Assembly (NCBI RefSeq): GCF_000236705.1
Contig: NC_016599.1
Span: 2,232,001 to 2,296,000 of the forward strand
Source: Owenweeksia hongkongensis DSM 17368
GTDB lineage: Bacteria; Bacteroidota; Bacteroidia; Flavobacteriales; Schleiferiaceae
Length of the DNA stretch: 64,000 bases
Reading direction: 5' to 3'
In this document: positions 1 to 64,000 of the stretch, in pieces
How the letters are laid out: each line of letters begins with the position of its first letter
Position numbering within the stretch: the first letter of the stretch is position 1
Notes under the pieces: generated by a model
What the model saw: the letters and a program-made list of their open reading frames with translations, nothing else
Database searches by the model: none
What the model was told of the DNA's origin: nothing
Made by a program: the position numbers and the translations under genes

Positions 1-607
1 TCCTTACATCATTGTAGTACGTGCCAGGTTCAGGACCCGGACCGGCAATACCGATATGGTTTGCATACTTTACATTTTGAAAGACACCGGTAACAGATGG
101 TGGTGCAGGCAAAACCCCAGAAAAATTCTTTCCACCCTCCACACCCGTAGAACTCCAAACCAGCTTTTTCATACCGTCTTTAGGCTCTACCCATGGGCCT
201 CCGGTTTCACTCCATCCGGGAGAAGCCGCAATGGCCATCTCAAGACCCAGCGAATCCGCCAAATGTGTGGTGTAGGCAAAAGCCTTCTTCCATTCAGGAG
301 TCATATAGGTAAGTCTCTTATCCACTATTTGTGGAGTGAACAACCCGGCATCAAAATTCTGGAACCCTCCAATACCCACTCGGTGCATCCATAGTAGGTC
401 TTTTTTAATCCCCTCTTTGCTGATGTTTCCATTCATCCAATGCCACCATACTCGTGGCTTTGCTTCGTTTGGCGGAGTTTTAAAGCTCTCTCTCAATTCG
501 CTAATGTCCGCATCTACAACTTTGCTCTGCTCCGAACTGGAACACTGCACTTGCGTGAGCATTACCATTAGCGCAGAACCTAATGCGGCTATACTTTGTC
601 TTTTCAT
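1..607 (-). CDS. GH106-family alpha-L-rhamnosidase, N-terminal part (cut by window edge)
   Basis: About 202 N-terminal residues are visible and the gene continues past base 1. The start at 607 is followed by a hydrophobic signal segment ending near Cys22 with Ser residues after it, so a lipoprotein or exported protein is likely. The stretch PRVWWHWMNGNISKEG followed by a glycine-rich GIGGFQNFDAG block resembles the N-terminus of glycoside hydrolase family 106 enzymes, which remove terminal alpha-L-rhamnose from pectin and other glycans. The catalytic region lies outside the window. It starts about 100 bp downstream of the TonB-dependent receptor on the same strand and near the rhamnose genes, which supports release of L-rhamnose from a polysaccharide. 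The family call rests on this N-terminal motif plus context. Confidence 0.75.
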   Translation of the reverse strand, partial: MKRQSIAALGSALMVMLTQVQCSSSEQSKVVDADISELRESFKTPPNEAKPRVWWHWMNGNISKEGIKKDLLWMHRVGIGGFQNFDAGLFTPQIVDKRLTYMTPEWKKAFAYTTHLADSLGLEMAIAASPGWSETGGPWVEPKDGMKKLVWSSTGVEGGKNFSGVLPAPPSVTGVFQNVKYANHIGIAGPGPEPGTYYNDVR

Positions 608-668
608 TCTTTCCTTATTTAATTCCTTAACCTTTGCTTCGTTCCTAATCATTTTTGCCTAAAGCAAA

Positions 669-691
669 GGAGTCCACTCATGACGGGCTCC
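669..691 (-). terminator. Weak hairpin between the TonB-dependent receptor and GH106 genes
   Basis: Read on the minus strand, GGAGCCC and GGACTCC can pair around a 9-nt loop and are followed by TTTGCTTT. The stem has one mismatch and the T-tract is interrupted, so it probably gives partial termination or mRNA stabilisation between the receptor and the rhamnosidase gene. Confidence 0.35.
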
Positions 692-710
692 ATTTGTTAA
701 GCTACTATTC

Positions 711-3593
711 TTAAAACCTATATGTTACAGTCAGGTAATATGATCTTGGCTGAATGGTAACGATACCGAAAGTACTGTTAGGGTCAGCAGCCAGTACGTC
801 AGGAGTAAACCCTTGGCGATCTAATGACGCAGGGAAGCCTCCTGGTGCTTGCCAGCTCATTACTCCGGTTCCATTCAAAAGATTCACTACATTAAATGTC
901 AAATCCCATTTTTGAGAAGGAGTGTAAGTAGCTCCCAGGTCAAACTGATGGAACGAAGGAAGCTCAAATGTGTTAGCTACGTTAGCAGGTCTTGCTCCCA
1001 TAAATCTCCAGTTGGCAAACACATCAATGTTTTTGGTAATGGAGTAAGCCGGGCTAATGTTGAACATAAACTTAGGATTGTTGTCCGCAGCATTACCTGA
1101 GTAATCTTCTGTTACATCGTCATCCATTCCATCATTACCCAAAATCCAGATTTCCCACTTCTTAGCTGTAGCTTTCTGAGCGGTAAACACACCTCTTACA
1201 CTAAACTTCTTGATTTTATAGTTAAGCTCCAATTCAAGACCGAAAGTTTCAATTTCATTTAAAAGTATTGGCGTATTGTAGTTCAAACCTGCAGTATCCA
1301 ACCCTGTAGTAGAAGTAGGAACATTACTTAACAAGCTATAAAATGGTGTCGCTATAATATTCAGGTTCTTGAAAGTCGTTTTAAAACCAATCTCAGCCTG
1401 CTTCAAATCCTGTGCCTTTGGATCCAAAGTGCTTGCAGCAAATTTTGAATTAGCACTCAGATAATACAGCAAATCCGGTGACTTTTTACCATTAGAGAAG
1501 CGTCCATAAATGGCCATCTTCTCATTTAGCATATAATTCAAAGCAGCTGAATACGAGAAAGTTTTAACTGTGTGATTGTATTGCACACGATCGCCTTCGC
1601 TATAAGCGTAGTTGTCATAAAGGGTAGAAACATCCCCATCATCACCACCGGTTCCGTCATCCACTCCTGATGAAGCTAATAGGTTTGTACCATCTACCGA
1701 TACCACATCATATCTGGCTCCATAATCTAAGTGCAATCTTGAAGTAATTTCCCAGCTATGACCGAAAAACAAGGCAGCCTGGTTTTGAATCACATCAGAA
1801 CCTGTAAAACTTGCTCTTCCAGCACCTGCTACCCCGTTAGGATCAGTTACCTGCTTAACATTTCCTGAACCATCAGTAATAGTCACGTTAAGTGGGTGCG
1901 GTTGATTTTCAATAGTACTAAGAGCTACTGCTGCCAGGTTGGCTCTACTCTTTACGTTAGACTGGGCCACAAAACCTCCTAATGAGAAAGTCATTTTATC
2001 CAATTTCTTAGAGATGATAAATTGATCCATCAGTTCGTTTACGCGGTTTTGGTTTACAAACAAACCTTGAAGCATCACCGAGTTAGCCTGAATATCCTGT
2101 CCTGGAAGATTGTCGGAATTTGTTACTGTGTGATCAAATCCTGAAGCTGAAAATACCTGCGCTACTTCCTGACCGGTTACCATATCAGTAAAAGTATAGG
2201 TTCCTGCGGAGTTTGGATTCAATGTATTGGTAAACAAGTATGGAAATACAGACTCCAATCCAACAAATGTGATTACCGCACCCGTGTTCCAATTAGCTTG
2301 CTTAGAAGTATACTTCATGTTGTTGTTGATCTTCCAGCCATTACCCAATAACTGATTCCAATCCATACCTACAGCATAATCTTTAGAATGCACAAGGTTA
2401 GTAGGATCATACTCGTGCTCTTCACCAAAGTTGTCCTTGTATTTAAAGGTCAAATCCTTTGATGGCAAATACGCATCAGTATTTGATACACCCGGAGCCA
2501 ATTGTGGATTATCATAATTTACTGCTGGTGAAAACTCAAACCAGGCATTGTGATCATCAAGCATTTTAGCATAAAGCTTAATAGAACCGGTACTGTATCG
2601 CTTCACAATATTTGCTTTGAGCTGACCACCATAGTTCATGGCGTATCCAGGGTTCCTGTAACCATTATCATAGCGATAAAAACCACCTAGGTTATAGGTC
2701 AGATCTCCAGTTTCATTCAACGCTCCACTAAGATTCAAATCTGCCCTGTAATATGGATTTTCTCCGCTTAGCAATCCTGCCTTAAGTCGTACAGCTCCTT
2801 CAAAATCCTTTTTACCGGTATTGCTGATATAGTTAAAAATACCACCAGGAGCATTAGGTCCAAAAATAGCAGCTGAACCTCCACGAACCGCTTCCACTCT
2901 CCCTACGGTTATGTCATTTCTAAGGAAGTAGTCAGGCCCATAGTTACCGTAAGTTACATTGGTTACTGGAAGTCCATCTTCCTGCATAGAAACGTAATAG
3001 TATCCTCTATCACCATCGGTAGAGTTTGCCGACACACCGCGCGAATACACCACATTTCTGATTTCTCCCAAAGATGAGTTTACAAATACTCCAGGAACAT
3101 CTTTAAGCACATCAGCCGCACTGGTTGGCGAAAGCCTTGCAATCTCTTTAGAATTTAAGGTAGAGATAGCCACTGATGATTGAAGTTTCGTTCGCTCGTC
3201 AAAAACCCCCGTTACGATAACCTCGTCCATAACCTCAGAACTTTCTTCCAAAACTGCATTCACCGTACCAACCCCTCCTGATACGGTTACTGATTGAACT
3301 TTATCCTTGTATCCAATAAATTCGAACGCAACCTGATAAGTTCCATCCGCCACATCATTGATGATAAACTTTCCTTCTGCATCAACAGACCCTCCCTTTT
3401 TAAGCGACTCAACGTAAGCCGTTGCTCCGATTAATACCTCTCCGTTTGAAGCTTTCACTGTCCCTTTGATTACTCCGGATTGGGCTATTAAAGAGCTATT
3501 AATAAAAAGCAGAAATAAGCCCAGAACCATCACCCTTCGTTTCGCGCTGATCAATGAGAAACAACGGAGATTTGTGTGTAGTCGTTTTGTCAT
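711..3593 (-). CDS. TonB-dependent receptor, probably for rhamnose-containing glycans
   Basis: A 960-residue outer-membrane receptor. An N-terminal hydrophobic signal (about 20-38) precedes a carboxypeptidase-regulatory-like domain (about 40-120, starting SGVIKGTVKASNGEVLIG). A plug domain follows (about 140-260, with DVLKDVPGVFV and VEAVRGGSAAIFGPNAPGG), then a long beta-barrel ending in aromatic VTYRF. No SusD-type lipoprotein gene is adjacent, so this is a plain TonB-dependent receptor rather than a SusCD pair. Its promoter carries the shared CAGTACAGG-like element and the GH106 gene lies downstream, so uptake of rhamnosides or rhamnose oligomers is inferred from context, not from the barrel sequence. 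Import depends on TonB/ExbBD energy, and an ExbBD operon with the same promoter element lies at 14 kb. Confidence 0.9.
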   Translation of the reverse strand: MTKRLHTNLRCFSLISAKRRVMVLGLFLLFINSSLIAQSGVIKGTVKASNGEVLIGATAYVESLKKGGSVDAEGKFIINDVADGTYQVAFEFIGYKDKVQSVTVSGGVGTVNAVLEESSEVMDEVIVTGVFDERTKLQSSVAISTLNSKEIARLSPTSAADVLKDVPGVFVNSSLGEIRNVVYSRGVSANSTDGDRGYYYVSMQEDGLPVTNVTYGNYGPDYFLRNDITVGRVEAVRGGSAAIFGPNAPGGIFNYISNTGKKDFEGAVRLKAGLLSGENPYYRADLNLSGALNETGDLTYNLGGFYRYDNGYRNPGYAMNYGGQLKANIVKRYSTGSIKLYAKMLDDHNAWFEFSPAVNYDNPQLAPGVSNTDAYLPSKDLTFKYKDNFGEEHEYDPTNLVHSKDYAVGMDWNQLLGNGWKINNNMKYTSKQANWNTGAVITFVGLESVFPYLFTNTLNPNSAGTYTFTDMVTGQEVAQVFSASGFDHTVTNSDNLPGQDIQANSVMLQGLFVNQNRVNELMDQFIISKKLDKMTFSLGGFVAQSNVKSRANLAAVALSTIENQPHPLNVTITDGSGNVKQVTDPNGVAGAGRASFTGSDVIQNQAALFFGHSWEITSRLHLDYGARYDVVSVDGTNLLASSGVDDGTGGDDGDVSTLYDNYAYSEGDRVQYNHTVKTFSYSAALNYMLNEKMAIYGRFSNGKKSPDLLYYLSANSKFAASTLDPKAQDLKQAEIGFKTTFKNLNIIATPFYSLLSNVPTSTTGLDTAGLNYNTPILLNEIETFGLELELNYKIKKFSVRGVFTAQKATAKKWEIWILGNDGMDDDVTEDYSGNAADNNPKFMFNISPAYSITKNIDVFANWRFMGARPANVANTFELPSFHQFDLGATYTPSQKWDLTFNVVNLLNGTGVMSWQAPGGFPASLDRQGFTPDVLAADPNSTFGIVTIQPRSYYLTVTYRF

Positions 3594-3681
3594 AGTAAGT
3601 TGGTTTTTGATAAAAATCTATTTTTTGAAGAGACAGGTTCAGTTATTGAATAATTATCAAAATCCGACCCTGTTGTACTGC

Positions 3682-3726
3682 TAAAGATATATGGACCTCA
3701 AATCCGAACCATCCTGTATTGTCCTG
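3682..3726 (-). promoter_or_regulatory. Candidate receptor promoter with shared rhamnose-regulon element
   Basis: On the minus strand the element CAATACAGGAT begins at 3721. Exactly 32 bp downstream (3689-3682) is TATCTTTA, one mismatch from the Bacteroidota -7 consensus TAnnTTTG. No -33 TTTG is visible between them. The same arrangement precedes rhaT, rhaEW and the exbB operon. This is the most degenerate of the four copies (A instead of G at position 3). Confidence 0.6.
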
Positions 3727-3794
3727 CTCTCTCAAAAAAAATATTCATATCAACAAATCCCTAAAGCGCAGTAATACAAGAATATTAGCACATT

Positions 3795-4847
3795 TTAGAG
3801 TGAATTTCCATACCCCACCAAAAGCACCGACAGTATAATCAGACCTATACCTGAAATGATGGTCAGTGCTGTTTTTCTATTCACACCTTTCCATTCATTG
3901 AGTATAATTCCCCATAGATTGGAAATAAGAATTATGAAGGCCATGTGAAGTATCCAAGAACTGGCTCCATTTCCCATTTTACTCTCCCCCATTCCATAAA
4001 AGAAGAACTGCATAAACCAGATTGTTCCGGCCATAGCTGAGAAGATATAATTTGAAGACAGTGGCGTTTTTGAATTGGTATAATCACCAAAAGTTTTGTG
4101 CTTTTTATTGAGATACATACACCAGATAAAATTGGTAGTAAGCCCACCCCAGAGCAGCACGATGTAGGTTACATTATTTTGAAATAAAGGATTATTCCCG
4201 GCTTCTACAGCAACATTAGCCATGGGTTTTCCCGCTTCTATACCATAATTAAAACAAGCACTCAATACCCCGGAAACAATAGCTACAGCCCATCCTTTTT
4301 TGGTGTTAAACTCTTTAACACTGGTTTGTTTCTCTTCAGGTGTCTGCTCCTTTTCCTTCATTACGCCAGCTTTGCCGCTTACCGCAATTCCGATAAGACA
4401 TAGCAAAACACCGAGCAAAACTATCTGACCACCCGTGTTTGCCAACATCCCGGTAAATGTTTCACCCGAATCGGCATTTACAATATCTCTATAGATAGGA
4501 GGAAGAAGCGAACCAAATGCTGAAGTAAGACCGAGGGTTACGGTTTGACCGAGGGATATTCCCAGGTATCGAACTGCAAGACCAAACGTAAGCCCCCCAA
4601 TCCCCCAAAGCACACCCCAGGTATATGACCAACTTAGTGTGCTGACATCTGCATTAGCTATAATGTCCCAAAAGCCATCTATAGTAAGTGTGGCAGCAAT
4701 AAAGGGAACGATGAGCCAGGAAAATATCCCCCCTACTATCCAGAAAGATTCCCAAGCCCAACCTTTAACTTTTTTATACGGAGTGTAAAAACTCCCCGAG
4801 GCAACACCTCCAATAAAATGAAACAGAATCCCTGATATGATTTGCAT
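3795..4847 (-). CDS. rhaT: L-rhamnose/H+ symporter RhaT
   Basis: A 350-residue integral membrane protein with about ten hydrophobic segments. Its N-terminus (GILFHFIGGVASGSFYTPYK, then KGWAWESFW) is characteristic of the RhaT family, which brings L-rhamnose across the inner membrane with protons. Length matches the family. It lies between the receptor and the GntR regulator on the same strand, with its own copy of the shared promoter element upstream. In the inferred pathway, RhaT moves rhamnose released in the periplasm or outside the cell into the cytoplasm for RhaI. Confidence 0.95.
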   Translation of the reverse strand: MQIISGILFHFIGGVASGSFYTPYKKVKGWAWESFWIVGGIFSWLIVPFIAATLTIDGFWDIIANADVSTLSWSYTWGVLWGIGGLTFGLAVRYLGISLGQTVTLGLTSAFGSLLPPIYRDIVNADSGETFTGMLANTGGQIVLLGVLLCLIGIAVSGKAGVMKEKEQTPEEKQTSVKEFNTKKGWAVAIVSGVLSACFNYGIEAGKPMANVAVEAGNNPLFQNNVTYIVLLWGGLTTNFIWCMYLNKKHKTFGDYTNSKTPLSSNYIFSAMAGTIWFMQFFFYGMGESKMGNGASSWILHMAFIILISNLWGIILNEWKGVNRKTALTIISGIGLIILSVLLVGYGNSL

Positions 4848-4883
4848 ACTCTATATTTTTACCTGATAAGATTAGTAGTCTGG

Positions 4884-4928
4884 CTAATGTAGCATGCCTC
4901 TTATTTGGGGATATCCTGTACTGTCATG
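4884..4928 (-). promoter_or_regulatory. rhaT promoter with shared rhamnose-regulon element
   Basis: On the minus strand CAGTACAGGATAT begins at 4923, and TACATTAG (one mismatch to TAnnTTTG) begins at 4891, 32 bp downstream. It lies in the 98-bp gap between the GntR gene and rhaT. The core is identical to the copies upstream of rhaEW and the exbB operon. Confidence 0.7.
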
Positions 4929-4945
4929 TAAAGAACCGAAACCCA

Positions 4946-5989
4946 CTAAAGGGAGTTTCTTTTTATCAATCTAAAAGTATTTTTGGTTTTATATCTCACT
5001 TTGTTAAGAATCATTTGGGCTACGGTAACACCCATTTCCTCAAAATCTGTTGTAATCACGGTAATGCCATTAGCAAGCACCTCCTTGAGCGGTGTGTCAT
5101 TATAGGATATGATTCCTATGTTTTTCCCCAGCTCAAGATTGTCTGAATCCTTTACCGCCTTAATGATATTTACCAAATCTGTCTCCTCTATAGTGATATA
5201 TACCTCCCCCTCATTAACCGAATGGCCGGGAGGAATCTCATCCATAATCTCAAAAGCGAAATTGTTATTCACAACAAAGTTTCTAAAGCCCTGCATTATT
5301 TCTAATGGATAGGGGTGCTCCACCTTTTTGGGAAAAACGAGATTTATCCTGTTGTACTTCTCCAGCAATGGCTTCGCCTCATCCAGTGCTTTATATATAT
5401 CTTCTTTAAAATCCTGAACTACTTCCCCAAAATCACCATCCATCCGGGAAAGATGCTTATCGAGTACAAACAGTTTTTTTGGTGAGATGGATTCCAGAAT
5501 GTGTCTTATTTCATCGTGCTCTTTCTCACTTTTAAAATGAGGCATCATCACCAGGTAGTCATAGTTACGTTTCTTTTCTTCAAGTATCTTTTTGAACAAA
5601 CTCGCTTCGCAGTGATACACATACAATCTCACTTCAGCCTTATCTCCAAGCGTATTAATGATGTTGTTGTAGATAACCTTTTTGTACGCACTTATCTTAT
5701 TAAAGAGAAGCATCACCCTAATTTTACTCAGCGGATTAGCATGCTTTATATAAAAGCCTTTACCCCTTACCGACTGTATTACCCCAATACGCTTTAGCTC
5801 CATGTATGACTTTTCAACCGTATCCCGGCTAAGATGAAACTCTGCACTAAGGTTGTTTATAGAAGGGATTTTTTGGCCATATCCAAGCTGACCATGCTCA
5901 ATACCTCTTATAATGGCATCCACCAGCTGTTTGTACTTAGGTCTGTCCGAATTGGGATCAATCCGGATATTCAATAAAAATTCCGTCAT
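4946..5989 (-). CDS. GntR-type transcriptional regulator with periplasmic-binding-protein-like sensor domain
   Basis: 347 residues. The N-terminal 75 form a GntR winged helix (PKYKQLVDAIIRGIEHGQL, KIPSINNLSAEFHLSRDTV, then IGVIQSVRGKGFYI). From about residue 88 to the end is a LacI/ribose-binding-protein-like ligand domain, as in AraR-type GntR regulators. It sits between rhaT and the divergent rhaEW operon, so it is the obvious candidate rhamnose sensor. Three of the four shared CAGTACAGG-like elements flank it within 2.3 kb. Whether it binds them, and whether as activator or repressor, is inferred. No copy of the element is seen oriented toward this gene. Confidence 0.85.
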   Translation of the reverse strand: MTEFLLNIRIDPNSDRPKYKQLVDAIIRGIEHGQLGYGQKIPSINNLSAEFHLSRDTVEKSYMELKRIGVIQSVRGKGFYIKHANPLSKIRVMLLFNKISAYKKVIYNNIINTLGDKAEVRLYVYHCEASLFKKILEEKKRNYDYLVMMPHFKSEKEHDEIRHILESISPKKLFVLDKHLSRMDGDFGEVVQDFKEDIYKALDEAKPLLEKYNRINLVFPKKVEHPYPLEIMQGFRNFVVNNNFAFEIMDEIPPGHSVNEGEVYITIEETDLVNIIKAVKDSDNLELGKNIGIISYNDTPLKEVLANGITVITTDFEEMGVTVAQMILNKVRYKTKNTFRLIKRNSL

Positions 5990-6172
5990 AGTGTTACCTG
6001 AGAGTTAAAGAACACCATCAATCGTTAAGATTATCCTAAAAAACGAGGGTTCATGTCTACAATTTTACAAAAAATGGATTTATCTCAACCATCAGCTCCA
6101 CCAAGGTTTGTAGCCCAATTACATAAACTTACACTGGGTATTTCATCCAAAAAAAGTTACAACACTACCTTA

Positions 6173-6212
6173 CAGTACAGGATAGCTATGGTCAACCTAT
6201 GACCTACTTTCG
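6173..6212 (+). promoter_or_regulatory. rhaEW operon promoter with shared rhamnose-regulon element
   Basis: CAGTACAGGATAG starts at 6173 and TACTTTCG (one mismatch to TAnnTTTG) starts at 6205, again 32 bp apart. The rhaEW start codon is at 6253, implying a leader of about 35 nt. The expected -33 position holds no TTG, which fits activator dependence. The rest of the 263-bp divergent region shows no other clear site. Confidence 0.7.
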
Positions 6213-6252
6213 AATCACGATAATGGAAAATAAACTTCTTAAGACATAAATC

Positions 6253-8361
6253 ATGGACGTGGATACAAGCTATAAGCACGTAGATTACCTGTGGGACGAA
6301 AAAAAAGCAGCTGAACTTAAAGGTGACGAAGTTGCTCTTCTTCTTTACAGATCCAACATTCTGGGTGCCGACCTTAGAATCACCAACTATGGTGGAGGTA
6401 ACACCAGCTGCAAGACCATCGAAAAAGATCCTTTGACCAATCAGGAAAAAGAGATAATGTGGGTAAAAGGTTCTGGTGGTGACATCGGCACACTTACCCG
6501 CTCGGGACTTGCAGGGCTTTATGTAGACAAGCTTCGTGCGCTGGAAAATGTATACCGCGGCATCGAGTTTGAGGACGAAATGGTAGCCCTATTCAATCAC
6601 TGTATTTATGATTTGGACTCAAAGGCTCCTTCAATTGATACGCCTTTACACGCTTTTTTACCTTACAAACATATTGATCACCTCCATCCGGATGCCATCA
6701 TTGCTATTGCCGCATCCAAAGATGGTGAGCAAATAACCAAGGATCTATTTAATGGAGAACTGGCTTGGATTCCATGGCAACGTCCTGGATTTGACCTGGC
6801 GCTTCAGTTAAGAGATGCCTTGAACGCAAATCCCGGAATCAGAGGTATCATTCTTGGGGGCCATGGGCTTTTCACCTGGGGTGACACTGCTTATGATTGC
6901 TACATCAATAGCCTTTCAGTAATTGATCGCGCTTCTGAATATTTGGAAAACAATTACGGAACGAAAAGGTCAGTATTTGGCGGAGTAAAAATTAACTCTC
7001 TTGACGAGGGAATGCGAAAATCACAGGCCGCAAAACTTGCACCTGTATTGAGAGGATTAGCTTCCAGCGAAGCGGCTATGATTGGCCATTTCACGGATGA
7101 TATGCGCGTACTTGAGTTTATCAATAGTAATGATCTGGAAAAATTGGCGCCAATGGGCACCAGTTGCCCCGATCACTTTTTGAGAACTAAGATTCGTCCG
7201 CTAGTACTCGACTTCCTTCCTGCTGATAGCGATGTAAGTGATTTTGCCGCGATGCGCGAAAAACTCGCCACAGCTTTTGAAGATTACCGAGCTTATTACA
7301 CCAAGTATTACGAAGATCATAAGCATCCTAATAGCCCGGCACTAAGAGACCCAAATCCAGTAATTATTCTATGGCCTGGAGTTGGTATGTTCTCCTTTGC
7401 CAAAAACAAGCAAACTACCCGTGTAGCCAGCGAGTTTTACATCAATGCCATCAATGTAATGAAGGGTGCTGAAGCTGTTTCAGAATATGTTTCTCTACCA
7501 CTTCAGGAAGCCTTTGACATTGAATACTGGCTATTGGAAGAAGCCAAGCTTCAGCGTATGCCTAAGGAAAAACCACTTTCTAGAAAAGTAGCGCTGATAA
7601 CCGGTAGTGCCGGAGGAATAGGTAAAGCTATAGCTGATAAAATGGCTGAAGAAGGAGCTTGCGTAGTTCTTACCGACATCAGCAAAGAAAGACTGGAAGA
7701 AGCCGTTAAAGACTTTGGAAAAGATGAAGCAGTTCAGACCGAACTTGACGTAACATCTGATGCTTCTATTGCTAATGCATTCGATCAGGCTGCACTGGCC
7801 TTTGGTGGAGTAGATATTGTGGTAAACTGTGCCGGACTGGCCATTTCAAAACCACTAAATGAGACCACCGACAAGGATTGGGATCTTCTACAAAATGTAA
7901 TTGTAAAAGGACAATTTAAAGTAAGCCAGGCAGGAGCTTCTGTACTAAAAGGTCAGAAAATGGGTGGTTTCATTGTAAACATTGCCAGCAAAAACGGTCT
8001 GGTTTCAGGGCCTAACAACGTGGGTTATGGCACCGCCAAAGCTGCACAAATACATATGTCTCGCTTATTAGCTGCTGAGCTTGGCCCGGATAAAATCCGT
8101 GTAAACGTGGTAAACCCGGATGCCGTGATTGAAGGCAGTAAAATATGGGAAGGTGAATGGGCTGCCGGCCGTGCCAAAGCCTATGGAATAAGCGTAGAAG
8201 AACTTCCTGCACACTACGCTAAACGTACACTTTTGAACGAAATCATAAGTACTGAAGATATTGCAAATGGGGTATTTGCATTCGTGGGAGGACACCTATC
8301 TAAAAGTACAGGCAACATTCTGAATGTTGATGGCGGTGTAGCCGCTGCTTTTACCAGGTAA
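6253..8361 (+). CDS. rhaEW: Bifunctional rhamnulose-1-phosphate aldolase/L-lactaldehyde dehydrogenase
   Basis: 702 residues in two domains. Residues 1 to about 430 form a class II aldolase/adducin-type domain (NYGGGNTSCK, LGGHGLFTWG with metal-binding-type His residues, HLHPDA). Residues 435-702 form a short-chain dehydrogenase (nucleotide motif TGSAGGIGKAIA; catalytic-type Ser at NIASKNG and YGTAK for the Tyr/Lys pair). This fused family splits L-rhamnulose-1-phosphate to DHAP and L-lactaldehyde and oxidises the aldehyde to L-lactate. First gene of the plus-strand catabolic run, followed by rhaI, the kinase and lutABC, which uses the lactate. An intrinsic terminator follows it directly. Confidence 0.93.
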   Translation: MDVDTSYKHVDYLWDEKKAAELKGDEVALLLYRSNILGADLRITNYGGGNTSCKTIEKDPLTNQEKEIMWVKGSGGDIGTLTRSGLAGLYVDKLRALENVYRGIEFEDEMVALFNHCIYDLDSKAPSIDTPLHAFLPYKHIDHLHPDAIIAIAASKDGEQITKDLFNGELAWIPWQRPGFDLALQLRDALNANPGIRGIILGGHGLFTWGDTAYDCYINSLSVIDRASEYLENNYGTKRSVFGGVKINSLDEGMRKSQAAKLAPVLRGLASSEAAMIGHFTDDMRVLEFINSNDLEKLAPMGTSCPDHFLRTKIRPLVLDFLPADSDVSDFAAMREKLATAFEDYRAYYTKYYEDHKHPNSPALRDPNPVIILWPGVGMFSFAKNKQTTRVASEFYINAINVMKGAEAVSEYVSLPLQEAFDIEYWLLEEAKLQRMPKEKPLSRKVALITGSAGGIGKAIADKMAEEGACVVLTDISKERLEEAVKDFGKDEAVQTELDVTSDASIANAFDQAALAFGGVDIVVNCAGLAISKPLNETTDKDWDLLQNVIVKGQFKVSQAGASVLKGQKMGGFIVNIASKNGLVSGPNNVGYGTAKAAQIHMSRLLAAELGPDKIRVNVVNPDAVIEGSKIWEGEWAAGRAKAYGISVEELPAHYAKRTLLNEIISTEDIANGVFAFVGGHLSKSTGNILNVDGGVAAAFTR

Positions 8362-8383
8362 CTCCCGATCTCTGTGTTAACGT

Positions 8384-8418
8384 AGCCAATGCACCTCTAA
8401 AGTGCGTTGGCTTTTTTT
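8384..8418 (+). terminator. Intrinsic terminator inside the rhamnose operon
   Basis: AGCCAATGCAC (8384-8394) pairs with GTGCGTTGGCT (8402-8412) through 11 pairs including one G-U, with a 7-nt loop and a run of seven T. It lies between rhaEW and rhaI, 12 bp before the rhaI start. As no clear promoter follows it, it probably lowers rather than abolishes expression of the downstream genes. Confidence 0.8.
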
Positions 8419-8429
8419 AAATTTCGAGA

Positions 8430-9704
8430 ATGATACTTAACGACCAAAATATTGAGGACGCGAATAAGTCTGCCCTTTCTGATCATCAGAAACAGTATGA
8501 CAATTTGAAGTCCACGCTAAGCGATAAGCATGACCTGGATGCCATCATCCAAAAACTAAAAGACTTTCAGGTAGCCATTCCCAGCTGGGCATTGGGTACA
8601 GGAGGTACACGATTTGGACGCTACGGTGGTGGTGGCGAGCCACGCACTTTGGAGGAGAAAATGTATGACGTTGGCCTGATTCATAAACTCAACCAAAACA
8701 GTGGTGCTATCAGCCTTCACATTCCTTGGGACATCCCCGAAAATCCAGAGGCCATTCGCCAACTAGCCAGTAATCTAAACCTGAAATTTGATGCGGTAAA
8801 TTCCAACACTTTTCAGGATCAGGAAGACGCCAAGTACTCCTATAAATATGGTTCATTGAGCCATGTGGATGCAGCTGTTCGCCAGCAGGCAATTGATCAC
8901 AACAAAGAAGTGATTGACTACGGGAAAGATCTGGGGTCAAAATCGCTTACCGTTTGGTTGGCTGATGGATCTTCACATCCTGGTCAGAACAATTTTAGAA
9001 AAGCCTTTGAACGCACCTATGAGTCGCTGCAGGAAATATACAATCACTTGCCAGCCGACTGGAAAGTGTTTATTGAGTACAAACCGTATGAGCCCTACTT
9101 CTACTCGATGGTAATCCAGGATTGGGGAACCTCACATTTGCTTGCACAAAAACTGGGAGACAAAGCACTTAGCCTTGTTGATCTGGGGCACCACCTGCCA
9201 AATACCAATATCGAGCAGATTGTGGCTACACTTATGATGCAAAATAAGCTGGGCGGTTTCCACTTTAATGACAGTAAGTTTGGCGATGACGACCTTACCG
9301 TTGGTAGCTTAAAGCCCTATCAGTTATTCCTGATTTTCAATGAGCTTGTTGATGGAATGTTGAACACTTCCAACCCTGATCTTTCGTGGATGATTGACGC
9401 CAGTCATAATATGAAAGACCCTTTGGAAGACCTTTTACAGTCTGTTGACGCGATTCTTCTAGCCTATGCTCAGGCTTTGGTGGTAGATCGCAAAGCTTTG
9501 GACCAGGCACAAGAAAGCAATGACATTACCGGAGCTCAAGAAATTCTTCAGAATGCTTACCGTATGGATTTACGTCCGCTTTTGGCAGAAGCCAGAAGAC
9601 AAGCCGGAGCTGCTTTGAATCCAATAAAAGCTTACCGCCAGTTTAAAGTGAGAGATCAACTGATTGACGAGCGCGGCTTGAAAACTATTTCAACAGGACT
9701 GTAA
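8430..9704 (+). CDS. rhaI: L-rhamnose isomerase
   Basis: 424 residues, the size of the RhaI type of L-rhamnose isomerase (TIM-barrel, metal dependent, as in Pseudomonas stutzeri) rather than the enteric RhaA. Motifs fitting metal and substrate residues are VFIEYKPYEPYF, LVDLGHHLPNTNIEQI and FHFNDSKFGDDD. It converts L-rhamnose to L-rhamnulose. It sits 68 bp after rhaEW across an intrinsic terminator and 4 bp before the kinase gene. The ATG at 8430 is chosen because the preceding bases form the terminator. Confidence 0.93.
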   Translation: MILNDQNIEDANKSALSDHQKQYDNLKSTLSDKHDLDAIIQKLKDFQVAIPSWALGTGGTRFGRYGGGGEPRTLEEKMYDVGLIHKLNQNSGAISLHIPWDIPENPEAIRQLASNLNLKFDAVNSNTFQDQEDAKYSYKYGSLSHVDAAVRQQAIDHNKEVIDYGKDLGSKSLTVWLADGSSHPGQNNFRKAFERTYESLQEIYNHLPADWKVFIEYKPYEPYFYSMVIQDWGTSHLLAQKLGDKALSLVDLGHHLPNTNIEQIVATLMMQNKLGGFHFNDSKFGDDDLTVGSLKPYQLFLIFNELVDGMLNTSNPDLSWMIDASHNMKDPLEDLLQSVDAILLAYAQALVVDRKALDQAQESNDITGAQEILQNAYRMDLRPLLAEARRQAGAALNPIKAYRQFKVRDQLIDERGLKTISTGL

Positions 9705-9708
9705 GGTT

Positions 9709-11106
9709 ATGGCAAAGCATGAAGTAACCGCCATATTTGACATTGGAAAAACCAACAAGAAGTTTTTCCTCTTTGACGATGACCTCAATGAAATTTCAAG
9801 AGAGTACACTCGCCTGGAACAAATTGAAGATGAAGATGGATTCCCTTCGGAAGACCTGAAGACGTTGGAAAAATGGATGAAGGATTGCATGGATAAAACC
9901 CTTGCAAATCCCGACCTAAAAGTCAAGCATCTCAATTTCTCCACTTATGGTGCTTCATTGGTTCATCTGGATAAAAACAATGCTGTTGCCTCTAGCTTTT
10001 ACAATTACCTCAAAGAGTTTCCTGAAGATTTACTTGAGGAGTTTCTCGAGAAAAATGGTGGACTGCGAGATTTCGCCATAAATTCTTCGAGCCCCGTGAT
10101 GGGAATGCTCAACTCAGGTTTACAACTGTATTATTTAAAATACCGCAAGCCTGAAATTTTCAAAAATATTAAGCACAGCCTTCATTTTCCGCAATACTTA
10201 AGTTTCCTCTACAGTGGTAAAATGGTATCAGATTATACCAGCCTAGGCTGCCATACTGGTCTTTGGAATTTCAAAAAACAGGAATATCACCAATGGATGC
10301 ATGATGAAAACATCTACCCTCTGCTACCGAAATTAGTTCCGAGCAATAGCTGTTTTTCAACTCAAATTGGAGGTCAAACTATTGATGTGGGCGTGGGTGT
10401 TCACGACAGTTCTTCGGCACTTATTCCATACTTGAATGTAAGCCCCGAGCCCTTTATGCTCATCTCTACCGGCACCTGGAGTATTTGCATGAATTACTTC
10501 AACAACGAGCCACTTACCAAAAGTGAACTGGACAAAGATTGCCTCACCTATATGAGAATGGACGGGCGAAGCATAAAGGCCAGCCGACTATTTTTGGGTG
10601 AAGAGCACAAAGAGCAAATTCGCGCTTTGTATGCCCACTTCAACCTATCCATGGGATACTATAAAAAGTTGACTTTTGAGCCGGAAGTATATCTAAAGGC
10701 TAAAAGCCATGAAGGGAAGAAATTCCGATTCAAATACCTCCAACCGGAAGCATTTGGAATTACCCAGGCAGCTCAGAATGATTACACCATTTTTGAAACC
10801 TTCGAAGAAGCCTACTATAGATTTTTAATTGAACTGTGTGAACTTCAAGTGGCCTCCGCCAATCTTGCTATCGGTAATTCAGGAGTTGAAAAGATTTATA
10901 TTGACGGTGGATTTAGCTCCAATATTATGTTTGTAAGCATACTCGGATTAATGATGCCTAACTGCAGAATCTTCATCACTGACTTCGCCCTGGGCACCGC
11001 ACTTGGAGCCGCTTTATTGGTAAGCAACCGCAAAATAGAACCCGGATTCCTGGCCAGTAAATACAACACCAAGATGCACGAACCTGTAAGCCTTTCACAT
11101 CTATGA
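9709..11106 (+). CDS. Rhamnulokinase-type FGGY carbohydrate kinase
   Basis: 465 residues of the FGGY/hexokinase-actin-fold family. The phosphate-1 motif is near the start (AIFDIGKTNKKFFLFD), a central ISTGTWSICMN matches the phosphate-2 region, and a C-terminal IYIDGGFSSN matches the adenosine motif. By position between rhaI and lutA it should phosphorylate L-rhamnulose at C1. The sequence is rather divergent from enteric RhaB, so substrate assignment relies on the operon. It starts 4 bp after the rhaI stop and overlaps lutA by 4 bp (ATGA), indicating translational coupling. Confidence 0.88.
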   Translation: MAKHEVTAIFDIGKTNKKFFLFDDDLNEISREYTRLEQIEDEDGFPSEDLKTLEKWMKDCMDKTLANPDLKVKHLNFSTYGASLVHLDKNNAVASSFYNYLKEFPEDLLEEFLEKNGGLRDFAINSSSPVMGMLNSGLQLYYLKYRKPEIFKNIKHSLHFPQYLSFLYSGKMVSDYTSLGCHTGLWNFKKQEYHQWMHDENIYPLLPKLVPSNSCFSTQIGGQTIDVGVGVHDSSSALIPYLNVSPEPFMLISTGTWSICMNYFNNEPLTKSELDKDCLTYMRMDGRSIKASRLFLGEEHKEQIRALYAHFNLSMGYYKKLTFEPEVYLKAKSHEGKKFRFKYLQPEAFGITQAAQNDYTIFETFEEAYYRFLIELCELQVASANLAIGNSGVEKIYIDGGFSSNIMFVSILGLMMPNCRIFITDFALGTALGAALLVSNRKIEPGFLASKYNTKMHEPVSLSHL

Positions 11107-11840
11107 AAGTAGGCTTGTTCATACCATGTTATATCGATCAGTTTTACCCAAAAGTGGGAATCGCAACACTTAATATTCTCAAAAAGCTGGGATGCGAAGT
11201 GGAATACCCTATGGAACAAACATGCTGTGGACAACCAATGGCCAATAGCGGTTTTGAGGCCAACACTCAAAAAACCATGCATCACTTTGTGGATGTATTT
11301 TCCGATTACGATTATATCGTGGCTCCTTCAGGAAGCTGCGCCCTGCATGTAAAAGAGCATTATCCGGATTCATTAAATAACAATGTAAGTCGGGTAAAAA
11401 ACAATATTTATGAGCTCAGTGAATTTCTTACTGATGTACTCAAAGTGAAAGAATGGCCGGGAACTTTCAACCATAAAATTGGCCTGCACTCCAGTTGTCA
11501 TGGGCTACGCGGATTACGCCTGGCTAAATCCTCTGAATTGAACATTCCTGACTTCAACAAAACACAATACCTGCTTAATCTTATAGACGGAGTAGATCTC
11601 ATACCACTGGAGCGCAGTGATGAGTGCTGTGGTTTTGGAGGAACCTTTGCCGTAGCTGAAGAAGCACTTTCGGTGAGGATGGGTAATGACAGAATTAGCG
11701 ATCACGAAAAGCATGGTGCTGAAATTATTACTGCTGGTGACTCCTCATGCCTAATGCACATGGAAGGGCTGATCAAAAGACAGAAGAAAAATATTCGGGT
11801 GATGCATTTTGCTGAAATTCTAAATGAGAGTTTATCATGA
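11103..11840 (+). CDS. lutA: LutA/LldE lactate-oxidation iron-sulfur subunit
   Basis: 245 residues with two CCG cysteine-rich domains (TCCGQPMANSG at about 40 and DECCGFGG near 177), as in LutA/LldE and heterodisulfide-reductase-type subunits. With LutB and LutC it forms the cytoplasmic L-lactate oxidising complex that yields pyruvate. Overlaps the kinase gene and lutB by 4 bp each, so the whole run is translationally coupled. In this locus it consumes the L-lactate formed by the RhaEW dehydrogenase domain. Confidence 0.93.
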   Translation: MKVGLFIPCYIDQFYPKVGIATLNILKKLGCEVEYPMEQTCCGQPMANSGFEANTQKTMHHFVDVFSDYDYIVAPSGSCALHVKEHYPDSLNNNVSRVKNNIYELSEFLTDVLKVKEWPGTFNHKIGLHSSCHGLRGLRLAKSSELNIPDFNKTQYLLNLIDGVDLIPLERSDECCGFGGTFAVAEEALSVRMGNDRISDHEKHGAEIITAGDSSCLMHMEGLIKRQKKNIRVMHFAEILNESLS

Positions 11841-13213
11841 GCAATAATGGACACCCAAAAGCAGCGGCCAAATTTCTGACCGATCAGGACAAGGTAACCT
11901 GGCATGACGAAACTCTATGGCAGGTTCGAAAAAAACGTGATGCTTCGGGTCATTCCATTCCCGAGTGGGAAGAGCTACGAGAACTCGCATCACAGGTAAA
12001 AGCCAACGTGCTTTCCAACCTTGACAACTATCTAGAAGAGTTTGAAAAAAACGCCACCGCCAATGGTATTCACGTCCATTGGGCCATTGATGGAGAAGAA
12101 CACAATCGCATTGTACTTGATATTCTCAAGAAGAACAATGCCGAACATATTGTAAAGAGCAAATCGATTCTTACGGAAGAGTGCCATCTGAACCCTTATT
12201 TGGAGAAGAACGGAATTGAGGTAATCGACACCGATCTGGGAGAGCGCATTATGCAACTAGCTAAAACGCCACCCAGCCATATCGTACTGCCCGCCATCCA
12301 CATGAAGAAAAAGGAAATCGGGCAACTGTTTCACCAAAAGCTGAATACCGAAGAAGGCTCAGAAGATGCAGTGTACCTCACCCATGCTGCACGGGCTCAC
12401 CTTCGCGGAAAGTTTTTGAGTGCTAAAGCAGCTATTACAGGAGTAAACTTTGCCATTGCTGAAACGGGTGGTTTTGTGGTTTGCACCAATGAAGGAAATG
12501 CCGATATGGGCACTCACCTGGCTGATGTTCAGATTGCCTGCATGGGTATCGAAAAGATCATTCCGCGCATGGCGGACTTGGGTATTTTCCTAAGATTGCT
12601 GGCACGAAGCGCTACGGGACAATCCATTACCAATTACAATTCACATTTCCTGAAACCCAGAAAAGGTCAGGAACTTCACATTGTATTGGTTGATAACGGG
12701 CGAACCAAGCAACTTGCCCGCAAAAAATTCAAAAACAGTTTGAAATGCATACGCTGCGGTGCATGCATGAACACCTGTCCTATATATAGAAGGAGTGGCG
12801 GGTATAGCTATGGATCAATAGTTCCTGGGCCCATCGGCTCGATTCTATCACCGGGAACAGATCTGAAAAAATACAGCACCCTACCCTTTGCCTCCACCCT
12901 GTGCGGAAGCTGCAGTGATGTGTGTCCCGTTAAAATAAACATACACGAACAGCTTTATGAATGGCGTCAGGAAATAGCCAAAAATCATGAGGTTTCAGCC
13001 AGCAAAGAAGCAGTTTCAAAAGCTGCTGATAAGGTATTCGCAAATCCTACTATATACAAAGGAGTAATAAAAATGGCAAGAATCGGTCTTAAATACCTAC
13101 CTCGCCCATTGGTTTACAATAGCCTGAACGATTGGGGAAAGCATAGAGAGTTACCTGAAGTTCCAAAAATGAGTTTCAAGGAATGGTATCACAAAAATGG
13201 AAAAGATGAGTAG
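11837..13213 (+). CDS. lutB: LutB/LldF lactate-oxidation iron-sulfur subunit
   Basis: 458 residues. An N-terminal LUD domain (about 60-300) with AETGGFVVCTNEGNADMG is followed by two ferredoxin-type cluster motifs: CIRCGACMNTCP near 311 and CGSCSDVCPVKI near 358. Length and domain order match LutB/LldF. Overlaps lutA by 4 bp and lutC by up to 17 bp. Confidence 0.94.
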   Translation: MSNNGHPKAAAKFLTDQDKVTWHDETLWQVRKKRDASGHSIPEWEELRELASQVKANVLSNLDNYLEEFEKNATANGIHVHWAIDGEEHNRIVLDILKKNNAEHIVKSKSILTEECHLNPYLEKNGIEVIDTDLGERIMQLAKTPPSHIVLPAIHMKKKEIGQLFHQKLNTEEGSEDAVYLTHAARAHLRGKFLSAKAAITGVNFAIAETGGFVVCTNEGNADMGTHLADVQIACMGIEKIIPRMADLGIFLRLLARSATGQSITNYNSHFLKPRKGQELHIVLVDNGRTKQLARKKFKNSLKCIRCGACMNTCPIYRRSGGYSYGSIVPGPIGSILSPGTDLKKYSTLPFASTLCGSCSDVCPVKINIHEQLYEWRQEIAKNHEVSASKEAVSKAADKVFANPTIYKGVIKMARIGLKYLPRPLVYNSLNDWGKHRELPEVPKMSFKEWYHKNGKDE

Positions 13214-13769
13214 TCGAAATCAGATATTGCAAGCCATCCGCGGGCTCAATCAAGAAAAAACTTTACTTCCTGAAGTCCCAAGTTATCAGCATGACACCAA
13301 TCATATCAACCTGACCTTTCAAAAATCGGCTCTGGCAAACGGAAGCAGAATGGTTTCTGAAAAAGACGCAAAAGAATGGCTTCGAAACCTAGATAGTGAC
13401 CTACCTATATTCTCTGCTGAAAAAGAATTTGATTCAGGAAATACCGTTTTATCCGATGACCCTCATAATTTAGAAAAGTTGGAGGTTGTCATTTTAAAGG
13501 CCCAATTTGCTGTAGCCGAAAACGGTGCCATGTGGTTTGATGATGAGAATTTACCCGAGCGTATTCTTCCATTTATCACACAACACCTTTTAGTACTGTT
13601 GGATCAAAACGAAATAGTGGGAGACATGCACGAGGCTTACGAAAGGATTGGCCTTAATTCCACTTCCTTCGGCTTATTTGTTGCCGGCCCATCAAAAACT
13701 GCTGACATAGAACAGTCGTTGGTTATTGGTGCGCACGGAGCTATGAGTGTTCAAATAATTTTGCTGTAA
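13197..13769 (+). CDS. lutC: LutC/LldG lactate-utilisation subunit
   Basis: 190 residues with a single LUD domain (VAENGAMWFDDENLPERILPF, then SKTADIEQSLVIGAHGA), the third member of the LutABC complex. An ATG at 13206 inside lutB is an alternative start and would give a protein three residues shorter. It is the last gene of the catabolic run; no terminator is evident before the promoter of the exbB operon. Confidence 0.92.
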   Translation: MEKMSSRNQILQAIRGLNQEKTLLPEVPSYQHDTNHINLTFQKSALANGSRMVSEKDAKEWLRNLDSDLPIFSAEKEFDSGNTVLSDDPHNLEKLEVVILKAQFAVAENGAMWFDDENLPERILPFITQHLLVLLDQNEIVGDMHEAYERIGLNSTSFGLFVAGPSKTADIEQSLVIGAHGAMSVQIILL

Positions 13770-13810
13770 TTGAGTTAATACTAGGCAGTAAAATGAGTTT
13801 AGTACCCCGT

Positions 13811-13850
13811 CAGTACAGGACAGCTCAATGTTATCTTAATGTTAATATTG
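13811..13850 (+). promoter_or_regulatory. Shared rhamnose-regulon element upstream of the exbB operon
   Basis: CAGTACAGGACAG starts at 13811 and TAATATTG (one mismatch to TAnnTTTG) starts at 13843, the same 32-bp spacing and orientation as at the three rhamnose promoters. It lies 42 bp after lutC and about 210 bp before exbB, so the leader would be long. A second, ordinary promoter closer to exbB is possible (TTTG near 14000 and TATATTTT at 14019), but its spacing is not ideal. Confidence 0.6.
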
Positions 13851-14056
13851 ACATCAGGATTTGCGCTGTTACCGAATTATAACAATTTCAACAATCCTAA
13901 CCACCTGAAATACAACCTTAATTAAAAATGGTAGTCTATACCATGGAATCAAAATACCTTCACAAAAACATGATTAGAATAAAAAAGACACGAAAAACTT
14001 TTGCTTTGCTGGATGTTTTATATTTTCACGAAAATTTTTAAATCAATAAAAGAGCA

Positions 14057-14899
14057 ATGAAAAAAGCACTTTCTATACTGGCTATCTTTGGATTTGTAGC
14101 CTTTGGAACTGTTAATCTTGTAGCACAAGATGGTTCAACCGACACTACCGAACAGCAGACTGAAGGAGCAGATTCTGCAGCCGCTGCTGAAACTGCAACA
14201 CCCGTTACCGTGGAAACTACCAAAGAAGAAGCCCCTGCTGAAGAGGAAGTGGTAGTGGAGCAATCTTTCCACCAAGTAATTAAGCAGAAGTTTATTGAAG
14301 GTGGCCCTTCATTTATGGGTATTGTATTGCTTACCCTTATCTTAGGTTTAGCTCTTTGTATTGAGCGTATCATTTACCTTAACATGGCTACTCCAAACTC
14401 TAAAAAGCTTTTGGACGAAATCGAAACTGCCCTACAGAGTGGTGGTGTTGAAGCTGCAAAAGAAGTTTGCCGTAACACTCGTGGTCCTGTAGCTAGTATC
14501 TTCTATCAAGGTCTTGACCGTATGGATGAAGGTATCGATGTAGTTGAAAAATCAATTATCTCTTACGGATCTGTACAAATGGGTCTTTTGGAAAGAAACA
14601 TCTCTTGGATTTCTCTTTTCATCGCCCTAGCACCAATGCTTGGTTTCATGGGAACTGTAATTGGTATGATTGGAGCATTTGACGCTATTGAAGCAGCTGG
14701 TGATATTTCCCCATCTCTTGTGGCCGGAGGTATTAAAGTAGCACTTCTTACTACTGTATTCGGTCTTATTGTAGCTATGATTCTTCAAATTTTCTACAAC
14801 TACATTGTAGCAAAAGTTGACTCTATCGTAAACAAGATGGAAGATTCTTCTATCTCTTTGATCGACCTTTTGATTAAGCACGGTGCAAGCCACAAATAA
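14057..14899 (+). CDS. exbB: MotA/TolQ/ExbB-family proton channel protein
   Basis: 280 residues. A signal-like N-terminus is followed by a low-complexity Thr/Glu/Ala-rich segment (about 25-72), then three membrane helices in the ExbB pattern: about 85-110, then 180-205 with LAPMLGFMGTVIGMI, and 225-255 with KVALLTTVFGLIVAMI. The extra N-terminal region is common in Bacteroidota homologues. ExbB with ExbD uses the proton gradient to energise TonB. First gene of a four-gene run with two exbD genes. No tonB is adjacent. Confidence 0.9.
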   Translation: MKKALSILAIFGFVAFGTVNLVAQDGSTDTTEQQTEGADSAAAAETATPVTVETTKEEAPAEEEVVVEQSFHQVIKQKFIEGGPSFMGIVLLTLILGLALCIERIIYLNMATPNSKKLLDEIETALQSGGVEAAKEVCRNTRGPVASIFYQGLDRMDEGIDVVEKSIISYGSVQMGLLERNISWISLFIALAPMLGFMGTVIGMIGAFDAIEAAGDISPSLVAGGIKVALLTTVFGLIVAMILQIFYNYIVAKVDSIVNKMEDSSISLIDLLIKHGASHK

Positions 14900-14908
14900 T
14901 ATTTAAGC

Positions 14909-15250
14909 ATGAACGAGACAATAATTAATATTGGAATCTATGCTTCGTATGCACTAATCGCGATCGGCATTATTGCCATTTTGATATTTGGTGTAGCACA
15001 AATAGCTGGAAATCCAAAAGCCGCCAAAAGTGCTCTATTCGGCATTGTAGGTTTGGCCGTAGTTAGCGGTCTTGCTTACGTGCTTAGCACTGGCTCTGAC
15101 GCCACTGGCATGTATGCCAAGCTTGACGTTACCGAAGGCTCATCGCACATGGTAGGTGCCGGGCTATACGCCTTTTATATTTTAATGGCCCTAGCTGTGT
15201 TATCTATAATTTATGTAGAGATAACCCGTTTATTTAGTAAAAATGGCTAG
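14909..15250 (+). CDS. Small membrane protein of the exbB-exbD operon, function unknown
   Basis: 113 residues with three predicted membrane segments (about 7-28, 40-60, 85-107) and short polar loops. It starts 9 bp after exbB and overlaps exbD by 8 bp, so it belongs to the same transcript. The gene order exbB-x-exbD-exbD is common in flavobacteria. No catalytic motif is visible; a structural or accessory role with the proton channel is inferred from position only. Confidence 0.8.
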   Translation: MNETIINIGIYASYALIAIGIIAILIFGVAQIAGNPKAAKSALFGIVGLAVVSGLAYVLSTGSDATGMYAKLDVTEGSSHMVGAGLYAFYILMALAVLSIIYVEITRLFSKNG

Positions 15251-15809
15251 AAGCAAAAGAGCAATACCCGAAATCAACGCAGGCTCAATGGCAGATATCG
15301 CATTCTTGCTATTGATCTTCTTCCTTGTGACCACCACTATGGATGTTGACTCCGGTATTAGTACAAAATTACCACCGTGGGAGCCAGAGCAACTGGAGAA
15401 CCCACCCCCCATTAAGCAGAAAAATCTTTTTACCGTTTTGGTAAATGCCAATGATCAATTATTGGTAGAAGATGAGTATGCTGAAATTGAAGACTTGCGA
15501 GATTTAGCAAAGAAGTTTTTAGATAACAATGGTAATGGTGAATGTGACTATTGTCAAGGAATTAAAAGCCCTTTGTCTTCTGATAGTCCTGGAAAAGCTA
15601 TTGTTTCATTACAGAATGACCGTGGTACTTCTTACAAAACTTACATTGCTGTGCAAAACGAATTAGTTGCTGCATACAATGAGTTGCGTAATGAATTAGC
15701 ACAACGTCAATATGGAAAGAACTTTGACGAGCTAGGTGAAGAACAAGCCAAGCAAGTTCAGGAAGCCTACCCGCAAAAGATATCGGAAGCAGAACCATTA
15801 AACTTATAA
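15243..15809 (+). CDS. exbD: ExbD/TolR-family protein, first copy
   Basis: 188 residues. A short cytoplasmic N-terminus (MARSKRAIPEINAGSMADIAF) leads into one membrane helix (about 17-35) containing the Asp expected in the ExbD proton path, then a periplasmic domain. It carries an insertion with CDYCQG (about 100) absent from short ExbD proteins. It overlaps the preceding gene and is followed by the second exbD after 6 bp. Confidence 0.9.
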   Translation: MARSKRAIPEINAGSMADIAFLLLIFFLVTTTMDVDSGISTKLPPWEPEQLENPPPIKQKNLFTVLVNANDQLLVEDEYAEIEDLRDLAKKFLDNNGNGECDYCQGIKSPLSSDSPGKAIVSLQNDRGTSYKTYIAVQNELVAAYNELRNELAQRQYGKNFDELGEEQAKQVQEAYPQKISEAEPLNL

Positions 15810-15815
15810 GTAATC

Positions 15816-16295
15816 ATGGGAAAGTTTAAGAAAAATTCAGGCGGTGGAACACCCGCAATATCTACAGCATCGCTGCCGGATATCGTATTTATGCTTTTGT
15901 TCTTCTTTATGGTTACCACTGTAATGCGTGAGGTTACTATTTTGGTAGATAACCAAAAACCCTTCGCTACTGAAATCAAGAAGCTGGAGAAGAAAAACCT
16001 GGTTACCTATATTTATGTAGGTAAGCCTAAAAAGAATCTTCAAGCCCAAGTAGGTACTGAGCCACGTATTCAACTTAATGATGCTTTTGCTCGTTTAGGA
16101 GAGATACAGCAGTACGTAATCGAAGAGAGAAATGCAATTAACGAAGCTGAACGCCCATTGATGACCGTTTCTATCAAAGCTGATGAAAAGGTAAAAATGG
16201 GATTAGTTTCGGATATCAAGCAAGAATTGAGAAAAGCTGAAGCTCTTAAAATAAACTATTCTACCCGTAAGGGAGAAGTGTTCGGAGAGCTATAA
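15816..16295 (+). CDS. exbD: ExbD/TolR-family protein, second copy
   Basis: 159 residues: short N-terminus, one membrane helix with SLPDIVFMLLFFFMVTTV (Asp in the helix, about residue 22), and a periplasmic ExbD domain with the C-terminal beta-strand region. Last gene of the operon. The IS3 element begins 10 bp after its stop, and the operon's natural terminator now lies on the far side of the insertion. Confidence 0.9.
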   Translation: MGKFKKNSGGGTPAISTASLPDIVFMLLFFFMVTTVMREVTILVDNQKPFATEIKKLEKKNLVTYIYVGKPKKNLQAQVGTEPRIQLNDAFARLGEIQQYVIEERNAINEAERPLMTVSIKADEKVKMGLVSDIKQELRKAEALKINYSTRKGEVFGEL

Positions 16296-16357
16296 CATTT
16301 CATCATGTCCCGTCCTAAATAACCGATACAGGTTTTTATATAGATTAAACATAGTAA

Positions 16358-17209
16358 TTAAACCTTGGTGAAGCTAGCTTCACCAAGGTTTTGTTTTTTA
16401 TAGGATTTTATTTTGACCTGATCTTGTTTATGCATTTGTTCTGGAGTGTTCATTTGGCAGGAGAGGTGTGGCCTTTGTTTATTATAAATGCTTACACTGT
16501 CTTCCACCAAAGGCTTCATGATGTCTAGTTTATCGGCCTTTACTACTTCAATAAATTCTTGCTTTAAAATACCGTTTATACGTTCCGCTATGGCGTTGGC
16601 ATATGGGTCATAAGACTCTGTCATGCTACAGGTTATTTTGGCTTTAGCCAGTTGTTTTTGGTAATCGGTGCTACAATATTGTAGGCCTCTGTCTGAGTGA
16701 TGGATCAGAGGTTGGCTAGGGTATTTTCGATTTTTGATAGCTTGCTTTAAGGCAGATAGCGCACCATCCACACTCAAACTGTTTGATACATTGTAGCCTA
16801 CTATCTTTTTTGAGTAGGCATCGGTAACTAGAGCCAGGTACATGGGGTTTTCTCGGGTACCCACATAAGTTATATCGGCCACCCAAAGCTGCTCTGGCCG
16901 GGTAATGGGTAAGTCTGCAATCACGTTTTTGTGTTTGCGGAACCTATGGTGTGAGTTGGTGGTAATATGGTATGATTTCTTGGGTTGTATTAACATGTGA
17001 TTTGCTTTTAGAATGTGGAACAATTTATCGCGACCCACGCCCAGTGCTTGCAGCTCTGGCTGTAGCAAGTGGTAAAGTTTACGTGTGCCTAGCCGAGGCA
17101 TGGACATGCGCTTTTCCTGCACGAGTGATACTACTTTTTGCGCACGTTGCTTTTTGGCTTCTTCGGCTTTAATGGCGCGATAATAAACTTGACGGCTATA
17201 CCCGAACAA
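16358..17209 (-). CDS. IS3-family transposase OrfB (DDE integrase domain), copy 1
   Basis: 283 residues as an open frame from a TTG. A helix-turn-helix_21-like region (about 30-65) precedes the rve integrase core: LWVADITYVGT (first Asp, about 110), IHHSDRGLQYCS (second Asp, about 173) and AERINGILKQE (Glu). The frame extends upstream without stop in the -1 frame of orfA, so the real product is probably an OrfAB fusion made by frameshifting at AAAAAAC (17281-17275). This copy keeps the usual Gly in the DRG motif. Confidence 0.92.
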   Translation of the reverse strand: MFGYSRQVYYRAIKAEEAKKQRAQKVVSLVQEKRMSMPRLGTRKLYHLLQPELQALGVGRDKLFHILKANHMLIQPKKSYHITTNSHHRFRKHKNVIADLPITRPEQLWVADITYVGTRENPMYLALVTDAYSKKIVGYNVSNSLSVDGALSALKQAIKNRKYPSQPLIHHSDRGLQYCSTDYQKQLAKAKITCSMTESYDPYANAIAERINGILKQEFIEVVKADKLDIMKPLVEDSVSIYNKQRPHLSCQMNTPEQMHKQDQVKIKSYKKQNLGEASFTKV

Positions 17210-17223
17210 TCTACAGGTAGCCG

Positions 17224-17649
17224 TTAGGCTTTCTTGGTAGTGTTCTTTGTATTGGTTGACTGTTCGGGTAAGGAGTTTTTTCTGATTGGAATATTGTACT
17301 CTTTCTCGGCTATATCTATCATCATATCAAAGATGATCGCCTTTTTGTCGGCTCGTTCTATTTGATGTTCCAGCTGCTTTTTCTGCTTTTCTAATAGCCG
17401 AACTTTTTGCTCTAGTTCCATCAGTTTTTGTTCTGGAGTTTTGGGCATTTGTATTGGAGTTTGATTTTCCCAATCAAAGTTACCATACTTTCTTAACCAA
17501 CTCAGCACAGTACTGCGAGCCTGAATGCCATATTTTCGGACTGCTCCATGCTGACTTAACTCGCCCCGTTCTATTTCTTGGACAACTTGCAGCTTGAAGT
17601 TTAAGCTGTAATCTTTTTGTGTACGCTTTACGTAGCCATTGTCTTTCAT
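17224..17649 (-). CDS. IS3-family transposase OrfA, copy 1
   Basis: 141 residues: an N-terminal helix-turn-helix DNA-binding domain (about 12-60, with HGAVRKYGIQARSTVLSWLRKYG) and a leucine-zipper-like coiled coil (about 75-105, with LMELEQKVRLLEKQKKQLE). It binds the terminal repeats in IS3-family elements. Identical in amino-acid sequence to the OrfA of copy 2. Confidence 0.93.
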   Translation of the reverse strand: MKDNGYVKRTQKDYSLNFKLQVVQEIERGELSQHGAVRKYGIQARSTVLSWLRKYGNFDWENQTPIQMPKTPEQKLMELEQKVRLLEKQKKQLEHQIERADKKAIIFDMMIDIAEKEYNIPIRKNSLPEQSTNTKNTTKKA

Positions 17650-17705
17650 AAGGTTACAAATTTGTGTAACGCTATTTCAGGACGTGACATCAAATATTTT
17701 GAAAA

Positions 17706-17736
17706 AGACCGTCAACAACTGACGGTCTTTTTTTGT
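17706..17736 (+). terminator. Intrinsic terminator originally serving the exbB-exbD operon
   Basis: GACCGTCA and TGACGGTC form an 8-bp perfect stem around ACAAC, followed by a run of T. It starts 16 bp beyond the end of IS copy 1. Removing the IS and one copy of its TCA duplication puts it about 27 bp after the exbD stop, which fits it as the operon's original terminator. Confidence 0.85.
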
Positions 17737-17809
17737 TATATTCAACACCGCAAATATTCTGGATTAAATATTTGCACCATTTTGATTTTTAAACCCTAAA
17801 ATTTTGATT

Positions 17810-19771
17810 ATGAAAAAAGGATTATTCTGGATCTGTGCAATGGCAGCAATACCAGCTCTAGCACAGCAGTCTTCCCAACTTGAGGTCACGCATAGCCAGG
17901 TAAAAGGCAATGTTGCCCATGAAGGAAGCTACACTCCTATTAAAAAAGGAACATCGGTGGTAAGTACATCATTGGGAAAAGCTTCTAATGGCTATTCCAC
18001 TGCATTCGGATCTAAAACTTATCTATGGGTCGACCCAAGTATAAATACAATCACATTTACACATAGAAATGACATAGGACTTTTTCCTTCACAAACTAGC
18101 GGACATCTTCGCTATGATGTATCAAAAGATGGCGGAACTACCTGGAGCGTTGACCAAGGTCCTATCTGGAGCCCAACTGGCGCACAAGGTGCGCTTAATG
18201 GACCCGCACGTTATCCTCAAGGTGTGATAGTAAACCCTACTGGAAACACCCAGCCAGATTCAGCGTATTTGGCATTTTTTGCACCTACTTTAAATGGAAC
18301 AAATAGCGCTGGCTCATGGGGTGGCCAGGTTTTTGGATCAATCCAACTTGATGGAACTGATTTAAATGTAACAGAGTTAACCACCGACCCTGCAAATGAT
18401 ATTTTCTTCCAGGTTTCTGATGACTTTACCTATGTAGCCGATTCTCAAATGGTAGTAGGAATCAACCAGGGAGACGATGTAACCTCAGGATCTGTGCTGT
18501 ACAATGACACCATCATCTTAACTAAGGGAAGATGGAATGCTAGTACAAAATCATTAGACCAGTCATTTAGCAAAGCTTATTTCCCATTTGCAATTGACAC
18601 TGCAGGTACTACTGGAAGCGCAGTATTTGGTGACTGCAAAGTAGCTTTTTCACCTGATGGAAGCGTGGGTTATATAAGTGGAATTGGATATTTGGACGAT
18701 GCAAATGTTGCTCCTTATGGAGTTTACTCACCAACGATCATCAAAACCACTGACGGTGGTAAAACATGGAGTGCACAGACTGGTGTTAATCTAGATAATT
18801 TAGTAATTACCAACCATGGTAATACTTTGCTAGATAGTCTATCTGATCTATACCCGGCATGGGCAATTGGTGCTTTAACTACTGCCTTTGAACATGATTT
18901 GGTAGTTGACAAAAATGGCAACCCTCACATTGTTTGTAACGTAGTTCCATCTGCAAATAATACGCTTACATCTACTGGAACTTCCGGTACTGCATTTTCT
19001 GTTTACTCAGCATTAAACATGATTGTGGATATATACTCTACTGATGGCGGTAGCTCATGGGAAGCACACCTTATTGATACAGCGAGTACCTTCCGTGGTG
19101 AATACGGCCCTGCAGCTGAGGTAGCTGAAGACAACCGACCTCAAGTGGCACGTACCCCTGATGGTTCGGTGCTTGTGTATGCTTACGGTGACACTGATAT
19201 CTTAACCTTTGGAATTGCAGACAATCTGTTTCCGGATATTAAAATGAGAAGCCTTGATGTGGATAATGACCAACTTGGACCACTTTCTGTAATGACCAAC
19301 AATCAGTCTGACAAAGGAACGGCTAACATGTTTAACCTTCCTCACATTGTATATGCACCGAATGCCAATGGTGAAATTCATGTACCTGCTACAGCTACTG
19401 AGTTTACTAATGATGATCGTACTTTAGTAACATCTTCTGTACAGTATATCTATTATGATCTGATGTACAATATGAACAGCGGAGTTGGTATTACTGAACT
19501 TGATGTAGCTAAAGGTGAAGTTTCTTCCATCTACCCTAATCCTGCTTCTAACAATGCATGGATGGAGTATAGTGTGAAAGTTCCTGGAGAATACACTATC
19601 CAAATCTCTAGCATTACTGGAGTGGTTGTAAAGTCTATTGAATTAGGAAATGTAGGTAGTGGAAACTACAAGCAGCAGCTAATGACTGAAAACCTAACTA
19701 ACGGAGTATACGTAGTAACCCTAAGAAGTGGTGACTATGCATCTTCTCAAAGAATGGTTATTCAGAAATAA
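17810..19771 (+). CDS. T9SS-secreted Asp-box (BNR-like) protein
   Basis: 653 residues from the ATG at 17810 (an in-frame TTG two codons earlier is unlikely). A signal peptide ends near ALAQQ. Three Asp-box turns are visible (SKDGGTTWSV about 100, TTDGGKTWSA about 315, STDGGSSWEA about 410), indicating a sialidase-like beta-propeller. The last ~80 residues form a type A T9SS sorting domain (SSIYPNPASNNAWMEY to the end), so it is exported to the surface or medium. Asp-box proteins include sialidases and many non-enzymes, and no sialidase catalytic set was identified, so the substrate is unknown. A terminator follows. Confidence 0.85.
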   Translation: MKKGLFWICAMAAIPALAQQSSQLEVTHSQVKGNVAHEGSYTPIKKGTSVVSTSLGKASNGYSTAFGSKTYLWVDPSINTITFTHRNDIGLFPSQTSGHLRYDVSKDGGTTWSVDQGPIWSPTGAQGALNGPARYPQGVIVNPTGNTQPDSAYLAFFAPTLNGTNSAGSWGGQVFGSIQLDGTDLNVTELTTDPANDIFFQVSDDFTYVADSQMVVGINQGDDVTSGSVLYNDTIILTKGRWNASTKSLDQSFSKAYFPFAIDTAGTTGSAVFGDCKVAFSPDGSVGYISGIGYLDDANVAPYGVYSPTIIKTTDGGKTWSAQTGVNLDNLVITNHGNTLLDSLSDLYPAWAIGALTTAFEHDLVVDKNGNPHIVCNVVPSANNTLTSTGTSGTAFSVYSALNMIVDIYSTDGGSSWEAHLIDTASTFRGEYGPAAEVAEDNRPQVARTPDGSVLVYAYGDTDILTFGIADNLFPDIKMRSLDVDNDQLGPLSVMTNNQSDKGTANMFNLPHIVYAPNANGEIHVPATATEFTNDDRTLVTSSVQYIYYDLMYNMNSGVGITELDVAKGEVSSIYPNPASNNAWMEYSVKVPGEYTIQISSITGVVVKSIELGNVGSGNYKQQLMTENLTNGVYVVTLRSGDYASSQRMVIQK

Positions 19772-19786
19772 TATTCCTAACGGAAT

Positions 19787-20734
19787 TTAAATTTTCAAGG
19801 CCTCCTCAGTTTTGCTGAGGGGGCTTTTATTTGAGGTGTCAAATGTCTTCTTCAAAGCCAGCAAGGCTGCTGCAAACACCACTAACATTGGAAGGCTGAT
19901 AGCCCAGTTTACTTTATCCCCAAGCATGCCTTCATTATCATAAGGAAGCTCAAGAAAATATACTCCCAAAATAATAGCACCATTATTAATTAGGTGAAGA
20001 ATGATGGGGACCCAAATAGAACCACTCCACTCCTTTATATATCCTAAAACTACCCCAAGAGCCATTATAGAAAGAAAAGCGTAAAACTGCTGATGCAGGA
20101 GAGCAAACAAAAAGGCAGTAACCCAAACCGCTAGATGCATTCCTCCAAAACCTCTTTTCATAACTCGCTGAATAACCCCTCTAAACAAAAGCTCCTCACC
20201 CACAGCAGGCAATATGGCCATCACCAAAAAAGAAAATGCAAACTGCCACACATTTTCCATTATCAAGAACTTCTGCATTTGAGCCGTCATTGCTGATTCT
20301 GCCTTGTCCAATATGTCTTTAATAAAATGTAAAGCTTCAGGCCACGGAATAGCTGCGGTGAAACGATACAACAAGTCAGATACGGCATTTGCTCCAAGAG
20401 ATATTACTACCAAAAGCAATACAACTAAAATTGGTTTTGGAAAACTATTGACCTTTAAATACCCCTTTGGTTTGTTTGAGAACAAATAGGCCGCCACCAA
20501 CGCTGGAACTACAAATGTACCAGTGGCAGCAAACAGTTGAAGAAACTTCAAAATACCGACATTCCCGCTAGTGATGGAACTTATGTTTTCCATCAGTTCT
20601 ACAAAAGAGATAGGAAAAAACAAGGGTACTAAAACCACTCCAAGAAAAGAGAATACCATTGCCCCTGCTACACCTAAAAGCACAATCAGCATGAATTGAA
20701 ACGTGCCACTCTTCTCGCTAAATACTCCTTTCAT
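19787..20734 (-). CDS. CPBP-family intramembrane metalloprotease (CAAX-protease-like)
   Basis: 315 residues with about seven or eight hydrophobic segments. The C-terminal half carries the CPBP motifs: GEELLFRGVIQR (Glu-Glu, Arg; about 180), FALLHQQFYAF (His, about 220) and ILHLINNGAI. Family members are membrane-embedded proteases, but the substrate is unknown. It is convergent with the Asp-box protein gene and divergent from dusB with only 45 bp between starts, so the promoters overlap. Confidence 0.88.
   Translation of the reverse strand: MKGVFSEKSGTFQFMLIVLLGVAGAMVFSFLGVVLVPLFFPISFVELMENISSITSGNVGILKFLQLFAATGTFVVPALVAAYLFSNKPKGYLKVNSFPKPILVVLLLVVISLGANAVSDLLYRFTAAIPWPEALHFIKDILDKAESAMTAQMQKFLIMENVWQFAFSFLVMAILPAVGEELLFRGVIQRVMKRGFGGMHLAVWVTAFLFALLHQQFYAFLSIMALGVVLGYIKEWSGSIWVPIILHLINNGAIILGVYFLELPYDNEGMLGDKVNWAISLPMLVVFAAALLALKKTFDTSNKSPLSKTEEALKI
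19798..19829 (+). terminator. Terminator between convergent genes
   Basis: CCTCAG-TTTTG-CTGAGG forms a stem with further partly paired flanks and a T-rich tail. It lies after the Asp-box gene and inside the 3' end of the convergent CPBP gene. Confidence 0.7.
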
Positions 20735-20779
20735 CTGCCTGTTATCTATTTCGTAATTTTGCCAAAAATAAGATTATCC

Positions 20780-21775
20780 GTGGTTAAGATTGGAGATATA
20801 GAAGTTGGTGAGTTCCCGTTGCTTTTAGCACCTATGGAAGATGTGAGTGATCCTCCCTTTAGAGCGCTATGTAAGCAGCATGGAGCAGATGTAATGTACA
20901 CGGAATTTATTTCCAGTGAAGGCCTGATTCGAGATGCGGCCAAAAGCGTGCAGAAGCTTGACATTTTTGAATACGAGCGACCAGTAGGTATCCAAATATT
21001 TGGAAACGAAATTTCATCTATGCGAGAAGCCGCTGCCATTACAGAAGAAGCAAACCCAGATATAATTGACATCAACTACGGTTGCCCAGTAAAAAATGTG
21101 GCTTGTAAAGGAGCCGGTGCTGGTATCTTGCAAGACATTCCTAAGATGGTGAGCATGACTTCTGAAATAGTAAAAGCGGTAAACAAACCTGTAACGGTAA
21201 AAACTCGCTTAGGTTGGGATGAAAACACCAAATATATTGTGGAGGTTGCCGAACGTCTTCAGGATGTTGGTATAAAAGCTATTTCCATACATGGACGCAC
21301 GCGCAAGCAGATGTACAAGGGTGAAGCGGACTGGAGTTTAATATCTGCAGTAAAAAACAACCCTCGCATGCACATTCCTGTGTTTGGCAATGGCGATGTA
21401 GATTCTCCTGAAAAGGCGTTGCATATGCGCAATACTTACGATGTAGACGGTATAATGATAGGCCGTGCAAGCATTGGCTACCCTTGGGTTTTTAATGAAA
21501 TAAAACACTTCTTTGAAACAGGAGAAAAACTACCTTCTCCAACTATTGCCGAACGTGTAGAAGCTGCTCGCCAGCATTTTGAGATGGCTCTAAAATGGAA
21601 AGGAGAGCAATTGGGAATTAAAGAAACGCGCAGACATTACACCAATTACTTTAAAGGGATAAAAGATTTCAAACCTTATAGAATGACTTTGGTAACCTCG
21701 GATGATGTTTCAGAAATTAGAGATACCCTGGACAAAATACCTCTGACCTTTAAAGACGAAATGATTCTTATCTAA
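20780..21775 (+). CDS. dusB: tRNA-dihydrouridine synthase (DusB-like)
   Basis: 331 residues from a GTG at 20780. This start is preferred because VKIGDIEVGEFPLLLAPMED matches the usual N-terminus; an earlier start would overlap the divergent CPBP gene. FMN TIM-barrel enzyme: LAPMEDVSDPPFR, NYGCPVKNVACKGAGAG with the catalytic-type Cys (about 98), SIHGRTRKQMY, and GIMIGRASIGYPW. It reduces uridine to dihydrouridine in tRNA D-loops. It overlaps the 3' end of the convergent permease gene by 4 bp. Confidence 0.92.
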   Translation: MVKIGDIEVGEFPLLLAPMEDVSDPPFRALCKQHGADVMYTEFISSEGLIRDAAKSVQKLDIFEYERPVGIQIFGNEISSMREAAAITEEANPDIIDINYGCPVKNVACKGAGAGILQDIPKMVSMTSEIVKAVNKPVTVKTRLGWDENTKYIVEVAERLQDVGIKAISIHGRTRKQMYKGEADWSLISAVKNNPRMHIPVFGNGDVDSPEKALHMRNTYDVDGIMIGRASIGYPWVFNEIKHFFETGEKLPSPTIAERVEAARQHFEMALKWKGEQLGIKETRRHYTNYFKGIKDFKPYRMTLVTSDDVSEIRDTLDKIPLTFKDEMILI

Positions 21776-22992
21776 ACCGCAACTTCCCTTAGAAATTTAT
21801 CCGTCAACCTGCGTGAAGTAAGCCATGATGCTATTCCGCAAATGGCGGATACCGTAATTAATACAAGGCCCACATCCGTCAACTTCAATTCCACCGGATA
21901 GTTATTTACCACATAGCTTTCACCAATTTCGAGGAGGCCAAAATGCTGTTGGGCCAAAACAAGCAGCACACCTCCCACCAAGCCAAAACCTGCACCGACA
22001 AAGCTGATAAGCAAACCCTCTTTAAAGAAGATACTTTGTAAAACTTTTACTTCTGTACCTAAGGCCCATAAGGTGCGCAGATGATCTTTTTTATCCAGCA
22101 TCATCATACTTAGTGAGCCCATAATGGTAAAAGAGGCAATGGCCAAAATGAGTGCAAAAACCAGAAAAGTGAATAAGCTTTCAGTTTTCATCACTTTGAG
22201 AAATATCGCTTGCTGCTCATCACGATCTTCTACTTTGAATTTATCTCCAAGCAAGGTTTTAAGCTGAGACTTTACATCTTGTAAATCCGCTCCTTCATTT
22301 ACCTTTACTTCTATTGACGAAAGTCCTGAAGGGCTGTCCAGTAAATTCCTGACAAAGGAAATAGATGCAATCATGTACTTCTCATCAAAATCTGGCTGAA
22401 TACTAAACACCCCTGATGGATAAATGAGTTCGGAAGAAAAGGCTGTATTAAAATTGGACGCAGAAGCATTTTTACGCGGAACAAAAACCTGCACTGGATC
22501 CTGAAAAGCAACCCGCCCATAGCCCAGGTAATAAGTTACCCCTGCCCCTAATATAGCACGCGGAACGCCTTTGCTATTCAGTAAATCTTCTCCATGGGTA
22601 ATGGCGTCCTCAATACGAGTAACTTTGGAATATGATGAGCTAACACCCTTTATGCTGGCGATGTATTCCTTCTCTCTAAAACCCAACAAAACACGTTCTT
22701 CCAGTATAAGACTGAAATCCTCCACTCCCTTGGTAGAGCCAATTTCATTAACCGGAATATCATTTTCTGAAAAATACTTCCCCTCGTTGAGGGAAATTTT
22801 AAGGTCGGGATCAAAAGTGTTGTAAAAGCCTTTTACCAAACTTTCCAATCCATTGAAAGCGCTCATTACTACTACAAGCGCCAATGTACCTACAAGAATA
22901 CCAAAAATGGAAATTCCCGAAATCACATTCACAGCATTGCGTGTGCTCCGGGAAAAAAAATACCTCTTGGCTATGTAGGACGAAAAACTCAC
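21772..22992 (-). CDS. LolC/LolE-family ABC transporter permease
   Basis: 406 residues: one N-terminal membrane helix (about 20-45, FGILVGTLALVVVMSAFNG), a large periplasmic MacB-PCD-like domain (about 50-260), then three helices (about 270-295, 320-345, 370-395). This is the layout of lipoprotein-releasing system permeases, which feed lipoproteins to the outer membrane. The ATPase gene is not adjacent. It overlaps rbfA by 4 bp (ATGA), so the two are translationally coupled. Confidence 0.88.
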   Translation of the reverse strand: MSFSSYIAKRYFFSRSTRNAVNVISGISIFGILVGTLALVVVMSAFNGLESLVKGFYNTFDPDLKISLNEGKYFSENDIPVNEIGSTKGVEDFSLILEERVLLGFREKEYIASIKGVSSSYSKVTRIEDAITHGEDLLNSKGVPRAILGAGVTYYLGYGRVAFQDPVQVFVPRKNASASNFNTAFSSELIYPSGVFSIQPDFDEKYMIASISFVRNLLDSPSGLSSIEVKVNEGADLQDVKSQLKTLLGDKFKVEDRDEQQAIFLKVMKTESLFTFLVFALILAIASFTIMGSLSMMMLDKKDHLRTLWALGTEVKVLQSIFFKEGLLISFVGAGFGLVGGVLLVLAQQHFGLLEIGESYVVNNYPVELKLTDVGLVLITVSAICGIASWLTSRRLTDKFLREVAV

Positions 22993-23348
22993 TTTATTGG
23001 GCTTTCGCCACCACCCTTCAATATTTTGTTAAGCGCTTCTTCCTGATCATAAGAATCATCTAAATAAAACACCAGATCCGGCATTTTGCGAAGCTGCCCT
23101 TCCAGCTTTTGCACCAAATTATTTTTGATAGCCGCCTTATTTTCATTCAGATAATCCACCACTCCCTGCTTATCTGTAGCAGGAAAAACACTCACATAGC
23201 ATCGAGCCAATGAAAGATCGGTGGTAATGGTAACGCGGGATACAGTGAGCAACAACCCTTTAAATTGAGATTGCGCCATTTCGCGAAATATCTCGGCCAA
23301 ATCCTTCTGAACCTGCCCGGCTACTTTTTTAAGTCTATTAGAATCCAT
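22989..23348 (-). CDS. rbfA: 30S ribosome-binding factor RbfA
   Basis: 119 residues of the KH-like RbfA fold: MDSNRLKKVAGQVQKDLAEIF at the start, TITTDLSLARCYVSVFP in the centre, PDLVFYLDDSYDQ at the end. RbfA helps mature the 16S rRNA 5' end and is needed at low temperature. Length is normal. It is followed directly by the LolC/E-type permease. Confidence 0.95.
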   Translation of the reverse strand: MDSNRLKKVAGQVQKDLAEIFREMAQSQFKGLLLTVSRVTITTDLSLARCYVSVFPATDKQGVVDYLNENKAAIKNNLVQKLEGQLRKMPDLVFYLDDSYDQEEALNKILKGGGESPIK

Positions 23349-23371
23349 GCGGCAAAGTTAGCGATTAGCAA

Positions 23372-23650
23372 CTAGCGCTTTATCGAAAAGCTACTATATC
23401 CAACGCTTTTTATCTCTTCATGCTTTACATCGGATACCACAGATGCTGGGGACCCCTCATAACACCAGTTCAGTAAATTACTTAAAGCCGTCTCTTCACC
23501 CTCAGCATTTATCAAAACACTGCCATCCTTTAAGTTTTCTACCGTGCCCACGAGCCCAAGCACAGTGGCTTTTTCCTGCGTGTGTTTTCTAAAAAATACG
23601 CCTTGAACTTTACCTAAAACTTTTATTCTATAGGCTTTAAAATCTGTCAT
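23372..23650 (-). CDS. acyP: Acylphosphatase
   Basis: 92 residues, the usual length. The signature KVLGKVQGVFFRKHTQ supplies the phosphate-binding loop and Arg21. Asn39 in GTVENLKDGSV fits the catalytic Asn. It hydrolyses acyl phosphates such as 1,3-bisphosphoglycerate and carbamoyl phosphate. It lies 23 bp upstream of rbfA on the same strand. Confidence 0.94.
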   Translation of the reverse strand: MTDFKAYRIKVLGKVQGVFFRKHTQEKATVLGLVGTVENLKDGSVLINAEGEETALSNLLNWCYEGSPASVVSDVKHEEIKSVGYSSFSIKR

Positions 23651-23788
23651 AATTCAAATTATAGATTCCAGTATTTATAACTTCACAATACGAAATAAAG
23701 CAATGCTGCAATAAAATTGTAAAAATCCGTGTGAAGCTTTGAACAAAACCAGCCTCTGATCATTATTATTTATATAAACCTTGATAAA

Positions 23789-24124
23789 ATGAAACTAGAT
23801 CCCCCACGTCACGACCCCTACTCTACTTTAGAGCAAACCAAAAGATTGCTAGAAGAGAAAGGTTATACAAATTGCTTTCAATTATCTTCAGATGGTGATC
23901 ATATTGAGGATAAAAATGGCCATCAGTTTGGTATAAATGATGTAGCTTTAAATGGCACCTACAGATTTGTAAATAAAGACAATGAAGCAGAGTACGAAGT
24001 GCTTTATGCATTATCTACAAATACTGGGGTAGATGGATTTCTGCAGGATGGATTCGGGAAAAATAGTTCAGAGTCTATCAACAACTTTCTTCAGCGGGTT
24101 GAAAATCAAGAACAACCCAGGTAG
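23789..24124 (+). CDS. Hypothetical protein at the head of an envelope-stress-like cluster
   Basis: 111 residues, acidic and soluble, with no signal peptide or membrane segment. I do not recognise the family. The pattern GYTNCFQLSSDGDHIEDKNG followed by YRFVNKDNEAEYEVLYAL suggests a small alpha/beta fold. It is the first gene of a plus-strand series (YtxH, holin-like, short membrane protein, MscS, DUF748) with short gaps, so a role in the same membrane-stress response is inferred only from position. Confidence 0.7.
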   Translation: MKLDPPRHDPYSTLEQTKRLLEEKGYTNCFQLSSDGDHIEDKNGHQFGINDVALNGTYRFVNKDNEAEYEVLYALSTNTGVDGFLQDGFGKNSSESINNFLQRVENQEQPR

Positions 24125-24162
24125 TTCTATTAAATCATATTAATTTAAAAATCAGTAACAAA

Positions 24163-24453
24163 ATGAGTGATCAATCAGGAAACGTAATCTTAGGAACCCT
24201 ACTAGGCGCTGCCGTAGGTTTTGCAGCAGGTATTCTTTTGGCACCAGCCAGTGGAAAAGAAACTCGCGAAACATTGGGTGAAAAAGCCAACGAGGCTAAA
24301 GATGCCATTAATGACGTAGCTAGTAAAGCTATGAATTCATTAAAAGAAGTTAAAGAGTCTGCCGAAAGAAGCCTACGAGGAGAAACTGCCTTGGTGGAAA
24401 AGGAGGCTGGAAAATTGAAAAACGAGGTGAAATCCAAAATGGAAAACGCCTAA
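24163..24453 (+). CDS. YtxH domain-containing protein
   Basis: 96 residues. One glycine/alanine-rich membrane segment (about 6-28, ending LLAPASGKETRETLGEKA) is followed by an amphipathic, Ala/Lys/Glu-rich helix to the end. This is the YtxH layout, found in general-stress and desiccation-related small proteins. A strong hairpin follows the stop. Confidence 0.88.
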   Translation: MSDQSGNVILGTLLGAAVGFAAGILLAPASGKETRETLGEKANEAKDAINDVASKAMNSLKEVKESAERSLRGETALVEKEAGKLKNEVKSKMENA

Positions 24454-24467
24454 TATCTATTTTTGAT

Positions 24468-24489
24468 GGGCGCGAAATTCTTCGCGCCC
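24468..24489 (+). terminator. Perfect hairpin between ytxH-like and holin-like genes
   Basis: GGGCGCGAA and TTCGCGCCC form a 9-bp GC-rich stem closed by a 4-nt ATTC loop. No T-run follows, so it more likely blocks exonucleases or attenuates than terminates fully. It could let the abundant small YtxH protein be made in excess over the downstream genes. Confidence 0.6.
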
Positions 24490-24502
24490 TCAATTTAAAT
24501 CA

Positions 24503-24883
24503 ATGAACATCAAAGACATCATAAATAAACTATTTGGAGGCCTTCAAAAGTATTTTGATACTGAAAAGGAGCTAATCAAACTCAAAGTAGTGAAAGAGTT
24601 AGCCCGATTCCTCGGCATGGTCTTTAGCGCTATATTCATTATTACGATGTTTCACCTATGCGTACTTATGGTGGGAATGTGGATTGGATTCTTGCTTTCA
24701 AGTTTTTTTGACAATCATCTTATTGGATTTGGGATTACCACTGTAATATATATCATTTGGTTGATCGTTTCAGTCAAATACAAGAAAACTCTTTTAATAA
24801 AACCCTTTACGAACATTGTGATTTCTGCGATGACAGAAACTTCTAATAATGAAAAGATAGAAGATGAACAGCAGGGAGCTTGA
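24503..24883 (+). CDS. Holin-X/YqjE-like small membrane protein
   Basis: 126 residues with two adjacent membrane segments (about 35-63 and 70-92) and a preceding amphipathic helix. The layout fits the putative actinobacterial Holin-X/phage-holin superfamily III group found in bacterial stress clusters; there is no phage context here. It overlaps the next gene by 20 bp. Confidence 0.7.
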   Translation: MNIKDIINKLFGGLQKYFDTEKELIKLKVVKELARFLGMVFSAIFIITMFHLCVLMVGMWIGFLLSSFFDNHLIGFGITTVIYIIWLIVSVKYKKTLLIKPFTNIVISAMTETSNNEKIEDEQQGA

Positions 24884-25142
24884 TAAACGTATAGAAGAAT
24901 TGATGGCGGAACGTAACAGTCGTCATCAGTCATTTCTTACTACTTCGGATAAAACCAGGGATTTTGCAGGATCCATTCAAAACGGAATGTACTGGGGTCA
25001 AATGGCTATTGGTGTATTCCGCAAACTCACCAATTATCACTACCCCCCAAAAAAACGTATAAAACAAGTTTTAATCACCGTATCAGTACTTATTGTGGCA
25101 AACCTTATAAAAAAGACTCTCGTAAGTAGAACAAAAAAATAA
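24864..25142 (+). CDS. Hypothetical short protein with C-terminal membrane segment
   Basis: 92 residues: a charged N-terminal helix (MNSRELDKRIEELMAERNSR), a middle region GSIQNGMYWGQMAIGVFRKL, and one hydrophobic segment near the end (about 70-85). Family not recognised. It overlaps the holin-like gene and ends 3 bp before the MscS gene, so it is part of the same transcript. Confidence 0.7.
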   Translation: MNSRELDKRIEELMAERNSRHQSFLTTSDKTRDFAGSIQNGMYWGQMAIGVFRKLTNYHYPPKKRIKQVLITVSVLIVANLIKKTLVSRTKK

Positions 25143-25145
25143 ACC

Positions 25146-26105
25146 ATGGATAAGCAAGTAGATTTTGACATAAACAAGGCTTATGAATTGGTAACAGGCA
25201 AACTCGAAGCCTGGATTAAGACAGCGGTAGAAATGCTTCCCAACTTTGTGCTTGCTATACTCATTGTGGTAGCCTTTGTGCTTATTGGAAAGCTTCTCAA
25301 AAAACTTTTCGAAAAAATATTTCGAAGAATTACTGACAATAAAAGCCTGCAATCTCTACTAAGCAGCATACTTTATTTAGGCGTTGTCGCCATAGGAACT
25401 TTTATCGCGTTAAGCGTCTTACAATTAGATGGTGCCGTTACTTCATTATTAGCCGGTGCCGGTGTAATTGGATTAGCCCTAGGTTTTGCCTTTCAGGAAA
25501 TAGCATCAAACTTTATTGCTGGTACCATGATGAGTATCCGCAAGCCGTTTAAAATTGACGACCTTATTGAAACCAATGACTTCTTTGGAATAATTCAACA
25601 CATTCACCTTCGGACTACCGAATTAAGAACCATGCAGGGGCAAATTGTACAAATTCCTAATTCAATGGTTTTCAAGAATCCAATAATAAATTACACACAA
25701 TTGGGTAAGAGAAGAATTGATATTTCAGTGGGGGTTACATATGGTGAAGACCTACCTAAAGCGAAAAAAGTGGCCAAAGAGGCTATTGAATCTTTAGAAG
25801 GGCTTACCAATGATGATGTAACAATTTATTACACTGACTTTGGCGGTAGCAGTATCAATTTTGTGATTCGCTACTGGATTCCTTTTACCAATAAACACTT
25901 TGAATACTTAGCCAAACAAGATGAAGGTGTGATTGGAATTAAGCAAGCATTTGATAAAAATGATGTGCCAATCCCATTCCCTATTCGCACCCTCGATTTT
26001 GGTGATGTAGATTTTAAATCAATTTTTAGCACCTACAGCAAACAGGTATCAACTACTCCTGGAAATTCTAGCTCTCAAAGTAGTGATAACTCTAATGGCG
26101 AATAG
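25146..26105 (+). CDS. Small-conductance mechanosensitive channel (MscS family)
   Basis: 319 residues. Three N-terminal membrane helices (about 28-55, 75-100, 105-130) end in the pore-lining, Gly/Ala-rich TM3 (SLLAGAGVIGLALGFAFQEIASNFIAG). The beta domain follows (about 135-195, with PFKIDDLIE and QIVQIPNSMVFKNPIINY) and a C-terminal cytoplasmic domain. It releases turgor on osmotic downshock. The Ser/Asn-rich last 20 residues look disordered. Confidence 0.93.
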   Translation: MDKQVDFDINKAYELVTGKLEAWIKTAVEMLPNFVLAILIVVAFVLIGKLLKKLFEKIFRRITDNKSLQSLLSSILYLGVVAIGTFIALSVLQLDGAVTSLLAGAGVIGLALGFAFQEIASNFIAGTMMSIRKPFKIDDLIETNDFFGIIQHIHLRTTELRTMQGQIVQIPNSMVFKNPIINYTQLGKRRIDISVGVTYGEDLPKAKKVAKEAIESLEGLTNDDVTIYYTDFGGSSINFVIRYWIPFTNKHFEYLAKQDEGVIGIKQAFDKNDVPIPFPIRTLDFGDVDFKSIFSTYSKQVSTTPGNSSSQSSDNSNGE

Positions 26106-26116
26106 CCAATCTCTAT

Positions 26117-27265
26117 ATGAAAACATTCGGAAAAATTTTGCTAGGACTAATTGTCCTTCTAGTCATACTCAACTTTTTATTAGAGCCAATTGCGCTTAAA
26201 TATGTAAACAAAACCCTCAATAATATTGAAGGCTATAGGGGTGAAGTGAAGGATCTGGACATTGCGCTTTGGCGAGGAGCTTACCGAATTGACTCATTGA
26301 AACTTGATAAGCTAAACGGAGATTTTCCAGAGCCTTTTTTTGCAACAGAAGCTATTGACATTTCCATAGAATGGAGAGCTCTTTTTAACGGAGCTATAGT
26401 CGGTGAAATAATTGTAGAGAAACCGAAATTAATATTTGCCGTAGAGCCAGATGGTGAAGAAGTACAGGCTGGTGAAGAGAATGATTGGGTGCAAACTGTA
26501 AAGGATTTGGTACCTCTTCAAATTAACCGCTTTGAGATTATAGATGGGAATATTCGCTACAAGGACTATTCACCTGACCCTAATGTAGATGTCGGGTTGA
26601 CCAATTTTAATGTGCTTGCTACAAACCTTGGAAATGTGGTAGATGAAGGTGAACTTTTACCTTCTCACGTTGCAGTGAGTTCTAATACTTCAGGTAATGG
26701 AAAATTAAATGCGCAGATGGATATAAATGTGCTAAAAGAAATTCCTGATTTTGATTTTTCTATGGAAATAGACAAAATGGAGCTGACTTATCTGAAAGAC
26801 TTTACTGATGCTTACGCCAACTTCACCTTTAAGGAAGGAAATTTATATGTATCTTCAGAAGTGGCTATGAAAGATGGAAAGTATGATGGGTACGTAAAAC
26901 CGCTCATCAATAATGTATCCGTAGTAGATTTAGATGACAGTACTACCACCTTTTGGCGCAAAGCTTGGGAAGTAGTAGTGGGAGGAGTAATTGAGGTGTT
27001 TGAAAACCAAAAAAAGGATCAGTTTGCTACTAAAGTTCCTTTTTCAGGTAATATAAAGGATACAGACGTTGCCATCTGGACAACCTTGGGAAATATAATT
27101 AGGAATGCCTTTATTGAATCTTTTAATAAGAATATTGATAGCACAGTAAACCTGAAAAGTGTAAATGACGCTGAAGAAGACGAGGGCTTTTTCAAAACAA
27201 TATTCAACGGGGATAAGAAGAACGAAGATCAAGCAAAAGAAAAGGGTAAGGAAGAAAAAAAATAA
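26117..27265 (+). CDS. DUF748 (AsmA-like) envelope protein
   Basis: 382 residues: an N-terminal membrane anchor (about 5-24), then a periplasmic region with the DUF748 pattern (VKDLDIALWRGAYRIDSLKLDKL, VEKPKLIF, LQINRFEIIDGNIRYKDYSPDP), and a Lys/Glu-rich tail. The family is related to AsmA-like envelope proteins thought to act in lipid or outer-membrane homeostasis. It lies 11 bp after MscS and 3 bp before the oxidoreductase gene. Confidence 0.82.
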   Translation: MKTFGKILLGLIVLLVILNFLLEPIALKYVNKTLNNIEGYRGEVKDLDIALWRGAYRIDSLKLDKLNGDFPEPFFATEAIDISIEWRALFNGAIVGEIIVEKPKLIFAVEPDGEEVQAGEENDWVQTVKDLVPLQINRFEIIDGNIRYKDYSPDPNVDVGLTNFNVLATNLGNVVDEGELLPSHVAVSSNTSGNGKLNAQMDINVLKEIPDFDFSMEIDKMELTYLKDFTDAYANFTFKEGNLYVSSEVAMKDGKYDGYVKPLINNVSVVDLDDSTTTFWRKAWEVVVGGVIEVFENQKKDQFATKVPFSGNIKDTDVAIWTTLGNIIRNAFIESFNKNIDSTVNLKSVNDAEEDEGFFKTIFNGDKKNEDQAKEKGKEEKK

Positions 27266-27268
27266 AAC

Positions 27269-28630
27269 ATGGCTCACTTCAAACATATAGTCATAGGTTC
27301 AGGGCAAGCCGGAGTTCCTTTGGCAATATTTTTGGCAAACCGAGGTGAGAGCACCCTGATAATCGAAAAAGATAAAGTTGGAGGAACATGTGTAAATACT
27401 GGTTGCACTCCTTCCAAAACCATGCATGAAGCCATTCGCAAAATTTATCATTCACAACATATTGAATACGCAGGTCTAACGGTTCAGAGTTCCTTTGACT
27501 TTGGAAAATTGATGAAGCACGTTCGGGATATTCGCAATACCTGGAGTGAAGGTTCTACAGACAATATTGAGAATACCGAAAACCTGACACTAGCTCGAGG
27601 TCGTGCTCATTTTATTGATGATCGAACAGTAAGTATCAGAGGATTTAATCTAATTGATGAGCAGCATACTGCGGACTTCTTTTATATAAATACTGGTGCA
27701 CGCCCGCGCATGCCAGAAGTAGAAGGATTAAATTCAGTGGGTCCCCTTACCAATCGAAACATTTTTGAACTAACCGAGCAGCCAAAATCACTTATAATAA
27801 TTGGGGGAGGATACATTGGGCTAGAGTTTGCGCAAATGTTTGCCCGCATTGGCACTTCGGTTTCTGTGGTAAATCATGGGGATAAAATAGTCGGTCGAGA
27901 AGATGATGATATCATTGAACTTCTTCAGAAAAAACTGGAAGAAGAAGGGGTTACTTTTTATCTAAATAAATCTCCTGAAAAGGCTACTAAAGAGAGTAAT
28001 GGAGTAAGCTTGACACTGGAAGGTGGTAAAACCTTAAAAGCAGACAAAATACTTGTAGCTGCTGGACGTATTCCAAATTCTGATCACCTAGGGTTAGAAG
28101 CTGCCGGGATAAATGTGAATGATAAAGGAGTAATTGAAGTGAACGAAGTTTTGGGCACTTCGATAGAACATATTTATGCTTTAGGGGAGGTGGCAGGCAC
28201 ACCACAATTTACCCACATGGCCTACGATGATTATCGTGTGGTAAAAGCTAATATTGAGAAGCCAAAAGTTAGAAACACTTTACATCGCACTGTTCCTTAC
28301 ACGCTTTTTACTGATCCTCACCTTGGCCGCTTTGGCTTAAATGAGAAAGAGGCTAAAAAGAAGAATTTAGATTACAAATTGTATGAAATGCCAATGTCTT
28401 CTGTAGCGCGTGCTGCTGAAAAAAACGAACCCTACGGTAAAATAAAGGTACTCTGTGATCCTCAAAGCGAAGAGATTCTTGGAGCATCCATTTTGGGTGT
28501 GGATGGCGGAGAAATGATGACAGTACTACAAATGGCTTGTTCAGGAGGCATTACTGCACCTCAACTGCAGGAATACATTTTTGCCCACCCACTGCTGGCC
28601 GAAGGTTTCAACAACCTTTTTATTTCATAA
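27269..28630 (+). CDS. Mercuric-reductase-like FAD/NAD(P) disulfide oxidoreductase
   Basis: 453 residues, class I pyridine nucleotide-disulfide oxidoreductase: FAD motif IVIGSGQAGVPLA at the start, redox-active Cys41 and Cys46 in GGTCVNTGCTPSKT, NAD(P) motif IIIGGGYIGLEFAQMFAR (about 170), and a C-terminal dimerisation domain with FAHPLLAEGFNN. No N-terminal HMA domain and no C-terminal Cys pair, so true mercuric reductase activity is unlikely. Its 3' end overlaps the convergent aldehyde dehydrogenase gene by 11 bp. Confidence 0.88.
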   Translation: MAHFKHIVIGSGQAGVPLAIFLANRGESTLIIEKDKVGGTCVNTGCTPSKTMHEAIRKIYHSQHIEYAGLTVQSSFDFGKLMKHVRDIRNTWSEGSTDNIENTENLTLARGRAHFIDDRTVSIRGFNLIDEQHTADFFYINTGARPRMPEVEGLNSVGPLTNRNIFELTEQPKSLIIIGGGYIGLEFAQMFARIGTSVSVVNHGDKIVGREDDDIIELLQKKLEEEGVTFYLNKSPEKATKESNGVSLTLEGGKTLKADKILVAAGRIPNSDHLGLEAAGINVNDKGVIEVNEVLGTSIEHIYALGEVAGTPQFTHMAYDDYRVVKANIEKPKVRNTLHRTVPYTLFTDPHLGRFGLNEKEAKKKNLDYKLYEMPMSSVARAAEKNEPYGKIKVLCDPQSEEILGASILGVDGGEMMTVLQMACSGGITAPQLQEYIFAHPLLAEGFNNLFIS

Positions 28631-30023
28631 GCCAGCGAATCATCTTCAAAGCAAATTTGCCATAAGGCGGATATTTCATTGCTAAATCAAACCAGGTTGC
28701 GGTTTTCATAATCCCTTTTTTGTGCGAAAAAGTATCAAAACCTGATTTACCATGATAGCTGCCAAAACCACTATTTCCAACACCTCCAAAAGGCAGCTCA
28801 GGATTGCTAAGATGTACAAGAGCATTGTTTACTGCCCCGCCTCCAAAAGCTACTCTTTCAATAAAGCTCTTTTCAAATTTGCTATCTGAAGTAAAAACGT
28901 ATAGCGAAAGAGGATTAGGATTTTCAGCAATCACAGTCTTGGCTTCTTCAATGCTTTCAAAACTTAAAATGGGCAGCACCGGTCCAAAGATTTCATTCTG
29001 CATAAGCTTATCATCCATCTTTACATCGGTAATAAGCGTGGGCTCTATTCTCAGTTTTTGATGATCGGCTTTACCTCCAAAAATGATTTTCCCTTCAGAC
29101 AAATATTCTAACTGTGATTCGAAATGCTTCTTGTTGATAAGACTGGCCAAATGCTTACTACCTAGAGGCTCATCGCCATAAAAATCTGTAATTACATTTT
29201 TCAGATTTTCGACAAACTTGTCATAGACCTCATAATGCACCAAAAGATAATCTGGAGCAACACATGTTTGCCCCGCATTTACCCATTTGCCAAAAGCTAT
29301 TCGCTTTGCCGCAACTTTTAAATTAGCCGTTTTATCAATGATAGCAGGGCTTTTTCCACCGAGCTCCAACGTAACTGGGCTAAGGTGTGGAGCTGCCATT
29401 TCTGCGATTTTCTTTCCTACACCGGTACTCCCCGTAAAAAATACATGGTCAAATCGGTGATTGTTTATCAACTCTGGAACTACCACATGCCCCTCGCCTT
29501 CAACCACGGCCAATAGACCCGAATCAAAGTTTTCACCAATCATTTTACTAATAAGAGCTGCAGTCTTGGGCGTTTGTTCTGGCGGCTTTATGATAGCCGT
29601 ATTTCCCGCGGCCAGCGCAGCCACCACAGGAGCCAGCGCCAATTGAAAAGGGTAATTCCAAGGACCAATTACCAAAGTTACTCCCTTGGGGTATGGCAAA
29701 ATGTAGCTCTTAGAAGGCCAACTAGTAAGCGGGCTACTTACTCTTTCCTTCTCCATCCATCCGCTCAGATTTTCTAAAGTGAAATTTATTTCTTCAAGCA
29801 AAAAGCCTACTTCTGTGGCATAACCCTCAAACTCTGGTTTGGAAAAATCTTGCTTCAACGCATCCAAAATTTGTGGTTCATAGTCAACCACCACATCCTT
29901 CAACTTTTTGAGTTGATCTTTTCTAAACTTATAGGAAAGAGTAGATCCGCTCTCAAAAAATAATTTTTGGGATTGATATATAGCTGCTATTCTTCCAGGT
30001 AACTCTGGTGATGGATTAGTCAT
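28620..30023 (-). CDS. Aldehyde dehydrogenase, class-3-like
   Basis: 467 residues, the short class-3/fatty-aldehyde type. Catalytic-type Glu220 in LELGGKSP and Cys254 in NAGQTCVAPDY are present; the cofactor motif FFTGSTGVGK precedes them. It ends in a hydrophobic, basic tail. It likely oxidises medium- or long-chain aldehydes with NAD(P). Convergent with the oxidoreductase gene. Confidence 0.92.
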   Translation of the reverse strand: MTNPSPELPGRIAAIYQSQKLFFESGSTLSYKFRKDQLKKLKDVVVDYEPQILDALKQDFSKPEFEGYATEVGFLLEEINFTLENLSGWMEKERVSSPLTSWPSKSYILPYPKGVTLVIGPWNYPFQLALAPVVAALAAGNTAIIKPPEQTPKTAALISKMIGENFDSGLLAVVEGEGHVVVPELINNHRFDHVFFTGSTGVGKKIAEMAAPHLSPVTLELGGKSPAIIDKTANLKVAAKRIAFGKWVNAGQTCVAPDYLLVHYEVYDKFVENLKNVITDFYGDEPLGSKHLASLINKKHFESQLEYLSEGKIIFGGKADHQKLRIEPTLITDVKMDDKLMQNEIFGPVLPILSFESIEEAKTVIAENPNPLSLYVFTSDSKFEKSFIERVAFGGGAVNNALVHLSNPELPFGGVGNSGFGSYHGKSGFDTFSHKKGIMKTATWFDLAMKYPPYGKFALKMIRWLMK

Positions 30024-30111
30024 TGCAAGTAATATTTTAAAATTTAACCAAAAGGTTAGAATCTTGTTCTAAAATAAAAAGGCTACTCCAATATTAAGCC
30101 AAAAGACAAGA

Positions 30112-30768
30112 TTAGCCCTCTACCGCAAAAAGCTCTGAAAAGCGTGGGTAAACATCATCAGAAGATGTAATGGAAGTATGGTCGATTATGGTAAGACTTG
30201 GCTGATCTATGGCAATATGCTTGGCTGTGCTAGTGTGCGAAGAAACCACCAAAAAGGCTTCGCCTCTATTTTTTGACTTTCCCTTTCCGTTGAGTATACG
30301 CTGAATAGCATCGCTGCCGCTAAGAGCATTATCAGCTGTGCACATTTTTAATGATCCGCTGTGTACCCCACAAGAGTCAAGAATAAACCGAGTACCTATC
30401 TCCCAGTAATCGCTCACCAAATAATATTCCCAGTCTTTTCTTTTTTCAATGCTTTCAAATACGTTTTGAACACCTGGCCACACGTCAAACATTTCCTCTT
30501 CTTCAATAAAAAGCTTTTTCAGGTTTTCCCTAAAAAGGGCGCGAACCTCATCATACTCTTCATTGGATGGGAAGCGTCCAAGATTGTTTCTAAAAACATT
30601 GATAAGCACTCCGCTACAGTTCTCATTCCAGCTAAGATCCTGCTGGTCAATCGGAGTTTTGGTAATCGTACGCAAAGCCTCCATAAGGCATTCGCGAAGG
30701 GGAATATTATCGTATTTTATTACGGCCGGAAGGTCAAAAAATACACGATTCATGAGTGAAAATGTCAA
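30112..30768 (-). CDS. Hypothetical protein, possibly a degenerate HAD-like fold
   Basis: 218 residues; an alternative start is the Met at codon 6. I do not recognise it with certainty. FFDLPAVIKYDN near the start sits where a HAD motif I would be but lacks the DxD pair. YYLVSDYWEIGTRFILDSCGV (about 120) resembles a HAD motif II region, followed by SGSDAIQRILNGKGKSKNRGEAFLVVSS. An inactive HAD relative is one reading. It stands alone between the aldehyde dehydrogenase and SIMPL genes. Confidence 0.6.
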   Translation of the reverse strand: MTFSLMNRVFFDLPAVIKYDNIPLRECLMEALRTITKTPIDQQDLSWNENCSGVLINVFRNNLGRFPSNEEYDEVRALFRENLKKLFIEEEEMFDVWPGVQNVFESIEKRKDWEYYLVSDYWEIGTRFILDSCGVHSGSLKMCTADNALSGSDAIQRILNGKGKSKNRGEAFLVVSSHTSTAKHIAIDQPSLTIIDHTSITSSDDVYPRFSELFAVEG

Positions 30769-30823
30769 ATGCGATTTTGGTGACGCAAATGTAATTTAAT
30801 TCCTACCCTCAGCTATGTTAAAT

Positions 30824-31552
30824 TTACCTAATTGCAAATTCCAAGCGCATGGTGATTGTTGCCGTTTTCTTTTTAGCATAGGTGTTATACGTTCCTCCCC
30901 AACTATAATCTTCGTTGCTGTTTTGGGCAATTATTTGAAAAACTCCCATGCTGGCCTCTTTAAGGTTTCCCAGCGTTGCACTGGCATTTTCTGCAATTCG
31001 CTCTGCTCTTAAACGGCCGTCTTTAGTAGCCGCAGAAATCATTTCAAGTTTGAGATCTGAAAGACCTGTATAATAAAACTGAGGCGAGTTTGAATTAAAC
31101 TCCACACCTTGATTGATAAGCTCTGTAACCTCACGGCTTATATTCTCCACTTTATCCACCTCTTTTGATTCTATCTTTACCGTTTGGCTCAATCTGTACC
31201 CTCTAAAAACCCGGTTGCTGTTGCCATTTTGTAAATACTCATATTCATAATCTTTAGAAATATCTACCGCTGAAAATACCAACTCAGCTTCCTTTACCCC
31301 TTGCTCCACAAAGTACTTACGAATAATTTCACGGTCAGCATCCAACTTGGCATAAGCTTCTTTTAAGTTCATCTCCAGTCGGCTAAAACTTCCGCTCCAT
31401 ACAATCAAGTCGCTTACAAAGTCCTTTTTACCAAGTCCCGTAACTACGATGGTGTCATCATAATCATTCCGTTGCTTTATGCCGCTTACAGCAATTATGG
31501 CAGTAATTACCAAAGCTAAACCGATGGCTATAGCGGCTCCTATATTTTTCAT
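30824..31552 (-). CDS. SIMPL domain (DUF541) protein
   Basis: 242 residues from the ATG at 31552, which overlaps the upstream stop by 4 bp; the frame stays open further upstream but that would run into the neighbour. One N-terminal membrane anchor (about 5-25) precedes a SIMPL domain (IVVTGLGKKDFVSDLIVWSG, LINQGVEF, AATKDGRLRAERIAENA). SIMPL proteins are periplasmic or outer-membrane associated; their role is poorly defined. Confidence 0.85.
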   Translation of the reverse strand: MKNIGAAIAIGLALVITAIIAVSGIKQRNDYDDTIVVTGLGKKDFVSDLIVWSGSFSRLEMNLKEAYAKLDADREIIRKYFVEQGVKEAELVFSAVDISKDYEYEYLQNGNSNRVFRGYRLSQTVKIESKEVDKVENISREVTELINQGVEFNSNSPQFYYTGLSDLKLEMISAATKDGRLRAERIAENASATLGNLKEASMGVFQIIAQNSNEDYSWGGTYNTYAKKKTATITMRLEFAIR

Positions 31553-32766
31553 ATTTCTTTTAATTTCGTTTCCACCTCTGACGAGCTTTCCAGTGTTTTG
31601 TGCACCGGACATTTATTGGCAATTTGTAAAATTCGCTCTCGTTGCTTTTCATCCAAATCGCCCTCTACCTCTATTATCCTGATGAACTTTCCAATCTTGC
31701 GCTCTTCGCTATCGCAATGCTTTATATCTTCAAAATAGCTGTTGTCATAACTCAAATGAACCTTCACTTCTTTTAGCGGCCAATCTTTTCGATTAGCATA
31801 CATTTTTATGGTCATGGCGGTACAAGCACCAAGACCAGCCGACACTAATTCATAAGGGCTAGGACCTAAATCCTCGCCACCAACACTCTTTGGCTCATCG
31901 GCCAAAATGTGATACTTTCCTGCTAATATTTCTGTTAAAAATGGGCCATCATTCAATCGAACAACAACTTGCTCATCTGTTTCAAGAGCTGCCGCTACCC
32001 TAGCAGGCGCATACCTCTGAACCCAATTGGCAATCATATCTCCAGCATAAGCAGAATCCGAAGGGTAGCTCAATAAATGATCGGCTCCATCTAAGCTTAC
32101 AAAGCTTTTGGGATGGTGTAATTTTTCATACAAATGACGCGCATTGGCAATACCAACGGTATCATCTTGTGGAGAGTGCATTACCAAAGTAGCCTTTCCT
32201 CTCAGCTCTTTTATCAGCTCATCTACTTTAGTGTTTTCAAGGTCTTTTACAAACTGATCTTTTATAGAAAACTCTCGGCCCGCCAATAGAACTTTAGCTT
32301 CCCCTTTTTCCTTTATCTCCTCTATACTTTCCGTAAAAAGCTTAGTCACATGGTCAGGTTCCGAAGGAGCCCCAATAGTAGCAATCGCCCGAACCGAATC
32401 CATTTTGGCACCAGCTATAAGCACAGCTGCACCACCCAAGGAGTGACCGATAAGCAATGTAGGCTCCTTGTGGTTTTCCTTTAAAAACTCAGCAGCAGCA
32501 AAAAGATCATTCACATTGGAAGTAAAGTTGCTGTCGCTAAAATCGCCACCACTTTGACCCAAGCCTGTAAAATCAAATCGTAAAACACCCCATCCTTTTT
32601 GCGTAAGCGCCAAAGCAATATTTCGCTCAGATTTTAAATCCTTACCACAGGTAAAACAGTGCGCAAAAATGGCAAACTGATCAGGTCGCTTATCTAACGG
32701 CAATTCCAGCTTACCTGCCAATTCTACTCCTTCTTTGTTTTTGAATTTTACCTTCTCAGATTTCAT
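31549..32766 (-). CDS. Alpha/beta hydrolase fused to OsmC domain
   Basis: 405 residues. Residues 1 to about 255 are an alpha/beta hydrolase with nucleophile elbow LIGHSLGGA (Ser109), DDTVG for the acid and GADHLLS for the His. Residues about 270-405 are an OsmC/YhfA-like domain with two Cys (GLGACTAMTIKMY and NKCPVHKTL), the peroxidatic and resolving pair of organic-hydroperoxide reductases. The fusion is a known architecture. It may couple release of an acyl or peroxide substrate to its reduction. It lies in a minus-strand run with the TraB and SIMPL genes. Confidence 0.9.
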   Translation of the reverse strand: MKSEKVKFKNKEGVELAGKLELPLDKRPDQFAIFAHCFTCGKDLKSERNIALALTQKGWGVLRFDFTGLGQSGGDFSDSNFTSNVNDLFAAAEFLKENHKEPTLLIGHSLGGAAVLIAGAKMDSVRAIATIGAPSEPDHVTKLFTESIEEIKEKGEAKVLLAGREFSIKDQFVKDLENTKVDELIKELRGKATLVMHSPQDDTVGIANARHLYEKLHHPKSFVSLDGADHLLSYPSDSAYAGDMIANWVQRYAPARVAAALETDEQVVVRLNDGPFLTEILAGKYHILADEPKSVGGEDLGPSPYELVSAGLGACTAMTIKMYANRKDWPLKEVKVHLSYDNSYFEDIKHCDSEERKIGKFIRIIEVEGDLDEKQRERILQIANKCPVHKTLESSSEVETKLKEI

Positions 32767-32781
32767 ACTTTCAATGTTTTT

Positions 32782-33678
32782 TTACTCCCTACTACTGACT
32801 ACGTACCCTTCTGCTTTCAGCAACTCAAGCACTCCCATTTCACCAGGCAGATGCAAGGCTCCAACCGCTATAAAAGCCTTTCCTTCATCCAACAAAGGTT
32901 TAAGCTTTGGAATCCACTTTTTGTTTCGGTCATCCAGCAATAAAGTCATTTCACCCATCGATTCGTCCCAATCCTGACTTAGTTCCCATAGTTTATCCAA
33001 ATCCTGTTTTTGATAGGCATCCAAAATCTCTGCACTCAAATCATCTTCTAACTCCGCTTTCACATTTTCTACCAAAGCTGCTGCTTGCTCTTCCACCGTT
33101 TGGCTATCAAAAAGAATTTCAGCTTGCTCCATGGCGGTTTCCAATGGCACTACTTTCTTACCCTTCTCTTTTCCATCCTCCGCAAAAAATAAGTCTATCG
33201 GTGTTCCATCAAAAGTGAAATCTTTAGGAGTTACCTCCTGCGCTTTTGCTACAGAATACATCGTAGAAAGCATGATGGGTTTTACATTATCAAACTGTGA
33301 AATGGGCATCCCAATGATGGGCTCTATTTCTTGCTTTAGCAAAACATAATCTGCGCTATCTACCAAGCTCTTCAAAGAGTTATCAAGCATCATCGCCTTC
33401 ATGGCCACCATCATCATTGCCGATGAATCAAGCTCCGTTTCTATCACTACAGTTTCTGATTCTTCATAAGCTTTTTTCACAGGAGCATTTTCATCCAAAT
33501 ACGCTGAGCCAATTAAATGATACGTCCCAAATATGTAGGAAGTGGCCTGGGTTTCCGGGTTTTCTATTTTCCATAAAAGGGACGACTTTTGGGCCTTTGT
33601 AGGCAAAACTACAAGCAACAAAACTGCCATTACAGCTAAGCTTCCTGCCCATTTCCCCCACCTATTTTTTATATCCAT
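32782..33678 (-). CDS. TraB/GumN-family protein
   Basis: 298 residues from the ATG at 33678; Met codons at 33687 and 33714 in the same frame are alternatives but overlap the upstream gene more. A signal peptide ends near PTKAQKS. The family hallmarks are YIFGTYHLIGSAY near the start and AFIAVGALHLPGEMGVLELL near the end, each with a G-x-x-H element. TraB/GumN proteins are proposed to be metal-dependent hydrolases. Exported, probably periplasmic. Confidence 0.87.
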   Translation of the reverse strand: MDIKNRWGKWAGSLAVMAVLLLVVLPTKAQKSSLLWKIENPETQATSYIFGTYHLIGSAYLDENAPVKKAYEESETVVIETELDSSAMMMVAMKAMMLDNSLKSLVDSADYVLLKQEIEPIIGMPISQFDNVKPIMLSTMYSVAKAQEVTPKDFTFDGTPIDLFFAEDGKEKGKKVVPLETAMEQAEILFDSQTVEEQAAALVENVKAELEDDLSAEILDAYQKQDLDKLWELSQDWDESMGEMTLLLDDRNKKWIPKLKPLLDEGKAFIAVGALHLPGEMGVLELLKAEGYVVSSRE

Positions 33679-34847
33679 CTGTTCCATTCGGTTACCATTT
33701 TGTTGTGCGACCACTTTTTGATAGCTGACAAATTACTCAATCCAAGAACACTATTTAAGGCAATCGGATACTTTAAAGTTTTCTGTAAAGTGTAGCCCGT
33801 TTTTATCTCACTTTTATAATACCTGTACATGTGTTCTTGATAGTGCGTCATGTTATAATCTTTGTCCTTCAAGGCCTGCACAATATGCTCGGAGCAAATC
33901 CGTGCCGACATCATGCCCGGGCCAATACCCTTTCCGGTAAAAGGCTCAATCATTCCCGCAGCATCGCCAATCAATGCAAATCGCTCGCCAGCAATTTGCC
34001 GCTTGGGCGTAATTATGGGCAAACCCCAGCCTCTGGTTTTTTCCAAAGGTTCAGCTTCCGCAAACATCCTTGCCACCTTCATATTGTTTTCAATCACATG
34101 ATCGAGCATTTTCTTGAGGTTTACTTTTTTATCAGAAATAGCGGTGCTCACCATCCCTAATCCAACATTTGCTTCATTATTACTAAGTGGAAATGCCCAG
34201 AAATATCCAGGCAGCAATTCTTTATCAAAAAAGAATTCCAAGTGATTCCCATCATGGAATCCTTTCACATTTTTGTAATAGACACGTAGTGCCCCTATCA
34301 AATGCTCCTTCTCACGAAAGTGCTCCAAACCCAAATGACGTGTCACGATAGGCTTTTCACCTTCTGCTCCAATTATCATTTTGGCCTTTATTACATGCTC
34401 TACACCTCCATTGACATAAGTTACATCCACACCTGCATCATGGCGGATAATTCCTATTACTTCGCTTTCGTTTAAAAGTTTGCCGTATTCATCAGTAAGG
34501 TTTCGAACCAAAAAATCATCAAGATCTAACCTTCGAGAAGTGTAAAATGGCGCCATAGGGAAGCCATTATCCCTAAAGTCATAGCGCAACTCTTTGCCAT
34601 TTGAAGCATGAAAACAAAATCCCCAGGAAGCCAACATTTCAGACTCTTGAGTAAATCGCTCTTGCAGCTCAGGACTAATTCGCTTCAGCACATTGAGCAC
34701 ATCTACGGTAATGCCGTCACCACATATTTTATCTCTGGGAAAACTGCCCTTATCAAGAACTATATGGTTTATTTTTTCCTTGGTCAAAAAGTGAGAAAGC
34801 GTAGCCCCAGCTGGCCCCGCGCCCACTATACAGATTTCTGTATCCAT
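33669..34847 (-). CDS. Geranylgeranyl-reductase-like FAD-dependent oxidoreductase
   Basis: 392 residues. The FAD motif CIVGAGPAGATLSHFL starts at residue 6, KICGDGI follows near 42, and ALIGDAAGMIEPFTGKGIGPGMMSA (about 290) is the second FAD contact. The pattern fits geranylgeranyl reductase/digeranylglycerophospholipid-reductase-like flavoproteins of the p-hydroxybenzoate hydroxylase superfamily, which in bacteria may act on isoprenoid or lipid double bonds. Substrate unknown. Confidence 0.85.
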   Translation of the reverse strand: MDTEICIVGAGPAGATLSHFLTKEKINHIVLDKGSFPRDKICGDGITVDVLNVLKRISPELQERFTQESEMLASWGFCFHASNGKELRYDFRDNGFPMAPFYTSRRLDLDDFLVRNLTDEYGKLLNESEVIGIIRHDAGVDVTYVNGGVEHVIKAKMIIGAEGEKPIVTRHLGLEHFREKEHLIGALRVYYKNVKGFHDGNHLEFFFDKELLPGYFWAFPLSNNEANVGLGMVSTAISDKKVNLKKMLDHVIENNMKVARMFAEAEPLEKTRGWGLPIITPKRQIAGERFALIGDAAGMIEPFTGKGIGPGMMSARICSEHIVQALKDKDYNMTHYQEHMYRYYKSEIKTGYTLQKTLKYPIALNSVLGLSNLSAIKKWSHNKMVTEWNRWI

Positions 34848-35100
34848 TGTAGTTTATAACGTTATTTTTGAGTCAATTGCCTCGTTCCGTTTGATGGCTC
34901 TACTTGGCAAATCTATTCATCAGGCCAAATTACCAATCTATCCTTTGGTATTATCCATTCAACGAATTGATATTTTCAAGCGCTTATTGCGTTCTATTTT
35001 TAACCCCAAGTTCAAGTCAAGAAACATGGAAAAACTTGCTTCAAAGCAAGTAAAATATTGTGGTAACTCGGCTATAAGCCGCAAATATCACACAAGTTAG
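34848..35100. other. Intergenic region without a convincing gene
   Basis: About 250 bp between the flavoprotein gene and the first tandem RNA element. It holds only a 69-codon open frame (34891-35100) without homology signs, and a short palindrome CGGCTATAAGCCG near its end. It probably carries the promoter of RNA element A, but no good -7 box is visible: TATCACAC occurs where copy B has TACATTTG. Confidence 0.4.
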
Positions 35101-35203
35101 TTTAGTTGAGAGAGGTTTAGTTGAGCACTAAATCTGGTCCAAGATTTGGGAGGAGTCACACATCAAGGACCACAAAGCCCTGGAGTAATCCGGGGCTTTA
35201 TCA
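35101..35203 (+). ncRNA. Candidate structured small RNA, tandem copy A
   Basis: Three hairpins in about 100 nt. H1: GGTTTAGT (35114-35121) with ACTAAATC (35127-35134). H2: TGGTCC (35135-35140) with GGACCA (35167-35172), enclosing GAT/ATC and the loop TTGGGAGGAGTCACAC. H3: AGCCCTGGA with TCCGGGGCT around GTAA, a terminator-like stem with a weak T-tail. Copy B, 158 bp downstream, has the same layout and loop with different stem bases. No coding potential is seen. It may belong to a known Bacteroidota RNA family that I cannot check. Confidence 0.7.
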
Positions 35204-35244
35204 TTTATACCCTATTGGCTCGATGGTCTCCCCATAATTTTCTC

Positions 35245-35252
35245 TACATTTG
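35245..35252 (+). promoter_or_regulatory. -7 promoter box for RNA copy B
   Basis: TACATTTG is an exact match to the Bacteroidota -7 consensus TAnnTTTG. It ends 6 bp before the conserved 5' end of copy B (35259), the distance expected for a transcription start there. No clear -33 TTTG at the usual distance. Confidence 0.65.
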
Positions 35253-35258
35253 ACATAG

Positions 35259-35366
35259 TTTAGTTGAGAGAGGTTTAGTTTAACACTAAATCTTAGGCCC
35301 ATTGATTTGGGAGGAGTCACATATCAAAGGCCGCATAGCCCCGAAGAAATTCGGGGTTTTCTTTTT
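35259..35366 (+). ncRNA. Candidate structured small RNA, tandem copy B
   Basis: Same three-hairpin layout as copy A. H1: GGTTTAGT with ACTAAATC around TTAAC. H2: GGCC (35296-35299) with GGCC (35329-35332), then TTGAT (35302-35306) with ATCAA (35323-35327), enclosing TTGGGAGGAGTCACAT. H3: CCCCGAA with TTCGGGG around GAAA, then TTTTCTTTTTT, a good intrinsic terminator. The H2 and H3 stems differ from copy A on both sides while pairing is kept, and the apical loop is almost unchanged. A precise -7 box precedes it. Confidence 0.75.
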
Positions 35367-35378
35367 TACAATACACTG

Positions 35379-35386
35379 TACATTTG
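35379..35386 (+). promoter_or_regulatory. -7 promoter box for hemJ, possibly leaderless
   Basis: TACATTTG ends 4 bp before the hemJ ATG at 35391. If used, transcription would start at or within a base or two of the start codon, giving a leaderless mRNA. The match is exact, but no -33 element is evident because the terminator of RNA copy B lies there. Confidence 0.5.
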
Positions 35387-35390
35387 CCAC

Positions 35391-35930
35391 ATGAGCTACC
35401 TCTTTTTAAAATCTCTTCACATCATTGGCTTTGTAAGCTGGTTTGCAGGAATATTCTACATCGTACGCCTATTTGTATATCACCGCGAGGCCTGGGATAG
35501 AAATGACGAAACGGGCACCATCCTGCGTAAGCAGTATGAAATAATGGAAGGGCGCCTGCTAAATATCATTCAAACACCCGCCATGGTAATGACTTTGACC
35601 GGGGGCCTTGGCATGCTTATCATCAACCCTTCCTGGCTCAATCAACCCTGGATGCACGTAAAGCTCACCTTAGTAATTGGCCTCATTGCCTATCACTTTA
35701 GCAACTATCGTCAAATGAAAAAACTGCGCACCGAGCCTACCTCATTCAGTAGTTTTGGGTTTAGGCTTTACAACGAGTTGCCCACTCTCGTTCTTATCGC
35801 AATAGTGATGCTGGCCGTGTGGAAAAACCTTCAAGGACTGTGGTTAGGTTTCGGACTTTTACTCATGCTTGGTGTAGTATTTTTTATCGTAGCCAAATTG
35901 TATAAAAAGAGCCGCGAGAAGAAGGTTTAA
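35391..35930 (+). CDS. hemJ: Protoporphyrinogen IX oxidase HemJ
   Basis: 179 residues from the ATG at 35391; an upstream in-frame start at 35307 would put the terminator of RNA copy B inside the gene and is rejected. MSYLFLKSLHIIGFVSWFAGIFYIVRLFVYH is the HemJ (UPF0093) N-terminus with the conserved His10. Further membrane segments with ALVIGLIAYH-like HVKLTLVIGLIAYHFSNYR follow. HemJ oxidises protoporphyrinogen IX to protoporphyrin IX in haem synthesis. It ends in a basic tail. Confidence 0.93.
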   Translation: MSYLFLKSLHIIGFVSWFAGIFYIVRLFVYHREAWDRNDETGTILRKQYEIMEGRLLNIIQTPAMVMTLTGGLGMLIINPSWLNQPWMHVKLTLVIGLIAYHFSNYRQMKKLRTEPTSFSSFGFRLYNELPTLVLIAIVMLAVWKNLQGLWLGFGLLLMLGVVFFIVAKLYKKSREKKV

Positions 35931-36040
35931 GCACATAACAGTGGATTCTACCTGATAGTATTTTCTCTTTTCTACATCATCATTTTACTATGTAAATGAG
36001 TGCTGGAAAACAATACTTTTATACCAAATAAAATTATTGA

Positions 36041-36718
36041 ATGAAGCTCCTGATTGTAGAAGATGAACCTAAAGTAGCGGCCTTTTTAAACCAGGGTTTA
36101 TCCGAACAACGTTTTGAAACCGATGTGGTTTATGATGGTCAAATGGGCTTGAAGATGGCTCAACGAAATTCCTATGACATCATTCTGCTGGACATAATCA
36201 TTCCTTACATCAATGGTATCGAACTTTGCAAAAGCATCAAGGAGACTCACCCAGATGTGCCCATCATAATGCTTACTGCCCTTGGCACTACTGATGATAA
36301 ACTCACAGGGTTTGATGCCGGAGCGGATGACTATTTGGTGAAACCTTTTGAGTTTAAAGAATTGCTTGCCCGCATTAGAGCATTACTAAAACGCAGCACC
36401 GGTCAAATGAGCGTGGGCAACAAAATAAAGGTGGCAGATCTTGAACTGGATTTGGACAAGAAACGGGCTTTACGAAACGAAAAAGTGATTGAGCTTACCG
36501 CTAAAGAATTTTCGCTTTTAGAATATCTCATGCGCCACAAAGGGCGTGTGATTTCAAGGTCAGAGATTGCAGAGCATGTATGGGAAGTAACCTTTGACAC
36601 GGGCACTAACGTGGTAGATGTATATGTAAATCTTCTACGTAAAAAGGTGGATAAAGATTTTGACACCAAACTCATCCATACCAAAATTGGCTCCGGGTAT
36701 ATTCTTAATGCCGAATAG
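36041..36718 (+). CDS. OmpR-family response regulator
   Basis: 225 residues. Receiver domain 1-120 with acidic pair EDE near 7-9, phospho-acceptor Asp51 in DIILLDIIIP, Thr in MLTALGT and Lys in YLVKPFE. C-terminal winged helix about 128-223 (LTAKEFSLLEYLMRHKGRV, then NVVDVYVNLLRKKVD). It is followed after 2 bp by its sensor kinase. The target is not visible; the downstream coiled-coil gene is one candidate. Confidence 0.94.
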   Translation: MKLLIVEDEPKVAAFLNQGLSEQRFETDVVYDGQMGLKMAQRNSYDIILLDIIIPYINGIELCKSIKETHPDVPIIMLTALGTTDDKLTGFDAGADDYLVKPFEFKELLARIRALLKRSTGQMSVGNKIKVADLELDLDKKRALRNEKVIELTAKEFSLLEYLMRHKGRVISRSEIAEHVWEVTFDTGTNVVDVYVNLLRKKVDKDFDTKLIHTKIGSGYILNAE

Positions 36719-36720
36719 CG

Positions 36721-38088
36721 ATGCAAATCCGGAAGAAACTTACCTACCGATTTATTGCCATTGTGGCCTTCATTCTGTTCTTCTCCTCATTGGCTATTTA
36801 TATTTCATCAGCCGATTATCGTAGAGATGATTTTTATAACCGCCTGCTTAACAAAGCCCGAAACACTGCCAAGTTACTTATAGAGGTGGAGGAAGTTGAC
36901 GCCAAGCTTTTGCAACGGATGGAGCAGGACAATCCTTCAAGTCTGCCAGAGGAAAAAATTGTGATTTTCAACTACAAAAACCAACGGATATTTAATACTG
37001 GTGAAAAAGGAGTTTTAAAAATATCGCAAGAGCTAATTGACCAAATACGACTGGAAGAAGAGGTGCGCTATGAGGAAAATGGCTACGAAGTGGTAGGCTT
37101 TATGTTTGCCGACACCTATGATCGCTTTGTGGTAATAGCTGCCGGAAAGGACATTTATGGATTGAGCAAACTTCGAAACCTTCGAAACATTTTACTTTTT
37201 GTTTTTGCGATAAGCATCATCATTGTTTCCATTTCGGGATGGTTATTTGCCGGCCAGGCGCTCCATCCTATTTCTAAACTTGTAGAGCGTGTAAATAATA
37301 TTAGTATTACCAGCCTCAATCTGCGGCTGGATGAAGGTAAAAATCAGGATGAAATATCACAACTGGCTCATACTTTTAATCAAATGCTAGAACGACTCGA
37401 AAAGGCGTTTAAGATGCAAAAGAACTTTATCGCCAATGCATCTCACGAACTTCGCACTCCACTCACTGCAATTACCGGGCAGCTGGAGGTTGTACTAATG
37501 AAAGACCGCAACGAGGAGGAATACAGAAATACGATGGCATCCGTATTGGATGATATGAAGAGCCTCAATCATACTTCGAACCGCCTTCTTCTTTTGGCGC
37601 AAGCCAGCTCTGAAACTTCACAGGTAGATATAAAACCAGTGCGCGTAGATGACTTACTTTGGCAAGTGCAGCAAGAGCTCACTAAACGCAACACCGACTA
37701 CTTCATAGAGATTGGTTTTTCTGAAACGATGGAAGATGAAGCGCAGCTTACCGTTATCGGAAATGAGCAGCTATTGAAAACCGCAATTTCCAATTTGGCT
37801 GAAAACGGATGCAAATATTCAGATGATCATAAGATGGAAATCTTTGTACTTCCAAAATCAAAGCACCTCCATATACTTTTTAAAGATCATGGAATTGGAA
37901 TAGCCAAAGAAGAACTCAAGCATATCTTCGAACCCTTTCACAGAGGTACAAATGCACTGGGTTATAAAGGCCATGGTATTGGATTATCCTTGGTAGATCG
38001 TATCGTACACCTGCACAACGGCAAAATTGACGTCACCTCCGCCCTCGGACAAGGCACCACATTTACCCTCATTATGCCCTACTCATAA
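36721..38088 (+). CDS. Sensor histidine kinase
   Basis: 455 residues: membrane helix about 9-30, an extracytoplasmic sensor loop about 31-158, a second helix about 160-180, HAMP about 180-235, HisKA with phospho-acceptor His242 in ANASHELRTPLTA, and an HATPase domain (N-box NLAENGCKYS, DHGIGIAKEELKHIFEPFHRG, GHGIGLSLV). Partner of the preceding response regulator. The signal is unknown. Confidence 0.94.
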   Translation: MQIRKKLTYRFIAIVAFILFFSSLAIYISSADYRRDDFYNRLLNKARNTAKLLIEVEEVDAKLLQRMEQDNPSSLPEEKIVIFNYKNQRIFNTGEKGVLKISQELIDQIRLEEEVRYEENGYEVVGFMFADTYDRFVVIAAGKDIYGLSKLRNLRNILLFVFAISIIIVSISGWLFAGQALHPISKLVERVNNISITSLNLRLDEGKNQDEISQLAHTFNQMLERLEKAFKMQKNFIANASHELRTPLTAITGQLEVVLMKDRNEEEYRNTMASVLDDMKSLNHTSNRLLLLAQASSETSQVDIKPVRVDDLLWQVQQELTKRNTDYFIEIGFSETMEDEAQLTVIGNEQLLKTAISNLAENGCKYSDDHKMEIFVLPKSKHLHILFKDHGIGIAKEELKHIFEPFHRGTNALGYKGHGIGLSLVDRIVHLHNGKIDVTSALGQGTTFTLIMPYS

Positions 38089-38183
38089 TTTTAATCGCAT
38101 TTTAATTTCGTTTTAATTCCGTCCTAATTCCACGGGCGCACATTTGCTTCAGAAAATAACACAACAATTAATTTTTCTAAGCA

Positions 38184-39047
38184 ATGAAAACAACAGACAG
38201 AAGAAATAAAATTATAGCGGCTACTTCTACCGCACTATTTTTTGTTGCGCTTATCGCAATGATGATAATTCACGATTCTAACCGTTCACTTGAAGAAATG
38301 CTGAATGGTGCCAAATTGAAAAATGAGACTGTGCTTTCTGAAAAGCTGGCTCTGGATAAAGAAATAAATGATTACAAAAAGCAGCTGGCTGCCTTACAAG
38401 GCAAAAATAAAGAGCTGGATAAGTTTTTGGCTACGGCCAATGCCGATCTTGCTAAAAAGGAAAGTCAACTGAAAGTAGCAGGCAAGAACACTTCAAACAC
38501 CAAGGAACTAGCCAACCTGCGTAAAATGCGTTCTGACCTCGAAAATCAAGTTTCAGCCCTTGTAGCACAAATTGCCAGCCTTGAAGGAGCTAACAGTGAC
38601 CTTACCCAGCAAATAGCTAGCCTTACAAACAAAAATCAAGACCTTAAGTCTAGTAATGATTTAATGAAAGCTTTTGCTGCAAACAACTATCGCATGGAAA
38701 CCAGCCGTGGTAAAAGCGAAAAGCTGACTGTGGTGGCTCGTAAAACCAAAAAGCTGAAAATGGGCTTTGACCTTCCTCAGAATGTGGTGGAGAATGTACA
38801 GTTCAAAATCACCATGCCTGACGGTAGCGTGATAGATAAGGAGGAAGATGGACTTACCGCCACCTTGCTAGACATAGAAGATGGATCAGACCTGATGGTA
38901 AGCTTGGAACCAATGGGCGACTTTGAAGTAACGAGACGTATCGAAATGAAATATGAGCCTAAAAAGAAGCTAAGTAAAGGTGTGTACACCATAGACATCT
39001 ACAACGGTGACACCTACATGGTGAGCTGCCAGGTAAAACTTAGATAG
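38184..39047 (+). CDS. Membrane-anchored coiled-coil protein, function unknown
   Basis: 287 residues: a single N-terminal membrane segment (about 10-28), a long coiled coil (about 33-160, with repeated Leu/Lys/Asp heptads), then a C-terminal beta-rich domain (about 175-287, with KLKMGFDLPQNVVENVQFKITMPDGSVI). The type is seen in Bacteroidota but I know of no function. It follows the two-component genes by 95 bp and ends at its own terminator, so it may be a target of that system. Confidence 0.75.
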   Translation: MKTTDRRNKIIAATSTALFFVALIAMMIIHDSNRSLEEMLNGAKLKNETVLSEKLALDKEINDYKKQLAALQGKNKELDKFLATANADLAKKESQLKVAGKNTSNTKELANLRKMRSDLENQVSALVAQIASLEGANSDLTQQIASLTNKNQDLKSSNDLMKAFAANNYRMETSRGKSEKLTVVARKTKKLKMGFDLPQNVVENVQFKITMPDGSVIDKEEDGLTATLLDIEDGSDLMVSLEPMGDFEVTRRIEMKYEPKKKLSKGVYTIDIYNGDTYMVSCQVKLR

Positions 39048-39098
39048 GCTCTTAAAAAAGCAAAGTAGCAAGTAGTTAATTTAGGTAAGTGGGAAGAA

Positions 39099-39127
39099 CC
39101 CTCTCAGTAAAACGAGAGGGTTTTTTT
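39099..39127 (+). terminator. Intrinsic terminator of the coiled-coil protein gene
   Basis: CCCTCTC and GAGAGGG form a 7-bp stem with a loop of AGTAAAAC, followed by seven T. IS copy 2 begins 11 bp later. Confidence 0.88.
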
Positions 39128-39178
39128 ATTGGAATAAATGTCACGTCCTGAAATAGCGTTACACAAATTTGTAACCTT

Positions 39179-39604
39179 ATGAAAGACAATGGCTACGTAA
39201 AGCGTACACAAAAAGATTACAGCTTAAACTTCAAGCTGCAAGTTGTCCAAGAAATAGAACGGGGCGAGTTAAGTCAGCATGGAGCAGTCCGAAAATATGG
39301 CATTCAGGCTCGCAGTACTGTGCTGAGTTGGTTAAGAAAGTATGGTAACTTTGATTGGGAAAATCAAACTCCAATACAAATGCCCAAAACTCCAGAACAA
39401 AAACTGATGGAACTAGAGCAAAAAGTTCGGCTATTAGAAAAGCAGAAAAAGCAGCTGGAACATCAAATAGAACGAGCCGACAAAAAGGCGATCATCTTTG
39501 ATATGATGATAGATATAGCCGAGAAAGAGTACAATATTCCAATCAGAAAAAACTCCTTACCCGAACAGTCAACCAATACAAAGAACACTACCAAGAAAGC
39601 CTAA
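39179..39604 (+). CDS. IS3-family transposase OrfA, copy 2
   Basis: 141 residues, identical to OrfA of copy 1: helix-turn-helix then a leucine-zipper-like coiled coil. Near its end lies A-AAA-AAC in frame (39547-39553), a slippery heptamer. A -1 shift there leads into an open frame continuous with orfB, so OrfA alone and an OrfAB fusion are both expected. Confidence 0.93.
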   Translation: MKDNGYVKRTQKDYSLNFKLQVVQEIERGELSQHGAVRKYGIQARSTVLSWLRKYGNFDWENQTPIQMPKTPEQKLMELEQKVRLLEKQKKQLEHQIERADKKAIIFDMMIDIAEKEYNIPIRKNSLPEQSTNTKNTTKKA

Positions 39605-39618
39605 CGGCTACCTGTAGA

Positions 39619-40470
39619 TTGTTCGGGTATAGCCGTCAAGTTTATTATCGCGCCATTAAAGCCGAAGAAGCCAAAAAGCAACGTGCGCAAAAAGTAGTAT
39701 CACTCGTGCAGGAAAAGCGCATGTCCATGCCTCGGCTAGGCACACGTAAACTTTACCACTTGCTACAGCCAGAGCTGCAAGCACTGGGCGTGGGTCGCGA
39801 TAAATTGTTCCACATTCTAAAAGCAAATCACATGTTAATACAACCCAAGAAATCATACCATATTACCACCAACTCACACCATAGGTTCCGCAAACACAAA
39901 AACGTGATTGCAGACTTACCCATTACCCGGCCAGAGCAGCTTTGGGTGGCCGATATAACTTATGTGGGTACCCGAGAAAACCCCATGTACCTGGCTCTAG
40001 TTACCGATGCCTACTCAAAAAAGATAGTAGGCTACAATGTATCAAACAGTTTGAGTGTGGATGGTGCGCTATCTGCCTTAAAGCAAGCTATCAAAAATCG
40101 AAAATACCCTAGCCAACCTCTGATCCATCACTCAGACAGAGACCTACAATATTGTAGCACCGATTACCAAAAACAACTGGCTAAAGCCAAAATAACCTGT
40201 AGCATGACAGAGTCTTATGACCCATATGCCAACGCCATAGCGGAACGTATAAACGGTATTTTAAAGCAAGAATTTATTGAAGTAGTAAAGGCCGATAAAC
40301 TAGACATCATGAAGCCTTTGGTGGAAGACAGTGTAAGCATTTATAATAAACAAAGGCCACACCTCTCCTGCCAAATGAACACTCCAGAACAAATGCATAA
40401 ACAAGATCAGGTCAAAATAAAATCCTATAAAAAACAAAACCTTGGTGAAGCTAGCTTCACCAAGGTTTAA
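39619..40470 (+). CDS. IS3-family transposase OrfB, copy 2, with Gly-to-Asp change in the active-site motif
   Basis: 283 residues counted from an in-frame TTG; in the frameshift product the domain continues from OrfA. It is the same as copy 1 except that codon 175 (40141-40143) is GAC rather than GGC, changing HSDRG to HSDRD, two residues after the second catalytic Asp. This Gly is strongly conserved in IS3/retroviral-type integrases, so this copy may be impaired. Confidence 0.93.
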   Translation: MFGYSRQVYYRAIKAEEAKKQRAQKVVSLVQEKRMSMPRLGTRKLYHLLQPELQALGVGRDKLFHILKANHMLIQPKKSYHITTNSHHRFRKHKNVIADLPITRPEQLWVADITYVGTRENPMYLALVTDAYSKKIVGYNVSNSLSVDGALSALKQAIKNRKYPSQPLIHHSDRDLQYCSTDYQKQLAKAKITCSMTESYDPYANAIAERINGILKQEFIEVVKADKLDIMKPLVEDSVSIYNKQRPHLSCQMNTPEQMHKQDQVKIKSYKKQNLGEASFTKV

Positions 40471-40522
40471 TTACTATGTTTAATCTATATAAAAACCTGT
40501 ATCGGTTATTTAGGACGGGACA

Positions 40523-40551
40523 AAAAAAAGAAAGGCCGCCATTTGGCGACC
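40523..40551 (-). terminator. Intrinsic terminator of the adhesin-OmpA operon
   Basis: On the minus strand GGTCGCC-AAAT-GGCGGCC is followed by TTTC and a run of eight T. The T-run abuts the end of IS copy 2, and some of these bases may come from the target duplication. Confidence 0.82.
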
Positions 40552-40579
40552 TCTCCTATTCCCTAAAACATCCAAAAAA

Positions 40580-41773
40580 TTATTGTTGAAATTCTACTAC
40601 CACCTTCCGATTTAAGAATTCATTATTTTTCAAATCCTTTACCTCATCGGCTAGTTGAACAGTAATTGACTCTTCGCTCATCTGAAGCCCTTGAACCAAA
40701 AATTGCTTTACCGCTTCGGCTCTACGCATCTTTAGCTTTTCATTATAAGAGCTATCACCCGTGTTATCCGCGTATCCGGTTACCTTAATAGCTCCCGTTA
40801 CTTCAGCCATTGTTTTTGCCAATTCACGCTTTGCATCCTCACTCAATATTGCTGAGTCAAAGGCAAAAAACACAAACTCTCTCTGGGTCTTTGGTGCTTC
40901 TACCTTCTGCTTTTGAGCTTTCAGTTCTGCTAAGTCAGCTTCTTGCTTAGCGATCAAAGCATTCATTTCCTCCATCTGAGATTTTGCGCCCGTCAATTCA
41001 TTGGCTAAAGCACTATCCGCAGCAGTCGGTCTATTATCCACTTTAGCCGATTCTGGCTCACCAAAATATTCAGGGCTAAAGAAATTCACCCCGTACATTG
41101 GATTGTTCTCTTTTTTACCAAAAGTGTACGCTATACCCAAGCCCGTGCTCAGATAAGGATCGTTCCCTGTAGAATTATTATAACCATCAAAACCATCATT
41201 AAAGGCTAGATTATAAGCTACATCCAACTCTACTCTCCATGAAGAGTTGATTTCATATTGAAGACCAGCGCCTACTCGTCCTTCCCAATAATTGTCGTCA
41301 AAGTTTCCGTTTGGACTATCATCTAAAGTCAAGTATCTCTCAGAAGTAAAATTACCCATACCCATACCTAGTCGAGCATAATAATTCCATCGGCTGTCCA
41401 TGTGTCTTTTATCAAGATTGCTCAGGTTAAAAAGTAAATCTGCGGTACCCTCATAAAAACTGTTCTCATAATACTCCACTTCATTTGCACCGGTAAGGCC
41501 TCCTGTTCTAAAACCTACTTGCACTCCCCAAAAAGGAGTGAATTGTTTTTCTACATAAAGGTCTACTCCAAGGTCAAATTTTGTGTTATCGCCATTTAGT
41601 CCTTTCATATCACGACTTGTCTCGGTGTCGTATTTATACGAAGGCAAGTCATACAAGTGAACCAAACGTGCTCCCACGCTCCAGGTTTTTAGTTCTGGCT
41701 GATTGTTTTGGCCGTAAGCCAACCCTGCATTAAGCAGGGTGGCAAAGGCTATATGTTTTATTGAAATTTTCAT
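40580..41773 (-). CDS. OmpA-family outer-membrane protein
   Basis: 397 residues. A signal peptide ends near GLAYGQN. Residues about 30-225 look like an outer-membrane beta-barrel (alternating aromatic strands, GVQVGFRTGG, YARLGMGMG, GVGLQYEINSS-like). About 250-285 is a short coiled coil (LIAKQEADLAELKAQKQ). The C-terminal 105 residues are an OmpA peptidoglycan-binding domain (FAFDSAILSEDAKREL, VTGYADNTGDSSYN, RRAEAVKQFL). It starts 27 bp after the adhesin stop on the same strand, so it is probably a co-expressed partner that anchors or supports surface display. Confidence 0.9.
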   Translation of the reverse strand: MKISIKHIAFATLLNAGLAYGQNNQPELKTWSVGARLVHLYDLPSYKYDTETSRDMKGLNGDNTKFDLGVDLYVEKQFTPFWGVQVGFRTGGLTGANEVEYYENSFYEGTADLLFNLSNLDKRHMDSRWNYYARLGMGMGNFTSERYLTLDDSPNGNFDDNYWEGRVGAGLQYEINSSWRVELDVAYNLAFNDGFDGYNNSTGNDPYLSTGLGIAYTFGKKENNPMYGVNFFSPEYFGEPESAKVDNRPTAADSALANELTGAKSQMEEMNALIAKQEADLAELKAQKQKVEAPKTQREFVFFAFDSAILSEDAKRELAKTMAEVTGAIKVTGYADNTGDSSYNEKLKMRRAEAVKQFLVQGLQMSEESITVQLADEVKDLKNNEFLNRKVVVEFQQ

Positions 41774-41800
41774 CTTTCTAATTATTTGTAAGGTCTTGGA

Positions 41801-44800
41801 TTAATAGATAACTACTCTCTTCACAGCTACTTCGCCTCCCGAAGTAATTCTAAGCATATAGGTTGCATCAGGTAGATGCGATAGGTCAATGCTCAATTTT
41901 CCTTCGTAAGAAGTCTGCTCAGTAAGTTCATACACCATCTTACCTGCTGTGTTGAAGATTACCAAACTAAGCTCTTCCAGCTCGTTTCTATTGATGTCAA
42001 TAGTTATTACGCCATTAGATGGATTCGGGTATAAATCAAGATCACCAAATAGGTTTTCTTCAATTCCAATTCCACCACCTGCCTGGCCTACTACCATTCC
42101 ATGAGAGTAGTTTTCACAACCAGAGTTGTTGGTTACCATTACCTGGTAATTACCACCAAGGTTATAAGCATAGTTCTGATTGGTAGCTCCAGGAATAAGA
42201 ACTCCATCGCGATACCACTGGTACGTGTTATAGTTTCCAGTGCTCAAGGTGGTAGATCCAATTCTAGAAACAACTGGCTTGATAGGTTGTGGCAACACAG
42301 TAACAGAAATACTACCGCTCACATCGCAACCCATTCCATCAGTAAACACATAACTAAGCTGGTGACGTCCGGCTCCTGCTGCTGCAGGATCAAACTGAGT
42401 ACCCGCGGCAATGATGCCTTTACCACTCCAAACCATATTCTGTCCAAAGGATAATTCTACAGCTGGCATGTTTGCACAAATCTCAAGTAGACTTGGAAGA
42501 TTAGGCATGCCCTGAGGTACAACAACCAAAGTAAAGCTTACCACAGTGTCATTACCATTGGCATCACTAATCTTAAATGTATTGACTGTAATTCCAGCCG
42601 GGAAAATACTTCCACTTGGCAACCCTGAAGTTTGTACCACACTTACGTTAGAACAATTATCAGTGGCAACTGGCATAGCGTAAGTATAAGTAGCTCCACA
42701 AGACCCTACTGTATCATTTGCAGGCATGCTGCTTATTATTGGGCTTTGCTTGTCTTCCACCGTTACCGTGAAGCTCGCTGTAGTTACATTATTAGCACCA
42801 TCGGTAGCTGTAAATGTTACAGTTGTGGTTCCTATTGGGAATACACTTCCTGAAGCATGAGAGCTTGAAATAACAGCTCCACTACAGTTATCACTTACAG
42901 CAGGCATGGTGTAGCTTACCGTTGCATCACAACTTCCAGCATCAGCACTTACTGTAATATTTGCAGGAACACCGCTTACCACAGGTGCAACCTGATCGGT
43001 TACAGTAACTACAAAACTTACTGTTGTAGCGTTGTTATCACTATCAGTTGCTGTATAAGTCACAGTAGTATTTCCAACTGGGAATGTAGCACCCGGAAGG
43101 TGAGACTTAGTCCAGGTAACACCACCACAATTATCAATAGCTACTGGTTCTATCCAATTCACCACAGCATCACAGCTATTGGTATTTGGAATCACAGTAT
43201 AGTTGGTTGGCACATTACTCACAGAAGGAGCTACAGTATCCACCACTACCACATTGAAGCTTTGGCTAATTGTATTGCTACTGGCATCTGTTACAGTAAC
43301 ATTTACAACCGTAGTTCCTAGCTGGAACAAAGCACCATTTGCTTTTGAAGTTGTAACCATAGAAACTCCACAGTTATCCGAACCAATAATTGCAGGCCAC
43401 TGCACATTTGCTGCACACTGATTAGCCGGAGCATAAGCAGTAATAGTTGCCGGCAAATTGGTAATGGCCGGATCAATAGTATCCAACACCGTTACAAAGG
43501 CACTCTTTGTTCCTGTGTTGTTACTAGCATCAGTAGCACTTAGTATCACCAAGTTTTGACCAAGATCTGCACAGTCAAATGTGCTTATATCAAGACTGTA
43601 GGTAGTAATTCCACAATTGTCCGTACTTCCATTATTCACATCACTAGGAGTGATAGCTGCATTTCCGGTAGCACCAAGGTAGATAGTGATATTTTGTGTA
43701 GCCATAATTGGCGTCACATTATCTACTACTGTTACTGTAGCCGTTTTCACACTTACGTTAGAATTATTATCCGTTACCGTAAGTGTTACGGTGTTAGCAC
43801 CAAGTTCGGTACAAGTAAAACCGGTTACATCCAAGCTCATACTTTGAATTCCACAAGCATCGCTACTTCCATTATCAATATCTGAAGCAGCAATTGTGGC
43901 TGAACCTGTAGCATCGAGAGATACCGTAATATTCTGTGTAACTACCGTAGGGTTGATAGTATCCATTACTGTAACTGTAACTGCAGCAGCGGTGCTATTT
44001 GCACTTGCATCTACCGCAGTAAATGTTACCGTATTTGCTCCCACATCTGAACAATCAAATGCAGTTTTGCTCAAACTCAGCGATTGAATCGCACAATTGT
44101 CTGTGCTGCCATTATTGATATCAGCAGTAGTAATGCTGGCTGCACCATTGGCATCAAGATAAACCATGTGGTTTTGTGCATAAACTAATGGACTAATAGT
44201 ATCTATTACTGTAACCGTTGCAGATACCGAAGCGCTGTTTAAACTTCCATCTACACCTGTAAGTGTTACTGTATTTACACCAAGGTCTGAGCAATCAAAT
44301 GTAGTCTTATCCAAGCTCAAATTTTGAATAGCGCAGTTGTCAAAACTTCCGTTGTTTACATCTGAAACAGTGATAGAAGCAGCACCATTAGCATCAAGAT
44401 ATACACTGATGTCTTGTGTGATTACGGTAGGGTCCGTATTGTCTTCTACAGATACAGTTGCTTTAGCTGTTTTAGAATTTCCGTTGTTATCCAAAACAGT
44501 TAATGTAACCGTATTAGCTCCAAGATCGGTGCAATCAAAATTGGTAATATCTAAGCTAGAAAAGTGCACCCCGCAGTTATCAGAACTTCCATTATCAATA
44601 TCTGAGACAGCAATTGTGGCTGAACCTGTAGCATCGAGAGATACCGTAATATTCTGTGTAACTACCGTAGGGTTGATAGTATCCATTACTGTAACTGTAA
44701 CTGCAGCAGTGGTGCTATTTGCACTTGCATCTACCGCAGTAAATGTTACCGTATTTGCTCCCACATCTGAACAATCAAATGCAGTTTTGCTCAAACTCAG

Positions 44801-47800
44801 CGATTGAATCGCACAATTGTCTGTGCTACCATTATTGATATCAGCAGTAGTAATGCTGGCTGCACCGTTGGCATCAAGATAAACCGTGATGTTTTGTGCA
44901 CTTACCATTGGGCTTATAGTATCCACCACAGTGACTACCGCATTGGCCAAAGCTACATTTCCACTCTGGTCTTTTGCATAAAGCTTCACGATATTCTGAC
45001 CCATATCAGCACAGCTAAAATTGTCTTTATCCAACCAAAGGCTATCCACGGTACAATTATCAGTGGTTCCATTATTTACATCTGTTGGCAGTACCGATAC
45101 ATTTCCGCTACCATCAAGGTAAGCTGTGATATTTTGAGTAACCACCACTGGTGCTTGGTAATCTTTTACTATAACGATTGCCGTACCTGCGGTGCTGTTA
45201 TTTTTATTATCATGAGCGGTCACGGTAACTGTATTGGAACCGAGGTTGCTACAATTGAATTTAGTTTTGCTAACTGTAAAGAATAATAGGTTAGAACAGT
45301 TATCAGTACTAGCACTATCTAATTGAGAAGGTGCGATGGTCGCATTTCCAAATTGATCAAGTGAAACAGTAATTGACTTGTAAAGATGTAGCTCTGGACT
45401 AATGGTATCTTTGATTGTAATCCACGCATCTTTAGAATCTTTATTTCCACTAGCATCAGTAACGGTAAATGTTTTCAGGTTAAGACCGGTTTCAGTACAA
45501 TCAAATGTTGTTTGTGATAAACTCAAAGTGTAGGTACAGTTGTCAGAACTTCCATTATCTACATCAGTAGCGGTAACGGTAGCCACACCCGAAGCATCGA
45601 GGTAGGCAGTAATACTCTGCACTTTTGCTTCCGGACTGATAGTATCTAAAACAGTTACTGTAGCCGAAGCAGAATCCACATTACCATTTACATCAATAAC
45701 TGAAAGGTACACGGTATTGGCTCCTGCATTTGAACAACCAAAACTAGTTTCGCTAAGACTGAAGCTTGCCACCCCACAGGCATCTGTAGATCCATTTTCA
45801 ATATCAGCTGTGGTAATAGTAGCATTTCCACTTGCATTAAGATATACAGTGTGATTTTGAGTTACAACTGTTGGTCGGACCGTATCGAAAACCTCAGAAT
45901 GAAAAGTCAATGATGATGAATTTCCATTGATATCTTTAGCATGAACGGTAATAGGCAAGTAACCAACATGAGTACAGGTAATTGTATCAATGTCATAATA
46001 TGCCGTGTCAATACCACAGCTATCCGACACCATACCGTTGGATACAAATGCATTAGTCGGCACCATAACTGGCATATTGCCTGATGCATCCAAGTGGATT
46101 TCTACAGTATCAGCGGGAGTTATTGGCAACTGAATAGTTGGTGCAACTGTATCTACCACAGTTACTATTGCTGTAGTGCTGATTGAATTATTGTTTACAT
46201 CCTTAGCGGTGAATGTGATCGTATTTGCACCTACATTGCCACAATCAAAATCATATTTAGATAGTATAATAGTGTCCAATCCACATGCATCTGCAGTACC
46301 ATTGTCAATAAAAGTGGCATTGATGCTGGCGCTTCCCGAAGCATTAAGGTAGGTAGTAACATTTTTTACTAGGATTGATGGCTTCACCGTATCAAGCGTG
46401 GTAACCGACAAAGTTCTCACTCTGGTGTTACCCGTCTCGTCAGTAGCAGTAAGATTTACAGTTTGCTGACCTAGGTTAGTGCATGTGAAAGCGTATTGAC
46501 TAGCAATAACAGTATCCAAACAAGCGTCAGTAGCAAAGCTAAGAAGTATGTTTGTATCCAAATAGGCATTGCCATTCACATCTAAATATACCTGCTGCGC
46601 TACTGGCTGTATTACCGGGCTTATAGTATCTACTACAGTAATCTGTACTGAATCTATACTTTGATTGCCATGTATATCATATCCGATAACAGATATCTTA
46701 TGAATTCCCACATCATCACAACTAAATGTACTTCTTCCCAGAGAAACTGAATCAACACCACAATTATCGCTACTAGATACCACTACATCAGCTAAAACTA
46801 ATGCTCCGTTTCCACTTGCATCCAGAGTAACAGTTGCTGGCCGCGTAGAGATTGTGGGGGCTTCATTGTCAACCACTATAATTTTCTGAGTGTAAATCTC
46901 CTGCTTGCCAGTGGTATAACTATATACATACCATGTTAAAGTTGTTGTACCTACTGGATAAGTTCCACTTGCATTGGTGTTATAGGTTCGATCATTATAA
47001 ATTGAAAAGCTTCCACAATTATTAGTGGTTGAAATTGTAGGAAGAGTCACGTAGGCGTTACATTGACCATTAGTTCCTACCTGCACGCTTACATCTGAAA
47101 AATTGAAAGAGGTATCAGCTACCGACACAGTAAAGCTTGCTGTAGTATCATTGCCTTCGGCATCACTAACTTTAAAACTATAAACTGTATTTCCAAAATT
47201 TAAGGTAGATCCGCTTGAAGGGCCTGCCGTTTGTGAAACTGTAGCTGTTCCGGTACATCCATCTACACCTTGAGGCATAGTGAAATTGTATACCGCCTGA
47301 CAGTTAGCATCTCCATAAATAGTAGTATCGGAGGGAAAATTTAAAAACCGAGGTGGCTTTGCATCTTTAAAACTTACCATGAAAGTGGTGTGGGAACTTC
47401 TACCGGTAGTATTATCGGTAACAGTAATACCCACAGTATCCCCAGTTTTGGGCAAACTCCAATTAGGCACCGGAGTAGTTCCCTCTGTCCACGTCTGTCC
47501 CATATAATTCAAAACCGTAGTGGGATTAGGGTCGCATAACGCTGTTATAGTATAGTAGCTGGAAAGATCGCTAGCAGCGATAGAGTATGAAGTTTGATAT
47601 GGTGGACAAGTGTGTATTGCTACATCCGGAGCATTTATGCCTGGCACATTTACACCAGTAATGGTTTGTGGATAAAGGCTTGCACATCCCTCTTCCGTTG
47701 TAGCTGCTGTTCCTGCTATGATTTCAAAATCAACCACATTATTCCCACAAGCAGTTAAATTAAAATCCCAGTATACCCAGTTGTTCTCAGTATTTGCGCT

Positions 47801-48169
47801 CCCACATGCACCTGGCAAAAATACAATATCACCATTGGCCTGTTGTAGCCCTACGGTATCTACACCATTGGAATAGCCAGTAGCGTAGGTAGTTGTTAGA
47901 GCTCCTGGTGTTCCATTTTGTATAAGACGATACTGCAATGGATAACTTGATACGGAAGTAGCATGTCCATGCCAATGTTCAATCCAAACGCGGGTATTGT
48001 TACCATTTGGAAAATTACCTATCTGATAACCTACTAAAACACCATGGCCGAAAGCCACAGAACCCAGCAGGAGTAAGAGAAGAGTAAATAATTTTGATGG
48101 CTGGCCAATTTTGAGCAATGAATGGCACCATTGCAAAAAAACAGAGCCTGGAGTAGAGCAATGCTTCAT
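41801..48169 (-). CDS. Giant T9SS-exported repeat adhesin (HYR/Ig-like repeats)
   Basis: 2122 residues from the ATG at 48169; a start at 48226 is open but gives an untypical leader. A hydrophobic signal (about 28-43) is followed by a unique N-terminal domain (to about 240), two HYR-like domains, 14 tandem units of about 80 residues (about 435-1565; typical unit: QNITVYLDANGAASIT, then NGSTDNC, then FDCSDLGANTVTLT), four HYR domains (about 1565-1890), two Ig/PKD-like segments, and a type A T9SS sorting domain (last ~80 residues, from LDLYPNPSNGVITIDI). Conserved DNC and FDC cysteines suggest one disulfide per unit. The role is probably adhesion or surface structure. An OmpA-family gene follows. 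Confidence 0.9.
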   Translation of the reverse strand: MKHCSTPGSVFLQWCHSLLKIGQPSKLFTLLLLLLGSVAFGHGVLVGYQIGNFPNGNNTRVWIEHWHGHATSVSSYPLQYRLIQNGTPGALTTTYATGYSNGVDTVGLQQANGDIVFLPGACGSANTENNWVYWDFNLTACGNNVVDFEIIAGTAATTEEGCASLYPQTITGVNVPGINAPDVAIHTCPPYQTSYSIAASDLSSYYTITALCDPNPTTVLNYMGQTWTEGTTPVPNWSLPKTGDTVGITVTDNTTGRSSHTTFMVSFKDAKPPRFLNFPSDTTIYGDANCQAVYNFTMPQGVDGCTGTATVSQTAGPSSGSTLNFGNTVYSFKVSDAEGNDTTASFTVSVADTSFNFSDVSVQVGTNGQCNAYVTLPTISTTNNCGSFSIYNDRTYNTNASGTYPVGTTTLTWYVYSYTTGKQEIYTQKIIVVDNEAPTISTRPATVTLDASGNGALVLADVVVSSSDNCGVDSVSLGRSTFSCDDVGIHKISVIGYDIHGNQSIDSVQITVVDTISPVIQPVAQQVYLDVNGNAYLDTNILLSFATDACLDTVIASQYAFTCTNLGQQTVNLTATDETGNTRVRTLSVTTLDTVKPSILVKNVTTYLNASGSASINATFIDNGTADACGLDTIILSKYDFDCGNVGANTITFTAKDVNNNSISTTAIVTVVDTVAPTIQLPITPADTVEIHLDASGNMPVMVPTNAFVSNGMVSDSCGIDTAYYDIDTITCTHVGYLPITVHAKDINGNSSSLTFHSEVFDTVRPTVVTQNHTVYLNASGNATITTADIENGSTDACGVASFSLSETSFGCSNAGANTVYLSVIDVNGNVDSASATVTVLDTISPEAKVQSITAYLDASGVATVTATDVDNGSSDNCTYTLSLSQTTFDCTETGLNLKTFTVTDASGNKDSKDAWITIKDTISPELHLYKSITVSLDQFGNATIAPSQLDSASTDNCSNLLFFTVSKTKFNCSNLGSNTVTVTAHDNKNNSTAGTAIVIVKDYQAPVVVTQNITAYLDGSGNVSVLPTDVNNGTTDNCTVDSLWLDKDNFSCADMGQNIVKLYAKDQSGNVALANAVVTVVDTISPMVSAQNITVYLDANGAASITTADINNGSTDNCAIQSLSLSKTAFDCSDVGANTVTFTAVDASANSTTAAVTVTVMDTINPTVVTQNITVSLDATGSATIAVSDIDNGSSDNCGVHFSSLDITNFDCTDLGANTVTLTVLDNNGNSKTAKATVSVEDNTDPTVITQDISVYLDANGAASITVSDVNNGSFDNCAIQNLSLDKTTFDCSDLGVNTVTLTGVDGSLNSASVSATVTVIDTISPLVYAQNHMVYLDANGAASITTADINNGSTDNCAIQSLSLSKTAFDCSDVGANTVTFTAVDASANSTAAAVTVTVMDTINPTVVTQNITVSLDATGSATIAASDIDNGSSDACGIQSMSLDVTGFTCTELGANTVTLTVTDNNSNVSVKTATVTVVDNVTPIMATQNITIYLGATGNAAITPSDVNNGSTDNCGITTYSLDISTFDCADLGQNLVILSATDASNNTGTKSAFVTVLDTIDPAITNLPATITAYAPANQCAANVQWPAIIGSDNCGVSMVTTSKANGALFQLGTTVVNVTVTDASSNTISQSFNVVVVDTVAPSVSNVPTNYTVIPNTNSCDAVVNWIEPVAIDNCGGVTWTKSHLPGATFPVGNTTVTYTATDSDNNATTVSFVVTVTDQVAPVVSGVPANITVSADAGSCDATVSYTMPAVSDNCSGAVISSSHASGSVFPIGTTTVTFTATDGANNVTTASFTVTVEDKQSPIISSMPANDTVGSCGATYTYAMPVATDNCSNVSVVQTSGLPSGSIFPAGITVNTFKISDANGNDTVVSFTLVVVPQGMPNLPSLLEICANMPAVELSFGQNMVWSGKGIIAAGTQFDPAAAGAGRHQLSYVFTDGMGCDVSGSISVTVLPQPIKPVVSRIGSTTLSTGNYNTYQWYRDGVLIPGATNQNYAYNLGGNYQVMVTNNSGCENYSHGMVVGQAGGGIGIEENLFGDLDLYPNPSNGVITIDINRNELEELSLVIFNTAGKMVYELTEQTSYEGKLSIDLSHLPDATYMLRITSGGEVAVKRVVIY
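43867..44165. repeat. Near-identical internal duplication in adhesin gene, copy 1
   Basis: About 299 bp that recur at 44587-44885, exactly 720 bp (three 240-bp units) away, with only a handful of differences. It covers the end of one repeat unit and most of the next. Neighbouring units are far more diverged, so this is a recent duplication or gene conversion. Confidence 0.85.
44587..44885. repeat. Near-identical internal duplication in adhesin gene, copy 2
   Basis: Partner of 43867-44165. At protein level it spans the C-terminal part of unit 9 and the N-terminal part of unit 10, matching units 12 and 13. It is a potential site for unit gain or loss by recombination. Confidence 0.85.
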
Positions 48170-48906
48170 GATATATTTAATTAATTGATTACTTATTTTA
48201 AGATCGGATAGACATAGAAATCCCATCTTTCCTCTTAGAGGAAAGTTTAAAACCAGGTAGCTATTTCAACTATTAGCTAAGGTTTTGTCTCAGTTTGTAA
48301 AAAGTGGATTTGGAGTCTACGATTGATTTAATTTGGAGTTTGAGTATTAAAGTTTCATTGACGAATATTTCCACATTATGTAGAAATACTCCGCTAAAGT
48401 AATTTTTTAGTTCACTAAAAATCACCTAACTCACTAAAAAACAAAACGTTGTAAAGTATATTTTCAATAAAAAAAATACTCAAGCTTTTAATAATCACTA
48501 TTTTGTGATAAATCATTTTTTGAAAAAAAAATTCACTTTTTTTTCTCATCTATTTTAAAAATGTTCACTTCAAAAAGAAATATCATCCCACATTTTATAA
48601 TTCCATAGATAATGCAGGAGTTGATTTGAATTAACGTAGTTCAAATCATTTACAAAAAATAGTGCTTTTTGGAGTCTTTGATAGGAAGGGCCTCATGCAT
48701 TTGCAACTATATCATTTCTTAGTTTTGATGTCCATTCTAAAAGCTTGACTTTTGCTGATGTTTATAAAGGCAATTTATATCAGTCACCCACAGTTAGCTT
48801 AAGATTTGTTCAGACACTGATACTCCATTCTTTTCATAATACCCAAACTTTTCGCGCGAGGTGGCAAAAGGAAAATCCAAAACTGTTTTGAAACTACAAC
48901 GAGCTC
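48170..48906. other. AT-rich upstream region of the adhesin gene
   Basis: About 740 bp without a supportable gene. It contains a perfect 18-bp inverted repeat at 48404-48421 (TTTTTAGT-TC-ACTAAAAA) and a repeat of its right half, TCACTAAAAA, at 48431-48440. These lie about 240-270 bp upstream of the adhesin start and could be an operator. The rest is AT-rich with no recognisable feature. Confidence 0.5.
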
Positions 48907-48938
48907 TTGCGCAACTAATGAATAATACATTATATTTG
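48907..48938 (+). promoter_or_regulatory. tRNA promoter
   Basis: TTG at 48907-48909 and TATATTTG at 48931-48938, an exact match to TAnnTTTG, with 21 bp between. It lies about 32 bp upstream of the mature tRNA 5' end, suitable for a short 5' leader. Confidence 0.7.
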
Positions 48939-48970
48939 CCGCCCGATTTCAAAAGAAACGGGACTAAATA

Positions 48971-49044
48971 GGGCCCTTAGCTCAGTTGGTTAGAGTAGAT
49001 GACTCATAATCATTTGGTCCGGGGTTCGAGCCCCCGAGGGCCCA
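48971..49044 (+). tRNA. tRNA with CAT anticodon (elongator Met, or Ile2 if modified)
   Basis: 74 nt folding as a full cloverleaf: acceptor GGGCCCT/AGGGCCC, D arm with AGCTCAGTTGGTTAGAGT, anticodon loop CTCATAA, T arm with GGTTCGAGCCC, discriminator A. CCA is not encoded (CTA follows). A CAT anticodon serves Met, or Ile AUA after lysidine modification. The G-rich acceptor and TTGGTC variable region resemble tRNA-Ile2, so I leave the identity open. The first acceptor pair is G-C, which argues against initiator tRNA. Confidence 0.93.
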
Positions 49045-49050
49045 CTATAA

Positions 49051-49078
49051 AACCCTTGCGCCTAGCGTGAGGGTTTTT
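49051..49078 (+). terminator. Intrinsic terminator of the tRNA gene
   Basis: ACCCTTGCGC and GCGTGAGGGT form a 10-bp stem with G-U pairs around CTA, followed by seven T. It starts 6 bp after the tRNA. Confidence 0.85.
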
Positions 49079-49152
49079 TTGTGCCCGAGGGTGCAGAAGT
49101 TTATCCCGGTGAAGCGATAGCGGATATCGGGAAGCCCCCAAGGCCTCACAAA

Positions 49153-49185
49153 TGAAACCTCCTGTAAAAGCGTGGAGGTTTTTAT
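49153..49185 (+). terminator. Second hairpin downstream of the tRNA
   Basis: AAACCTCC and GGAGGTTT pair around an 11-nt loop and are followed by TTAT. It may back up the tRNA terminator or, read on the minus strand, stop the AarF-kinase operon, whose stop is about 60 bp away. Confidence 0.5.
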
Positions 49186-49247
49186 ACCTATTTGAAGCTT
49201 CCGTAGATAAGAAAACCTCTGCTGGTTCCACAGGTTGCGTCACCCAT

Positions 49248-50903
49248 CTACAAATTCCTATGCCTCAAAATACTAATCACCAACCACAACCCAAGCAGCC
49301 CCGAAATCACAAAACCTATAAATCCAATGATGGGAACATTATCAAAAACATAAGGGGGAATATTGGCCAGCACAATAAGGGATGAGCCAATAATAAGGGC
49401 TGCTACCAATATGGATACAGAAATACGGTTACTTACTATATCAAAGGTTTTGTAGAGATCTCCCAGGTTTTGGTGCTTAAACTCCATCTGGAATTTCCCC
49501 TCGCGCATTTTCTTAACAATAGACTTAGCATCAGAAGGCAGCTCTTTTAAAAATATGGAACCTTCCTCCAGTATATCAAAAGCCCTGCTGCCCATTCGTT
49601 TGGGGTGGTATCGTTTTATCATTAGCTCCTTGGCATAATGACGCAGGTTTCCAAACACATTATAATCCGGCTCAAGCTGCTTGGTAACGCCTTCCAAAAC
49701 TGCCATAGAGCGCATTAATAAATAATAATTCCGCGAAAGCTCGATAGTGTTGTCTGTGAGTATATTTCTAAATCGCTGAATGCGGTCACTAAGTGGAAAG
49801 TCATCCAGTGACACAGTCTCAAATACTTCGAGCATTTCATAAAGATCGCGCTCAAAAGCCCGCTCATTGGGAATGGAGCTGCTGATAGCCATTCGCTGTA
49901 AAACGCCCGATACTCTGCTTATATTTTTACGGGACATGTGTATCATAAGCTCAGCAAGGTCATCTTGCTCTTCCGGCAAAAAAGATCCCATTATTCCAAA
50001 ATCCAAAAAGCACACACGTCCATCATCCAAAATAAATACATTGCCCGGATGTGGATCGGCATGAAAAAAGCCATGCTCAAATATTTGCTTAAAATAAAGG
50101 TCAGTGCCTAATGCAGCCAGCTTATCAAACTTTTCGGTATGCTTGTCGCGAAGTTCTTTTAAATCGGATATCTTGGTTCCCGATACCTCTTCCATACAAA
50201 TGAGCTTGTAGGTACACATTTGCTGATACACTCGCGGAACGTAAATGCGATCATCCTTTTTAAAGTTCTCTCGAAAACGATTGATATTAATAGCTTCCCG
50301 CTTAAAGTTGAGCTCTTCCATTATGGCAGACTCAAAAGAGTCTATCAACCGGAAAGGCTGGTAATTTTCAAGCTCCTTAAAGTTTTTTAGCAACAGCCCG
50401 GCTACATCACGAATTATCATGAAGTCATCTTTGATGGTAGCTTTTATTCCCGGCCTTTGAATTTTGAGAACCACTTTCTCTCCAGAGTATAACTCAGCTC
50501 TATGAACCTGAGCTATGGATGCTGACGCCAAAGCCTCAGAATCTATCGACCGGAAAAGCTTCTTCCGATTGCTCCCGAGCTCTTCATCAATCACCTTTTC
50601 CACCTCAGCAAATGAAACTGGCTCCACCTCGTCCTGTAGATGCTCCAGCTCCTTTATCCATTCTTCGGGCAATATATCGCGCCTATTGCTGAGCAGCTGA
50701 CCCAACTTTACATAAGTAGGCCCTAGCTCCTGCAGCAGTAAGCGTATGCGCTCAGCTCTGGAACCTCCATGCTTTCCATTGCCATGCTTTGAAGCTTTGG
50801 TACGCTTAAAAAAATTGCGCAACGAGCGCTCAGCCACCAGATCTGCAAAACCATACTTGGCGAAGGTTTGTATTACCTGGCGATAACGGGAAATTCTACT
50901 CAT
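49248..50903 (-). CDS. ABC1/AarF/UbiB-family kinase-like protein
   Basis: 551 residues of the UbiB/AarF protein-kinase-like family. The signature KxGQ region is TYVKLGQLLSNRRDILPEEW (about 75), the Ala-rich loop is ASASIAQVHRAEL (about 128), and catalytic-type HADPHPGNV and FLDFGIMGS follow near 285-310. Two C-terminal membrane segments (about 500-545) anchor it. UbiB-type proteins support quinone synthesis or lipid handling; the substrate is not inferable. It overlaps the phasin-like gene by 4 bp. Confidence 0.92.
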   Translation of the reverse strand: MSRISRYRQVIQTFAKYGFADLVAERSLRNFFKRTKASKHGNGKHGGSRAERIRLLLQELGPTYVKLGQLLSNRRDILPEEWIKELEHLQDEVEPVSFAEVEKVIDEELGSNRKKLFRSIDSEALASASIAQVHRAELYSGEKVVLKIQRPGIKATIKDDFMIIRDVAGLLLKNFKELENYQPFRLIDSFESAIMEELNFKREAININRFRENFKKDDRIYVPRVYQQMCTYKLICMEEVSGTKISDLKELRDKHTEKFDKLAALGTDLYFKQIFEHGFFHADPHPGNVFILDDGRVCFLDFGIMGSFLPEEQDDLAELMIHMSRKNISRVSGVLQRMAISSSIPNERAFERDLYEMLEVFETVSLDDFPLSDRIQRFRNILTDNTIELSRNYYLLMRSMAVLEGVTKQLEPDYNVFGNLRHYAKELMIKRYHPKRMGSRAFDILEEGSIFLKELPSDAKSIVKKMREGKFQMEFKHQNLGDLYKTFDIVSNRISVSILVAALIIGSSLIVLANIPPYVFDNVPIIGFIGFVISGLLGLWLVISILRHRNL

Positions 50904-51235
50904 TTTATCAGAGGCTCACTTCCCGAATTTTTACTTTCCAGCACAGTCACCCTTTTCTGTAATTCTTCTACCTGCTTTTGCAGTTGCTCAAGGTCTTTCC
51001 TGCGGGCAATGTCCATTTTGTTCAATGCTTTTTCCATCCATTGCTGCAGCTCACTTTCTACAGCTTCTTTTGAACTTGCTGAGTCTTTCCTAAAATCTTT
51101 CGCGATCTTTTCGCCTTCTTCTCGCGATAAGCGACCGCGATCGATAAGGTCATCCACCACTTCATCCATTTTAGATTTAGCCAATGATAATGCGCCAAGG
51201 CCCGTGTATACTATTTTCTTGAATGTATCTTCCAT
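50900..51235 (-). CDS. Phasin-like coiled-coil protein
   Basis: 111 residues: an N-terminal helix TFKKIVYTGLGALSLAKSKMDEVVDDLIDRGRLSREEGEKI, then a coiled coil ending LEQLQKQVEELQKRVTVLESK. The pattern matches the phasin/PhaF-like small proteins found upstream of aarF genes in other bacteria. No polyhydroxyalkanoate genes are in the window, so a granule role is not supported here. ATGA overlap with the kinase gene shows coupling. Confidence 0.8.
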   Translation of the reverse strand: MEDTFKKIVYTGLGALSLAKSKMDEVVDDLIDRGRLSREEGEKIAKDFRKDSASSKEAVESELQQWMEKALNKMDIARRKDLEQLQKQVEELQKRVTVLESKNSGSEPLIK

Positions 51236-51390
51236 TGTATTTTGTTTTAAAATTGAAGTAGAAAGACTAACGCCTTTTTACCTGTTAAGGTTTACCCCAT
51301 AAATGATTTAACAATAGATTAAGAATTGAGGCTATAACACTAGCCAACTCCGACTTCCGGATAGAATAATATTCTTTATCAAAAAACTCA

Positions 51391-51422
51391 AAATGCCGCC
51401 TCAGATAACCGAAGCGGCATTT
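51391..51422 (-). terminator. Bidirectional terminator after the metal-efflux operon
   Basis: AAATGCCGC and GCGGCATTT form a 9-bp perfect stem around a 14-nt loop, with T-runs in both directions. It lies about 35 bp after the adaptor gene stop on the minus strand. Confidence 0.88.
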
Positions 51423-51455
51423 TATCTAGGATTAGATGACCTATTTCAAATTCAT

Positions 51456-52667
51456 CTAATGACTATGCTCCAGCTCGCTCTTCTGCATTTCGCCCACCAG
51501 ATAGTAAGCTCCGTTTTGCACAAACTTTGCATCTGCCGGTACTTTCTCATAAAACTCGATAGCTACCCAGCCATTGGCAGCAGCTCCTTTTTTTACTCTC
51601 ATAGGCTTGTAAGACTGCTCACCATCATGTGAATCCACCTCCATAAATACCACCTCTTCTTCATTCATTTGTGCAATGGCAGCTTCTGGCAAAGCCTGCA
51701 CCGAAGCACTATCGGTAAGTATATGTCCTTGTATATACATGCCGGGAATTAGCTTACCACTTTTGTTTACAATATCAGCATGCACATGCACCGCTTTGGG
51801 ATCCTCTTCAAAAACCTTCCCAACCGAGAAAATCTCTGCACTTAGCACCTTTCCGGGAATGGTTTTCACTTCAAATTCTACCATTTGCCCTTTTTCAACC
51901 TTGTACACATCTTTCTCAAATACCATAAGATCGGCATGGATATGATGGGTATTTACAATTTCAAAAAGGTCCTTTTCGGCAGATACATATTGTCCCGTTT
52001 TTATTTCCACAGCAGTGATAGAACCCTCGATGGGTGCCACTACGGGTATTCGATCATAAAATTTCCCTTCCTGAATTTGCTTTGGGTTTAAGCCCAACTG
52101 ACGCAGCTGTGATTCATGTGAAGCCACTTTACCTTGAGTACTCAGGTAATCAGCTTTTACCTGCTCAAACCCTTTGCCGCTGGCTACCTCTTCCTTGTAG
52201 AGCTTCTCTTGGCGCTCATAGTTTTTCTTCAAATATTCAAGTTGAGAATAGGCGTCCAAATACTCGCTCTGAAACTGTGTGATATTGGGATGACTTAGAT
52301 AGGCCAACACTTGCCCTTTTCGCACATCATCGCCCTCTATCACTTCTATACTTTGGATGTTTGCACCAAAAATAGCCGTCACCGTGGCTTCATTTTGAGG
52401 TGGCACCTTTAAGCTGCCGCTTACCCGAACGCCACCACCGAGAACCTTTTGCTGTACTGGCCCTATTTTTAAATTCAGCACTTTGGCTTGCTCAGAGTTT
52501 AATCGTACTATTCCTTGATTATCATGTTCATGCCCATGTTCCTCATGAGCGTGTCCATCGCGAACACCTTCCTCACCAGTATTTTCGCCAGCCTGTTTAC
52601 ACGAAACCACCGCCAGACCCATCATCAGGGCTAGCAGTATTATTTTATAATTAATTGAAATTTTCAT
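51456..52667 (-). CDS. RND efflux periplasmic adaptor (CusB/CzcB type)
   Basis: 403 residues. A lipoprotein-type signal ends at Cys23 (LAVVSCKQ). A His-rich stretch follows (about 37-51, DGHAHEEHGHEHDNQ), likely binding metal in the periplasm. Then come barrel-sandwich hybrid, helical hairpin (about 125-185) and beta-barrel domains of the membrane fusion family (VEVIEGDDVRKGQVLAYLSHP, GQYVSAEKDLFEIVN). It bridges the pump and outer-membrane channel. It starts 15 bp after the CzcA-TolC fusion gene. Confidence 0.92.
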   Translation of the reverse strand: MKISINYKIILLALMMGLAVVSCKQAGENTGEEGVRDGHAHEEHGHEHDNQGIVRLNSEQAKVLNLKIGPVQQKVLGGGVRVSGSLKVPPQNEATVTAIFGANIQSIEVIEGDDVRKGQVLAYLSHPNITQFQSEYLDAYSQLEYLKKNYERQEKLYKEEVASGKGFEQVKADYLSTQGKVASHESQLRQLGLNPKQIQEGKFYDRIPVVAPIEGSITAVEIKTGQYVSAEKDLFEIVNTHHIHADLMVFEKDVYKVEKGQMVEFEVKTIPGKVLSAEIFSVGKVFEEDPKAVHVHADIVNKSGKLIPGMYIQGHILTDSASVQALPEAAIAQMNEEEVVFMEVDSHDGEQSYKPMRVKKGAAANGWVAIEFYEKVPADAKFVQNGAYYLVGEMQKSELEHSH

Positions 52668-52682
52668 TCTTAAAAATCTTTA

Positions 52683-55600
52683 TTAGTTCTTGCTATTCAA
52701 CAAATACTCAAGCTTAAATCGCGCCTGTAAATAATTCTGCAAAGCCTCCTGTGCCTGCAATTCCAGCAGCGTTGACTCTTTTATGTTTTGAATAAAACCT
52801 ACATAATCCACAGCCCCTTCTTCAAAAGCCAGAAGCGCGGCCTCGCGCTGTTCTTTGGTTAATGGCAACACTTCCTTTTGATAAAACTCGTAAGTGCGCA
52901 GCCATTTTTCATACTCATTTATAGAAGCATTGAGGTTTACCTGCAATTCCATTCTTGCCTGATCTCGTTGCTCCTCCGCTACATATTGCCCCACCTTAGC
53001 CGCTTGTGCTCGGCCCATTTCTCCATTAAAAATGAGAGGGATAGAAATACCAAATTGGTAGGTATAAAAATCTTCAGACATACCTATTGCCTGCAAACCA
53101 TATTGCACATTTAGCTTTGGTAGAAAATTAGCTCCTGCCATTTTTCGCTCGGCTTCTGCTAGTTCTACTTGCTTCTCTGCCATTTGAAAAAGTGGGTGTG
53201 CATCAATCGTTTGCTCCATATCATTTACGGCAAGCTCAGTCTTTGCCCAGGCTGTATTTTCATCGGGCACAAACAAGGTGTCGCTCACCATCCAAAGGTT
53301 AAATCGCTGCAAAGCTGAATTATAATCATACTCAGCCTTCACGGCTTGCACACTCATCTGCCTCACTTGGTTTACACCTGCCACATAAGCTAGTCTGGAA
53401 ATTTCCTCTACCTCGTATTGCAAGCTTACTGCGCGATCAAACTCTTCATAAATAGAATCCAAACTTGCGTAAAGCTCTAATTTACGCTGCGCCACTATCA
53501 TGTTTCCATAAGCCATTTTTACCTGCTGCACGAGTTGCTGTTTGGTCAAATTCAGGGCGGCTTCCGCTAAAGCTACCTGCCGCTTTTGAGATTTGGTTTT
53601 TGAAAAACTTCCAAACACGTCAATGTTTTGCTGCTGAATACCTATCATAGTATACACCCCATCGGTTTGCCCTCTTTCTATTTCTTCACCTCCAGTGTAT
53701 AGTTGAGTACTACCCAGATCTACTCCTGTTTTTACCAATTTCTGCTGCTGCTCCACTTGATACTGCGAAGCCTGAATTGATGGATATTTTTCCAAGGCTC
53801 TGTTTATCGCCCACTCCATACTTACCGGTACTGGCTGCTCCTGAGCAAAACCAGGAATTGAAATTCCCACCAATAGAAGAATACTTGCCAATGCTGGAGA
53901 AACTTTGAAACCATTTTCGCGGCTCTCCACATACCTGTATAAAATAGGAAGGATAAACAGCGTAAGAAGTGTAGATGTGATGAGTCCACCGATCACAACA
54001 GTCGCTAAGGGTTGCTGAACTTCCGCTCCGGCAGTGGTAGAAAGTGCCATGGGCAAAAAGCCCAACACATCTGTAAGGGCTGTGAGCATAATCGGGCGGA
54101 TTCTTCTTTTTGCTCCCATGCGAATACGTTTGTCCAAATCCTGCTCTCCTTCTTCTTTCAGTTCATTCCAGCCACTGATGAGCACAAGGCCATTAAGCAC
54201 GGCAACGCCAAAAAGAACAATGAAACCTACCCCAGCCGAAATACTAAAAGGCATATCTCTTAACATTAGTGAAAACACGCCACCAATGGCCGCGAGCGGA
54301 ATTGACATATAAATCATAAGGCTTTGTTTTACAGATTTGAGTGCAAAAAAGATGAGGATGAAAATAAGTCCAAGAGCTATTGGCACCACTACTTTCAATC
54401 TTCCGGTAGCACGTTCCAAATTTTCAAAAGCACCACCAAAGCGAATGTAATATCCGGCTGGTAAGTCTAATTCAGCATCCAGCTTGTCGCGGATTTCTTC
54501 CACCAAACTCTTTACATCGCGGTCGCGCACATTCACGCCCACGTAGGTTCTTCGATTAGTGTTATCACGGCTTATTTGCATCGGGCCTGGCTCATAGCTT
54601 ACCTCAGCCAATTCACTAAGCGGAATTTGCGAACCGCCAAGCGTGGTGATATACATATTTTGCAAATTGCCGATATTCTGGCGGTAATCTTCATGAAAAC
54701 GCACCACCAAATCATATCGCTTCTCTCCTTCAAATATCACCCCTGCAGTACCTCCACCAAAAGCAGTTTCAATTACCTTGTTCACCTCGTTTACGTGCAC
54801 ACCATATTGCGCCAGCTTTGCACGATCATAGCGAACCGTCATTTGCGGCAAGCCACTTGTGGCCTCCACTTTCATATCTCCCACGCCTTGTATCGGTGCT
54901 ATAAGCCTTCCTATTTCCGCTGCCTTGGCGGCTAAAATATCTAAGTCTTCGCCATACAATTTAATAGCAACATCTTCACGAACTCCCGTAAGAAGCTCAT
55001 TAAAACGCATCTCGATAGGCTGTGTAAATTCATAATTTACTCCGGGCAAATTGTTAAGAGCCGTTTTCATTTTCTCTACCAGCTCATCTTTGCTTTCTGC
55101 AGAAGTCCACTCACCAACGGGCTTTAGGGTAACTATTACATCAACCACATCCATAGGCATGGGATCAGTAGGCACATCCGCCACACCAATCCTGCTCATC
55201 ACATGATTTACCTCAGGGAAATTATCCAGCAAAATTTGCTCAGCTTTCGTTGTAGCATCAATGGTTTCAGACAAAGCACTTCCTGGTTGTAGGATAACGT
55301 GAAATGCAATATCACCTTCATCCAACTGTGGAATAAACTCACCACCCATTCGCGTGAAGCTAAATATGGCTATGCCAAATAATACCACCGCAATGCCTAT
55401 CACCAACTTGGTGTGATGAATTACAGCATTCAATCCACGCTCGTATTTGTTTTCTAGCCAAGTGATGAATTTATCTCCCCAGCTTGCTTTATGCTTTGGG
55501 GAAACCTTGATGAACAAAGCCGAAATCATGGGAACATAGGTGAGGCAAAGTATCATTGCACCAATCATGGCAAACATAAAGGTGAGCGCCATGGGCTTAA

Positions 55601-57014
55601 ACATTTTGCCTTCTACACCTTCTAAAAAGAGGATTGGTAAAAACACGATGAGGATAATCAACTGACCAAAAAAGGCCGAATTCATCATTTTGGAAGATGC
55701 CGAATAAGCTTCTTTGTCGCGCTCTTTTCGGTTCAACTTACCACCACTCATCACCCTTCGGGTAACCAAAAACACGGTGCCTTCCACTATAATCACTGCT
55801 CCGTCCACAATTATCCCAAAGTCGATGGCGCCAAGACTCATAAGGTTTGCCCATACATCAAAAGCATTCATAAGTATAAATGCAAACAGCAAAGACATGG
55901 GTATTGTAGACGCTACAATTAATCCTCCACGCCAGTTTCCCAAAAGGAATACCAGGACAAAAATTACGATGAGGGCTCCCTCCATTAAGTTGTTGGAAAC
56001 CGTAGAAGTGGTTTCCTGTATCAACGTGCTCCTATCCAAAAAAGGATCGATGCTCACGCCTTCCGGCAATGATTCAGCAATTTGCGCAAAACGGTCTTTT
56101 ACATCCTCTATTACATTATTAGAGTTTGCACCTTTCAGCATTAGTATCATGCCGCCTACGGCTTCGCCTTTGCCATCTTTGGTAAAAGCACCATAGCGCA
56201 CCGCACGTCCTATTTGCACCGTGGCCAAATCCCCCACCTTAATAGGAATACCATTTTGGCTGCTCACCAAAATATTCTCAATATCCTCAACACTTCGCGC
56301 TAAGCCCTCACCACGAATAAAATTGGCTTGATGGTTTCGCTCAATATAAGCACCACCAGTGTTCTGATTATTTTGCTCCAGAGCCGTAAAAACATCTATT
56401 ATGGAAACACCCATAGCCCGCAATTCATCGGGATCAACGGCAACTTCATACTGCTTAATATCACCACCAAAAGCATTTACCTCAACAACCCCTGGTACCA
56501 TGGCCATTTGTCTTCGCACTATCCAATCCTGAATGCTACGCAGCTCCATCGTTGAATATTCATAACCCGAATCCACGGCCAGTGTATATTGGTAAATTTC
56601 ACCAAGCCCGGTGGAAATCGGCCCCATAAAAGGTTCTCCAAACCCTGCCGGAATTTCATCCTTTACTTCCACAAGCTTTTCCGAAACCAGCTGCCGCGGA
56701 AGGTAAGTACCCATGTCATCATCAAACACCACGGTAACCACCGAAATTCCAAAACGAGAAATGGAACGAATTTCTTGAATGCCCGGCAAATTGGCCATGG
56801 CCACCTCCACCGGATAGGTTACAAATTGCTCAATATCTTCTGTGCCCAAATTGGGAGCCTGAGTTATTACCTGCACTTGATTATTGGTAATATCGGGCAC
56901 CGCATCCAGCGGAACCTTGCTCACACTCCATATACCTGCTACAATAAGGGCAATTGTAAACAGGCCTATTACTAGCTTATTCTCAATGGAAAAAGCTATG
57001 ATTCTATTTATCAT
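52683..57014 (-). CDS. CusA/CzcA heavy-metal RND pump fused to a TolC-like outer-membrane factor
   Basis: 1443 residues. Residues 1 to about 1035 are a full RND pump of the heavy-metal-exporter subfamily (MINRIIAFSIENKLVIGLF start, SLGAIDFGIIVDGAVIIVEG in TM4 with the proton-path acidic residues, GEFIPQLDEGDIAFH). About 1038-1057 is a hydrophobic stretch ending GISIPGFAQEQ that looks like a retained signal peptide with a cleavage site. About 1058-1443 is a TolC/OEP domain with two coiled-coil repeats. Pump-channel fusion is known in Bacteroidota. It exports divalent or monovalent metal ions; which one is not clear. The DUF6660-like Cys/His-rich gene lies upstream. Confidence 0.92.
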   Translation of the reverse strand: MINRIIAFSIENKLVIGLFTIALIVAGIWSVSKVPLDAVPDITNNQVQVITQAPNLGTEDIEQFVTYPVEVAMANLPGIQEIRSISRFGISVVTVVFDDDMGTYLPRQLVSEKLVEVKDEIPAGFGEPFMGPISTGLGEIYQYTLAVDSGYEYSTMELRSIQDWIVRRQMAMVPGVVEVNAFGGDIKQYEVAVDPDELRAMGVSIIDVFTALEQNNQNTGGAYIERNHQANFIRGEGLARSVEDIENILVSSQNGIPIKVGDLATVQIGRAVRYGAFTKDGKGEAVGGMILMLKGANSNNVIEDVKDRFAQIAESLPEGVSIDPFLDRSTLIQETTSTVSNNLMEGALIVIFVLVFLLGNWRGGLIVASTIPMSLLFAFILMNAFDVWANLMSLGAIDFGIIVDGAVIIVEGTVFLVTRRVMSGGKLNRKERDKEAYSASSKMMNSAFFGQLIILIVFLPILFLEGVEGKMFKPMALTFMFAMIGAMILCLTYVPMISALFIKVSPKHKASWGDKFITWLENKYERGLNAVIHHTKLVIGIAVVLFGIAIFSFTRMGGEFIPQLDEGDIAFHVILQPGSALSETIDATTKAEQILLDNFPEVNHVMSRIGVADVPTDPMPMDVVDVIVTLKPVGEWTSAESKDELVEKMKTALNNLPGVNYEFTQPIEMRFNELLTGVREDVAIKLYGEDLDILAAKAAEIGRLIAPIQGVGDMKVEATSGLPQMTVRYDRAKLAQYGVHVNEVNKVIETAFGGGTAGVIFEGEKRYDLVVRFHEDYRQNIGNLQNMYITTLGGSQIPLSELAEVSYEPGPMQISRDNTNRRTYVGVNVRDRDVKSLVEEIRDKLDAELDLPAGYYIRFGGAFENLERATGRLKVVVPIALGLIFILIFFALKSVKQSLMIYMSIPLAAIGGVFSLMLRDMPFSISAGVGFIVLFGVAVLNGLVLISGWNELKEEGEQDLDKRIRMGAKRRIRPIMLTALTDVLGFLPMALSTTAGAEVQQPLATVVIGGLITSTLLTLFILPILYRYVESRENGFKVSPALASILLLVGISIPGFAQEQPVPVSMEWAINRALEKYPSIQASQYQVEQQQKLVKTGVDLGSTQLYTGGEEIERGQTDGVYTMIGIQQQNIDVFGSFSKTKSQKRQVALAEAALNLTKQQLVQQVKMAYGNMIVAQRKLELYASLDSIYEEFDRAVSLQYEVEEISRLAYVAGVNQVRQMSVQAVKAEYDYNSALQRFNLWMVSDTLFVPDENTAWAKTELAVNDMEQTIDAHPLFQMAEKQVELAEAERKMAGANFLPKLNVQYGLQAIGMSEDFYTYQFGISIPLIFNGEMGRAQAAKVGQYVAEEQRDQARMELQVNLNASINEYEKWLRTYEFYQKEVLPLTKEQREAALLAFEEGAVDYVGFIQNIKESTLLELQAQEALQNYLQARFKLEYLLNSKN

Positions 57015-57075
57015 AGATTAAAAATTTAGTTCAACACTATGTGAAAATGCAGGACATACACCTGCTATATGTGAA

Positions 57076-57411
57076 CTAAACTTGCGGAGGACGGAGTGGA
57101 GGATTGACAAACGAAGAGGTTTCTCTTCCGTTGTAGAAACTATTTAATACAGTTTGATGCTGTATTGATGAAAAGAAGAAGTGAGCTTCTTCATGATTTA
57201 CATGTGTGTGGCAACAATTGCAAAAGCACAGAGGAGAACAGGTGTCTTCAGGATTGTGATGATGATCGCCACAAGGGCTACCAATATCGGCCAGCACTAC
57301 AGCATGGTCATCTGCCTCATCATGTACCGATGGATTATCAGCACATGGCATAAATGCCAAAGCCAGAATATAAGCTGCCATTATGAATGCTAAAGCTCTC
57401 ATTGTAAGCAA
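57076..57411 (-). CDS. Small Cys/His-rich protein upstream of the metal-efflux genes (DUF6660-like)
   Basis: 111 residues; the Met at codon 4 (57402) is an alternative start. A hydrophobic N-terminus (about 5-22, ILALAFMPCAD) suggests export. The centre is dense in metal ligands: CGDHHHNPEDTCSPLCFCNCCHTHVNH-type spacing over about 48-75, with eight Cys and seven His. It resembles small proteins found at the head of Bacteroidota CzcA operons. It is a likely periplasmic metal binder or sensor of the operon, inferred from ligands and context. Confidence 0.78.
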   Translation of the reverse strand: MLTMRALAFIMAAYILALAFMPCADNPSVHDEADDHAVVLADIGSPCGDHHHNPEDTCSPLCFCNCCHTHVNHEEAHFFFSSIQHQTVLNSFYNGRETSSFVNPPLRPPQV

Positions 57412-57475
57412 ATGTAAAGTTTTTGACCAACCTTAAGAAGAGGACCTTGCAATTCAGGATTAATATAAATTATCA

Positions 57476-57919
57476 CTAAGCAGGGCGTATCAGTACACTT
57501 GGATTACTCTGGCAAGCAGCTTTTAGCTGAACTAATCGATGTGCCAATTCTTCTGACACCAAGCCTCCCACATCAAGTTTTTCTAAATTTTTGAAACAAC
57601 GACTGTCAATAAACAAAACCTCAGTTTTGCAGGTAGTGCACCAATCGCTAATGTGTTTTCTCTTTTCCAAAAGTTCTTCCAAGCCCACCATGGCGCCTCT
57701 ATTGGAAAGCACACTTATCTTATCCGATACTTTTTCTACCACCTGCCCGGAAAGCACCCAATAAAATCCTTTGGAAAGGTCTCCCGCACGAAATAGAAAT
57801 TCGTCCTTCTGTTCAAAAATAATATGGGAACTCTGTAAGGCCAGATTTTCCACCAAAGCTTCATCAACCATTGGTGGCAGCAGGTTTCGCAACGCTTCCT
57901 TTATATCTTCCAGACTCAC
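57476..57919 (-). CDS. Cyclic-nucleotide-binding-domain protein without DNA-binding domain
   Basis: 147 residues with one cNMP-binding-like beta-roll (about 30-115: FEQKDEFLFRAGDLSKGFYWVLSGQVVEKVS, then AMVGLEELLEKRKHISDWCTT). The C-terminus stops where a Crp-type winged helix would begin. The canonical phosphate-binding cassette is not evident, so ligand binding is uncertain. It lies 69 bp downstream of the Crp/Fnr gene on the same strand and could modulate it. Confidence 0.8.
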   Translation of the reverse strand: MSLEDIKEALRNLLPPMVDEALVENLALQSSHIIFEQKDEFLFRAGDLSKGFYWVLSGQVVEKVSDKISVLSNRGAMVGLEELLEKRKHISDWCTTCKTEVLFIDSRCFKNLEKLDVGGLVSEELAHRLVQLKAACQSNPSVLIRPA

Positions 57920-57988
57920 AATTATTCAGCTAAGATTATAACGCCAAATTACAGGTGAGTTACAGTATGTAAAATGATTTTTGTCAGC

Positions 57989-58720
57989 CTACTCAAAAAC
58001 TCCGGCAATCTGTCGCAGGGCTGGTCCATCTAAGAGCTTGATACGCTTTCCTTGGGTAGTAATATATTCCTGATCTTTCAATTCAGATATCAATCGAATG
58101 GCAGATTCGGTAGCCGTCCCTACCATGTTGGCAATTTCTTCGCGGGTGAGTTTCAGGTCTATATAGCCTTCTTCATCTTCGCCAAAAGTAGCTCTAAGAA
58201 TGAGCAATACTTCCGCTAGTCTTTCTCTCACCGTTTTTTGCGCCAGGCTGGCAATCATTTTCCCGGCCTCACCGAGTTCATGGCAAGAAAGCTTAAGTAC
58301 ATTCAATGAAAACTTTGAATTTTCTTCTATTACCTGAAAGAAAGAAGATTTGGGAATATAGCAGGCATACGTGTCATCCATGGCCGAAATTGAAGCGCTA
58401 ATGGGCTCGTCACTCAAAATACTTCTATACCCAATAAGGTCCCCATTCGTTGCAAAGCGGATAACCTGCTCTTTGCCTTCGGTACCCACTCGGTACACCT
58501 TGGCTTTTCCTTTGTGAATGCAATATACACCCTGAGGTCTGCTGCCCTCATTCATTATTACCTGACCTTTTTTAAAGGATACGCAGCTTTTAAGCGCACT
58601 GATTTTATCCAAGTCCTCCGCACCTAAATTATGAAAGGCGCTGTGACCTCTGTTTTTACAGAGCTGGCAATGTGATGGAGCCTCAAAATTTTCTTTAGGT
58701 GTTTTCATATATTGGAACAA
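57989..58720 (-). CDS. Crp/Fnr-family transcriptional regulator
   Basis: 243 residues; the Met at codon 5 (58708) is an alternative start. An N-terminal CQLCKNRGH element, a cNMP-like sensor domain (about 35-150), a dimer helix, and a C-terminal helix-turn-helix (LTREEIANMVGTATESAIRLISELKDQEYI). The placement and N-terminal cysteines resemble FNR-type regulators of microaerobic respiration genes, but the four-Cys cluster of FNR is not complete. It is divergent from the copper ATPase gene, with a perfect palindrome between. Confidence 0.92.
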   Translation of the reverse strand: MFQYMKTPKENFEAPSHCQLCKNRGHSAFHNLGAEDLDKISALKSCVSFKKGQVIMNEGSRPQGVYCIHKGKAKVYRVGTEGKEQVIRFATNGDLIGYRSILSDEPISASISAMDDTYACYIPKSSFFQVIEENSKFSLNVLKLSCHELGEAGKMIASLAQKTVRERLAEVLLILRATFGEDEEGYIDLKLTREEIANMVGTATESAIRLISELKDQEYITTQGKRIKLLDGPALRQIAGVFE

Positions 58721-58724
58721 AAAT

Positions 58725-58738
58725 ATGACTTAAGTCAT
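58725..58738. promoter_or_regulatory. Perfect 14-bp palindrome, candidate Crp/Fnr operator
   Basis: ATGACTTAAGTCAT is fully self-complementary and has the TGAC-N4-GTCA layout typical of Crp/Fnr boxes. It lies in the 52-bp gap between the divergent regulator and P-type ATPase genes, so it could control both. Confidence 0.7.
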
Positions 58739-58772
58739 TGGCACCCTAAGTTTTTGACCGCAACTTTGACGC

Positions 58773-61136
58773 ATGAAAAGCAAAGCCGTTTCTACACTTG
58801 AATGCACACACTGCCACCAGCCTGTTGTAGACCAAATTAGCAGCGATGATGGTCAAAAAACATATTGCTGCTACGGTTGTAAAGTGGTAGACGAATTGCT
58901 TACCGAAAAGAAAAGCATCCTCGCCCCCGAGGGACTCAATCATCAAAAATATGGCTACCTCGATGAACCAAAAATAAAGGCTTCGCTTCTCGATTTTGAC
59001 GAAGGAAAATTTGTGCACATCAACATGCACCTGCCGTCTATTCATTGCTCCAGCTGCATTTATCTTTTAGAAAGCCTTCCCGATGTGGAAGAGTCCATTA
59101 TGGAAGTGAATGTGCATTTTGCAAAAAAACAAGCGAGTATCACTTTCAAAAGTGATCAGATTGCCCTTTCGCAACTGGCCGCACTTTTAGATTACATCGG
59201 TTATACACCAGATTTTCAAACCAAACTAGGAGGTGCCAAAAAGAAGCAAAACCGCTTATTAATTCAATTGGGAGTTGCAGGTTTTTTCTTTGGAAATACT
59301 ATGCTCCTTGCCTTTCCTGAATATTTTGGCAACAGCCTTTCGGCAGATAAATCTCTACAGGTATTTTTCCGCTACCTAATGATGGGCTTTAGCTTGCCCG
59401 TGATTTTATTTAGTGGTCGCGATTATTTTATAAATGCCATAAAATCTTTACGGGCAGGGGTTCTTAGCATCGATCTTCCTATTGCCCTTGGAGTGAGTGT
59501 TTTGTTTTTGCGCTCAGCTTATGAAGTTATTTCACACACTGGTGCCGGGTATTTTGACAGCCTCACCGGACTTATTTTCTTTCTCCTTATCGGGAAATGG
59601 TATCAGCAAAAAACCTATGAAAACTTCACCTTTGACCGCGATTTAAAATCCTTTTTACCGCTTGCCGCAAACCTTGTATTAAAGGATGGAACTGAAAAAC
59701 CAATTTCCATAGATGATCTTTCGGAAGGTGATGTCGTTCTAGTTCGCCAAGGCGAAGTATTGCCAGCCGATGGTGTTTTGCTACAGCAAGATGCGCAGGT
59801 AGATTACAGCTATATAACCGGAGAATCCATCCCTGTGCAAAAGCAGGCGGGCGAAACCGTATTTGCCGGAGCTAGAATAAGTGGCGGTGCCGCACAGTTC
59901 AAAATTTCCACTTCTGTAAATCATTCTTACCTAAGCTCGCTATGGAGCCGTGATAGCTTTAAAGATGATGCTCACAAAAACAGCCGAGGTCTTACGGACA
60001 AAATCTCGCAATATTTTACCCCCGCCATTATTCTTATTGCCATCGGTTCGGCAGTAGCTTGGTCATTTGTAGACGCCTCAAAAGCCATAACCGTTTTTAC
60101 CGCTGTGCTTATTGTAGCCTGCCCATGTGCCCTGGCCCTGGCCGAACCTTTTGCTTCCGGAAGTATGATGCGTGCCTTTGGTAAGCATGGCTTTTTTCTT
60201 AAAAATTCGGATGTAATTAATCGTCTGCAAAAAATCACGCATATCGTTTTTGATAAAACCGGAACCCTCACCCATCAAGATCAAATTCAGGTAAACTGGC
60301 ATGGTGATGAACTAAGCTTTGATGAAAAACTTGCTATAGCTTCTATTGCAAAAAATGCCCAGCATCCTTTGGCAAAACCGCTTTTAACTTTCCTGAATAT
60401 TACAAAGGCCAGCGCCACGCACGCTACCCAATTTACCGAAGCCACAGGCGAAGGCGTTTCTGCTATTATTCAAAATGATAATTACCGTTTGGGTAAGGCC
60501 TCATTCCTAAAACTGGAAGAACGGGCCGAAACGACTTCAGTTTACGTGGAGAAAAACAATAAGGCGTTAGGCTACTTTTCCTTTTTTCAAAAAGCAAGAG
60601 AAGAAGCTGGTGAATTGGCCGCTACACTTAAAGAGGAGTACAATATCTCACTCCTTAGTGGGGATAATGAAGCGGAGAAAAAACGATTCGAAAAAATATT
60701 TGGCAGCAACGCTGAACTGCATTTTAACCAATCGCCCCACCAAAAGCTGGAGCACCTTCAGCAATTGCAAAAGCAAAATGCAAAAGTGCTTATGATTGGT
60801 GATGGGTTAAACGATGCCGGGGCTTTACAGCAAAGTGATGTCGGCATCAGCCTTTGCGAAAAAAATGTAAACTTCTTCCCTGCCAGTGACGCCCTTTTAA
60901 TGGCAGACTCATTTGCACACCTGGATAAATTTTTAGCACTAAGCCAGCAGAATAAAAAAGTAACCTATCAGGCCTTTATCCTTTCTCTATCTTATAATGT
61001 AATAGGACTCAGCTTTGCCATAGCCGGACTTCTGAGCCCGCTTGTATGTGCCATTTTAATGCCCGTTAGTTCAGTTACCATTGTGGTGTTTACCACAGTA
61101 GCCAATCAAATGAAGGTGAGGAAGACATTGGGGTGA
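58773..61136 (+). CDS. FixI/CcoI-type copper-exporting P-type ATPase
   Basis: 787 residues. The N-terminus carries CTHCHQPV and a CCYGCKVV region (putative metal-binding domain), then an HMA domain with HCSSCIY (about 90). The membrane part holds CPC at 450-452 (VACPCALALAEP), phosphorylation Asp494 in FDKTGTLTH, the HP motif in AQHPLAKP, and GDGLNDAGAL. This long-N-terminus type supplies copper for cbb3 oxidase assembly (CcoI/FixI); the oxidase genes are not in the window. No ccoS or ccoN gene follows; an IS1 transposase lies 120 bp downstream. Confidence 0.9.
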   Translation: MKSKAVSTLECTHCHQPVVDQISSDDGQKTYCCYGCKVVDELLTEKKSILAPEGLNHQKYGYLDEPKIKASLLDFDEGKFVHINMHLPSIHCSSCIYLLESLPDVEESIMEVNVHFAKKQASITFKSDQIALSQLAALLDYIGYTPDFQTKLGGAKKKQNRLLIQLGVAGFFFGNTMLLAFPEYFGNSLSADKSLQVFFRYLMMGFSLPVILFSGRDYFINAIKSLRAGVLSIDLPIALGVSVLFLRSAYEVISHTGAGYFDSLTGLIFFLLIGKWYQQKTYENFTFDRDLKSFLPLAANLVLKDGTEKPISIDDLSEGDVVLVRQGEVLPADGVLLQQDAQVDYSYITGESIPVQKQAGETVFAGARISGGAAQFKISTSVNHSYLSSLWSRDSFKDDAHKNSRGLTDKISQYFTPAIILIAIGSAVAWSFVDASKAITVFTAVLIVACPCALALAEPFASGSMMRAFGKHGFFLKNSDVINRLQKITHIVFDKTGTLTHQDQIQVNWHGDELSFDEKLAIASIAKNAQHPLAKPLLTFLNITKASATHATQFTEATGEGVSAIIQNDNYRLGKASFLKLEERAETTSVYVEKNNKALGYFSFFQKAREEAGELAATLKEEYNISLLSGDNEAEKKRFEKIFGSNAELHFNQSPHQKLEHLQQLQKQNAKVLMIGDGLNDAGALQQSDVGISLCEKNVNFFPASDALLMADSFAHLDKFLALSQQNKKVTYQAFILSLSYNVIGLSFAIAGLLSPLVCAILMPVSSVTIVVFTTVANQMKVRKTLG

Positions 61137-61181
61137 ATCCTCTGAAAATACTTTCGCTGCCTTAGCGTAGAGAAAAGCTCA

Positions 61182-61202
61182 GTCAGAGTTTGAAACTCTG
61201 AC
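61182..61202 (+). repeat. Perfect hairpin/REP-like palindrome after the P-type ATPase gene
   Basis: GTCAGAGTTT and AAACTCTGAC are perfect 10-bp arms around a single G. No T-run follows (ACAGGG instead), so it is more like a dispersed extragenic palindrome than a terminator. Similar CAGAGTTT/AAACTCTG palindromes occur in other Bacteroidota genomes as far as I recall. Confidence 0.55.
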
Positions 61203-61257
61203 AGGGCTCAATCCTGCATTTCCTGAAAACCCCATGAATAAGGATATGTAAGCCAAT

Positions 61258-61965
61258 TTACATTCTAGCATTATTGCAATGGTCGAACATAGGTCGAGCA
61301 TATTGAAACTTATCTTTCCAAAAGTAAATTTTCAAACAAGCTGCAAGCATCTTAGCACTTTTAGAAAAACAGATTGTTTTCCGGCTCAGCCTTTTCAAGT
61401 GAGTCCTTAAAGTTAGGTTCAGACGTTCAATGTGATTAGTTTGCCGCTTTTCTGTGGAATGTAATTCTTTTGGAATAAGCTTGGGGTATACGTTCAATCC
61501 ATCTGTATAAATCTTGCCGGGAGAAAGGCTCAGCACAGCTTGTATCACTTTTTTAATGTTCCTCTTTGTCCGCCTTCCCACTATAAAATGAACCACTCTT
61601 CTAGTACTCCTCTCGATGGCATAACAGATCCAGCATTCATTTCCTTTGTTGCCAATAAAAGTTTTGAGTTCGTCTATCTCAAACTGTTCATTTGTATTTT
61701 TTAGTTCAGGAGAGTGGATTTTTTTCGCTGCTTGTAACAGTAGCCTACAAATTGAAGATTTAGGAATAGCAAGTACCCTTGAAATAGAACTTATACTCAT
61801 TCCTTCTAAGGTTAACATGACTATCGTTTCTCGATGCTCATTACAATATTTTTGCCTAATGTAGCTTTTTCGCTGACTTTTCTGACAAAGCTTACAGCGG
61901 TATACTTGCCTTCCATTTCGCATCCCTTTTTTATGACATAATGCATCACAGTACCTACAGTTCAT
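61258..61965 (-). CDS. IS1-family transposase
   Basis: 235 residues in one continuous frame. An N-terminal zinc-ribbon (CRYCDALCHKKG, then YRCKLCQKS) and helix-turn-helix (about 50-85) correspond to InsA; the DDE part has DELKTFIGNKG, IYTDGLNVYP and HIERLNLTLRTHLKRLSRKTICFSKS, the IS1 hallmark. Classic IS1 needs a frameshift between insA and insB, but here both parts are in frame. The IS ends and target duplication could not be found, so the element may be degraded or have unfamiliar ends. Confidence 0.88.
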   Translation of the reverse strand: MNCRYCDALCHKKGMRNGRQVYRCKLCQKSQRKSYIRQKYCNEHRETIVMLTLEGMSISSISRVLAIPKSSICRLLLQAAKKIHSPELKNTNEQFEIDELKTFIGNKGNECWICYAIERSTRRVVHFIVGRRTKRNIKKVIQAVLSLSPGKIYTDGLNVYPKLIPKELHSTEKRQTNHIERLNLTLRTHLKRLSRKTICFSKSAKMLAACLKIYFWKDKFQYARPMFDHCNNARM

Positions 61966-62006
61966 TTGTTTTTAGAACAAAGGAATTGAAAAGTAGACAA
62001 TAACTT

Positions 62007-62166
62007 AGCCACCTATGGAACACGAGGTTCTAAAAAGCCTTCATAATCCTCTTCTATCAGAAGTATTTACTAATACGTAAGGTTTCTATCAAGACAAACC
62101 TTATCTCTAAGACACTTATTTACAGGAAGAAATACACCTCAAATCATAAAAGCCACCTATGGAACA
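62007..62166. repeat. 16-bp direct repeat upstream of the IS1 transposase gene
   Basis: AGCCACCTATGGAACA occurs at 62008-62023 and again at 62151-62166, 143 bp apart, same orientation. No inverted partner was found on the other side of the transposase gene. It may mark an IS end or a remnant of a second insertion. The rest of the 61966-62207 gap shows no gene. Confidence 0.5.
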
Positions 62167-62207
62167 TTACCGGGGGTTTTACGTTTTAGGTTTCGGAGAA
62201 ATTCAAT

Positions 62208-62870
62208 CTATTGATTCGATAAACTACTACCCTGAGGAACCGGAGGAGGAGGCATAAACACAGGGTATTCAAAAAAACTACTATCACTGAGAACCTTATC
62301 TACCAATAGACCTAAGACTCTCAAATCCCTGTTTTCAAAATCACCTCCTTTAGATATAGTATACTTATTCTCCAACGGATCCGCAAAAGCAAGAAAACCA
62401 AACTCTCCACTAAAGTAGACGTATCGAAACCTATGCGAGCTTTCTAATTCATCAACCTTGAACTTAAAAACCCTTGTGCTAGTTTCATGAATTTGATATT
62501 CCTTTACTTCCACCAAACGAGTATCACTAGGCATAATAAATCCAAGATTTTTATTTTTTTCTACAACTGGAGTAAGAACTCTACTTGCATTTTTTAAATC
62601 GTAAATCTTCCAGCAACGACAATTAAGTTTCAGATCACAATAGCTAATTGAATCATTTTCAAATAATAAATTCAACTTGAAACCAAAAACGCTTGACCAA
62701 TATAAGCTCCCACAATCCGTTCTTTCAAAAAAAACAGAATCAACCTGCATCAATTCGTTACTATCAAAACTAATTGTTTGGTACACTATTACGCCCCGTT
62801 GATCTGACACTTCATCCTCACACGAACAACAAACAAATAAACATAGAGCTACTAACAATATTCTTAACAT
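62208..62870 (-). CDS. Putative lipoprotein next to RHS protein, function unknown
   Basis: 220 residues. The N-terminus MLRILLVALCLFVCCSCEDE is a lipoprotein-like signal with Cys at 14, 15 and 17. The mature part has four more Cys (including LNCRCW near 75) and mixed strands; no family recognised. It starts 4 bp after the RHS gene stop on the same strand. Genes in this position often encode immunity proteins against the RHS C-terminal toxin, but membrane-lipoprotein immunity would imply a periplasmic or surface-acting toxin; this is inference. Confidence 0.7.
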   Translation of the reverse strand: MLRILLVALCLFVCCSCEDEVSDQRGVIVYQTISFDSNELMQVDSVFFERTDCGSLYWSSVFGFKLNLLFENDSISYCDLKLNCRCWKIYDLKNASRVLTPVVEKNKNLGFIMPSDTRLVEVKEYQIHETSTRVFKFKVDELESSHRFRYVYFSGEFGFLAFADPLENKYTISKGGDFENRDLRVLGLLVDKVLSDSSFFEYPVFMPPPPVPQGSSLSNQ

Positions 62871-62874
62871 AATA

Positions 62875-64000
62875 CTAATATCTAAAGTGCCACATCTTAT
62901 TTACAATCTGCTCTCTAGAATAATTCTGCTTGTACTTTGTATTCATCTGTCCCATAATCCTAAATCCTTGATTATAGAATCTCCCGTTACCATTCTGAGC
63001 GGCTCTCCTAGATGCATAGTGATGCGGGCTACCACTTATTGTGCTCGGTACATTTGAATAATCAAAACCACCTCCATCTAAGAAATCAGCCGCAAAAAGA
63101 TCTCCATGAATAAAAGCCTCGTGAGTAATAGTTCCAACCAAATTATACATATACTCGCCTTTACCAATATTACCACTCAAATAATTAGAATTATTCTCGT
63201 TGGTTGAAGCTGTGTTTAGTGAGATTGTGATTTTACCCCTTTCTCCATCCAAATCAACATCTGTAACACCATTTGCACTACTGATAGTACCATCTTTATT
63301 TGTAATAATTTTGGAATCAAACTTCACATCTAATCCCTCCTTATCATATTTGCCCTGCGAATAGGTAACTCCAGCAATAGTCTGCCCCTCGGACGCATAG
63401 TCAGAAAGAAAGGTTTGTCCTTCTTTTGTTTGAGCAAAGTCTAAAAATGCTTGAGCTGTTTCAGCACAATAATTTGGACTATTTTCATCCAGCAAAGCAG
63501 GATCAATCTGATTCCCGTCTGGGTCAATCAACATTATTGGATTATTTGCCACGAAGGTGTAAGGTGACAGACTTGGGTATTTTGCAGCCATCGCATCAAC
63601 TCCCAACCACACACTGGTCTGCGGATTATAATATCTGGCCCCGTAGTAGTAATTCCCCGTCTCTTCATCCAGTTCCTTGGCGTTAAACTTATAACGAGAC
63701 CTAAAACCAGATAAAAACCCAAGATCTTGACTTACCAAAGGTTCACCCCACGGGCTATACCAGAAAAACTGATGAGGTAGTCCTCCTGAGTTAGTAACAT
63801 ACTCCGTGTTACCCAGATAATCAGGGTGATACCAATACATCACTTTTTTTGCTTCGCAGTCTTCACCACTTTGCTCTGTCCAATAGATACTCTCAGCGCA
63901 CCTACATTCTAGCGTTTGGCATGGACTCTCATTCACTGCCATTTCATAGGCCTCAAAAGGTTTTAAATCTGATAACTCCGGAGCTTCTAACAATGTTGAC
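62875..64000 (-). CDS. RHS-repeat protein, C-terminal part with unidentified tip domain (cut by window edge)
   Basis: At least 374 C-terminal residues; the frame is open to base 64000, so the true start is outside. An RHS core motif set is present (YHPDYLGNTEYVTNSGG, FNAKELDEETGNYYYGARYYNP, then DPDGNQIDP) and ends about residue 165 of the visible part. The ~205-residue tip after it is variable in such proteins and often toxic. It contains GTITHEAFIHGDL, an HExxxH arrangement that could bind metal, but no known toxin family is recognised. T9SS or other export signals would lie upstream or are absent. Confidence 0.85.
   Translation of the reverse strand, partial: STLLEAPELSDLKPFEAYEMAVNESPCQTLECRCAESIYWTEQSGEDCEAKKVMYWYHPDYLGNTEYVTNSGGLPHQFFWYSPWGEPLVSQDLGFLSGFRSRYKFNAKELDEETGNYYYGARYYNPQTSVWLGVDAMAAKYPSLSPYTFVANNPIMLIDPDGNQIDPALLDENSPNYCAETAQAFLDFAQTKEGQTFLSDYASEGQTIAGVTYSQGKYDKEGLDVKFDSKIITNKDGTISSANGVTDVDLDGERGKITISLNTASTNENNSNYLSGNIGKGEYMYNLVGTITHEAFIHGDLFAADFLDGGGFDYSNVPSTISGSPHHYASRRAAQNGNGRFYNQGFRIMGQMNTKYKQNYSREQIVNKMWHFRY

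Follow-up and report, generated by a model that had tools for sequence, protein, structure and literature searches.

The analyzed window comprises 64,000 nucleotides of the Owenweeksia hongkongensis genome (G000), which is a single contig of 4,000,057 bases. It contains two copies, A and B, of a structured element, flanked by a minus-strand gene of the geranylgeranyl-reductase family and by plus-strand hemJ. The element consists of a 5' tail, a first hairpin of 9 bp (H1), a second hairpin with an invariant apex (H2), and a terminator-type third hairpin (H3; Table 1). Copies A and B are 84.1% identical outside gaps, with 95% identity in the 38-nt 5' block and 80% in the 65-nt 3' block. Both lie where a preliminary description of this DNA had placed them, and their start-to-start distance is 158 nt in the 5' part and 161 nt in the 3' part. 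The common 5' segment, the three hairpins, and the near-invariant loop described there are borne out by the 38-nt block, by the folds of both copies, and by GGGAGGAGTCACA, which is exact in the H2 apex of A and B. The described difference in the middle stem (GGTCC/GGACC versus GGCC/GGCC) is likewise correct, as are the changes on both sides of the terminator stems between A and B.

Table 1 Features of the A/B locus (window coordinates)
Feature	Coordinates	Strand	Remarks
Copy A, small RNA gene	35099..35205	+	fold z -4.66; G001 ortholog 103/107 identical; recovered by covariance models
Copy B, small RNA gene	35257..35367	+	fold z -4.32; G001 ortholog 81.7% outside gaps, stem pairs kept
5' tail of A, AGUUUAGUUGAGA, proposed seed	35099..35111	+	the same in the four copies; its complement occurs before start codons
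Identical 13-nt 5' tail of B, proposed seed	35257..35269	+	identical in all four copies
H1 of A, 9 bp	35113..35135	+	fold, helix comparison
H1 of B, 9 bp	35271..35293	+	5 substitutions in G001 ortholog, all 9 pairs kept
H2 of A: GGUCC/GGACC outer stem, GAU/AUC inner stem, invariant apical part	35136..35171	+	
H2 of B: GGCC/GGCC outer stem, UUGAU/AUCAA inner stem	35296..35332	+	
Invariant apical motif GGGAGGAGUCACA in A	35148..35160	+	
Invariant apical motif GGGAGGAGUCACA in B	35309..35321	+	
H3 of A, terminator hairpin, 11 bp	35174..35199	+	
H3 of B, terminator hairpin, 9 bp, then UUCUUUUUU	35337..35358	+	
TACATTTG, sigma-A -7 type box for B; TACATTAG in G001	35245..35252	+	
P0 hairpin, upstream of A	35059..35092	+	7-bp outer stem kept; inner CGGCU/AGCCG here, CAGCA/UGCUG in G001
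Small hairpin upstream of P0	35034..35051	.	minus-strand terminator-like (stem then TTTTT), toward reductase gene
TACATTTG box, possible own leaderless start of hemJ	35379..35386	+	identical in G001
hemJ (protoporphyrinogen oxidase HemJ)	35391..35930	+	TIGR00701, 145.9 bits, cutoff 138.05

Each copy folds better than all 200 dinucleotide shuffles (z-scores in Table 1). For A, the best fold agrees with the centroid, and for B it nearly does. Three other genomes of the same genus are designated G001, G002, and G003. G001 carries both copies at the same place before hemJ. Between G000 and G001, copy A is 96.3% identical and copy B 81.7% outside gaps, as compared to 84.9% for hemJ, 88.5% for 600 nt of the reductase gene, and 70.5% outside gaps (55.4% with gaps) for the spacer between A and B. 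In the four-sequence alignment, standard pairs occupy 98.3% of 120 pair cells, versus 21.7-44.2% if the partners are slid by 1-3 columns. Five of 30 pairs are changed on both sides, a value reached by one of 500 shuffles, while slid partners yield at most one such pair. The 14 substitutions between the B orthologs keep all 22 hand-named stem pairs (random placement, P 0.0004), five of which are changed on both sides (P 0.012); this set covers H1, the outer stem of H2, and H3, and leaves out pairs at the joint of the outer and inner H2 stems that are present in only one ortholog. Applied per helix and per comparison, the random-placement test gives P 0.027 to 1.0 over nine comparisons. Selection on RNA structure, previously proposed from the paired two-sided changes between A and B, is now apparent between two species as well, with the stem pairs kept in the G001 copies. 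As covariation in the four related sequences, few as they are, is taken together with the folding scores, the assignment of A and B as RNAs is firm; with only two species compared, the conservation may reflect shared ancestry. A coding reading of the apex (TTG GGA GGA GTC, in frame with hemJ in copy B of both species) was rejected by eye, since the substitutions track the stems and change the peptide.

The suggestion that the elements might belong to a known Bacteroidota class such as Flavo-1 found no support in Rfam. In a cmscan of the window against Rfam 15, the only match at the gathering threshold was a tRNA elsewhere, and the five matches to positions 34850-35420 at E up to 5 all lay far below their thresholds (best: rimP, E 0.97, 20 of 47 bits, minus strand). 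Flavo-1 is likewise a flavobacterial structured RNA, but gave no cmscan match to A or B. Two covariance models were searched with Infernal's stricter filters, one of full length (R1) and one without the terminator (R3). R1 matched 81 of 88 genomes of the family at E <= 0.1. Among the 29 R1 loci listed, two are the true pair; in the other 27, neither strand carries a stretch that matches GGGAGGAGTCACA with two or fewer mismatches, and where the matched stretches at these loci were readable they were mostly terminator hairpins or tRNAs beside terminators. We therefore relied on R3, which at E <= 0.01 matched two of the 88 family genomes (19 genera) and three of 395 Flavobacteriales genomes. The third match (G128, E 0.003) was rejected, as the loop is absent and about one such E-value is expected by chance over so many genomes. 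The search of the Flavobacteriales proposed in the preliminary description thus recovered the real element only in G000 and G001 among 395 genomes.

No further copy was found in the 86 other genomes of the family or in the sample of the order, and G000 itself has only the two neighboring copies. In G002 and G003, even laxer filters gave no convincing match (one at E 3.6 in G003), and the loop is absent from their hemJ loci; among 30 hemJ loci searched for the loop with two mismatches allowed, only the two known ones have it. The loop pattern occurred in 13 stretches of the genome contigs, of which only the one on a G001 contig (L010) carries the element, whereas the printed surroundings of the other 12 had nothing further in common with it. 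Viral contigs contained no loop pattern and eight tail patterns, none with a loop within two mismatches, and plasmid and phage collections gave no match. A 24-nt stretch in G001 (contig C109, L009 1470-1525, minus strand) matches the shared tail and the start of H1 at 92%. It immediately follows the stop codon of one gene, of efflux type, and precedes another, small and regulator-like, both assigned by inspection; a different hairpin, and no H2, comes after the match (R3 E 0.23). This stretch may be a diverged third member or a chance match, since one match at its E-value (0.007) is about the chance expectation over 99 genomes. As far as seen, the family is confined to two species. A literature search found no description of this RNA in Owenweeksia nor of its loop sequence, and within Rfam 15 and the literature searched we regard A and B as an undescribed sRNA family of a known kind.

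The occurrence in two of four genomes of the genus and the prevalence of terminators among the full-length-model matches would also fit structured repeats without a function in trans, for example paired terminators or a decaying mobile element. We consider such an origin improbable, given that copy A is more conserved than both neighboring genes, that tail and apex are invariant, and that G000 has just two adjacent copies of a sequence with no counterpart in the plasmid and phage collections.

The two copies differ in their putative transcription signals. An exact TACATTTG box precedes B, as the preliminary description had noted, at -12 to -5 if B starts at 35257, and G001 has TACATTAG at the same place; this is the position of the sigma-A box in Flavobacterium psychrophilum (PMC9723704). 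For A, neither a box search nor inspection by eye revealed such a box at that distance. The terminator-type stems reported at the ends of both copies were recovered as terminator-like hairpins in G000 and are seen in the G001 folds too, with a U-run after A that is poor in G000 (TTTATCATTTAT) and good in G001. A further structured stretch lies directly upstream of A (about 35023-35098), and no such hairpin was seen before B. Its main hairpin, P0, has a z-score of -3.87 in G000 and -0.96 in G001 if folded alone, and two of the five pairs of its inner stem are changed on both sides in G001 (random-placement P 0.25). In longer folds, P0 and the smaller hairpin belong to a three-way junction whose end lies immediately upstream of the tail (z -6.07 in G000 and -3.03 in G001, values that include A itself). 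Judged from these folds, copy A may be a longer transcript of about 200 nt. Since only B is preceded by a sigma-A type box at that distance, A and B may respond to different signals.

Their position on the same strand, directly before hemJ in both species and with B ending 23 nt before the hemJ ATG, raises the alternative that A and B are tandem attenuators acting in cis in a hemJ leader. We argue against it because hemJ has its own TACATTTG box between the terminator of B and its ATG in both species, spaced for a leaderless start. Furthermore, no competing antiterminator was seen by eye and no alternative fold stood out, and hemJ is present without the element in G002, G003, and G021. Regulation of hemJ by attenuation thus appears unlikely.

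The 5' tail, AGUUUAGUUGAGA, is identical in four of four copies, and in copy B of G001 it has stayed fixed although the neighboring H1, which holds a near-copy of the tail, has changed. The tail of A is unpaired in the 107-nt fold. In the two B copies, the final nucleotides of the tail are paired with the terminator U-run in the best fold. In a 201-nt fold, part of the A tail pairs with upstream sequence in G000 and the tail is free in G001, whereas the centroid of a G000 transcript begun at 35052 leaves it free. The accessibility of the tail in A depends on where A starts, because the upstream part partly pairs with the tail in G000.

A search of G000 and G001 for the tail complement with one mismatch allowed, excluding the sRNA genes themselves, yielded eight non-self sites in G000. 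Four of these lie in sense direction 5-27 nt before the ATG of a full-sized gene, encoding a secreted protein of 221 codons (5 nt), a peptidoglycan-binding M15 peptidase of 245 codons (8 nt), an FG-GAP-repeat protein of 479 codons (9 nt), and an asparagine synthase of at least 491 codons (27 nt). A mechanical rule adds a fifth site (L119, before a 61-codon frame), which was left out of the count. G001 has five non-self sites, and the single one before a start is the ortholog of the secreted-protein site. As a control we used wobble sites with at least three substitutions, taken from the 103 of 210 wobble matches examined, of which 6 of 98 lie before a start. Fisher P values against this control are 0.0024 for the four of eight sites in G000 and 0.0031 for both genomes pooled (5/13), values that flatter the seed, because the test was devised after the sites had been seen (post hoc, n = 8). 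Wobble sites with two substitutions, assigned to neither group, lie before a start in one of five cases. Shuffled patterns in the window do so in 171 of 8483 cases (2.0%), and none of 29 sites for the tail complement in the window with three mismatches allowed does. Wobble sites are hardly more frequent than matches to the reversed pattern (113 versus 100 in G000 and 97 versus 79 in G001).

The best candidate target site (G000:C1:1722605-1722617, minus strand) is the one 5 nt before the ATG of the 221-codon secreted protein. The stretch that runs from the site to the ATG (18 nt) does not differ between G000 and G001, as compared to 79.4% identity of the coding sequence and 69.9% of the 98 nt upstream (the 18 nt included). 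At the G001 site, the duplex with the tail lengthens to 16 uninterrupted pairs (-21.0 versus -19.1 kcal/mol in G000). However, when 60 shuffled tails were run over 243 start regions, among which loci retrieved for matching the tail are overrepresented, at least 10 gave -19.3 or lower, so the pairing energies prove nothing alone. The identical leader could also be constrained as a short promoter-leader. We infer an outer-membrane location from the signal peptide and the look of the protein; Pfam gave nothing at 0.1, and the PDB a single weak match, to Tapirin (E 0.014). In the two genomes of the genus that lack the sRNA, the gene has no match at 1e-10 (G002) or a distant one (32%) whose leader lacks the site (G003). 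The other three G000 candidate genes have no G001 match at 1e-10 with a joined query, which may lose some. Two further sites were set aside. An AI-2E-type transporter gene (L166, L174) has a 14-pair site 29 nt before the ATG in both species, a weak case given its three and two wobble changes, and the L210/L241 site is uninformative, as it falls within a near-identical stretch where an upstream frame ends.

The G-rich apical loop of H2 was earlier suggested to bind leader regions. This idea, taken as long antisense pairing, found no support in the complement search: with one mismatch allowed, the complement of the 13-nt apex has one non-self site in G000, which reads as coding sequence, and none in G001, versus none and two for the reversed pattern. 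Because these sites are so few and no more numerous than those of the reversed pattern, a role as a second long seed is unlikely; the best duplexes of the loop over the 243 start regions (-19.4 and -19.2 kcal/mol) are values given without a shuffle control. By these comparisons, the 5' tail is the better seed candidate of the two. The loop more likely serves as a protein or ribosome contact or in stability than in long mRNA pairing, and it may also pair with mRNAs over shorter stretches or by wobble.

The apex consists of UG/CA and GA/UC pairs that are interrupted by 1x1 mismatches, with GGAG at its tip. Its 13 nucleotides are identical in the four copies, and its seven pairs never vary, in contrast to the outer H2 stem. 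Together with the complement search, in which near-perfect matches were no commoner than for the reversed pattern, this constancy could indicate that A and B act primarily by titration, with the apex sequestering an RNA-binding protein or the ribosome and the tail being secondary. Titration would need no tail, yet the tail has stayed as constant as the apex, and the apex may instead engage mRNAs in shorter pairing. We regard titration as a possible but rather doubtful explanation.

We favor, at a probability of about 0.5, the interpretation that A and B are sibling trans-acting sRNAs with a 5' seed. Starting from the computed conservation of paired structure, tail, and apex and the computed complementarity to the target site, we infer that both are transcribed as small regulatory RNAs, each ending in an intrinsic terminator, and repress their targets. 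The tail would pair with the translation-initiation region of target mRNAs and block the entry of the ribosome. The mRNA of the small secreted, probably outer-membrane, protein would be the best-supported target, and the H2 apex would form a separate motif that more likely contributes protein binding or stability than long mRNA pairing. It is tempting to extend this proposal to a recognition of the apex by an RNA-binding protein of the lineage, combined with a signal-sensing domain in the upstream part of a longer A (about 35023-35098) that gates the seed, leaving B as the ungated sibling, but we consider this combination unlikely.

Sibling sRNAs such as OmrA/OmrB, Qrr, and others in Gammaproteobacteria are tandem or multicopy sRNAs with a conserved seed, and OmrA/B use their conserved 5' end against mRNAs of outer-membrane proteins. 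Unlike these, A and B match no Rfam family. The nearest known system in kind, by analogy, would be FopS/GibS of Bacteroides. In Bacteroides thetaiotaomicron, FopS/GibS are paralogous sRNAs with a 5' seed in common, by which they repress mRNAs of outer-membrane transporters, and RbpB counters them; the FopS family has 14 RbpB-associated members of about 65-70 nt in Bacteroides (PMC11697453). Provided that the seed reading holds, A and B would share with FopS/GibS the arrangement of paralogous Bacteroidota sRNAs with a common 5' seed directed at the start region. Compared by description only, they differ in being two tandem copies of about 105-110 nt, with three hairpins and an invariant G-rich apex, in two species. 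Within the Flavobacteriales, Rfp18 of Flavobacterium psychrophilum is a structured sRNA conserved at the genus level, and its deletion affects predicted target mRNAs (PMC9723704). Again compared by description, Rfp18 resembles A and B as a structured Flavobacteriales sRNA of narrow conservation, but is predicted to pair via its third stem-loop and acts on metalloprotease mRNAs (PMC9723704). It is the only Flavobacteriales sRNA with a deletion effect that we met in the literature searched. If the favored interpretation is true, A and B would constitute a compact sibling-sRNA system with a named seed, a target site kept in a second species, and a separate invariant loop, and seed and loop would be separable for testing in the cultured type strain. 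They would also add, beside Bacteroides with FopS, a second lineage of Bacteroidota with duplicated sRNAs at the start of a cell-envelope gene. Otherwise, they would be an uncatalogued RNA of ordinary kind.

Downstream of the elements, a response regulator and a sensor kinase of heavy-metal type come after hemJ (35391-38088 including hemJ; best NCBIfam models TIGR01387 and TIGR01386, both below cutoff). Further on, two adjacent open reading frames at 39179-40470 resemble, by eye, an IS3-type transposase pair, and a piece near-identical to this pair occurs at another G000 locus (L132).
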